DNA of 34,932 nt from an uncultured Erysipelotrichaceae bacterium (GTDB taxonomy: Bacteria; Bacillota_I; Bacilli_A; RF39; UBA660): the NCBI GenBank assembly GCA_902767365.1, contig CACXGX010000056.1, positions 1-34,932 of the forward strand, in the 5' to 3' direction. Below the pieces are notes generated by a model. It searched no databases. It worked only from the letters and a program-made list of their open reading frames with translations, and was not told the DNA's origin. This document shows positions 1 through 34,932 of this stretch, piece after piece. How positions within the stretch are numbered: the first letter of the stretch is position 1; the number at the start of each line of letters is the position of its first letter. Made by a program: the position numbers and the translations under genes.

Positions 1-66
1 TAATATATATTATTAGTTTTATTAAGAAACAAATGAGAGAGTATAGATTAAATAGATGGAGGTAAT

Positions 67-1065
67 ATGAAAATACTAGTTACTGGAGGTTGTGGCTATA
101 TAGGAAGCCATACTTGTGTAGAATTATTAGAAAGTGGATATGAAGTTGTAATTGTTGATAATCTTTCTAATTCAAAGGAAGATGTTATTGATAAAATAAA
201 AACAATAACTGGTAAAAAAGTTAAATTATATAAAGAAGATGTATGTAATTATACTGCTATGGATAAAATATTTGAAAAAGAAAAAGTTGATGCAGTAATT
301 CATTTTGCAGGATATAAAGCAGTTGGAGAAAGTGTTAGTAAACCATTAATGTACTATCGAAATAATTTAGATTCTACGTTAACACTACTAGAAGTAATGA
401 CAAAACATAATTGTAAAAAAATAGCATTTTCATCAAGTGCTACAGTATATGGAAAACCAAAAAAATTACCAATATTAGAAGATTTTCCATTATCAACAAC
501 TAATCCATATGGTCCTACCAAATTAATGATAGAAATGATTTTAAAAGATTTGTATACTTCAGATAATGAATGGAGTATTGCTATTCTTAGATACTTTAAT
601 CCAATTGGAGCTCATAAAAGTGGTTTACTTGGAGAAGATCCTAATGGAATACCAAATAATTTAATGCCATATATAGTAAAAGTTGCTAATAAAGAATTAA
701 AAGAATTAAGTATATTTGGAAATGATTATAATACTAAAGATGGAACAGGAGTAAGAGATTATATTCATGTTGTCGACTTAGCTAAAGGTCATATAAAAGC
801 AATTGAAAAAGTAATGAAAGATAAAGGAGTAGATACATATAATCTTGGTACTGGAAAAGGTTATAGTGTTTTAGAAATAGTAAATACATTCCAAAAAGTA
901 AACAATGTTAAAGTTCCTTATAAAATTGTAGATAGAAGACCTGGAGATATTGATGCATGCTATGCTTCAACAAAAAAAGCTAAAGAATTACTAAATTGGA
1001 AAGCAGAATTAGAAATCGATGAAATGTGTAAAGATTCATATAATTTTGTAAAAAAGAATAAATAG
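67..1065 (+). CDS. galE: UDP-glucose 4-epimerase GalE
   Basis: Cytosolic NAD-dependent SDR-family enzyme that interconverts UDP-glucose and UDP-galactose. The 332-aa length is typical. Visible features are the Rossmann motif TGGCGYIGSH (residues 6-15), the SSSATVYG segment with the catalytic Ser/Thr region (122-129), and the Y148-x3-K152 pair in NPYGPTK. The C-terminal half carries the substrate-binding segment around RYFNPIGAH. A good ribosome binding site (GGAGGT) precedes the ATG. The zinc-ribbon gene begins eight bases after the stop, so they are probably cotranscribed. UDP-galactose made here could feed the CpoA-like glycosyltransferase at 2426, which is an inference from proximity. A related 4-epimerase acting on UDP-GlcNAc is possible but the general family call is secure. 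Confidence 0.95.
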   Translation: MKILVTGGCGYIGSHTCVELLESGYEVVIVDNLSNSKEDVIDKIKTITGKKVKLYKEDVCNYTAMDKIFEKEKVDAVIHFAGYKAVGESVSKPLMYYRNNLDSTLTLLEVMTKHNCKKIAFSSSATVYGKPKKLPILEDFPLSTTNPYGPTKLMIEMILKDLYTSDNEWSIAILRYFNPIGAHKSGLLGEDPNGIPNNLMPYIVKVANKELKELSIFGNDYNTKDGTGVRDYIHVVDLAKGHIKAIEKVMKDKGVDTYNLGTGKGYSVLEIVNTFQKVNNVKVPYKIVDRRPGDIDACYASTKKAKELLNWKAELEIDEMCKDSYNFVKKNK

Positions 1066-1073
1066 GAGGAATT

Positions 1074-1337
1074 ATGAGAATTTGCTCAGCTTGTGGAGAA
1101 AAAAATGAAGATTGGATGGATATTTGTCAAAGATGTGGAAAATCTATAGTTAATGCTGAAGTAGATAATACAGATGATACATCAAATAAATTCATCTATG
1201 ATGATTATGAGGTTGAAGAAAAAGAAGAAAAACCTAAAAAAAAGATAATAATTGCTAATTTAGATTTAAAAATTATATTAGTAGTATTACTTGTAATTCT
1301 TTTTATATTATTTATGATTGTTTTAAAATTAAAATAA
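1074..1337 (+). CDS. Zinc-ribbon protein with one C-terminal membrane segment
   Basis: Small 87-aa protein. The N-terminus carries two CxxC knuckles (CSAC at residues 4-7 and CQRC at 18-21) that form a typical zinc ribbon. An acidic and lysine-rich linker follows. The last 20 or so residues (about 66-84) are a hydrophobic helix followed by KLK, so the protein is probably tail-anchored with the ribbon in the cytosol. It starts eight bases after galE with its own AGGAGG site (taggaggaattatg), which suggests translation from a shared mRNA. Such zinc-ribbon membrane proteins are common in Bacilli and generally uncharacterised, so no function is assigned. Confidence 0.8.
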   Translation: MRICSACGEKNEDWMDICQRCGKSIVNAEVDNTDDTSNKFIYDDYEVEEKEEKPKKKIIIANLDLKIILVVLLVILFILFMIVLKLK

Positions 1338-1534
1338 TATAGGATTTTATATTAATAAAAAGAATAAAATAGTAGGTGTGATGGTATTCTTTTGTAATTG
1401 GTGAAAGTGTATTCTATATAATGGATAATAGTAACCAAAAAAAATATAGAAATGTCAAGTAATGAAACAATACATCTAGATAATACTATTATTATAAAAA
1501 AGATAAAAAAATTTAAATATTTTGGAGAATAATT

Positions 1535-1564
1535 GTATCGAATCTCTTCTTTCTAATCATAATG
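1535..1564 (+). promoter_or_regulatory. Candidate sigma-G (or sigma-F) promoter of sigG
   Basis: GTATC at 1535-1539, an 18-base gap and CATAATG at 1558-1564. This is close to the sigma-G consensus known from Bacillus (GHATR, 18-base spacer, CATxHTA), with one mismatch in each box. Transcription from here would give a very short leader into the AAAGGAGA ribosome site at 1571. Autoregulation of sigG fits, but the match is by eye in AT-rich DNA. Confidence 0.45.
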
Positions 1565-1584
1565 ATTATGAAAGGAGAGATTTT

Positions 1585-2358
1585 TTGTCACGTCATAAAG
1601 TAGAAATTGTTGGCGTGAATACATCAAATATCAAAGTATTAACAAATGAAGAAATGAAATCTTTATTTGAAAGATTAAAAAATAATGATAAATTTGCAAG
1701 AGAAGAATTAGTAAATGGTAATTTGAAATTAGTTTTATCAATTATCAAAAATTTTAGAGAAGTAAATGAAAATAAAGATGACTTATTTCAAATAGGCTGT
1801 ATAGGACTATTAAAAGCAATTGATAACTTTGATCCTTCTTTTGGGGTTAAATTTTCTACTTATTGTGTGCCTATGATTTTGGGAGAAATAAGAAGATATA
1901 TTAGAGATAATTCTAGTATTAGAGTAAGTAGATCACTTAAAGATTTAGCATATAAAAGTAATAAAACAAAAGAAGAATTATCACTTACTCTTGGAAGAAG
2001 TCCAACTATTATTGAAATAGCAAATTATTTAGGAGTAAGTGAATATGAAGTGTGTGATGCTTTAAAAGCAAGAAAAGATCCAATAAGTATATTTGAACCA
2101 ATATATAATGATGGAGGAGATACGATATACTTATATGATCAAATAGAAGATAGAAAAGACAATATTGAACTTGAATTAAAATTATCTCTTAATGATGCCA
2201 TTAATAAACTTGAAGAAAGAGAAAAATATATATTAGATCAAAGATTTGTTATAGGGAAAACTCAAGTTGAATTATCAGAAGAATTAGGAATAAGCCAAGC
2301 CCAAATATCTAGAATAGAAAAGAAAGCTATTGATACTTTAAAAAAGAAAATTAACTAA
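1585..2358 (+). CDS. sigG: RNA polymerase sporulation sigma factor SigG (TTG start)
   Basis: Late forespore-specific sigma factor directing transcription of spore protection and germination genes. The TTG at 1585 is chosen because AAAGGAGA (1571-1578) sits at ideal spacing, and the resulting start SRHKVEIVGVNTSN matches the conserved SigG N-terminus. The product is 257 aa, close to the 260 aa of the Bacillus subtilis protein. An in-frame upstream ATG at 1522 would add 21 residues unlike the family. Region 2 is visible as DDLFQIGCIGLLKAIDNFD and FSTYCVPMILGEIRRYIRD, region 3 around the FEPIYNDGGD segment, and the region 4 helix-turn-helix as TQVELSEELGISQAQISRIE near the C-terminus. In Bacillus sigG follows spoIIGA-sigE; here those genes are absent and galE and a glycosyltransferase flank it. 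Confidence 0.95.
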   Translation: MSRHKVEIVGVNTSNIKVLTNEEMKSLFERLKNNDKFAREELVNGNLKLVLSIIKNFREVNENKDDLFQIGCIGLLKAIDNFDPSFGVKFSTYCVPMILGEIRRYIRDNSSIRVSRSLKDLAYKSNKTKEELSLTLGRSPTIIEIANYLGVSEYEVCDALKARKDPISIFEPIYNDGGDTIYLYDQIEDRKDNIELELKLSLNDAINKLEEREKYILDQRFVIGKTQVELSEELGISQAQISRIEKKAIDTLKKKIN

Positions 2359-2390
2359 GATTATTAAAATATTCTTAGTTTTTATTTTTT
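2353..2390 (+). terminator. Intrinsic terminator of sigG
   Basis: The stem AACTAAGA (2353-2360) pairs with TCTTAGTT (2373-2380) around a 12-base loop and runs into a T-rich tract. The 5' arm overlaps the sigG stop codon. Confidence 0.8.
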
Positions 2391-2398
2391 TGAAGTAG

Positions 2399-2407
2399 TG
2401 ATATACT
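2399..2407 (+). promoter_or_regulatory. Extended -10 promoter of the CpoA-like gene
   Basis: TGA-TATACT lies 18 bases before the ATG at 2426 and just beyond the sigG terminator. No good -35 box is seen, as expected for extended -10 promoters. Confidence 0.45.
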
Positions 2408-2425
2408 TATATTAGGAGGAATCTT

Positions 2426-3433
2426 ATGAAAGTATTACTTTATACAGAAATGGAAAAAAAAGTTAGAAAGAGTGGGCTTGGTAAAGCAATAGAACATCAA
2501 AAAACAGCTTTAACTAACGAAGGAATTGAATGGACTACTAATCCAGAAGATAATTATGATATTATTCACATAAATACATGGTTTTTAAAATCGTATAGAA
2601 TGTCTAAAAAAGCACATAAGAATGGAAAAAAAGTTGTATATCACGCTCATTCAACAGAGGAAGATTATCGAAATGGTTTTATATTCTCAAAAGCAACATC
2701 TAAAATAGTTAAATGGTGGCTAGTAAAATGTTATGGTAGTGGTGATGTAATTGTAACACCAACTCCGTATTCAAAAAGATTATTAGAGGGATATAAAGGC
2801 TTAGAAAAGAAAAAAATATATGCTATATCTAATGGAATAGATATGACTTTATTCCAAAAAGATGAAAAAGCAGGAGAAGAATTTAGAAAAGCCTATGGCT
2901 ATACTAAAGATGACAAAGTTATCATTGGAGTAGGATTATATATTAGAAGAAAAGGAATTGTTGATTTTGTTGAACTTGCAAGAAGATTACCTCAGTACAA
3001 ATTCATTTGGTTCGGTTATAGTAATCCTAAAGCTGCTACTAAAGATGTTAGAAAAGCAGTAAATACTAAACTTCCAAACTTAATATGGGCTGGATATGTA
3101 GAACAAGATATGATTAAGAAAGCAATGTGTGGAGCAAATTTATATTTATTTCCAACTTTAGAAGAAACAGAAGGAATTCCAATAATAGAAGCCTGTGCAT
3201 GTAAACAAAATGCTATAATCAGAGATATTCCAATTTTTGAGGGATGGCTAGAAGATGGTAAAAATGTTTACAAAGCTAAAGATGTAGATGCCTTTGAACA
3301 AAAAATAAAAGATTTCTTTGATGGAAAACTACCAAGTTTAGTAGAAGAAGCATATAAAGTTGCTATTGAAAGAGACATAAAAACAGTTGGAAAGCAATTA
3401 AAAGCAGTATATGAAGAAGTCTTAAAAGGATAA
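2426..3433 (+). CDS. Family 4 glycosyltransferase, CpoA-like glycolipid synthase
   Basis: GT4-family retaining glycosyltransferase of 335 aa. The N-terminus (LLYTEMEKKVRKSGLGKAIE), the HINTWFLKSY and VVYHAHSTEEDYRNGF segments and TPTPYSKRLLEGY closely follow the streptococcal CpoA group. That group transfers galactose or glucose onto glucosyl-diacylglycerol to make diglycosyl membrane lipids (known for CpoA; inferred here). The C-terminal nucleotide-sugar site is visible in EETEGIPIIEACACKQ, with the E-x7-E pattern of GT4 enzymes. No transmembrane helix is present; the enzyme probably acts at the inner membrane face. A strong AGGAGGA site precedes the ATG. The gene has its own promoter and terminator, and galE 1.4 kb upstream could supply UDP-galactose. 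The exact sugar cannot be read from the sequence. Confidence 0.82.
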   Translation: MKVLLYTEMEKKVRKSGLGKAIEHQKTALTNEGIEWTTNPEDNYDIIHINTWFLKSYRMSKKAHKNGKKVVYHAHSTEEDYRNGFIFSKATSKIVKWWLVKCYGSGDVIVTPTPYSKRLLEGYKGLEKKKIYAISNGIDMTLFQKDEKAGEEFRKAYGYTKDDKVIIGVGLYIRRKGIVDFVELARRLPQYKFIWFGYSNPKAATKDVRKAVNTKLPNLIWAGYVEQDMIKKAMCGANLYLFPTLEETEGIPIIEACACKQNAIIRDIPIFEGWLEDGKNVYKAKDVDAFEQKIKDFFDGKLPSLVEEAYKVAIERDIKTVGKQLKAVYEEVLKG

Positions 3434-3456
3434 ATTTACTATAGAAATACTTTTAA

Positions 3457-3488
3457 AATAAAATCTTGTATAAGATTTTATTTTTTTG
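3457..3488 (+). terminator. Intrinsic terminator of the CpoA-like gene
   Basis: An 11-bp stem, AATAAAATCTT (3457-3467) with AAGATTTTATT (3472-3482), has a GTAT loop and is followed by a run of T. Confidence 0.85.
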
Positions 3489-3551
3489 TTTATTATTTTT
3501 AACTATTGTGTTAAAATGATTATGATAGAATAATAAGGTGGTGGCTATTAT

Positions 3552-5576
3552 ATGTTAATAGACTTACTAAGAGAATATGATTTACTTCATAGTAGTATTT
3601 TAAATGGTGGTAAAATTAAATTTAATATTAATTATCTTTTTAATGGCAAAGTATATGTTTCTTTACTTGCACTTATAAATGGAGAAGAAAAAAAATCTTC
3701 ATTTGATTTTGAAGATAATGAAGAATTTAATAATTTTACTCTTCCTAAAATATTTGAAAGATTTATATCTAAAAATTATGGAATTACTTCAAGACGTATT
3801 ATGGGAAATGGTAAATTTGGAACTTTTATTATTGAAAGAAAAGATTCTAAAGATTCGCTTATAGTACGTAACTGTTCAATTGATGTAATGAACTTATTTG
3901 AAGACTTACATGCATCATTAAATAATGTATTTAATACTAGTTCTAAATTTGATTCTACTATTATTTTTGAAGAAAATAAAAATCATAAATATGATACATA
4001 TATGAAATACAATATTATTTTCGATTTTGCAGATTATAGGACTAACTTCTTTAGAGGAATATTCGTTGATAATTATTCTGAAATAACACCTGATAAAGAT
4101 GAAGTAGATGATACAGAACAGTTATTAATGTTAAATATAGCAAGGTATGCTTATACTTTTGAAAATTTAGATAATAAGAATATTTGGAAAGAAATTAAAG
4201 ATTCTTATAAAGATAATGAAAAAGTAGCAAATATTTGTGATAATTTTGCAAATATAGATTATATGGCAGATACATTATATTCTAAAGCATTAATTTTAGC
4301 AGAATTTGAGAAAAATAATGATTTAATATTACATAGTAATAATGATATAGTTGAAGAAGCTAAAGAATCATGTGAAAAATCTGTTAGTTTCTTTAATGAA
4401 AGTTATTTAAGATATTGGACAGACAGAGAAAAATATTATTCATCTATTTTAGATGGAATTCATCAAGCTATATGTATTGATTTCATTGATGCCCATGATA
4501 TAAGTGAAAATAAATCTAATCATGTAGAAATAAAAAATAAAATTGATTATAGTAGTAATAAAGATTCAGATGATGACAATAATATATTATCAAAATTAAA
4601 AAAGATAAGAGATGAAAAATTATCATTTGGAACAATTATTAATAATCCAATCGAAGTACCAAAAAATAATAATAGTATAGAACTTGAAATAAATAGAGAA
4701 GAAATTTTAGCTGGGGCAGAAGAACAAGCAAGAAAGATAATTGAAATCAAGAAAGAAAGAGATCAATTGAAAAAAGATGCTGAAGAATTTGCCAAAATTA
4801 TTTTAAAGAGTGAAAGAGAACATAAAAAAATACTTGAAGCAGCAGAAGAACAAGCTCGTAAAATCATAGAATTACAAAAAGAAAATGAACAATTAAAACT
4901 TTTAGCAGAAGATAATGCAAGATATTTATTTGAAAGAGATAAAAAATTAATGGAGGAAGAACAACTAAGAGAAGTAATAAATAACATGCCTGTTAAATCT
5001 CAAGATATAGATAAAATAAATAATTTATTAAATGCTATATCTAGTGTAAAAGATCTTGATTTTGCTGTTAATCATCCAACTACACTACAAGAATTAATGT
5101 TTTTAGAGGAGAAAATAGCTACATATTTGACAACACATAAAAATATAGTACATGAAGAAAATAAAATAACTGCAATTGAGAAAGAGGAAATGTTAGAAAC
5201 TAGACCTGTAATTGAACTTCTTGCTATGATAAGAAATACATACGTTTCTAGTCATACATTTGAAAAAGATGGAAGACATACATTAATATATTTTGCACCT
5301 ATAGATGAAGACACATATAAGATTTCATTGTATTCTATAAAAGATGATAATGAAGACTTATTAATGGACGTATTCTTTGAAGAATATCAATTAACTGATA
5401 ATGTTATACAAGAATTATGTGATATATTCAAAACAGATACAGTAATTGTAGCAAGTAAAACAGATAATGTACCTCCAGATAAAGCCGATTATTTAGTAAT
5501 AGATAATATGGATAATGCATTTAAATTTATGGGTTGCAAAAAAGATTTTATTGAAAAAATTAAAAATTATCTTTAA
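3552..5576 (+). CDS. Unknown 674-aa protein with AEEQAR helical repeats
   Basis: I do not recognise this family. There is no signal peptide or clear membrane helix, so it is probably cytosolic. Residues 1-330 form an acidic mixed domain. Residues 388-469 contain four consecutive units of about 20 residues; units 1 and 3 are nearly identical (GAEEQARKIIEIKKERDQLK and AAEEQARKIIELQKENEQLK) and units 2 and 4 are weaker. This stretch should be a long charged helix or coiled coil. Residues 540-674 look like a separate globular domain ending in FIEKIKNYL. The AEEQA unit recurs in the repeat protein starting at 32550. The gene stands alone, with GGTGG before ATG 3552 and extended -10 candidates at 3509-3517 (TGT-TAAAAT) and 3523-3531 (TGA-TAGAAT). 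It converges on rodA. Confidence 0.8.
   Translation: MLIDLLREYDLLHSSILNGGKIKFNINYLFNGKVYVSLLALINGEEKKSSFDFEDNEEFNNFTLPKIFERFISKNYGITSRRIMGNGKFGTFIIERKDSKDSLIVRNCSIDVMNLFEDLHASLNNVFNTSSKFDSTIIFEENKNHKYDTYMKYNIIFDFADYRTNFFRGIFVDNYSEITPDKDEVDDTEQLLMLNIARYAYTFENLDNKNIWKEIKDSYKDNEKVANICDNFANIDYMADTLYSKALILAEFEKNNDLILHSNNDIVEEAKESCEKSVSFFNESYLRYWTDREKYYSSILDGIHQAICIDFIDAHDISENKSNHVEIKNKIDYSSNKDSDDDNNILSKLKKIRDEKLSFGTIINNPIEVPKNNNSIELEINREEILAGAEEQARKIIEIKKERDQLKKDAEEFAKIILKSEREHKKILEAAEEQARKIIELQKENEQLKLLAEDNARYLFERDKKLMEEEQLREVINNMPVKSQDIDKINNLLNAISSVKDLDFAVNHPTTLQELMFLEEKIATYLTTHKNIVHEENKITAIEKEEMLETRPVIELLAMIRNTYVSSHTFEKDGRHTLIYFAPIDEDTYKISLYSIKDDNEDLLMDVFFEEYQLTDNVIQELCDIFKTDTVIVASKTDNVPPDKADYLVIDNMDNAFKFMGCKKDFIEKIKNYL
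4713..4958 (+). repeat. Four degenerate AEEQAR repeat units within the 674-aa gene
   Basis: The units begin at 4713, 4773, 4839 and 4899, spaced 60, 66 and 60 bases. The first and third encode GAEEQARKII/AAEEQARKII and the others DAEEFAKII and LAEDNARYL. They are related by motif to the 60-bp array at 33891-34549. Confidence 0.8.
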
Positions 5577-5579
5577 AAA

Positions 5580-6680
5580 TTAAGAGCTATGCTCTTTTTT
5601 TATATTCTCAAATAAACCAATTAATATTAAATATGATAACAAGCTAGATCCTCCATAACTTATAAGAGGAAGTGTAATACCAGTTATAGGTAGTAACCCT
5701 ATAGTCATACCAATATTTTGAACTTGATGGTATAAAAATAAAGAAACTATTCCAAATAAAGTATATTTATTTTCTTTATTTTTAATCTTAGTAATGGTAT
5801 TGATTATATATAGATCAAAAGAAAAACAAATAATTAATAAAATAATACTTCCAATAAAACCAAAAGCAGAAGCAAAAGAAGTAAAAATAAAATCAGTTCC
5901 AGCTTCAGGATAATATAAAGGGACATTTTTATGTCCATATAAACCACTTGATCCAATTGCAATTAAAGAATTGGTAAGTTGCATACCACTTTTACTTTTC
6001 CAATTAATTATTCTTTCTATTCTATATATTATTTTTGAACCAAATATTTTAATTAACAATTCTTGTTCATAAAAATATATAATAACAAAAATAATTATTA
6101 ATAAAACAAATAATATTGATAATTTATAAAACCATTTTTTATCAATTCCACTTATATAAAGCATTGAAATAAATATAACAAAATATCCAATTATTGCTCC
6201 TGTATCAGGTTCAATAAAAGTTAAGATACTTGGTATTAAAAATATAATAAATAAAGAGATTATAAGTTTTAATTCTTTCTTTTTGTTAATTTTTTCTTTA
6301 TTTTTATAATAACTATGAATAATATAAGAATTAAATAGTATCATACTTATTTTCATAAATTCACTTGGCTGTATATAAATATTTAAAATTTTAAACCAAG
6401 CTTTAGTATTATTTATTTCAACTCCAAAAAAGAATAACCCCAAAAGAAAAACATTATTAATAACATATAATAACAAGGAAACATTATATATTTTTTTAAT
6501 ATTTGTTTTTTTTATAAAAATTATAAAAATTATTCCAATTAAATACCAAATCATTTGTTTATAATAAAGTTTACCAAGAGATGGTGATAAATAAAGACTT
6601 GCTTTATTTATACTTAAATAACTTAAAATCATAAATAATAATAAAAAAATATATGTTTTATATTCTTTAATATACGACAT
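5580..6680 (-). CDS. rodA: SEDS-family peptidoglycan polymerase, RodA/FtsW type
   Basis: Polytopic membrane protein of 366 aa with about ten hydrophobic segments. It belongs to the SEDS glycosyltransferases that polymerise lipid II for cell elongation (RodA), division (FtsW) or spore cortex (SpoVE). Diagnostic segments include IQPSEFMKISMIL, the FIEPDTGAIIGYF loop with the conserved Asp, GSSGLYGHKNVPLYYPEAGTDF with the conserved periplasmic region, and LPITGITLPLISYGGSSLLSY near the C-terminus. Start ATG at 6680 has a GGTGAT site six bases upstream. No penicillin-binding protein partner is adjacent. RodA is preferred over FtsW because of the short C-terminus and the VPLYYPEAGTDFIF signature, but SpoVE/FtsW cannot be excluded, and the nearby coat genes make a sporulation role possible. 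Confidence 0.85.
   Translation of the reverse strand: MSYIKEYKTYIFLLLFMILSYLSINKASLYLSPSLGKLYYKQMIWYLIGIIFIIFIKKTNIKKIYNVSLLLYVINNVFLLGLFFFGVEINNTKAWFKILNIYIQPSEFMKISMILFNSYIIHSYYKNKEKINKKKELKLIISLFIIFLIPSILTFIEPDTGAIIGYFVIFISMLYISGIDKKWFYKLSILFVLLIIIFVIIYFYEQELLIKIFGSKIIYRIERIINWKSKSGMQLTNSLIAIGSSGLYGHKNVPLYYPEAGTDFIFTSFASAFGFIGSIILLIICFSFDLYIINTITKIKNKENKYTLFGIVSLFLYHQVQNIGMTIGLLPITGITLPLISYGGSSLLSYLILIGLFENIKKEHSS
5582..5603 (+). terminator. Terminator between the converging 674-aa gene and rodA
   Basis: AAGAGC (5582-5587), a TAT loop, GCTCTT (5591-5596) and then a T-run. It serves the + strand gene and overlaps the end of rodA on the other strand. Confidence 0.75.
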
Positions 6681-6757
6681 ATTATCACCATTACTATTAT
6701 GCCTTTTTTAGTAAATAATAATCTTTATTTACATATTATAGTATAGGAAGTGATAGA

Positions 6758-7024
6758 TTGAGTAAATTACCAAAAATATTTCATAACAATAATAAATGTA
6801 TTACAAATAATAAAAATAGTTTTAATACCTTTAATATAGAAAAAAAAGATATTATATCTTCTTTTGATTCTAATATTTTAATTAATTATTTTAATAAAAA
6901 AATAAATATTCATTTAAAAGATGGTAAAGTTTGTAATGGAGTTTTGATTTCAAAAAGAGGGAATACTATCCTTTTAAATAATGGAGAAAAGATAAATATT
7001 AAAGAAATAGATTATGTAAATTAA
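6758..7024 (+). CDS. Small Sm-like/DUF2642-like protein (TTG start)
   Basis: 88-aa protein read from TTG at 6758, preceded by AGGAAGTGAT; no ATG in this frame lies close by. The first 40 residues are Asn- and Lys-rich and look disordered. Residues 43-88 (FNKKINIHLKDGKVCNGVLI...NTILLNNGEKINIKEIDYV) have the five-strand, glycine-spaced pattern of a small Sm-like beta-barrel, as also seen in the DUF2642 family common in spore formers. It is divergent from rodA and convergent with two CotZ-like genes, so a sporulation or spore surface role is an attractive guess but unproven. Confidence 0.6.
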   Translation: MSKLPKIFHNNNKCITNNKNSFNTFNIEKKDIISSFDSNILINYFNKKINIHLKDGKVCNGVLISKRGNTILLNNGEKINIKEIDYVN

Positions 7025-7057
7025 AAAATTGCTTTATGGAGCAATTTTTATTTTTTT
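7024..7057. terminator. Bidirectional terminator between convergent genes
   Basis: A 10-bp stem, AAAAATTGCT (7024-7033) with AGCAATTTTT (7040-7049), is flanked by A on the left and T on the right. It can therefore end both the Sm-like gene and the opposing coat gene. Confidence 0.8.
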
Positions 7058-7407
7058 TGAATTATTTGATTACTTAAACATTTTATACAAGAAACATAAT
7101 TTAAATTAATAGTAAAAAAATTATCTGTTAATAAATAACTATCATTTCCAGGAATAAGCATCCTAAAAGTTGCACAATTATCATTTATACTTTCGATTCT
7201 GAATACTGATGTAACTCCATTATTACCATCATAATTATAAGGCATAGTCCATAAATCATTAGTACAACAACAATATAAGGTAATAGGTCTTGTATTATTA
7301 TTTAATAATGATACATTACTACATCCGTCAATAATTTGATTTTCATTTTGTTGAATAATTAAAATTTTTTCTAATAACTCAGCTAAACAATTACCATTAT
7401 TACACAT
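7048..7407 (-). CDS. CotY/CotZ-family spore coat protein
   Basis: 119-aa Cys-rich protein. The region RPITLYCCCTNDLW..., then SVFRIESINDNCATFRMLIPG and finally FFTINLNYVSCIKCLSNQ, aligns by eye with the Bacillus CotZ core (FFRVERVHGSCATLSLLI and VDLDCFCAINCLNP). CotY and CotZ are crust or outer-coat proteins that self-assemble and cross-link through cysteines. The protein has about ten Cys, including a CCC triplet. The start ATG at 7407 follows a very strong GGAAGGAGG site. It lies 14 bases downstream of a paralogue (7422-7793) and forms a two-gene operon with it. No clean sigma-E or sigma-K promoter was found upstream. Confidence 0.82.
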   Translation of the reverse strand: MCNNGNCLAELLEKILIIQQNENQIIDGCSNVSLLNNNTRPITLYCCCTNDLWTMPYNYDGNNGVTSVFRIESINDNCATFRMLIPGNDSYLLTDNFFTINLNYVSCIKCLSNQIIQKK

Positions 7408-7421
7408 ATTATTCCTCCTTC

Positions 7422-7793
7422 CTATAGAATCAAACTTACATCACTTAAACATCTTAAAGCTGCAATACAATCAATGTTAATAGTAGCAAATTCATTTGTA
7501 GATGTAATATTATTTTGCTCATCAATATTTAGAAGTCTAACAGTAACACATGAATTATTAACATTTTCAACTCTAAAAACTACTGATGCAATATCATTGT
7601 CTCCTTCGATAGATAATTCTTGACCATTACATAAATAAAAAGATACTGGTCTTGTATTATAAATAAGATTATTAACTGGACCTAAAATAGGCTTTGTACA
7701 AGAATTATTATTGTCTATATTATTAACAACACTTCTTTGCAAATTATTTATTAAAATTAATATATCTAATAAATGATTTCTCTCATTCTCCAT
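7422..7793 (-). CDS. CotY/CotZ-family spore coat protein, paralogue
   Basis: 123-aa protein homologous to its neighbour at 7048-7407. It shares NTRPVSFYLCNGQEL, VVFRVENVNNSCVTVRLLN and FATINIDCIAALRCLSD, the core of the CotY/CotZ spore coat family. It has fewer cysteines than the neighbour (no CCC triplet), as if the two have diverged into Cys-rich and Cys-poor partners of one surface lattice, which is an inference. AAGGAGTGAT precedes the ATG at 7793. It is the first gene of the pair and is divergent from the EIIB-like gene at 7920. Confidence 0.82.
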   Translation of the reverse strand: MENERNHLLDILILINNLQRSVVNNIDNNNSCTKPILGPVNNLIYNTRPVSFYLCNGQELSIEGDNDIASVVFRVENVNNSCVTVRLLNIDEQNNITSTNEFATINIDCIAALRCLSDVSLIL

Positions 7794-7919
7794 ATAATCA
7801 CTCCTTTATATTTCCTAATATAGATTATTCAATATAACATTAATAGTGATTACTAAGGCCCAAAAAAAGAAAAGTTTTATTTTTTTAATTTTTATAGTAT
7901 AATGTATTTGGTGATAAAA

Positions 7920-8243
7920 ATGTGGGAGACAATTATAATAGGAATAGTAATATTGATAATACTATTTGCAGTATTAAAAGCTGGTAAGAAAGATGTTCAT
8001 TTAGAATTAAATAAATTAGTAGAATACTTAGGTGGTAAAGATAATATTATAGAATCAGAAAGTAATTTATCTAGATTTAAAGTGACTCTTAAAGATGTAA
8101 GTAAAGCTAATACTGATGCCATTAAGAAAATGGGTGCTAAAGGTATAGTTGAAATAGGTAATGAACTTAAAATAATATTAGGACCTGAATCAAAACAATT
8201 AAAAAAATACATAAACAGCTTAAATGGAAATCAAAACAAATAA
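7920..8243 (+). CDS. Membrane-anchored EIIB-like domain without catalytic Cys
   Basis: 107-aa protein. The ATG at 7920 is preferred over the upstream in-frame ATG at 7902 because GGTGAT lies just before it and the upstream ATG has no site. Residues 5-20 form one hydrophobic helix. Residues 27-100 (LNKLVEYLGGKDNI...SRFKVTLKDVSKANTDAIKKMGAKGIVEIGNELKIILG) have the fold signature of the glucose-type EIIB domain of the phosphotransferase system. In true EIIB the loop is C-A-T-R-L-R; here it reads N49-L-S-R-F-K, so the phosphorylated Cys is missing. It is therefore not a phosphocarrier and may be a sensor or structural domain. A TATAAT box lies at 7898-7903. Confidence 0.75.
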   Translation: MWETIIIGIVILIILFAVLKAGKKDVHLELNKLVEYLGGKDNIIESESNLSRFKVTLKDVSKANTDAIKKMGAKGIVEIGNELKIILGPESKQLKKYINSLNGNQNK

Positions 8244-8261
8244 ATACATAATGAAACATTT

Positions 8262-8295
8262 TTCGACAAAATAAGACAAAAATAATTCATATAAT
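8262..8295. promoter_or_regulatory. Tandem Spo0A boxes and -10 box ahead of the sensor kinase
   Basis: TTCGACA at 8262-8268 is the exact reverse complement of the Spo0A core box TGTCGAA, within TTTTTCGACAAAAT. A second, weaker copy TAAGACA lies at 8272-8278, ten bases away, so TTCGACAAAA and TAAGACAAAA form a one-turn tandem as at many Spo0A sites. TATAAT at 8290-8295 follows, placing the boxes over the -35 region. Whether Spo0A activates or represses cannot be read. Confidence 0.65.
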
Positions 8296-8317
8296 TAACC
8301 TAGAAAGAAGGAATTAT

Positions 8318-9421
8318 ATGAATTTTTTTATTAATATTACATTTATTACAATGATTATTTTATTTCCTGTTTTATTATACAAAGAATTAAATATAAAAAA
8401 CGAAATAATAATAAATATTACAATTATTATTTCTTATATTATAAGTATAATAAATTGTAGAAATATATATCTATCAATTATATTAAATTTAGCAATTATA
8501 ATATTATTACTTAAAAATAATAAAATAACTTACTTAATAATATCTTTTTTTACATTATCTTATAATGTGAATCTATTTTTAGAATATTTATTTATATTTA
8601 TATTATTCTTTTATAAAAAAAATCAAATAAATATATTTATATTTTTTAGTTTATATTTTTATACAATAATGGTTTTAAATTTTGAATTTAATCCAATATA
8701 TTATATATCCTCAATAATATTATTTTTATCTAGTATATATTTTATAAGTAATTATTATTTGATAGATAAAAATAAAATCATAGAAGAAGAATACTCTAGT
8801 TATATGTTTAAATTTATTCATGAAATAAAAAATCCTTTAGCTGTAGTCTTAGGATATATAGAAATAATAAATAAAAAAAATATAGATTCAAATAGATATA
8901 TTACAACAATAGAAAAAGAAGTAAGAGAATCTTTAAATATAATTGAAGATTACTTAATGTATGGAAGATTTAATATAATATTTGATTATGTTGATATTAA
9001 CTTATTATTAAAAGATGTATATGATGATTTTAAAAAATTAGAAGAAGTATATAATATGAATATTAATTATTATTATGATGAAGAAGAGATATTTATTTGC
9101 GGAGATTATTCTAAATTAAAACAAGTAATTGTGAATCTAATAAAAAATAGTATAGAAGCAAAAGGTGACAAGAAATTAGAAATAGATATAGATTATAAAG
9201 TAGTTAAAGATAATATAATAATTGATATAAATGATAATGGAATAGGAATTGATAATCTAAAATTATTAGGAAATAAATTTTATACAACAAAAAGTAATGG
9301 AACAGGATTAGGTATAAATTTTTCAAAAAAAATAATAGATTTACATAAAGGAAATATTTGTTTCAATTCAAGTAAAAATGGTACTAATGTTAAAATTAAT
9401 TTGCCTATAGTTTACATATAG
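8318..9421 (+). CDS. Orphan membrane sensor histidine kinase
   Basis: 367 aa. Residues 1-150 contain several hydrophobic helices (a membrane sensor without an obvious extracellular domain). The HisKA dimerisation region follows with the phosphoacceptor at H168 in FIHEIKNPLAVVLGYIEII. The HATPase region shows the N box around N273 (NLIKNSIEA), DINDNGIGID (G1), KFYTTKSNGTGLGI (F and G2) and a final KGNICFNSSKNGTNVKINLP. The H-E-x-x-N-P core and architecture resemble KinB-type and Spo0B-feeding sporulation kinases. No response regulator is adjacent. Together with the Spo0A boxes in its promoter this makes a kinase in the sporulation phosphorelay likely, but that is inference. The start ATG follows AAGAAGGAATT. 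Confidence 0.88.
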   Translation: MNFFINITFITMIILFPVLLYKELNIKNEIIINITIIISYIISIINCRNIYLSIILNLAIIILLLKNNKITYLIISFFTLSYNVNLFLEYLFIFILFFYKKNQINIFIFFSLYFYTIMVLNFEFNPIYYISSIILFLSSIYFISNYYLIDKNKIIEEEYSSYMFKFIHEIKNPLAVVLGYIEIINKKNIDSNRYITTIEKEVRESLNIIEDYLMYGRFNIIFDYVDINLLLKDVYDDFKKLEEVYNMNINYYYDEEEIFICGDYSKLKQVIVNLIKNSIEAKGDKKLEIDIDYKVVKDNIIIDINDNGIGIDNLKLLGNKFYTTKSNGTGLGINFSKKIIDLHKGNICFNSSKNGTNVKINLPIVYI

Positions 9422-9423
9422 AT

Positions 9424-9453
9424 TTGATTTAAAATAAAAAAGTATGTTATACT
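9424..9453 (+). promoter_or_regulatory. Promoter of the gene at 9480
   Basis: TTGATT (9424-9429), an 18-base gap and TATACT (9448-9453), with an extended TGT at 9445-9447. Confidence 0.5.
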
Positions 9454-9479
9454 TATATTATCGAAGGGAAGTTGAAAAA

Positions 9480-10340
9480 ATGACTATAAGCGACGTTAAT
9501 AAAAATGCATTATTAGTTCTTAAAAGCAAAGTGCAAAGAGATTATAGTAAATTAAGAGGGACTAAGGATTGGCTTGATAAAAAAGAAGGACAATTAGAAA
9601 AAATAGGTGGAAATTACCTTACATTTAAAACAGAAGAAAATAAACGTGCATTAATTGGCTCAGCAATGGTACCTGGTGCTTTATTTGCAGTAAGCGCTTT
9701 ATCTTTTGCATTTTCCTTGATAGTTGTATTACCAAAAGCATTACCTCCCACATCTGAACATGAATTGGAAGTATTTAGTAAATTAGAAAAAGTTGGTGGA
9801 GAAATTTTAAAATTCAGTGGTAATAGTTTTAATGATGCTTTGAAATCGTTTATTATACCACTTGGAGTTACAACATTATCCATTTCAAAAAAGTTTTTTG
9901 ATATAATTGTAGACAAAGTTTCAGTAAAAACAGATAAAATGAAAAATACCATGGATCTTATAAATGATTTAGATGAAGAAGAAAATGACGAAACTTTAGA
10001 TTTTACTTCTAAATTTTTAAGAAGAGTAGATATAAATGAAAATAGTGTAGAATTTAATAATAAATTGTTTGAACATCTTGCTAGTTATAGATATTGGGAA
10101 AGAAGATCTATAAGTGCTAAAAACAGTGAAGAAAAAAATGCTGCAGAAAGAGGAATGGCAGTATCTTATTACTTGCTTATAAAATTTTTAATCAGTTCAA
10201 AAATGAATTTAGGGGCATCATCTAATTTTAAGAAAAATAGACATGTTAATACTCTTATAGAAAAATATAAAGAGAGTTTTGATAATGAGTTAAATAATCA
10301 AGAAGATGAAAAAACAGAAAATAAATCTCCAAGAAGATAA
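9480..10340 (+). CDS. Unknown membrane protein, 286 aa
   Basis: Not recognised. The start is set at ATG 9480, since AAGGGAAG lies at normal spacing before it; the in-frame ATG at 9444 has none and overlaps the promoter. Residues 1-50 are charged and helical (a possible coiled coil). About 52-80 is a hydrophobic hairpin (LIGSAMVPGALFAVSALSFAFSL), and about 115-135 another weakly hydrophobic stretch. The rest is acidic and helical, ending in a charged tail (EDEKTENKSPRR). The gene stands as its own unit between the sensor kinase and a strong hairpin at 10354. No enzymatic motif is seen. Confidence 0.7.
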   Translation: MTISDVNKNALLVLKSKVQRDYSKLRGTKDWLDKKEGQLEKIGGNYLTFKTEENKRALIGSAMVPGALFAVSALSFAFSLIVVLPKALPPTSEHELEVFSKLEKVGGEILKFSGNSFNDALKSFIIPLGVTTLSISKKFFDIIVDKVSVKTDKMKNTMDLINDLDEEENDETLDFTSKFLRRVDINENSVEFNNKLFEHLASYRYWERRSISAKNSEEKNAAERGMAVSYYLLIKFLISSKMNLGASSNFKKNRHVNTLIEKYKESFDNELNNQEDEKTENKSPRR

Positions 10341-10353
10341 CGTATATTGATAT

Positions 10354-10388
10354 AAATATTTCATATAATAAAATATGAAATATTTTTT
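10354..10388 (+). terminator. Strong hairpin overlapping the next start codon
   Basis: A perfect 13-bp stem, AAATATTTCATAT (10354-10366) with ATATGAAATATTT (10373-10385), has loop AATAAA and then T. It looks like the terminator of the 9480 gene, yet its 3' arm contains the apparent ATG (10375-10377) of the next gene. Confidence 0.7.
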
Positions 10389-10572
10389 ATTATTAGGAGG
10401 TATTACCTTATCTACAATAGGACTAACATATATTGTAATATATCTTAATCTTTTAATAATGGGGTACAACATTATAGATTATTTAAAATATATTTTTACA
10501 AATATAGAAAGTCTATTATTTTTTATTGGGTACGTAATGATTATTTTATATTTAAGAAAGGAAAATAAATGA
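10375..10572 (+). CDS. Small two-helix membrane protein
   Basis: 65 aa with two hydrophobic segments (about 3-30 and 44-60) joined by a short loop and ending in RKENK. Family not recognised. The only ATG lies inside the stem of the preceding hairpin and has no ribosome binding site, so the start is uncertain; a leaderless message or a downstream non-ATG start are alternatives. An AGGAGG occurs inside the frame (10395-10400) but encodes Gly-Gly and has no suitable start after it. The stop overlaps the next gene as ATGA, which indicates translational coupling and supports this being a real gene. Confidence 0.6.
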   Translation: MKYFLLLGGITLSTIGLTYIVIYLNLLIMGYNIIDYLKYIFTNIESLLFFIGYVMIILYLRKENK

Positions 10573-11150
10573 AATATATTTACGATATAATACTAAATAT
10601 TAATGAAGAAAAAGTTTTCTATGAATATTTTGAATGGTTAAAAAAAGATAAAATAATTAATATTAGAAAAGCCCCTATATTTAAAGTGTCATCTAGTATA
10701 ATTAATGATTTTATAAACTATGAAATAAAAATAGATAAAAACTTTTTAAAAATAATAACAAATAAATCATTGTTTTACAAAAAAGATACTAAAAAAATAG
10801 ACAACATAGTCATATTATCTAATGGTAAAAAAAGTATTGGCGTTTCTTTTTATAAAAATGGAATAATAAAATATATAAGTTCAATGGTAATTGATGAAGA
10901 AGATGAAGCGAATAGAATAATAAAAAATGATAAAGAAATGATAATAAAATATAAAAAGAATAAAAAATATATTAATAATAATATAAGAATTAATAATAAA
11001 AATAATAATTTATTAAAAGAATTAAATGATGATTATAAGAATAAAAAATATGATAAATTAAGATATATATATTATGAAATATTTAATGAAGAACAAAAAA
11101 ATATAAGAATTATATACCAAAAATTACTAAGTATAAAAAAATATTATTAA
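10569..11150 (+). CDS. Unknown protein of Bacilli, 193 aa
   Basis: Coupled to the upstream small membrane protein by a four-base ATGA overlap. The N-terminal YIYDIILNINEEKVFYEYFEW segment, followed by INIRKAPIFKVSS and an IVILSNGKKSIGVSFYKNGIIKYISSMVIDEEDEANRI segment, resembles from memory an uncharacterised family of Bacilli (DUF3603-like); I cannot verify this. From about residue 120 the protein is almost only Lys, Asn, Ile and Tyr, reflecting AT pressure and likely low structural constraint. No signal peptide or membrane helix. Function unknown. Confidence 0.7.
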   Translation: MKYIYDIILNINEEKVFYEYFEWLKKDKIINIRKAPIFKVSSSIINDFINYEIKIDKNFLKIITNKSLFYKKDTKKIDNIVILSNGKKSIGVSFYKNGIIKYISSMVIDEEDEANRIIKNDKEMIIKYKKNKKYINNNIRINNKNNNLLKELNDDYKNKKYDKLRYIYYEIFNEEQKNIRIIYQKLLSIKKYY

Positions 11151-11169
11151 TAGTATTTTTTTTTTTATA
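11140..11169 (+). terminator. Weak terminator after the 193-aa gene
   Basis: AATATTA (11140-11146), TTAA loop, TAGTATT (11151-11157, one G-U pair), then a run of more than ten T. Confidence 0.5.
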
Positions 11170-11173
11170 TAAA

Positions 11174-11182
11174 TGTTATAAT
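11174..11182 (+). promoter_or_regulatory. Extended -10 promoter of the prepilin-like gene
   Basis: TGT-TATAAT lies 25 bases before the ATG at 11208. It is a perfect -10 hexamer with TG extension; no clear -35. Confidence 0.6.
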
Positions 11183-11207
11183 GTTGTATATAGTAGGAGT
11201 GTGTCTT

Positions 11208-13970
11208 ATGAATAAAAAAGGTTTTACTTTAATTGAAATAATTGGATCAATAATTATATTAGGTATAATATCAATAATTGCCTATAATGCTTATACTAGT
11301 AGCTTAAGAGGATTTAGAGAAGATTATTATAATGATTTAACAAGGACTCTACAAGAATCAGGAAAAGAGTTCTTTAACGACAATAGAAAATATAAACCAA
11401 ATGGAATATTAGAAGCACAAAAAGTTACATTAAATGGATTAATGACAGAAAAATATTTAGATGAAGTTGTAGACTATAATGGCGATGCATGTAATATTAA
11501 TTCTAGTTATGTACTTATATTAAAAGAAGGAAGAGATAAATATACATATCATACATGTTTAATTTGTAGTGAAGATAACTTTGATAATACAACAACCGAT
11601 AAATATTGTGATCCTGCCTGGTTAGATCCAACTAAAATAGGTTATGATATTGGAATTAATCTAGAACCTATATACATATATAAAGGAACAGAAAGAAGCA
11701 AATTAAGAGATTTACTAAAATTACCATTATCAATAGTTAGATATGACTATAATGGTCAAAAAATTGCATCAGTAGAAACAGAAGCAAAAGATGGATTAGA
11801 AATGTTATATCCAGTAGATATTGATATTATAGACATAAATAAAGAAGCAACATATAAAGTGACATATGAATATACACCTCCAAAACCAAATAATGAGGGT
11901 GTAATAAAAAAAGGTAGTGAACCAAGAAATGTAATCGTATATGAAAATACTGCACCTGAAATAAGTATTAGATATGAAAATAAAAGAGCAGATGCAAATT
12001 TTACATTAAATCAATTAGGTTTAACTAATAAAACAGGTAGTGGAAGTGTTAAGACAGAAAGTGGAGCATATGTAACTAATACTTGGGCTCAAAAAATTAT
12101 AATAACAATTAACAGTGATACTATTTTACAAGATCCTACAGAAACTATATTAAAATATCAATGGAGAAGAAATAATAAATGGCAAGATTTATGTACAGGT
12201 AGTGAAATACATGATGGATATTGTGAAACTGAATTATTAAATGATGTAGATGATGAAATAAGCTTTAGGATGATTTCATCCGAAGGAAAAATAAGTAAAG
12301 AAACAGAACCAATAAGAGTAAAAAGAGATTATACACCTCCTGTATGTGAACTTTCATTAGAAGGTACACTTGGGCAAAGAAATGGTTCATCAACTGGATG
12401 GTACACAACAGATGTTAAAATAACATTTAATAATAAACAAGATTTACCTGCTGATAGTACATCTCCAGTAAGTGAAATTAAGATAAATAATATCCATTTA
12501 GATTCAGATAATGTAGATAGAACACTATCAAATGAATTAAATACACAAAATAGAGATGTTGAATCTGCAACATATAAAGGATTTGTAGAAGATAATGCTG
12601 GAAACTTTGTTACATGTAGTAAAACAATTAAAAGAGATGCAACAAAACCAGAATGTACATTGGAGTTATCTGGAACAAAAAGAACAGATGATCCTAACAC
12701 TTATGTATCTAAAGTAGTTGTAACAGCACAAGCTAATGATAATTTAAGTGGAGTATATCAATATGGAATAAATGGTGATATGAATAAGCATACTGATACT
12801 CAAACTACCAATGGCGAATCTATTACATATAATGGAATTGTAGAAGATAATGCAGGAAACACAAATACATGTAATGTAGTATTTAAAAAGAATAGTAACA
12901 TTTTATTGACTTTAGATCTTAATGGTGGAAATGCATGGACAAATTCAACATGTACAGGATCAGGAATAAATTTTTCTAGTCCTGCATGTATAAAGACAGT
13001 AACATATGATGAATTATATGGAACATTACCAATTCCATTAAGAGATGGATATTCATTTGAGGGGTGGTATTTAGGTACAACATTAATAACTAGTTCAGCA
13101 AAAGTAGATTTAACTGAGAATAAAATATTAACAGCTAAATGGAATGCAAATAGGTTTGTAATAACACTAGATAACAATGGAGCAACAGCACCAGGAAGCA
13201 CAACTACATATGCATCTTATAATTCTAGAACATTAGATCCAATAACAGTACCTCAAAGAGCATATGCTATAAAATGTGATGTAAATGGAACAGGTGCAAC
13301 ACTTTCTAATTGGAATGATATCATATTTACATACAGTTTTAATGGATGGTATATTTCAGGATCAGGTGGACAAGAAACCATGATTGCTGACAATAATTCA
13401 ACACCACAATTATTAAATGTTAGTGGATATACTGATGGAGAGGGAAAATGGAATAGAAATTCTGGAGCAACATTTACTGCCAAATGGTCAAGCGAAGCAG
13501 TTAGTTTACCTACAATAACAAAAAGTGGATATAGATGCGCATGGTATAATGCTAAAACAGGTGGAACTAAAGTTGCAGAATCAGGAGGAAGTTATAGTAC
13601 AAATCAAAATATCACATTATATGCTCAATGTGAGAGACTTTGTAGATATGACTGGATATTACAAAAAGAAGAAGATGTTTATGATTGTAATGAGTCCAAT
13701 AATGGATCAATAAAAGTAGTATGCCAAAATGATGGTATAGCTTCTCCATGGTATGGTACTTGCACTGAAACATGTGTATCAAGAAGTACAAGAACAAGGC
13801 TTGGACCTTTCTATGGATCTAGAAGTACAGCACAAACTAGATGTAATAATGATTGTAAAAATATAGCTATTAATGAATGCGGACAAGGGCAGTTTGTAAG
13901 TGGTAGATGTGGTACTCTAGCAGGTACACAACATTATACAAAGAAAACATATAAATACCTATGCGTATAA
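11208..13970 (+). CDS. Giant prepilin-like surface protein with Ig-like and InlB-type repeats
   Basis: 920 aa from ATG 11208 (AGGAG at 11195-11199). The N-terminus MNKKG-FTLIEIIGSIIILG is a textbook type IV prepilin signal: PilD-type cleavage after Gly5, Glu at +5 of the mature protein and a hydrophobic helix. This is normally found on pilins of 130-200 aa. Here it carries a large extracellular part: a globular region to about 370, two Ig-like units (about 375-563) with CELSLEGT and CTLELSGT starts, and two or three InlB/flg_new-type repeats (about 564-810) with the GYSFEGWYLG...LTAKW signature. The C-terminus (about 810-920) is Cys-rich. Such repeats are adhesive or structural in surface proteins. 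No prepilin peptidase, ATPase or other pilus gene lies in the window. A pilus tip adhesin is the likely role, by inference. Confidence 0.85.
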   Translation: MNKKGFTLIEIIGSIIILGIISIIAYNAYTSSLRGFREDYYNDLTRTLQESGKEFFNDNRKYKPNGILEAQKVTLNGLMTEKYLDEVVDYNGDACNINSSYVLILKEGRDKYTYHTCLICSEDNFDNTTTDKYCDPAWLDPTKIGYDIGINLEPIYIYKGTERSKLRDLLKLPLSIVRYDYNGQKIASVETEAKDGLEMLYPVDIDIIDINKEATYKVTYEYTPPKPNNEGVIKKGSEPRNVIVYENTAPEISIRYENKRADANFTLNQLGLTNKTGSGSVKTESGAYVTNTWAQKIIITINSDTILQDPTETILKYQWRRNNKWQDLCTGSEIHDGYCETELLNDVDDEISFRMISSEGKISKETEPIRVKRDYTPPVCELSLEGTLGQRNGSSTGWYTTDVKITFNNKQDLPADSTSPVSEIKINNIHLDSDNVDRTLSNELNTQNRDVESATYKGFVEDNAGNFVTCSKTIKRDATKPECTLELSGTKRTDDPNTYVSKVVVTAQANDNLSGVYQYGINGDMNKHTDTQTTNGESITYNGIVEDNAGNTNTCNVVFKKNSNILLTLDLNGGNAWTNSTCTGSGINFSSPACIKTVTYDELYGTLPIPLRDGYSFEGWYLGTTLITSSAKVDLTENKILTAKWNANRFVITLDNNGATAPGSTTTYASYNSRTLDPITVPQRAYAIKCDVNGTGATLSNWNDIIFTYSFNGWYISGSGGQETMIADNNSTPQLLNVSGYTDGEGKWNRNSGATFTAKWSSEAVSLPTITKSGYRCAWYNAKTGGTKVAESGGSYSTNQNITLYAQCERLCRYDWILQKEEDVYDCNESNNGSIKVVCQNDGIASPWYGTCTETCVSRSTRTRLGPFYGSRSTAQTRCNNDCKNIAINECGQGQFVSGRCGTLAGTQHYTKKTYKYLCV

Positions 13971-14004
13971 TAATTAAAAGAATTCATAAAAATTGAATTC
14001 TCAT

Positions 14005-14037
14005 AAGGAATTAAGAAGAAAATCTTAGTTCCTTTTT
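14005..14037 (+). terminator. Terminator of the prepilin-like gene
   Basis: A 12-bp stem, AAGGAATTAAGA (14005-14016) with TCTTAGTTCCTT (14023-14034, one G-U), followed by T. A smaller AGAATTC/GAATTCT hairpin precedes it at 13979-14001. Confidence 0.75.
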
Positions 14038-14040
14038 AAT

Positions 14041-14560
14041 TATGATAAGACCTTTACAAATCATGATTATAGTTTTTACTCTAGTAAAAAAATAATTCTT
14101 TTAAGAACCCTGATAAAGTCGTTATTATCTTAAATAAAACCATTATGCTAATAATTATTGAAAGTATTAGAAATTAATGGTAAGATTTTTTAGAGTATTA
14201 GTAGAAGTAAATAAATATGGAGAATTATTATTTAATTTGAAATTTAAAACAATTTTAAGAAGATTATAATTATTATGTTGAATAGCAAATAAATAATCTT
14301 GATAAACTTTATAAAAATCATAAATATCATAAAGTCCATTTGAAGTATTAATTAAATAATCAACAGCGTCAACTTCAGTCATTAAACTATCAAAGCAAGA
14401 AAATCTTTTCCATTTAAATCAAACATGTTTATCACGAACTTTAAAAACTAATCTCCAATATTATTTAAGTCTGTTGTAATCTTTCTTATTAGATTTCATA
14501 AAAAGAATTCTAATAATTCATATTGTTAATAATTAAACGAATAAAGATAATGTATAAAAT
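14041..14560 (-). pseudogene. Decayed ISL3-type transposase remnant
   Basis: The 13971-14641 gap holds no intact gene. The minus strand, read from about 14499 down, gives MKSNKKDYNRLK-stop-YWRLVFKVRDKHV-stop-FKWKRFSCFDSLMTEVDAVDYLINTSNGLYDIYDFYKVYQDYLFAI. This is the middle and C-terminal pattern of ISL3-family DDE transposases (KDYNRLKRYWKLLLK..., LMSEVDVVDYLL..., YELYQDLLYA). Further on, NGFI-stop-DNNDFIRVLKRIIF matches the conserved NGPIEGINNKIKVLKR end. Several stops and at least one frameshift disrupt it, and the N-terminal half is missing. No terminal inverted repeats were found. It is a relic lying between the prepilin-like gene and the 3D-domain gene. Confidence 0.7.
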
Positions 14561-14641
14561 GCATTGCCTTTTTCATATATTTTAATGTTGAGTTTTTCTA
14601 TTTGTTTTGTTAGAATAAACGATAAACATCAAGGAGAATAT

Positions 14642-15349
14642 ATGAAAAAATTAAGTTTAATATTTATGTTATGTGGAATACTTTTTTCTTCTCTTGGAAG
14701 TAAGTTTTATTTAGATGAAGAATATAATAAAGAAAAAATTAATTTATTAATAGAAAACACGATTAATATTACTAATAAATTATATATAGTTATTAATCGT
14801 AGTTATATTTATAAAACTTTAGAAAAGAAATTAAATGATTCTTTAACTAAAATTGATAGAAAAAGTTATAAAAAAGCAATAGAAGAAATTAATAAAATAG
14901 AATATTCTGATATTAAAGAAATAATGCTCAATAAAGCATCTTCTATAGAAAAAGAATTAATAAAAAAAGAAAACTATCAAAAAAAATATGGTTCTAAAGA
15001 AAAACTTGTTGGTAATGTTACAGCATATACGGCATTTTGTACTGATGGTTGTAATGGATATACGGCAAGTGGAAGGTATATAGGAAATAGCATCTATTAT
15101 AATGATAAGGATTATGGTAAAGTTAGAATAGTAGCAGCTGATAAATCGTATCCTTTTGGAACTATTGTAAGATTAAATAATTTAAAATATTATGGAAAAG
15201 AAATATATGCTATTGTTCTTGATAGAGGAGGAGCAATTGGTAAAAATAAAAGAGCAATATTTGATTTATTACTACCAAATGAAAAATCTGCAAATGACTT
15301 TGGTGTAGCAAAAAAAGTAAACTGCGATATTTTAAGAATAGGTTATTAA
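14642..15349 (+). CDS. Exported 3D-domain protein, likely cell wall-acting
   Basis: 235 aa from ATG 14642, which follows AAGGAGAAT; an in-frame upstream ATG (14564) lies in the transposase relic and lacks a site. Residues 3-20 are a hydrophobic signal or anchor (LSLIFMLCGILFSSLGS). Residues 30-120 are helical and charged. From about 122 the C-terminus is a 3D domain (double-psi beta-barrel): NVTAYTAF, GRYIG, RIVAADKSYPFGTIVRL, AIVLDRGGAI, IFDLL, with the three conserved aspartates. This domain occurs in YocH, YabE and YuiC-type wall-turnover enzymes, which are lytic transglycosylase-like hydrolases. The exact substrate bond is not deducible. Bacilli use such proteins in growth, resuscitation and sporulation. 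Confidence 0.8.
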   Translation: MKKLSLIFMLCGILFSSLGSKFYLDEEYNKEKINLLIENTINITNKLYIVINRSYIYKTLEKKLNDSLTKIDRKSYKKAIEEINKIEYSDIKEIMLNKASSIEKELIKKENYQKKYGSKEKLVGNVTAYTAFCTDGCNGYTASGRYIGNSIYYNDKDYGKVRIVAADKSYPFGTIVRLNNLKYYGKEIYAIVLDRGGAIGKNKRAIFDLLLPNEKSANDFGVAKKVNCDILRIGY

Positions 15350-15358
15350 ATTTGGTAC

Positions 15359-15387
15359 TTCATTTTTCATGACTTTTATGGTATATT
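15359..15387 (+). promoter_or_regulatory. Promoter of the first GYDP-tail membrane gene
   Basis: TTCATT (15359-15364), 17 bases, TATATT (15382-15387), with TGG extension. It is nearly the same layout and sequence as the promoter at 16120, including GTACTTCAT before and ACTTAGAA after. Confidence 0.65.
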
Positions 15388-15415
15388 CTACTTAGAAAGT
15401 AGAGGTGTAAGAAAA

Positions 15416-16066
15416 ATGACTGCAAGAAAAGTTTTTAACGTTATTACTATGATTTTAATAGTATATTTATTCATCAATTTATTTATTCCATTTATAGGAG
15501 ATTCAAATGTATCATTCAGTTTATGGGAGTATTTAAGTGAACAGTTAAATTCAACAACAGTAAGAGTATTATTAATTGTAGAACTAATATTTGCATTACT
15601 AGTATGTGTTTTACAAATATGTGGAGCTATTAAAGATTACAAAGGAGCATATTTATTTGTAGGATATTACTTTGGATATCATATCGCAATGATATTTCAA
15701 TTTATTGAAAGTGAAATAATTGATTATGCTAAAATTGGTTTATGGCTTGGACTAATTATGTCAATTTTAACTGTTGTATCAATTTTTATTGGTAACTTAT
15801 TAAATAATGAACCAAAACATAAAGAAAAAGTTGTTAATGATAATGATGAAAAGAAAATAATTGGATACGATCCTAAAACAGGGAAACCAATTTATGAAAA
15901 AGAAGAAGAAAAGAAAATAACTGGCTATGATCCAAAAACAGGAAAACCAATTTATGAAAAACAAAAAGAGAAAAAAATAGTTGGATATGACACACATACA
16001 GGTGAACCAATATACGCTGAACCAAAGGGATATGACCCAAAAACTGGTGAACCAATATACGAATAA
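15416..16066 (+). CDS. Membrane protein with GYDPKTGKPIY tail repeats
   Basis: 216 aa. Four hydrophobic segments (about 5-27, 43-67, 73-95 and 104-127) are followed by a charged cytosolic or surface tail. The tail contains four copies of G-Y-D-P-K-T-G-K-P-I-Y; the first three are spaced exactly 20 codons apart and separated by Lys/Glu-rich spacers. The N-terminus MTARKVFN and the membrane part are homologous to the next gene, a shorter paralogue. The family is not recognised; DP-x-TG-x-PIY tails occur in uncharacterised membrane proteins of gut Bacilli as far as I recall, and may be a short binding motif. AGAGGTG precedes the ATG. The gene has its own promoter and terminator. Confidence 0.8.
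   Translation: MTARKVFNVITMILIVYLFINLFIPFIGDSNVSFSLWEYLSEQLNSTTVRVLLIVELIFALLVCVLQICGAIKDYKGAYLFVGYYFGYHIAMIFQFIESEIIDYAKIGLWLGLIMSILTVVSIFIGNLLNNEPKHKEKVVNDNDEKKIIGYDPKTGKPIYEKEEEKKITGYDPKTGKPIYEKQKEKKIVGYDTHTGEPIYAEPKGYDPKTGEPIYE
15863..16063 (+). repeat. GYDPKTGKPIY repeats, four copies
   Basis: The motifs begin at 15863, 15923, 15983 and 16028, so the first three are a 60-bp tandem array and the last follows after 45 bp. Copies differ mainly at the third and later positions (GYDTHTGEPIY in copy 3). Confidence 0.85.
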
Positions 16067-16076
16067 TTGCTAGAAT

Positions 16077-16108
16077 AGTAGTATTTTTAGTACTACTTTT
16101 TTTTTTTA
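16077..16108 (+). terminator. Terminator of the first GYDP-tail gene
   Basis: AGTAGTA (16077-16083), TTTTTAG loop, TACTACT (16091-16097), followed by about eleven T. Confidence 0.85.
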
Positions 16109-16119
16109 TAAAAAAGTAC

Positions 16120-16148
16120 TTCATATTTTAACTATTTTGTGATATATT
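16120..16148 (+). promoter_or_regulatory. Promoter of the second GYDP-tail membrane gene
   Basis: TTCATA (16120-16125), 17 bases, TATATT (16143-16148), with TGA extension; a clear duplicate of the promoter at 15359. Confidence 0.65.
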
Positions 16149-16178
16149 TTACTTAGAAGGAAAGAGGTGTTTTTTGAA

Positions 16179-16664
16179 ATGACATTAAGAAAGGTTTTTA
16201 GTATCATCATTGCATCATTAACATTATTACTATTTATTTTCTCATTTGCTCCACATGTTGCAACAAGTTATGCAAGTGCAAATTTATGGGATGGAAGTAA
16301 AGCACAACCAATTATGTTACTTTTAGCATATCTTGGAATTATTACTGTTTACTTATTACATTTATTCTTAAATTTAAAAGAAAAATGGGTAACATATGTT
16401 AACTATGCTGTTGGATTTGTAACATTAAGTTACCTAACTATGTTCTTCCAAGGTTTAGATTATCTTGGATTTGGATTAGTTCTTGGTGTATTATTAGCTA
16501 TTGGAATCTGTGCATTATCAGTAGTTTGGTATTTTATGCCAGATAAAGCAATGGGAAACAAAGCACCAGTTAAAGGATTTGATCCAAAAACTGGAAAGCC
16601 TATTTATGCTAAACCAAAGGGATTCGATCCTACAACAGGTAAACCAATTTACGACGAAGAATAA
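16179..16664 (+). CDS. Membrane protein with GFDPKTGKPIY tail, paralogue
   Basis: 161 aa from ATG 16179. This start is chosen because MTLRKVFS aligns with the paralogue's MTARKVFN and AAAGAGGTG lies at proper spacing, while the upstream GTG (16167) overlaps that site. Four hydrophobic segments are followed by a short tail with two G-F-D-P-x-T-G-K-P-I-Y motifs at 16575 and 16620 (45 bases apart). It differs from its neighbour in having Phe in place of Tyr and lacking the long Lys/Glu spacers. Gene, promoter and tail were evidently duplicated together. Function unknown. Confidence 0.8.
   Translation: MTLRKVFSIIIASLTLLLFIFSFAPHVATSYASANLWDGSKAQPIMLLLAYLGIITVYLLHLFLNLKEKWVTYVNYAVGFVTLSYLTMFFQGLDYLGFGLVLGVLLAIGICALSVVWYFMPDKAMGNKAPVKGFDPKTGKPIYAKPKGFDPTTGKPIYDEE
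16575..16655 (+). repeat. GFDPKTGKPIY repeats, two copies
   Basis: Two motifs starting at 16575 and 16620 at the end of the paralogue, spaced 45 bases like the last two copies in the preceding gene. Confidence 0.8.
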
Positions 16665-16675
16665 TTGGAAATAAA

Positions 16676-16701
16676 AATAGTACTTAGGTACTATTTTTTT
16701 T
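16676..16701 (+). terminator. Terminator of the second GYDP-tail gene
   Basis: AATAGTAC (16676-16683), TTAG loop, GTACTATT (16688-16695) and a T-run. Confidence 0.85.
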
Positions 16702-16708
16702 GTTTATA

Positions 16709-16717
16709 TGCTAAAAT
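16709..16717 (+). promoter_or_regulatory. Extended -10 promoter of tex
   Basis: TGC-TAAAAT lies 17 bases before the ATG at 16735, directly after the previous terminator. Confidence 0.5.
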
Positions 16718-16734
16718 AATTCTTGGAGGAATTT

Positions 16735-18870
16735 ATGAACAAAGATATTATTGAACAAATAAGTAAAGATTTAAATATTAAAGAAAAACAAGTAGAGGTA
16801 GTATTACAACTTTTAAGTGATGGTAATACAATTCCATTTATTGCAAGATATAGAAAAGAAGCAACTGGAGCACTTGATGAAGAGGTAATTAGAAGTATAA
16901 ATACTGTTTATGAATATCAAGTTAACTTATTAAAAAGAAAAGAAGATGTAATTAGATTAATTGATGAAAAAGGTATGCTAACTCCTGAACTTCAAGAATC
17001 TATTATGGCATGTCAAAAACTTGTTGATGTAGAAGATTTATATAGACCATATAAAGAAAAGAAGAAAACTAAAGCAACTGAAGCAATTGCTCAAGGGCTT
17101 GAACCATTAAGTAAATTAATTTTTGCTTTTTCTGATATCGATATTTATAAAGAAGCAGAAAAATTTGTTAATGATAAAGTTGAATCAGTTGATAAAGCTA
17201 TAGAAGGAGCTAAATATATTATTGCTGAAATAATAAGTGATAATGCTAAATATAGAAAAAATATTCGTAGGATGACTTATAAAGAAGGAATTATTATTTC
17301 TAAAGTAAAGAAAAACGCAACTGACGACAATAAAGTATATGAAATGTACTATGAATTTCAAGAAAAAGTTAATAGAATTAAACCACATAGAGTTTTAGCA
17401 CTTAATCGTGGAGAAAATGAAAAAGTTTTAACTGTATCAATTGATATTGATGAAGAAATGATTTTAAATTATTTAAATAAAGAAATAATTAAAAAGGAAA
17501 ATGAATGTGGTCGTCTTGTTAAAGAAGCAATCGTAGATAGTTACAATAGATTAATAAAACCTAGTATTGAAAGAGAAATAAGAAGTGATTTAACTGAAGT
17601 AGCAGAAGATAGAGCAATCGAAAACTTCTCGGATAATTTAGAAAAACTTCTTCTAACCCCACCAATTAAAGGACATACTGTTTTAGGCTATGATCCAGGT
17701 TTTAGAACAGGTTGTAAACTTGCAGTAGTTGATCCAACAGGAAAACCCTTAAATATAAGTGTTATTTACCCAACTGAACCTCATAATAAGATTGAAGAAA
17801 GCAAAAAAATAGTACTTGATTTAATAGATAAATTTGATATTGATATTATTGCAATAGGTAATGGAACTGCATCTCGCGAATCAGAAAAATTTATTGCTGA
17901 TACTATAAAAGAAGCAAAGAAAAAAGTTGAATATGTAATTGTAAGCGAAGCAGGAGCAAGTGTTTATTCTGCATCAAAACTTGCTATTGAAGAATTTCCT
18001 GATTTAACCGTTGAAAAAAGAAGTGCTATTAGTATTGCAAGAAGACTTCAAGATGCACTTGCAGAACTTGTAAAAATAGATCCAAAAAGTATTGGGGTAG
18101 GTCTTTATCAACATGATGTAACACCAAAGAAACTTGATGAATCCCTTGATTTCGTTGTTACAAAAACAGTTAACCAAGTGGGAGTAAATATTAATACAGC
18201 TTCTAGTTCACTTCTATCTTATGTTTCTGGAATGAATAAAAAATCTATTCAAGCAATACTTGATGAAAGAAATAAAAATGGTAAAATAACTTCAAGAGAA
18301 GAAATTAGAAAAATTATAACACCGAAAGTATATGAACAATCAATTGGGTTTATGAGAATACTTGACGGAAATAATCCACTTGATAGAACTGGAATACATC
18401 CTGAAACATATAAAGAAACAGAAACATTATTAAAAAGTTTAAATTTAAATAGTAGTGATATAGGAACTCCTAAATTACAAGAAACATTAAAAGATTTTGA
18501 TATCAACAAATATTGTGAAGAATTAAAAATAGATAAATATACTTTAACAGATATTGTAAATGATTTGATGAAACCAAATAGAGATCCAAGAGATGATATG
18601 CCAAAACCAGTATTAAGAGATGATATTTTAAAAATAGAAGATTTAAAAATAGGTGATAAGCTTCAGGGAACAGTTAGAAATGTTGTTGATTTTGGTGCAT
18701 TTATCGATATTGGATTGCACAATGATGGACTTGTACATATATCAAAATTATCAAGAGAATATGTAAAAGATCCAAAAGATATAGTTAGTGTTGGAGATAT
18801 AGTTGATTGTTACGTTAGCGATATTTCACTTGAAAAAGAAAAAGTATCTCTTAGTTTATTTAAAGACTAG
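16735..18870 (+). CDS. tex: Tex-family S1 RNA-binding protein
   Basis: 711 aa, the usual size for Tex (YdcI/YhgF). Tex is a conserved nucleic-acid-binding protein linked to transcription and RNA processing. The ATG at 16735 follows TTGGAGGAA; the in-frame TTG at 16723 lies within that site. Domains in order: the N-terminal helical Tex region (IPFIARYRKEATGALDEE at about 33-50, RPYKEKKKTKATEA), a YqgF/RNase H-like domain starting near 316 (VLGYDPGFRTGCKLAVVD), two helix-hairpin-helix motifs (TASSSLLSYVSG; DRTGIHPETY) and a C-terminal S1 domain from about 638 (GDKLQGTVRNVVDFGAFIDIG...DGLVHISKLS). It stands alone and converges on trpS. Confidence 0.95.
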   Translation: MNKDIIEQISKDLNIKEKQVEVVLQLLSDGNTIPFIARYRKEATGALDEEVIRSINTVYEYQVNLLKRKEDVIRLIDEKGMLTPELQESIMACQKLVDVEDLYRPYKEKKKTKATEAIAQGLEPLSKLIFAFSDIDIYKEAEKFVNDKVESVDKAIEGAKYIIAEIISDNAKYRKNIRRMTYKEGIIISKVKKNATDDNKVYEMYYEFQEKVNRIKPHRVLALNRGENEKVLTVSIDIDEEMILNYLNKEIIKKENECGRLVKEAIVDSYNRLIKPSIEREIRSDLTEVAEDRAIENFSDNLEKLLLTPPIKGHTVLGYDPGFRTGCKLAVVDPTGKPLNISVIYPTEPHNKIEESKKIVLDLIDKFDIDIIAIGNGTASRESEKFIADTIKEAKKKVEYVIVSEAGASVYSASKLAIEEFPDLTVEKRSAISIARRLQDALAELVKIDPKSIGVGLYQHDVTPKKLDESLDFVVTKTVNQVGVNINTASSSLLSYVSGMNKKSIQAILDERNKNGKITSREEIRKIITPKVYEQSIGFMRILDGNNPLDRTGIHPETYKETETLLKSLNLNSSDIGTPKLQETLKDFDINKYCEELKIDKYTLTDIVNDLMKPNRDPRDDMPKPVLRDDILKIEDLKIGDKLQGTVRNVVDFGAFIDIGLHNDGLVHISKLSREYVKDPKDIVSVGDIVDCYVSDISLEKEKVSLSLFKD

Positions 18871-18920
18871 TAAAAATAAAAAAATAGATTATTATGAACA
18901 ACAAGTATATTCATGCAAAT

Positions 18921-18947
18921 AAAAACTTCCAATTGGAAGTTTTTTAA
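18921..18947. terminator. Bidirectional terminator between tex and trpS
   Basis: A perfect 10-bp stem, AAAAACTTCC (18921-18930) with GGAAGTTTTT (18935-18944), has an AATT loop and A/T runs on both sides, so it can end both converging genes. Confidence 0.85.
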
Positions 18948-18948
18948 T

Positions 18949-19956
18949 TTATTCATCATAATCAATCTTTATTGCTTTTTTAACATTTTTCATAGTGCGT
19001 TTAGCAACTTCTCTTGCTCTTTTTGTACCATCAAGTAATATTTTATCAACAACTTCAGGATTGTCTTCATAATATTTTGCTTTTTCTTTGATAGGATCTA
19101 ATATTTTATTAATACTGTTAATAAGCTCTTTTTTGCATTGAACACAACCACGGGCTCCTTTTTTACATTCCTCACAAATAGTATTTAAATTATCACTTTC
19201 AACTAAATTATGATAATAGTAAACCATACATACATCTGGATTAGCTGGATCATCTTTCTTAATTTTATTAGGATCAGTTACTGCTGACATAACTTTTTTG
19301 CTAATATCTTCTTGAGAATCTCTTAAATATATAGCATTACCCAAACTTTTTCCCATTTTTTCATTTCCATCAAGTCCTTTAACTCTTTTACTTTTACTTA
19401 AAAATGCTTCAGGTTCTACTAAAGTGTCACCATATATACTATTAAACTTTCTAACTATCTCACGACATTGTTCTAGAAGAGGTAATTGATCTTCTCCAAC
19501 TGGGACAAGATTACCTTTAAAAGCCGTAATATCAGCTGCTTGACTTACAGGATATCCAACAAATCCATATGTAACGCCCTCACCGTTGTTACCGAACAAA
19601 GCTTTCTTTTGAGATATTTCTGTCTTGATGGTTGGATTCCTATATAGTCTTGACATAGTTACTAAATTTGAATAAAAAATTGTTAATTCTGCTATTTCTG
19701 GAATCATTGATTGGATAAAAATAGTTGATTTATTTGGATTTATTCCAATAGCTAATAAATCTATTGCTATTTCTCTTACATTTGCTCTTACTTTATCTGG
19801 ATTATTAAAATTATCAGTTAATGCTTGTACATCAGCTATTTCAAAATATGAATCATAGTCTTCTTGTAAGGTTACCCAATTTTTAGTAGCCCCATAATAA
19901 TGACCTAAATGTAATCTTCCTGTTGGTCTTATACCAGTTAAAATTGTTTTCTTCAT
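18949..19956 (-). CDS. trpS: Tryptophanyl-tRNA synthetase
   Basis: 335-aa class I aminoacyl-tRNA synthetase charging tRNA-Trp. The start ATG at 19956 follows AAGGAAGTGAG; a further in-frame ATG at 19986 lacks a site and would add ten residues. The HIGH-type motif is GRLHLGHYYG (residues 13-22), and the KMSKS-type motif is KMGKS (200-204). VGEDQ (153-157) helps bind ATP and Trp. A Cys-rich segment (CEECKKGARGCVQC, about 268-281) is found in a subset of bacterial TrpRS. No T-box leader is visible in the 19957-20021 gap, in contrast to asnS on the other side. Gene divergent from asnS. Confidence 0.95.
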   Translation of the reverse strand: MKKTILTGIRPTGRLHLGHYYGATKNWVTLQEDYDSYFEIADVQALTDNFNNPDKVRANVREIAIDLLAIGINPNKSTIFIQSMIPEIAELTIFYSNLVTMSRLYRNPTIKTEISQKKALFGNNGEGVTYGFVGYPVSQAADITAFKGNLVPVGEDQLPLLEQCREIVRKFNSIYGDTLVEPEAFLSKSKRVKGLDGNEKMGKSLGNAIYLRDSQEDISKKVMSAVTDPNKIKKDDPANPDVCMVYYYHNLVESDNLNTICEECKKGARGCVQCKKELINSINKILDPIKEKAKYYEDNPEVVDKILLDGTKRAREVAKRTMKNVKKAIKIDYDE

Positions 19957-20021
19957 ATTCTCACTTCCTTGAATGTATTTTAACATATTATTTGATTTTT
20001 GAATATTATAAGTTTTTTTTC

Positions 20022-20050
20022 TTTACAAAATAGGTAAATATTAATATAAT
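20022..20050 (+). promoter_or_regulatory. Sigma-A promoter of the T-box leader
   Basis: TTTACA (20022-20027), a 17-base spacer and TATAAT (20045-20050): near-consensus, and placed right at the start of the T-box leader. Confidence 0.8.
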
Positions 20051-20054
20051 TAAG

Positions 20055-20280
20055 TCAAACGATGAACGAAAGAAGTAATAATAAATTCTTTTAAGAGAGT
20101 TAGTGTTTGGTGCGAACTAATAAAGATATATTATGAATAACATTCGTGAGTGCTTAAAGAACAAAGTAGACTAAGCCGGTAACGCGTTATAGTTTAAAGT
20201 GATTATTAAATTTTAATAATAATTTGGGTGGTACCGCGGAATACTAGTTTTCGTCCCTTTTGGGAAAACTAGTTTTTTTA
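20055..20280 (+). promoter_or_regulatory. T-box riboswitch, Asn-specific
   Basis: tRNA-sensing leader controlling asnS by antitermination. The conserved T-box TGGGTGGTACCGCGG is at 20225-20239; its TGGT pairs with the uncharged tRNA 3' end. Stem I is upstream, with the AGAGAG...GGTGCGAAC apical segment (about 20094-20117) and an AGTAA-type bulge (20075-20080). The specifier on its 3' side reads AAC at 20139-20141, followed by the usual A, in TATGAATAACATTCG. AAC is an Asn codon and matches the downstream gene. Uncharged tRNA-Asn is predicted to stabilise the antiterminator over the terminator at 20243-20279. Confidence 0.92.
20243..20279 (+). terminator. T-box regulated terminator
   Basis: ACTAGTTTT (20243-20251) and CCC (20255-20257) pair with GGG (20262-20264) and AAAACTAGT (20265-20273), with a TTTT loop and a T-run after. 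It is the off-state of the Asn T-box. Confidence 0.88.
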
Positions 20281-20297
20281 TTTTAGGAGGGATTAAT

Positions 20298-21677
20298 ATG
20301 GATGTAGTAGATTTAATAAAAAATGTAAAAAAATATATGGACAAGGAAATAGAGTTACAAGGATGGATTAGAAATCATAGAAAACAAAAAGAATTTGGTT
20401 TTATTGATTTTGCTGATGGAACTTGTTTCGAACATGTACAATTAGTTTATGATGAAAAATTAAAAGAATTCGAAGAAATTCAAAAATTTCGTGTAGGATG
20501 TGCAATTTCTGTAAAAGGTAAAGTTATTAAATCAGAAGGAAAAGGGCAAGAATTTGAAGTAAAAGTAAAATCTATTAAGCTTGAAGGAGATTCTCCAGAA
20601 GATTATCCAATGCAACCTAAAAGGCATTCTGATGAATTTTTAAGAGAACAAGCATATTTAAGAGCAAGAACGAATAAATATCAAGCTGTATTTAGAGTAA
20701 GAAGTGTAGCAGCAATGGCGATACATGAATATTTTCAGAATAATAACTATGTTTATGTACATACTCCGCTTATAACAACAGCAGATTGCGAAGGATCTAA
20801 TCAAATGTTTAAAATATCTACTCTTGATTTTAATCATTTACCACATGATGAAAATGGTAATGTTGATATGACAAAAGACTTATTTGGTAAACTTTCATTT
20901 GTTACAGGAACAGGGCAATTACATGGAGAAGCATATGCTATGGCATTTAAGAAAATATATACTTTTGGACCAACTTTTAGGACTGAAAAATCTAATACTA
21001 AAACACACGCTAACGAATTTTGGATGATAGAACCTGAAATAGCATTTTGTGATTTAAATGGTCTTATGGATATAGAAGAAGATATGCTAAAATATGTTGT
21101 TAAATATGTTTTAGATAGATGTAATACTGAAATTGAATTCTTTGATAAATGGGTTGAACCAGGATTAAAAGAAAAATTAACTAAATTAGTTAATTCAAAA
21201 TTTACAAGAATTTCTCACCATGATGTAATTGATATTTTGAAGAAAGCTGATATTAAATGGGAATTTACTCCAGATTATGATGATGATATAGCTAAAGAAC
21301 ATGAAAAATATATTACAGAATACTTTAATGGACCAGTATTTATTATAGATTGGCCTAAAGATATCAAAGCTTGGTATATGAAAGAAAATAGCGATAATAA
21401 AACAGTTGCTGCAGTTGACCTTGAAGTACCTGGTGCTGGAGAATTAATGGGTGGTTCTCAAAGAGAAGATGATTATGACAAAATTATAAAACGTGCAAAG
21501 AGCATGGGAGTAGATTTAAATGTTGTTGATTGGTTTATAAACCTAAGAAAATTTGGAGGATGTTACCATTCAGGATTTGGAATGGGATTTGAAAGACTAT
21601 TAATCTATTTAACAGGTGTTGAAAACATAAGAGATGTTATACCATTCCCAAGAACTCCAGGAAATTGCGATTATTAG
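20298..21677 (+). CDS. asnS: Asparaginyl-tRNA synthetase
   Basis: 459-aa class IIb aminoacyl-tRNA synthetase that charges tRNA-Asn. The N-terminal OB-fold anticodon-binding domain (residues about 15-110; ELQGWIRNHRKQKEFGFIDFADG) is followed by the catalytic core: TADCEGSNQMFKI, SFVTGTGQLHGEAYA, YTFGPTFRTEKSNTKTHANEFWMIEPE (motif 2), and GAGELMGGSQRE and GFGMGFERLLIYLTG (motif 3). It ends in FPRTPGNCDY, the AsnRS-type C-terminus. A GGAGGG site precedes ATG. Expression is controlled by the T-box with an AAC specifier just upstream, and a palindromic terminator follows. Confidence 0.96.
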   Translation: MDVVDLIKNVKKYMDKEIELQGWIRNHRKQKEFGFIDFADGTCFEHVQLVYDEKLKEFEEIQKFRVGCAISVKGKVIKSEGKGQEFEVKVKSIKLEGDSPEDYPMQPKRHSDEFLREQAYLRARTNKYQAVFRVRSVAAMAIHEYFQNNNYVYVHTPLITTADCEGSNQMFKISTLDFNHLPHDENGNVDMTKDLFGKLSFVTGTGQLHGEAYAMAFKKIYTFGPTFRTEKSNTKTHANEFWMIEPEIAFCDLNGLMDIEEDMLKYVVKYVLDRCNTEIEFFDKWVEPGLKEKLTKLVNSKFTRISHHDVIDILKKADIKWEFTPDYDDDIAKEHEKYITEYFNGPVFIIDWPKDIKAWYMKENSDNKTVAAVDLEVPGAGELMGGSQREDDYDKIIKRAKSMGVDLNVVDWFINLRKFGGCYHSGFGMGFERLLIYLTGVENIRDVIPFPRTPGNCDY

Positions 21678-21702
21678 AATGACTTAAGTCATTCTTTTTT
21701 TT
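21677..21702 (+). terminator. Terminator of asnS
   Basis: GAATGACT (21677-21684), TA, AGTCATTC (21687-21694), then eight T. The 5' arm begins at the last base of the stop codon. Confidence 0.88.
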
Positions 21703-21747
21703 GTATATTTTTTTCTTTTTTGTAAATACTTTTAATAGGAGGTTACT

Positions 21748-22284
21748 ATGAAAAAGTTTTTAGCATTTTTATTCCTATTAGCATTATTTGGAGGTTGTAA
21801 TGATTTATTAAATACGCCAACAAAAAGAGTAGAGGAATTCTTACATAAATATCAAGTATTAGATGAAAAATTACTTAATAACTTAGATTACTCTTTAGAA
21901 AGTAATAATCTTAATGAAGAAGAAAAAAAAATATATCGAGAAATAATGAAAAAACAATATAAAGATTTAACATACAAAATAAAAGATGAAGAAATAGATG
22001 GAGAAATAGCTACTGTTAAAGTAGAAATAGAAGTATACGATTATAACTTAGCTAATATTAAAACAAATGATTATTTAAATAAAAATAATGATTATTTTTT
22101 AAATGATGAAGGAATAATTGATGAATCAAAATATATTGATTATAAATTGAATATTATGAAAGATATAAATGAAAGAGTTAAATTTACTCTTGAATTCATA
22201 ATAAGAAAAAAAGATAAAATATGGGTTATGGATAATATAAGTAAAGATGATATTTTAAAAATACATGGTGTATATTCATATTAG
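21748..22284 (+). CDS. Predicted lipoprotein, unknown function
   Basis: 178 aa. The N-terminus MKKFLAFLFLLALFGGC is a lipoprotein signal: two Lys, a hydrophobic stretch and a GGC lipobox with Cys17 as the expected lipidated residue, so it should be anchored to the outer face of the membrane. The rest is acidic and helical (KRVEEFLHKYQVLDEKLLNNLDYSLESNNLNEEEKKIY) with a short beta-rich segment (IATVKVEIEVYDYN, WVMDNISKDDILKIHG). That pattern resembles DUF4878/NTF2-like lipoproteins of Bacillota, but no family can be named with confidence. AGGAGGT precedes ATG; it is monocistronic between two terminators. Confidence 0.75.
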   Translation: MKKFLAFLFLLALFGGCNDLLNTPTKRVEEFLHKYQVLDEKLLNNLDYSLESNNLNEEEKKIYREIMKKQYKDLTYKIKDEEIDGEIATVKVEIEVYDYNLANIKTNDYLNKNNDYFLNDEGIIDESKYIDYKLNIMKDINERVKFTLEFIIRKKDKIWVMDNISKDDILKIHGVYSY

Positions 22285-22310
22285 AAAAGATTTCTCTTTT
22301 CTTTTTTTTT
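22283..22310 (+). terminator. Terminator of the lipoprotein gene
   Basis: AGAAAAGA (22283-22290), TTTC, TCTTTTCT (22295-22302), followed by T. The T-run directly abuts the next gene's -10 box. Confidence 0.75.
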
Positions 22311-22319
22311 TGATATAAT
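22311..22319 (+). promoter_or_regulatory. Extended -10 promoter of the DUF1538-PII operon
   Basis: TGA-TATAAT starts directly after the terminator's T-run and lies 22 bases before the ATG at 22342. Confidence 0.55.
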
Positions 22320-22341
22320 ATCTTTAGAATGGAGTTATACT

Positions 22342-23838
22342 ATGAAGAAGATTTTTTTAGAACAATTTATTTCATCAATTAAATCAATTATCCCAATAAC
22401 AATATCAGTATTGATAATAAGTGCTATTTTTAGAACATCTTCTTTAATTAATTTAATACCTGCTTTTTTAATAGGATCAATATTATTAATAATTGGAATG
22501 ACCCTATTCAGTATTGGAGCAGATATATCAATGATTGAAATGGGAAGTCAAGTAGGTAACCATTTAACTAAAAAAAGAAATATACCTTTAATATTAATAT
22601 TAAGTTTTATTATTGGTTTTATAATTACAATTGCTGAACCAGATTTAAGAGTTTTAGCATCCCAAGTTCCATCTATATCAAGTGATGTATTAATAAATGT
22701 AGTAGGAATAGGAGTTGGAGCATTCTTACTAGTTGCAACCCTAAGAATGTTATTTCAAATTAATTATTCAATTTTGTTGTCAATTTTCTGTTTTACCGCT
22801 CTAATTTTATCTTTTTTTACACCAACTGAATTTGTACCAGTTGCTTTTGATTCAGGAGGAGTTACAACAGGTCCATTGAGTGTTCCGTTTATTATTGCTT
22901 TAGGAGCAGGACTTGCCTTCAAAAGACATGATAAAAAGAAAAAAGAGGATACTTTTGGAATGATATCTTTTTGCTCTATAGGACCAATTATTATAGTATT
23001 ATTACTAGGTATTATCTATAGTGCAAAATCTAGTTATTCGTTAGCAAATATTCCTAATTATAAATCATTTTATGATATCATTTTATCATTTATTGAATCT
23101 TTCCCAATTTATTTTGGAGAAGTATTCTTATCAATTAGTCCAATTGTTTTATTCTTTTTTGCATATAATATTTTATTTTTACATTTAAAAAGAAAAACAA
23201 TAGGAAAAATAGTCAGTGGTTTATTATTTACTTTTATTGGTTTATCAATCTTCTTTACTGGAGTTAATGTTGGCTTTATGCCTATGGGATATGTGGTAGG
23301 CAAAGTACTTGCTAATTATCAAATAATAGTTGTACCAATTTCTATGTTATTTGGTTATTTTATAGTTACAAGTGAACCTGCAGTAGGAATTTTAACTGAA
23401 CAAATAGAAGAGATAACAAAAGGAAATATAAAGAGAAGTGTTTTAAATGTTTCATTATCAATTGCCGTATCTATTGCAACTGGACTTTCAATTTTAAGAG
23501 TTATAACTGGAATATCAATATTATGGTTTTTAATACCTTGTTACTTGTTTGCTCTTTTAATGATGCCATTTGTTCCTCAAGTATTTACTGCTATTGCCTT
23601 TGATTCAGGAGGAGTTGCAAGCGGAACAATGTCAGCCACATTTTTATTACCTTTTGCTATAGGTTTAGCAGAAACTTTAGAAAGAAATGTCTTAACAGAT
23701 GCTTTTGGTTTAATAGCAATGGTTGCAACAATACCACTTATTTCAATTCAAATGGTTGGTTTAATATATAAAATTAAATCTAATAAAGAAATTAAATATA
23801 CTGATCCAGTATATAATGAAGAAATTATTGATTACTAG
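22342..23838 (+). CDS. DUF1538-family membrane transporter-like protein
   Basis: 498 aa with about 12 hydrophobic segments in two homologous halves. The halves show the same signature pairs: TIAEPDLRVLA and VAFDSGGVTTGPLSVPFI in the first, and VTSEPAVGILT and IAFDSGGVASGTMSATFL in the second, which is the inverted or tandem repeat pattern of an ion-coupled carrier. This identifies the DUF1538 family, whose substrate is not known. It lies eight bases upstream of a PII-like gene, so the pair is an operon, and PII-like proteins typically gate a partner transporter, for example by ligand-controlled binding. It is therefore probably a transporter under PII-like control (inference). The start ATG has a GGAG site. 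Confidence 0.85.
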   Translation: MKKIFLEQFISSIKSIIPITISVLIISAIFRTSSLINLIPAFLIGSILLIIGMTLFSIGADISMIEMGSQVGNHLTKKRNIPLILILSFIIGFIITIAEPDLRVLASQVPSISSDVLINVVGIGVGAFLLVATLRMLFQINYSILLSIFCFTALILSFFTPTEFVPVAFDSGGVTTGPLSVPFIIALGAGLAFKRHDKKKKEDTFGMISFCSIGPIIIVLLLGIIYSAKSSYSLANIPNYKSFYDIILSFIESFPIYFGEVFLSISPIVLFFFAYNILFLHLKRKTIGKIVSGLLFTFIGLSIFFTGVNVGFMPMGYVVGKVLANYQIIVVPISMLFGYFIVTSEPAVGILTEQIEEITKGNIKRSVLNVSLSIAVSIATGLSILRVITGISILWFLIPCYLFALLMMPFVPQVFTAIAFDSGGVASGTMSATFLLPFAIGLAETLERNVLTDAFGLIAMVATIPLISIQMVGLIYKIKSNKEIKYTDPVYNEEIIDY

Positions 23839-23846
23839 GAGGGACT

Positions 23847-24542
23847 ATGGATAATATTGTAAAAACAAAATTATTTATAACAATTGCAGATAAAGATAGA
23901 TTAGATAGAATAATAAAACTTTATAAGCGATATGGAATTACTTATTCTTGTTCTGTAAGTGGTGTTGGAACTGCTTCTAATTCTTTACTATCATATTTTG
24001 GACTAGATGAAATAAAAAAGAATGTAGTTTTTACAATAGTCCCTGATTTTTTAGAAACAAAAATTATGCATGATTTACATAATAAACTTGAAATATATAA
24101 GCCGGGAAATGGAATCTGTTTTTCACTTAATATAACAAGTGCAAGTAGATATTTATCAAATATGTATAAAGGTTTAAATATGTTAAAGGAGGAATATTCT
24201 ATGGAAAATGAAAAAGAATATGAACTTATTGTATTAATTGTATCAGAAGGATATGCATCTATTGCTATGGATGCCGCTAAGAGAGTTGGAGCAAGTGGTG
24301 GAACATTAATTAATGGTATAGGTTTAGGTACTAAAGAAGCAACTAAATTTTTAGGTATAACAATAGAACCAGAAAAAGATGTAGTTTTAATACTTGTACC
24401 TAAAGAAGAAAAAAGAAAAGTTATGGAAGAAATAACAAGTGAAGTAGGATTATCAAAAGAAGGGCGTGGAATTTGTTTTTCAATGCCAGTAGATAACGTA
24501 GTAGGCTTAACACAAAATATTAATTTTTTTAAAAATAAATAG
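23847..24542 (+). CDS. Two-domain PII-like protein paired with DUF1538
   Basis: 231 aa made of two homologous PII-like (GlnB-fold) halves. Half one (about 6-105) has KLFITIADKDRLDRIIKLYKRYGI, a T-loop-like GVGTASNSLLSYFG, and GNGICFSLNI. Half two (about 125-228) has ELIVLIVSEGYASIAMDAAKRVGASGGTLINGIGLGTKE and GRGICFSMPV. PII proteins sense nucleotides or other ligands and switch partner proteins; here the partner is presumably the DUF1538 membrane protein eight bases upstream. The second half starts at its own strong site: AAAGGAGG (24185-24192) and in-frame ATG 24201, so the second domain could also be made alone (see findings). Confidence 0.85.
   Translation: MDNIVKTKLFITIADKDRLDRIIKLYKRYGITYSCSVSGVGTASNSLLSYFGLDEIKKNVVFTIVPDFLETKIMHDLHNKLEIYKPGNGICFSLNITSASRYLSNMYKGLNMLKEEYSMENEKEYELIVLIVSEGYASIAMDAAKRVGASGGTLINGIGLGTKEATKFLGITIEPEKDVVLILVPKEEKRKVMEEITSEVGLSKEGRGICFSMPVDNVVGLTQNINFFKNK
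24185..24203 (+). promoter_or_regulatory. Internal ribosome binding site between PII halves
   Basis: AAAGGAGG (24185-24192), eight bases, ATG (24201-24203), in frame with the full-length protein at Met119. It is close to the ideal Shine-Dalgarno and falls exactly in the linker between the two domains. The same bases encode Lys-Glu-Glu. Confidence 0.5.
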
Positions 24543-24602
24543 GATATAGGATATACAATTTTTAATATTTAATATATAATATTTTTAGATTTAGGAGGAT
24601 GT

Positions 24603-25208
24603 ATGAAGAAAGTACAAATAAAAACTTACGAGATGGGGGAATCAGTTTTTGCATCAATCATTTTCTTGATTTTAGGAATTATTTTAATTACTAATCCAAA
24701 CGGTGTAGTAAAAGCAGCTTTATATATAATGGGAACATTGGTAACTTTAATGGGGATTTTTAAATTGTTACTTTTCTATAAAAGTAATGATAATCAAAAA
24801 AAAGATATAATAAGTGGTGGTGCTTCAATACTTTTTGGAATGGCTTTAATCCTTTGTGTTGCAGTATTTTTCGATAAAGTTGAAACCGTTCTAAGACTTA
24901 TTGCTGCTGTATATTTATTGTACGTTGGTATTTATAGATTAATATTTGCTTTTAAAGCTAAAGGAAGTAAAAAACCATACTTTATTAACGCTTTATTAAT
25001 TATATTAATTGCAGTATTATTAGCAATAATTCCGGGAATGCCACTTTGGGTTGCTGGATGGTTTATAGTAGCATATGCTGTTGTAGAAATTATAGGATTT
25101 GTATTTGGAAGAAAAAATACAACGAATGTAACAGTAACTGAAGCAGTAATTGTTAACGAGCAAATAACAAATACAAAAGAAAATGAAGATGTAAAACTTC
25201 TAAAATAA
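24603..25208 (+). CDS. DUF308/HdeD-like membrane protein
   Basis: 201 aa with six hydrophobic segments arranged as three helical hairpins (about 15-60, 68-120, 124-165). The repeated pattern LGIILITNP..., LYIMGTLVTLMGIFKLL and LYVGIYRLIFAFKA is typical of DUF308 (HdeD-like) proteins, whose function is unclear; HdeD relates to acid stress in Escherichia coli. A charged cytosolic tail ends the protein. AGGAGG precedes ATG 24603. The next gene, an Hpt-receiver protein, starts ten bases after its stop and the two form an operon. Confidence 0.8.
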   Translation: MKKVQIKTYEMGESVFASIIFLILGIILITNPNGVVKAALYIMGTLVTLMGIFKLLLFYKSNDNQKKDIISGGASILFGMALILCVAVFFDKVETVLRLIAAVYLLYVGIYRLIFAFKAKGSKKPYFINALLIILIAVLLAIIPGMPLWVAGWFIVAYAVVEIIGFVFGRKNTTNVTVTEAVIVNEQITNTKENEDVKLLK

Positions 25209-25218
25209 GGTGGTAATT

Positions 25219-25995
25219 ATGGATATAAATATTTTAATTCAAGGTGGAGTAGACATTAACAAAGCATTAGAATTGCTTGGAGATATGGAAACATATAATG
25301 AGACATTACAAGATTTTTTAAAGGAAATTGATGAAAAACTTGCAAAGATTAAAGCATATAAAGAAGCTCAAGATATGCCAAATTATGCAATTCTTGTCCA
25401 TTCATTAAAAAGTGATTCTAAATATTTAGGATTTAATACTTTAGCAGACCTTGCATATAACCATGAAATGGCTAGTAAAGCAGGGGATGTAAGATTTGTC
25501 TTAGGTAGTTATGATGCACTAATAAATGAAACAAATAGAATTTTATCAGTAGTTAAAAATTATGTTTCAGGAAACGTTGCTCAAGGTACTACATTAGTGA
25601 ACAATAATCCAAATTCTAAAAAGATTTTGGTAGCAGATGATTCAAATATAATTAGAAATTTTGTTCAAAAAATGGTTCCTCAAGAATATTCTGTTTTAAT
25701 AGCAAATGATGGAGAGGAAGCAATAAAGATTATAAGTAATGAAGCAACAAATTTAAAAGGAGTGCTACTTGATTTGAATATGCCTAAAGTAGACGGATTC
25801 CAAGTGTTAGAATTCTTTAAAACAAATGGATTATTTAGAAATATTCCTGTAGCAGTTATAACTGGAGATGATTCTAAAGATACAGTTTTAAAAGCATTTG
25901 ATTATCCAATTGTTGATGTATTGAATAAGCCATTTTCTGAGAGTGATGTAAGAAATATCATTACTAAAATGATTAATTATAGCTCAGTTAAATAA
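25219..25995 (+). CDS. Hpt-receiver (phosphotransfer) protein
   Basis: 258 aa from ATG 25219 (AAGGTGG site; GTG 25210 lies in it). Residues 1-115 are a four-helix Hpt domain with the phosphoacceptor at H61 in LVHSLKSDSKYLGF. Residues 134-255 are a CheY-like receiver: acidic pair D140-D141 (LVADDSN), phosphorylated D185 (VLLDLNMPKVDGF), T215 and K237 (NKPF). The order Hpt-receiver, with no DNA-binding output, is unusual: it could pass phosphate between a kinase and a target. No kinase is adjacent; the orphan kinase at 8318 is a possible partner but 17 kb away. It forms an operon with the DUF308 membrane protein, suggesting that it controls or is controlled at the membrane. Confidence 0.85.
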   Translation: MDINILIQGGVDINKALELLGDMETYNETLQDFLKEIDEKLAKIKAYKEAQDMPNYAILVHSLKSDSKYLGFNTLADLAYNHEMASKAGDVRFVLGSYDALINETNRILSVVKNYVSGNVAQGTTLVNNNPNSKKILVADDSNIIRNFVQKMVPQEYSVLIANDGEEAIKIISNEATNLKGVLLDLNMPKVDGFQVLEFFKTNGLFRNIPVAVITGDDSKDTVLKAFDYPIVDVLNKPFSESDVRNIITKMINYSSVK

Positions 25996-26028
25996 TTTAG
26001 ATTAAGATACTGGAAATCTAGTACTTCA

Positions 26029-26065
26029 GACTATTGACAAAATATTTTTTGTTAATAGTCTTTTT
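26029..26065 (+). terminator. Terminator of the DUF308-Hpt operon
   Basis: A 14-bp stem, GACTATTGACAAAA (26029-26042) with TTTTGTTAATAGTC (26047-26060, one G-U), has a TATT loop and then T. Confidence 0.88.
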
Positions 26066-26075
26066 ATTTTTTTAA

Positions 26076-26330
26076 TATGTATACGATGAATATGATGAAA
26101 TATATATGTCATAGATTAAAAAGAATATATAGTATTAAAGTAGATGAAAAAATTGTAGCAACTGTCAATTTAAAGAAAAATGTGCAAAATAAAAATTTAA
26201 TTAGAAAATGAAGTATTATTTTCTAAAGACATACTTTAAAACAAAAGAAAACTTTCATCAAAAATTAATCTTACTTTATACTTGTATGAATCTTAAAAAA
26301 AATTCATTGTATCATTAGGTATAATCTAGA
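26076..26330 (+). pseudogene. Probable decayed IS1182-like transposase fragment
   Basis: The 25996-26392 gap holds no intact gene. Read from 26076 it gives YVYDEYDEIYMS-stop-IKKN, then KNCSNCQFKEKCAK (26148-26189) and, after two stops, a stretch ending LYTCMNLKKN. The YDE-x-D-x-Y segment and the C-x2-C-x5-C pattern recall the C-terminal part of IS1182-family transposases, in which ECxxCPFKEKC is followed by the final catalytic region. Five or more stops show it is long dead. No inverted repeats were found. Confidence 0.35.
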
Positions 26331-26392
26331 TATTTACTTTGGCTTTATAAATGAGTTAATATAATATATATGGAGGTATACGTAAAATAATT

Positions 26393-26848
26393 ATGAAAAA
26401 GGATATAAAAAAATATTTAATTGTATCAACAATTATTTTTTTAGTAGCATTTGTTATTAATACTAATTTTATACAAATATCATTTGTAAGTGGAAATTCA
26501 ATGGCTCCTAAATATAAAGATGGTAAACTTGTATTTATAAATAAAAATTATAAAAAGGTAGATAAAGGTGATGTTGTATTAGGTAAAAAAAATGAAATAG
26601 TTTTTATTAAAAGAGTAATAGCTAAAGAAAATGATAAAGTAATTATAAAAGATGGATTACTATATGTTAATGATGAAGTGATAAAAGATTATGAATATAT
26701 TGAACAAGCAGGTATTATGAATGAAGAAATAGTATTATCTAAAAATGAGTTTTTAGTTTTAGGAGATAATATTAATCAAAGTATTGACAGTAGAGATAAA
26801 CAAATAGGAATAATAACATCTAATAATATTATTGGAGTATTATTTTAA
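26393..26848 (+). CDS. lepB: Signal peptidase I
   Basis: 151 aa, short compared with typical Bacilli type I signal peptidases (about 170-190 aa). This serine/lysine protease removes signal peptides from exported proteins. One N-terminal membrane anchor (residues 8-30) is followed by box B SGNSMAP with nucleophile S36, then box D-like FIKRVIAKENDKV with the general base K73, and box E GDNINQSIDSRD (about 123-134). The remaining fold is complete to VLF. The ATG follows a poor, distant GGAGG (26371-26375), so the start is slightly uncertain. It may act on the lipoprotein-free exported proteins here such as the carboxypeptidase. Confidence 0.92.
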   Translation: MKKDIKKYLIVSTIIFLVAFVINTNFIQISFVSGNSMAPKYKDGKLVFINKNYKKVDKGDVVLGKKNEIVFIKRVIAKENDKVIIKDGLLYVNDEVIKDYEYIEQAGIMNEEIVLSKNEFLVLGDNINQSIDSRDKQIGIITSNNIIGVLF

Positions 26849-26889
26849 AAAAATTATGAATATAGAGATTAAAAAATGGAGATAATTAT

Positions 26890-27630
26890 ATGAATAACGG
26901 TTTTAATTTGAACAATAATCAGACAAACCAATATAATATAGACAATGAAACCAAAGCAACCAGTCATTCAGCAGATTTTTATAATCAACAAAATACTTCA
27001 AATACTACGAATAATTTAAATAATACAGAACTAGATAAAGAAGAAACTTCAGATAACAATAACTTTTTAGGTATAATAACAACAATATTATGTTTATTTG
27101 GATATGTTTTGTTTCTTCTTTGGAATATTTATGGACTAGCAATTGGAGTTATTTGCCTTTTAGTATCACTTATCTTTATTAGAAAAAATCAACAATTTAT
27201 TGGTGTTTCCTTTTTTCTTTCAGCAATATTATGCATTATATATGTTATAAATATTATAGTAATAAATAACACTAATAATGATTATTTATATCGCTCAAAA
27301 TCAGTATCTTTTTTAAATATTGCAAGAAGTTATTTTGATAGTGCTAAAAAATATGCTAATAAAAATAATAGTATTGAATGTAAAGAAGGATCAGTTTCAC
27401 AAGTTAAAATTAAATTAAAACTTCTTGATTACAAACCAGATAAAGTATCATTTAATAAAGACATAGATACTGAAAAATCATACATAACTATAAAAGCAAC
27501 ATCTAAAAATAAAATATGTGAAAAAAAATATTACATATATTTAACAGATGGAGAATATTCAATAGGTAAACAAAATAATCCCATTCCTTATGAAGAATTA
27601 GATTTATCGATAATAGAAAAAATAAAATAA
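26890..27630 (+). CDS. Unknown membrane protein with Asn/Thr-rich N-terminus
   Basis: 246 aa. Residues 1-55 are Asn/Thr/Gln-rich and probably disordered. Three hydrophobic helices follow (about 57-76, 78-96, 100-123). The C-terminal 120 residues form a soluble domain with a pilin-like start (LNIARSYFDSAKKYANKNNSIECKEGS) and beta segments (VKIKLKLLDYKP, ITIKATSKNKICEKKYYIYLTDG). Two conserved-looking Cys may pair in this domain, suggesting it lies outside the cell. The family is not recognised. It follows signal peptidase I by 41 bases and ends in a terminator; GGAGATAA precedes ATG. Confidence 0.7.
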   Translation: MNNGFNLNNNQTNQYNIDNETKATSHSADFYNQQNTSNTTNNLNNTELDKEETSDNNNFLGIITTILCLFGYVLFLLWNIYGLAIGVICLLVSLIFIRKNQQFIGVSFFLSAILCIIYVINIIVINNTNNDYLYRSKSVSFLNIARSYFDSAKKYANKNNSIECKEGSVSQVKIKLKLLDYKPDKVSFNKDIDTEKSYITIKATSKNKICEKKYYIYLTDGEYSIGKQNNPIPYEELDLSIIEKIK

Positions 27631-27659
27631 GAAGTCAATTCCGATTATGACTTCTTTTT
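27631..27659 (+). terminator. Terminator before the D,D-carboxypeptidase gene
   Basis: GAAGTCA (27631-27637), ten-base loop, TGACTTC (27648-27654), followed by T. Confidence 0.7.
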
Positions 27660-27704
27660 GTATTTATAAAATAGAATTAAGCATATAGTGTTTTAGGTGA
27701 TAAA

Positions 27705-28784
27705 ATGAATAAAGCATTATTAACTATAATTATTTTATCTATTATTTTTTGCTACCATCAAGTTTATGCTATAGATACGTCTAATTCTTCAATAGTGATG
27801 GATATGGATAGTGGAAGGATTCTATATGAAAAAAATATAAATGATCAAGCATTAATCGCTTCGACAACTAAAATAATGACAGCTGTTATTGCTATTGAAA
27901 ACAAGAATTTAAACGATATAGTAACTATTGGTGAAGAAGTTTTACCTATGTATGGATCAAATATTTACCTTGAAGTAGGAGAACAAATAACTCTTAGAGA
28001 TTTATTATATGGTTTAATACTTAGAAGTGGAAATGACTCTGCAGTTTCTATTGCTAAATATGTTGCAAAAGATGAAGATAAGTTTGTAGAATTAATGAAT
28101 AAAAAAGCAAAAAAGCTTGGCATGAATAATACTATATTTAGGAATCCACATGGATTAGATGATAAAAATGAAAATTATTCGACGGCATATGATATGGCAA
28201 AACTTATGAGTTATGCAAATAAATTGATTGATTTTGTACAAATATCTGGGACTGATAAATGGACAGTTACTACCAATAAAAAAAGTTACATTTGGTATAA
28301 CAGAAATAAATTACTTAAACAATATAAATATATAACAGGTGGTAAAACCGGATATACCCCAAAAGCAGGGAAAACATTAGTATCTACAGCAAGTAAAAAC
28401 AATTTAAATTTAGTTGCCGTAACATTAAATGATCAAAACCATTATGCAACACAAAAAGAATTATATGAATCAATATTTTCAAAATATCATAGTGAAAAAA
28501 TAATAGATAAAAACAACTTAGAATTAAATAGTAATAAATTTGATGATTTATATGTTAATTACAGTTTCTCTTATCCAATAACGAATGATGAGATAAAAAA
28601 AGTTAAAGTAAATGTAGACATATATGAACTCGAGAATTATAAAAGTAATCAAAAGGTTGGTGAAATATATGTCACATTTAACAACAAAGAAATATATAGG
28701 GAAAACATTTATACTAAAAAAGGGAATTTTAAACAAGACGGAATTTTTAAAAGACTTTTAAATATTTTCCATTCTCTTTTTTAA
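27705..28784 (+). CDS. dacF: D-alanyl-D-alanine carboxypeptidase (DacF/PBP5 type)
   Basis: 359 aa. It trims the terminal D-Ala from peptidoglycan stem peptides outside the cell. Signal peptide residues 1-23. The S11-family motifs are all present: S53-T-T-K56 (SxxK), S108-G-N110 (SxN) and K214-T-G216. The C-terminal 90 residues form the PBP5-type beta domain and a final amphipathic segment (FKRLLNIFHSLF) able to bind membrane. The symbol is by resemblance: DacA, DacB and DacF cannot be separated by eye, but DacF is the sporulation form. A weak sigma-F/G-like arrangement (GTATT, 17 bases, CATATAG) lies 30 bases upstream, too poor to call. GGTGATAAA precedes ATG. Confidence 0.88.
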   Translation: MNKALLTIIILSIIFCYHQVYAIDTSNSSIVMDMDSGRILYEKNINDQALIASTTKIMTAVIAIENKNLNDIVTIGEEVLPMYGSNIYLEVGEQITLRDLLYGLILRSGNDSAVSIAKYVAKDEDKFVELMNKKAKKLGMNNTIFRNPHGLDDKNENYSTAYDMAKLMSYANKLIDFVQISGTDKWTVTTNKKSYIWYNRNKLLKQYKYITGGKTGYTPKAGKTLVSTASKNNLNLVAVTLNDQNHYATQKELYESIFSKYHSEKIIDKNNLELNSNKFDDLYVNYSFSYPITNDEIKKVKVNVDIYELENYKSNQKVGEIYVTFNNKEIYRENIYTKKGNFKQDGIFKRLLNIFHSLF

Positions 28785-28791
28785 ATATATT

Positions 28792-28800
28792 TGCTATAAT
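28792..28800 (+). promoter_or_regulatory. Extended -10 promoter of rluB
   Basis: TGC-TATAAT ends 17 bases before the ATG at 28818 and lies a few bases after the carboxypeptidase stop. Confidence 0.55.
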
Positions 28801-28817
28801 TCTTATAGGTGATTAAT

Positions 28818-29537
28818 ATGGAACGTTTACAAAAAGTAATTGCAAATAGTGGAATAACTTCAAGAAGAAAAGCAGAAGAATTAATTGTATCAGGAAAAGT
28901 TAAGGTAAATGGAATAGTTGTAAAAACATTAGGCACTCAAGTAAAATCAAGTGATTCTATAGAAGTTAATGGAATAGAAATATCTAGAGAAGAAAAAGTT
29001 TATTATTTACTTAATAAACCAAGAGAAGTAATTACATCTGTAAGTGATGATAAAGGTAGAAAAACTGTAATAGATTTGATAGATGATGATAAAAGAATAT
29101 ATCCAGTTGGAAGATTAGATTATGATACAACTGGAGCATTATTAATCACGAACGACGGAGAACTTGCAAACTTGTTAATGCATCCAAAAAATGAAATAGA
29201 TAAATGCTATGTTGCAAAAATAGAAGGATTATTAACACCAAAAGAAATGATGATTTTAAAAAATGGAACTATAATAGATGGAATCAAAACAAGAAAAGCT
29301 CGTATCAAAATTAGAAAAATTGATAAAGAATCAAATACATCAATAGTAGAAGTAACAATTCATGAAGGAAAAAATCATCAAGTAAAAAAAATGTTTGAAT
29401 CAGTAGGACATCTTGTACTAAAACTAAAAAGAGAAAGAATAGCTTTTTTAGATTTAACTGGATTAAAATCAGGAGAATACAGAAAATTAAATCATAAAGA
29501 AGTAACTACCCTTTATTCTTTAGTTCAAAAACAATAG
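28818..29537 (+). CDS. rluB: rRNA large subunit pseudouridine synthase RluB
   Basis: 239 aa from ATG 28818 (AGGTGAT site; GTG 28809 lies within it). It isomerises a uridine to pseudouridine in 23S rRNA. An S4 RNA-binding domain occupies about 1-48 (RLQKVIANSGITSRRKAEELIVSGKVKVNG). The catalytic core has PVGRLDYDTTGALLITNDGE with the nucleophile D101, and the KCYVAKIEG, EGKNHQVKKMFESVGH and LKRERIAF segments typical of the RsuA/RluB/E/F group. In Bacilli RluB usually follows scpAB and spmAB; here it follows the carboxypeptidase, which is also part of that gene order in Bacillus (dacB-spmAB-rluB), so the arrangement is partly retained. A small membrane protein follows after eight bases. Confidence 0.93.
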   Translation: MERLQKVIANSGITSRRKAEELIVSGKVKVNGIVVKTLGTQVKSSDSIEVNGIEISREEKVYYLLNKPREVITSVSDDKGRKTVIDLIDDDKRIYPVGRLDYDTTGALLITNDGELANLLMHPKNEIDKCYVAKIEGLLTPKEMMILKNGTIIDGIKTRKARIKIRKIDKESNTSIVEVTIHEGKNHQVKKMFESVGHLVLKLKRERIAFLDLTGLKSGEYRKLNHKEVTTLYSLVQKQ

Positions 29538-29545
29538 GTGATAAA

Positions 29546-29920
29546 ATGAAAAAAAGAATGGGTATTATTGTAATAATAATAGGTTTTTTCATAGTAGGAA
29601 TTGGAACATACATATTTTTTGAAGAATATAGTAATTATTTAAAAGAAGAAAATAATAAAAAAAATATAATAAAAGCGAGTGATTCATTAGTAGAAAATAG
29701 TATTACAAGATACGATGGTGAATATAAAAATGAAGGAAAAAGTATTAGCATTAAAACGATAAATAATAATACAATATACGCAGTAATTAATAATGAAGGA
29801 GTAGAACTTTCTTACAATGATGGAAGATTTGAAAATTCATCTTTAGACTTATTTATTGAATTTGAAGATAATGTATTAACTATTGATGAAAATGGTTTTT
29901 TGGAAAAATATTATAAATAA
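29546..29920 (+). CDS. Small exported membrane-anchored protein
   Basis: 124 aa. A single hydrophobic segment (about 5-26, MGIIVIIIGFFIVGIGTYIFF) anchors it, probably with the C-terminus outside. The rest is acidic and polar with a beta-rich pattern (GKSISIKTINNNTIYAVINNEGVEL; DLFIEFEDNVLTIDENGF). Family not recognised. It starts eight bases after rluB with its own GGTGAT site and is likely cotranscribed with rluB. The shared terminator with ferredoxin follows. Confidence 0.7.
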   Translation: MKKRMGIIVIIIGFFIVGIGTYIFFEEYSNYLKEENNKKNIIKASDSLVENSITRYDGEYKNEGKSISIKTINNNTIYAVINNEGVELSYNDGRFENSSLDLFIEFEDNVLTIDENGFLEKYYK

Positions 29921-29924
29921 AAAA

Positions 29925-29949
29925 AGTATTCAATTAGAATACTATTTTT
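29925..29949. terminator. Bidirectional terminator between the small gene and ferredoxin
   Basis: AGTATTC (29925-29931), AATTA, GAATACT (29937-29943), with A on the left and T on the right. Confidence 0.75.
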
Positions 29950-30143
29950 TATTCTTCAACGTTTATTGCTCCAGTTGGACATGAATCTTTAGCTGCTTCA
30001 ACAGAAGCTTTTTGATTTTCAGGAACTTCAGGAGTTTTTACTTCAGCATAAGTTTGATCCTCACTAAAATCAAAAACCTCACCACAAGTAGCTACACATG
30101 CACCACAACCAAGGCAAACGTCTTTATTAACACTTACTTTCAT
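29949..30143 (-). CDS. fer: Ferredoxin, single [4Fe-4S] type
   Basis: 64-aa electron carrier. C10-L-G-C13-G-A-C16 and C55-P form the usual ligand set for one [4Fe-4S] cluster. C20 (CVATC) is an extra Cys at the position of a second-cluster ligand in two-cluster ferredoxins; the second cluster is not complete here. It is acidic (many Glu/Asp), typical of ferredoxins, and the length matches Bacillus-type Fer. It stands alone and divergent from the tail-anchored gene at 30284. It probably supports anaerobic metabolism; its partner is unknown. Confidence 0.9.
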   Translation of the reverse strand: MKVSVNKDVCLGCGACVATCGEVFDFSEDQTYAEVKTPEVPENQKASVEAAKDSCPTGAINVEE

Positions 30144-30253
30144 ATATAAATCCTTTCAAAGCAATTATATACTAAAAAAACTATATTTACAAATGATTTT
30201 TACAACGCTTTACACATTCTAAACGTCATTTTGTTTATTTTAGAAAAAAACTA

Positions 30254-30262
30254 TGTTAAAAT
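30254..30262 (+). promoter_or_regulatory. Extended -10 promoter of the tail-anchored gene
   Basis: TGT-TAAAAT within ACTATGTTAAAAT, 21 bases before the ATG at 30284; TTTATT at a 17-base spacing is a poor -35. Confidence 0.45.
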
Positions 30263-30283
30263 TGCGTTGTAGGAGTTGATATC

Positions 30284-31126
30284 ATGGAAAAACGTAGTGA
30301 TAGATACAATGAATCTTCTGAAGTACCACAGACAAAACAGACTAGAACCGCCAGAAATAGGTTATTGTATGACGAAGTAAATAGTAAAATAGGTATTGAA
30401 GAAATCCCTACTTACGAAACCCCAAAAGAGATTGACTTATCATCATTAGATATGAATAATCTAAATAGAGGAGATTATCAACAAGTAAAAGATTTTAAAA
30501 ATTTAATTGAAAACAGTAGTAAAGAAGAGGAAAAACCCCAAGAAGAAGTTAAAAAGAAAAATTATGATATTAATAAAGTTTTAGAAGAAGCTAAAAAAAA
30601 TAGAAAAGTAGACGAGTTAGAAGAAAAAAGAAATATAAAAGAAGAAGATTATAATGTTTTAAAAAATTTAAATAAAAAATATCTTCATCGTAAAGGATTC
30701 ACTGAAGAAGATAATGAGGAACTAAAAGAATTAATAGATACAATTACGTCAAAAACTTTAGTTGATGATATAAAAGACGATGAAGAAAAAGAACTTTTAA
30801 GTGAATTACTTGCAACAACAATTGATATAAAACTTGAAAGTGAGTTGTCTGATGAACAGATTCAAGAATTAGCAGATGAAAATACTAGCACAGAAGAATA
30901 TACAGATACGAACTCATTTTATTCAAAATCATTAGAATTATCCAAAGAGGATATGGTAGATGAAGGAAAAGATGAGACAGAAGAAATAGGTGAAATAAAC
31001 GAAGAAGATGAAGAAAAAGAAAATCATAATATTGCAAAAATTATTTTTTTCACAATAATTCTTCTTATAATTGTTGTAATTGTTAGTTATTTTATATTAC
31101 AGTTTTTTGGAATTAAGTTTAATTAA
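30284..31126 (+). CDS. Acidic tail-anchored protein, unknown
   Basis: 280 aa. Residues 1-250 are highly charged and very acidic (many Glu, Asp and Lys), without long hydrophobic runs. The final segment (about 252-275, IIFFTIILLIIVVIVSYFIL) is a membrane anchor, leaving almost all of the protein in the cytosol. A helical part lies around residues 120-200. It resembles no family I can name; similar acidic tail-anchored proteins occur in gut Bacilli next to late cell-division or sporulation genes. AGGAG precedes ATG. It is followed by a strong hairpin and yunB. Confidence 0.72.
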   Translation: MEKRSDRYNESSEVPQTKQTRTARNRLLYDEVNSKIGIEEIPTYETPKEIDLSSLDMNNLNRGDYQQVKDFKNLIENSSKEEEKPQEEVKKKNYDINKVLEEAKKNRKVDELEEKRNIKEEDYNVLKNLNKKYLHRKGFTEEDNEELKELIDTITSKTLVDDIKDDEEKELLSELLATTIDIKLESELSDEQIQELADENTSTEEYTDTNSFYSKSLELSKEDMVDEGKDETEEIGEINEEDEEKENHNIAKIIFFTIILLIIVVIVSYFILQFFGIKFN

Positions 31127-31149
31127 GTTATCGAAAGATAACTTTTTTT
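31125..31149 (+). terminator. Terminator before yunB
   Basis: AAGTTATC (31125-31132), a GAAA tetraloop, GATAACTT (31137-31144) and a T-run. Confidence 0.88.
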
Positions 31150-31171
31150 CATATACTTTAATGGTGATTGT

Positions 31172-31864
31172 ATGAAAATGAAAATACTTTTAATAAATGG
31201 AATAATAATTTTATTGTCGATTTTAAATATAAATTTTATAAATTTAAAGACAAAGGATAATATAAAGACTTATTCATATATGATAGCAAGTAAAATAACG
31301 AAATATATAGTTAACAATGCCTATGTACGTGAAAAAATAAATTATTATGTGAATGATATTTATGATGTTATAAAAGGTGATTCAAATGAAATAAAAAATA
31401 TAATTTATAATTCAAGTAAAATAAATGATTTAATTAATTCAATTACTGATAGAGTGTATACAATGTTTAATATGCTTGAATATGGAGACTTAGAAAAAAT
31501 AAACATAAGGGAAAATATTTTATCTATTGAAAATACAAAAAGGAAAGGAATAGTACTAGAAGTGCCAAGTGGTATTATCTCAAATAATTATTTACTTAAT
31601 AATTTAGGTCCACATATTCCAGTAATGATAAATTTAACTGGAGAATTTGAATCATTCCTTTCTAGTGATATAAAAGAGTATGGCATTAATAATGCATTGA
31701 TAGAATTATCTATTAATATAAAGGTCAGTGAACAAATAACTATGCCATTTATTACTGATAAAGTTGAAATTGAAAATAAAATACCGATTTTTATAAGTGT
31801 TGTAAATGGAAATATTCCAAATTATTATATTGGTGGCTTTAATAAAAATTCTAATATATATTAA
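31172..31864 (+). CDS. yunB: Sporulation protein YunB
   Basis: 230 aa. YunB is a sigma-E-controlled sporulation protein of Bacilli and Clostridia acting in the mother cell; its biochemical role is unknown. An N-terminal hydrophobic segment (residues 4-24) precedes a long helical region and the diagnostic C-terminal part: VLEVPSGIISNNYLLNNLGPHIPV, IKEYGINNALIELSINIKV, ITMPFITDKV, KIPIFISVVNGNIPNYY. No good sigma-E promoter was found; CATATACT 13 bases upstream of the GGTGAT site matches 7 of 8 bases of the sigma-E -10 box, but no fitting -35 is present. YutD follows 35 bases later. Confidence 0.85.
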   Translation: MKMKILLINGIIILLSILNINFINLKTKDNIKTYSYMIASKITKYIVNNAYVREKINYYVNDIYDVIKGDSNEIKNIIYNSSKINDLINSITDRVYTMFNMLEYGDLEKINIRENILSIENTKRKGIVLEVPSGIISNNYLLNNLGPHIPVMINLTGEFESFLSSDIKEYGINNALIELSINIKVSEQITMPFITDKVEIENKIPIFISVVNGNIPNYYIGGFNKNSNIY

Positions 31865-31874
31865 TTAAAAAATG

Positions 31875-31883
31875 TGTTATAAT
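31875..31883 (+). promoter_or_regulatory. Extended -10 promoter of yutD
   Basis: TGT-TATAAT, perfect hexamer with extension, 16 bases before the ATG at 31900; no -35 box visible. Confidence 0.55.
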
Positions 31884-31899
31884 ATAAAATGGTGATAAT

Positions 31900-32181
31900 A
31901 TGAAAAAGATAACATTACTAGAAAATGAATACAATTTAATAAAAGAAAATGATGGGGCATTTGACTTAGAAGAAGTGATTTCACTAGCAACTGATTATTT
32001 TAAACCATATGATTACATTTTTGGAGACTATTCATATGGCAAATTAAGGCTTAAAGGATTCTATAATGACTCAAACAAAAAAAGTACAAGTGTAAACAAA
32101 CTTAGTTATCTTGATGAGTATTTAAAAGACTATTGCTCATACGGGTGTAAATATTTTCTTATAGAAAAAGTGAAAAAATGA
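31900..32181 (+). CDS. yutD: YutD-family protein (DUF1027)
   Basis: 93-aa protein. The core YDYIFGDYSYGKLRLKGFYND followed by LDEYLKDYCSYGCKYFLIEKV matches the YutD family of Bacilli (DUF1027), found in nearly all Bacilli but of unknown role. In Bacillus yutD lies near yunB, and the same order is kept here. The N-terminus is short compared to some relatives. A GGTGATAAT site precedes ATG. Confidence 0.85.
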   Translation: MKKITLLENEYNLIKENDGAFDLEEVISLATDYFKPYDYIFGDYSYGKLRLKGFYNDSNKKSTSVNKLSYLDEYLKDYCSYGCKYFLIEKVKK

Positions 32182-32191
32182 TTGTTTATTA

Positions 32192-32219
32192 TTGAAAAGT
32201 ATTGCAAATATGATAAAAT
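32192..32219 (+). promoter_or_regulatory. Promoter of the DUF1292 gene
   Basis: TTGAAA (32192-32197), 16 bases, TGA-TAAAAT (32211-32219). Confidence 0.6.
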
Positions 32220-32247
32220 ATTATTATAAAGAATAAGGAGGTTTAAA

Positions 32248-32520
32248 ATGGAAGATGAGAAAAAAATAATGTCTATTGTACTTGAAGATGGTTCAATAGA
32301 TGAAGTTGAAGTGTTATTGTCTTTTAAATTTACTGATACAAATACTGAATATATGATATATACAAAAAATGAAACTGATGATAGTGGAAATGTAACTATT
32401 TATATAGCATCAGTCGATAGAACAGATGGTGGAGATCCACGACTTGGAAGCGTTGATAGTGAAGAGGAATGGACAAGAATTAAGAATGTTTTAAGAGAAT
32501 TATCTAAACCAATAGAGTAA
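32248..32520 (+). CDS. DUF1292-family protein
   Basis: 90-aa acidic cytosolic protein. Residues 6-50 (IVLEDGSIDEVEVLLSFKFTDTNTEYMIYTKNE) and the SVDSEEEWTRIKNVLREL end match the DUF1292 family (YrzB-like), common in Bacillota next to yrrK-yrrL but of unknown role. AAGGAGG precedes the ATG at ideal spacing. The repeat protein follows after 29 bases and may be cotranscribed. Confidence 0.8.
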   Translation: MEDEKKIMSIVLEDGSIDEVEVLLSFKFTDTNTEYMIYTKNETDDSGNVTIYIASVDRTDGGDPRLGSVDSEEEWTRIKNVLRELSKPIE

Positions 32521-32549
32521 ATAATATTAAATGAACGGAGGTGGCAATT

Positions 32550-34932
32550 ATGATTAATATATTGGAGCAAACTGATTCATCTGAAAAAGTAAAACGTATT
32601 GAAAGAATCAGTGGTAGACTTGCAAGTAAAGTTAGATTTACAACTCCAACAGTACTTTCATTTAGAAAAAATATTAGCAATGGAAAAATAAAAGAAGCAA
32701 TTGCAAAATATAACGATAAATATATTGAATTAAGAAATGCAGTTGTTAGTGCTGAAGTAGCTGCCGCCGAGCAACAAGCTAGAGATAGTGTACTAAAAGA
32801 TCCAAATGCAGCAAAAGAAGAAGAACTTAGAAATGCAAGAATAGCAGAAGATAATATGATAGCAAAAATAACTTCTGTTGATATTGCAAAGCCAAGAATT
32901 GAATTTTTAAAAATGAGTATCGAGGCACTTGAAGGAAGATTTGGAACTATAGGTAAAAAATTTGGTGTAAATGTAAAAAAACAGTTCACACCAAAAGCAT
33001 TAAGCGTACCAATTCTATATTCAAAGGAATATCGTGTATTTTTTAGAAACGGTGATTTATATAAATTAGCAGACAAAATTAAAAATGTTGATCAATCAAT
33101 TCAAGACCAAATGGCACCAGAAATTCCAGTAAAGGTTGCAAATTGGCGTGGATTGTTTAATAGTATTTCAAATGAAAAAACAGAATTAAATATTGCAATG
33201 GATGCAATACCAGATCCAGAAACAGAAGAAAAGATGGATGCTGGGCAAATAAATAGAACAATAACTTCTGAAGAATTATCACATAGAAGAATGCTTGGAC
33301 AATTAGGAGATGAGATTCAAGAAGTTAGAAGACTACAAATGAGCTCTAATGGGTTATCTTCACCATTTAGTGCTGGGTTAAGTGAAAGAGAATATGCTTT
33401 ATTAGGAATGCTTTCAAATATATCTGGTGTAAATGAAATATCAAAGAAAAAGCCTAAGCCAGTTAAAATGTCAAATAATACAGAATTCCAAAATTTAATA
33501 GATCAAATCGTTGGATATAAAGAACCAATAAGTGAAGAAGAACATAAACAACAAGAAAAGAGTATGGAAGAATATTATTCTAATCCAGAGGTATCTCAAA
33601 TAATTGATGATTTAAGACATAAGGATATGTTATTCGCTTTTAATCAGCCAGAAGCTTACAACAAAGTAATGGAATCTGAAAGAATAGATAATGAAAAAAA
33701 AGCATCTATTTCTACTGCTATTGATGTATTGGATTATGAATCAGATAATGAAACAGATTCTGAAGATGGATTGCCATTAATTGATAAAATGGTACAAAAT
33801 AACAGTGAAACTATAACTAATGATGTAATTGATAGTAAAAAACAAGATTTAATTTTGAACTTAGAAAGTGAAAAAAAAGCACTAATAGAAGGAGCAATAG
33901 AACAAGCAAAATTACTACAAAAACAAAACGAATATGCTGATATTGTAAATGGGGCAGAAGAACAAGCAAATATGCTTCAAATAAATAATGAAAGAATTGA
34001 AATAATAGAAGGTGCTGAAGAACAAGCAAAAATGTTAATGGCTCAAAATGGAAATACAGACTTAGCAAATGGAGCTGAAGAACAAGCAAGAATGTTGATC
34101 GCTCAAAATAGAAATGCAGACTTAGCAAATGGAGCCGAAGAACAAGCAAAAATGTTGATTGCTCAAAATGAAAGAATAGACTTAGCAAACGGAGCCGAAG
34201 AACAAGCAAAATGCTAATAGCTCAAAATGAAAGAATAGACTTAGCAAATGGAGCTGAAGAACAAGCAAAAATGTTAATAGCTCAAAATGAAAGAATAGAC
34301 TTAGCAAATGGAGCCGAAGAACAAGCAAAAATGTTGATCGCTCAAAATAGAAATGCAGACTTAGCAAATGGAGCTGAAGAACAAGCAAGAATGTTGATTG
34401 CTCAAAATGAAAGAATAGACTTGTCAAATGGAGCTGAAGAGCAGGCAAGAATGTTGATTGCTCAAAATGAAAAAATAGACTTAGCAAACGGAGCTGAAGA
34501 ACAAGCAAGAATTTTATATAATAAAAATAAAGAAGCAGACATAAAAAACGAAGAAGAGATACGACAAAAAAAACTAAATGCACAATATGAAAGAGCAGAT
34601 TTAATTTTAGGAGCATATGAACAAGCTTTATATTTACAAAAAGAAATTAATTCTGGTTTAAAAGCATCAATAAGTAAATTAGATAATAGTTCAACTAGTG
34701 AAATTTTAGAAAATAAATCAAATACATTAGCTGGAGTATCAAGCACGTTAACAAATAATTCGTATATGCCACAAGCAAAAATTGAAAATCATACAACAAC
34801 ATTTGTTATAAATGATGAGAATATGAAAAAAGCAGCTGAAGAACAAGCAAGATTATTGAAAGCTCAAAATGATAGAGTAGACCTTATTAATGGAGCCGAA
34901 GAACAAGCAAGATTGTTAGAAACTCAAAATGA
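32550..34932 (+). pseudogene. Long AEEQA-repeat protein, frameshifted and cut by the window end
   Basis: Starts at ATG 32550 (ACGGAGGTGG eight bases before; GTG 32541 is inside that site). The first frame runs 555 residues to a stop at 34215-34217. Residues 1-445 are a soluble, charged, helical part with no recognised domain; from residue 448 on, a 20-residue repeat (GAEEQAKMLIAQNERIDLAN) follows. At 34208-34211 one repeat has four A where its neighbours have five; this one-base loss opens a stop. Read in the -1 frame, the repeat and a further unique linker stay open for 720 bases to the window end. The gene is either newly broken, phase-variable, or an assembly error. It is related by motif to the 674-aa protein at 3552. 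Likely a cytosolic or surface rod-like protein; no function is claimed. Confidence 0.75.
33891..34549 (+). repeat. Eleven tandem 60-bp AEEQA repeats
   Basis: Units start at 33891, 33951, 34011, 34071, 34131, 34191, then 34250, 34310, 34370, 34430 and 34490. The sixth (34191-34249) is 59 bp. Central units are almost identical in DNA, outer ones degenerate (first GAIEQAKLLQKQ, last GAEEQARILYNK). More diverged units lie at 34550 and 34610, and two more at 34832 and 34892 near the window end. Confidence 0.92.

Follow-up and report, generated by a model that had tools for sequence, protein, structure and literature searches.

A lineage-specific helical repeat, GAEEQA, in two protein families of one genus of gut and rumen Bacilli

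On sequence evidence, the GAEEQA repeat is a lineage-specific helical repeat of about 20 residues that occurs in two protein families of a single genus of gut or rumen Bacilli. Three genes carry it, termed A, B and C in what follows. A profile prepared from the B arrays recognizes the A arrays, the rest of the two proteins does not align, and at strict thresholds matches are confined to the genus. The unit spacing is 21 residues in A and mostly 20 in B. We found no published description of the GAEEQA unit in a literature search, and searches of A, B and C against Pfam, NCBIfam and PHROGs gave nothing convincing; an earlier sequence-only reading of this DNA had likewise named no described family with this unit. 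A Pfam DUF1565 match on the array (E 0.012), below that family's cut-off, was taken as chance.

Genes carrying the repeat

The window (the whole stretch of DNA analysed, 34,932 nt) is the entire contig C56 of a 1.6 Mb assembly in 134 contigs. Features bearing on the repeat are:

67..3433, + strand: galE, zinc ribbon, SigG-like sigma factor and glycosyltransferase genes, lying between gene C (by synteny) and gene A
3552..5576, + strand: gene A, 674 aa, predicted to have a helical middle with one long helix, and end domains
4713..4964, + strand: gene A array, four 21-residue units, GAEEQARKIIEIKKERDQLKK and relatives, within the predicted helix 382-478
32550..34932, + strand: gene B, incomplete, ATG at 32550 (GTG at 32541 a possible alternative) to a stop at 34215-34217
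33891..34549, + strand: gene B array 1, eleven 20-residue units GAEEQAKMLIAQNERIDLAN, 11 x 60 - 1 nt
34550..34669, + strand: two degenerate gene B units, EEEIRQKKLNAQYERADLIL and GAYEQALYLQKEINSGLKAS
34832..34932, + strand: start only of a second gene B array, AAEEQARLLKAQNDRVDLIN, GAEEQARLLETQN..., cut by the contig end

Tandem Repeats Finder gives array 1 of gene B a period of 60 nt (score 728), confirming the eleven units that the sequence-only reading had placed at 33891-34549; the four related units that it had noticed in A from 4713 are likewise there. It had described the carriers as two unrelated genes. That the module sits in otherwise different proteins is upheld, but the genes number three and fall into two families. 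The third carrier, gene C (1051 aa, L016:1867-5022), lies on another contig of this assembly, C92. In relatives the gene order is C, membrane protein, galE, zinc ribbon, sigG, glycosyltransferase, A, ftsW; since C92 ends in a membrane protein gene and the window starts just before galE, synteny most likely places C just upstream of the window. A and C have end domains in common (hhalign probability 84% for the N-terminal and 92% for the C-terminal domain), so that by this comparison they are probably paralogues with a helix between the end domains, and the module belongs to two families, B and A/C. Several C orthologues have no recognizable array, and the module would therefore be dispensable in C in some genomes. 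The C-type gene of G005 (L163:1977-9446) encodes a protein of 2489 aa, over double the normal size, carrying several of the repeated domains.

All 12 genus genomes have a B orthologue and 11 of them have gene A; neither gene was found in 47 genomes outside the genus. Two other genera (G023, G015) have the glycosyltransferase and ftsW genes with no A between them, so A was either gained in this genus or retained here alone. In two relatives, loci L077:5516-7153 and L078:9765-11423 hold a gene between A and ftsW whose product looks serpin-like by eye and has an N-terminal membrane segment.

Gene B has two conserved motifs, SGR.PSK.R.T at the N-terminus and PSKPIKI at the C-terminus. A relationship between the two motifs was rejected, their hhalign probability of 0.3% being close to the low value of a reversed control. 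Homology of B to the 430-aa protein that holds the corresponding position in a different genus (L151) was likewise rejected, with a probability of 0.1%.

A membrane protein of the window (15416-16066) ends in ∼2.7 copies (15848-16011) of a 20-residue tandem unit, KKIxGYDPKTGKPIYEKxxE, and the product of the next gene (16167-16664) terminates in two shorter copies, GFDPKTGKPIY. The N-terminus of a 929-aa protein (11181-13970), GFTLIEIIGSIIILG, is like that of type IV pilins, and stretches after it resemble InlB/Flg_new repeats by eye.

Searches and controls

The search profile was prepared from 16 stretches of three units each, all of them from B arrays, and run on 97 relatives. Within the 12 genus genomes every match at E<=0.01 belongs to gene A, B or C, and A arrays score 19.0–34.3 bits in 10 of the 11 A-bearing genomes, against a best score of 19.9 bits elsewhere. 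Outside the genus (85 genomes) there were two matches, at 19.6 and 19.9 bits. None reached E<=0.001 in these 85 relatives or in 393 class genomes; when 395 class genomes were searched, matches at that level were confined to the two genus members included. Profile–profile comparison of full A with full B aligned the array alone (probability 95.9%, E 5.9e-9), bearing out the earlier remark that the proteins are otherwise dissimilar. At the DNA level the window's A and B arrays are 73% identical over 98 nt.

These results have to be weighed against convergence, in which A, B and C would simply contain Ala/Glu-rich amphipathic helices where AEEQA-like strings recur, with no shared module. Such strings do arise elsewhere: an unrelated Leishmania protein has 146 copies of AEEQARR (PMC2254594). 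The A array is an ordinary heptad coiled coil by its period, one of ten B orthologues has a weak Pfam DivIVA match (E 3.4e-4), and the window's own A, at 21.7 bits, stands a small margin of 1.8 bits above the best match outside the genus. Shuffling argues the other way. The 11 real A arrays score 28.9–80.8 bits against the B-array profile (being orthologues, they count as one evolutionary event, not eleven), and the real scores were reached by none of 500 shuffles per array that kept composition and heptad positions, nor by any of 500 full shuffles. Convergence also has to contend with the coiled coils of all 85 + 393 genomes outside the genus, none of which matches at E 0.001, and with the restriction of matches inside it to the three genes. 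We consider convergence unlikely, and favour the shared, genus-specific module. The test that the sequence-only reading had proposed, a profile search that might expose both regions as generic coiled coils, thus did not refute the module, and the unit, for which it had suggested a search in more proteins, does recur in gene C.

B units agree at a mean of 11.4/20 positions within one gene and 6.6/20 between genomes; because they are more alike within a gene, the arrays are taken to be renewed by tandem duplication, and on these unit comparisons B arrays are in fast turnover. Among the seven most alike B units, 65/132 codon differences, about half, are synonymous. In G003 and G011 the DNA of the C array is matched best by the B gene of its own genome; in G001 and G000 it is not (in G001 the genome's own B is truncated), a hint of possible unit exchange between B and C within a genome.

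Genomic neighbourhood

Gene B starts ∼30 nt after the last of three genes whose order is conserved in the genus:

31172..32520, + strand: YunB (sporulation), YutD-like and DUF1292 genes (Pfam), upstream of B

In relatives B is followed by a weakly yutH-like gene and then a nifU-like gene, and near gene A are sigG and two CotZ-like genes. This neighbourhood, taken by itself, suggests a link of gene B to spore formation.

In a stronger version B would be a scaffold of the spore coat or cortex that the mother cell produces together with YunB, the array setting its length, with related roles for A and C. The genus order yunB - yutD - DUF1292 - B - YutH-like - NifU, the closeness of A to sigG and the CotZ-like genes, and the presence in a sister genus of a true SpoVID and a kinase-like gene near yutD are all consistent with this. 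However, none of YutD, DUF1292 and NifU is specific to spores, similarity to YutH is weak (E 1.2e-6, well short of the family's cut-off), SpoVID is encoded elsewhere in the genus, and most sister genera that carry yunB are missing both A and B. The sequence preceding gene A also speaks against it. A TGTGnTAnAAT-like element is conserved upstream of A in the window (3420-3551) and at the equivalent place in ten relatives; it looks like an extended -10 promoter, resembling the housekeeping type more, and such elements are found upstream of both A and C. A specific spore scaffold therefore seems to us rather improbable, and a link of B to sporulation is left at what the neighbourhood suggests. 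The simpler idea that B is a displaced SpoVID was rejected, SpoVID lying elsewhere in the genus and B being without both SpoVID domains.

Directly upstream of yunB, at 30284-31126, is a gene whose conserved, charged product of 280 aa has a single membrane segment at its C-terminus and resembles MacP only weakly (E 0.029).

Unit spacing and predicted structure

The sequence-only reading had given both genes an exactly 20-residue period. This is right for B in this genome and wrong for A, whose units are spaced by 21 residues in 32/33 cases (11 orthologues). Among B orthologues 65 spacings are of 20 residues, 10 of 21 and 6 of 17, and all others are longer; the regular spacings counted in gene C are of 20 residues. 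Since 21 is three heptads, the A array is by period an ordinary heptad coiled coil, and its hydrophobic period peaks at 3.50 (summed power, 11 orthologues), the heptad value. The window's B array has peaks at 3.33 and 4.0 and zero at 3.5 and 3.64, neither a heptad nor a hendecad pattern, with the limit that an exact 20-residue repeat can show harmonics of 20 only. The C array of G003 has the same two peaks and nothing at 3.5 or 3.64. A unit of 20 residues makes a continuous coiled-coil stripe impossible in B: with 100 degrees for every residue, successive units are rotated by 200 degrees relative to each other.

The array structures were predicted with AlphaFold2, and helices resulted for both A and B, making the helical scaffold proposed earlier the likely form. 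The B array (133 aa; an alignment of two rows, both from the window itself) was modelled as a single continuous helix, residues 2-132, with pLDDT 85 and pTM 0.34. Gene A (11 rows) has in its model an alpha-beta3-alpha-beta3-alpha domain at either end and a helical middle, where the array is contained in a single 97-residue helix, residues 382-478. Comparison of the whole 674-aa A model with PDB folds gave no convincing match (Foldseek best E 0.046, VIA-align best Z 5.4).

The B units might instead be short separate helices, each ending at NG/EG, forming an alpha solenoid or a string of binding units rather than a rod. Gly is conserved at position 1 in most B units (NG/EG) and not in A units, the 20-residue period allows no continuous stripe, and pLDDT in the regular units (81-85) is below that of the degenerate end that has no NG (92-95). 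Yet the predicted structure is one unbroken helix, and the unit lengths of 17, 20 and 21 in relatives are about one turn of helix, or a single residue, apart, which is more easily accommodated in a continuous helix. We find separate helices quite doubtful, and retain the continuous helix as the reading for B.

A frameshift in gene B

The reading frame of gene B is broken within array 1:

34191..34249, + strand: gene B unit 6, 59 nt, with four A in the A-run at 34208-34211 where sister units have five

Unit 6 reads GCAAAATGC, against GCAAAAATG in its sister units. Through this one-base deletion the gene B frame stops at 34215-34217, and coding continues in a second frame from ∼34211 up to the contig end. 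Ten complete orthologues (L065, L067-L075) have a single intact frame of 602-947 aa, none with a break of the unit 6 type, so the frameshift would be either an assembly error in the repeat or a mutation in this strain. That it is instead a real on/off switch, working by slippage in the A-run where the base was lost, is most improbable: the most similar tandem B units do share 82-97% DNA identity, but the run is short even at five A, the orthologues are unbroken, and in this 134-contig assembly the window's contig terminates within gene B's own repeats.

Proposed role

The A, B and C sequences show no evident signal peptide or membrane segment, and the proteins are therefore taken as cytoplasmic. 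We propose, as an even call, that GAEEQA arrays are helical rods or an association module in large cytoplasmic scaffold proteins of the B and A/C families. Each unit would add ∼3 nm of helix if straight, and the arrays would act both as rods and as surfaces for helix–helix association. The 21-residue units of A would form an ordinary heptad coiled coil; those of B would rotate their apolar face by ∼200 degrees each, so that consecutive units would point to opposite sides and might engage partners on one side and the other in turn. Against a rod, the helix might be interrupted at the NG/EG preceding each B unit. It is a guess that like units bring A, B and C together in one assembly.

The fullest version of this proposal is a genus-specific scaffold of A, B and C, cytoskeleton-like or spore-related, whose members recognize each other by their AEEQA units, in which the number of B units sets a length and the non-heptad 20-residue unit alternates the binding face; we think it very unlikely to hold in all its parts. 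If the main proposal is true, the repeat is a small, clear case of one helical unit used across two families of one bacterial genus, in registers of both 21 and 20 residues. It makes testable whether like repeats drive co-assembly and what the physical effect of a 20-residue helical period is, and it is relevant to the structural proteins of uncultured gut Bacilli, about which little is known.

Comparison with known systems

SpoVID (SPOCS_spoVID-N PF20918 + LysM) is comparable by position: in a sister genus SpoVID (L141:3073-3777; SPOCS + LysM) lies beside the kinase-like gene near yutD, in roughly the place of B here. It differs in domains, no Pfam SPOCS or LysM match being found in B or the ten complete orthologues, although the C-terminus of the window's B lies beyond the contig end. 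DivIVA (PF05103) shares the Ala/Glu-rich helix pattern and has the weak match in one B orthologue; window A, window B and 9/10 B orthologues give no match to it, and the long N-terminal region of B is not that of DivIVA. Leishmania LmjF29.0110, with its 146 tandem AEEQARR, repeats the same short string (PMC2254594), but in a 7-residue unit and in a eukaryote, with no sign of common origin. The canonical heptad coiled-coil scaffolds resemble the A array in its predicted long helix, 21-residue units and period of 3.5, whereas the B and C arrays depart from them in their 20-residue period, without a 3.5/3.64 stripe, and match no named family. The GAEEQA repeat has no described family, yet it is no radically new kind of thing.
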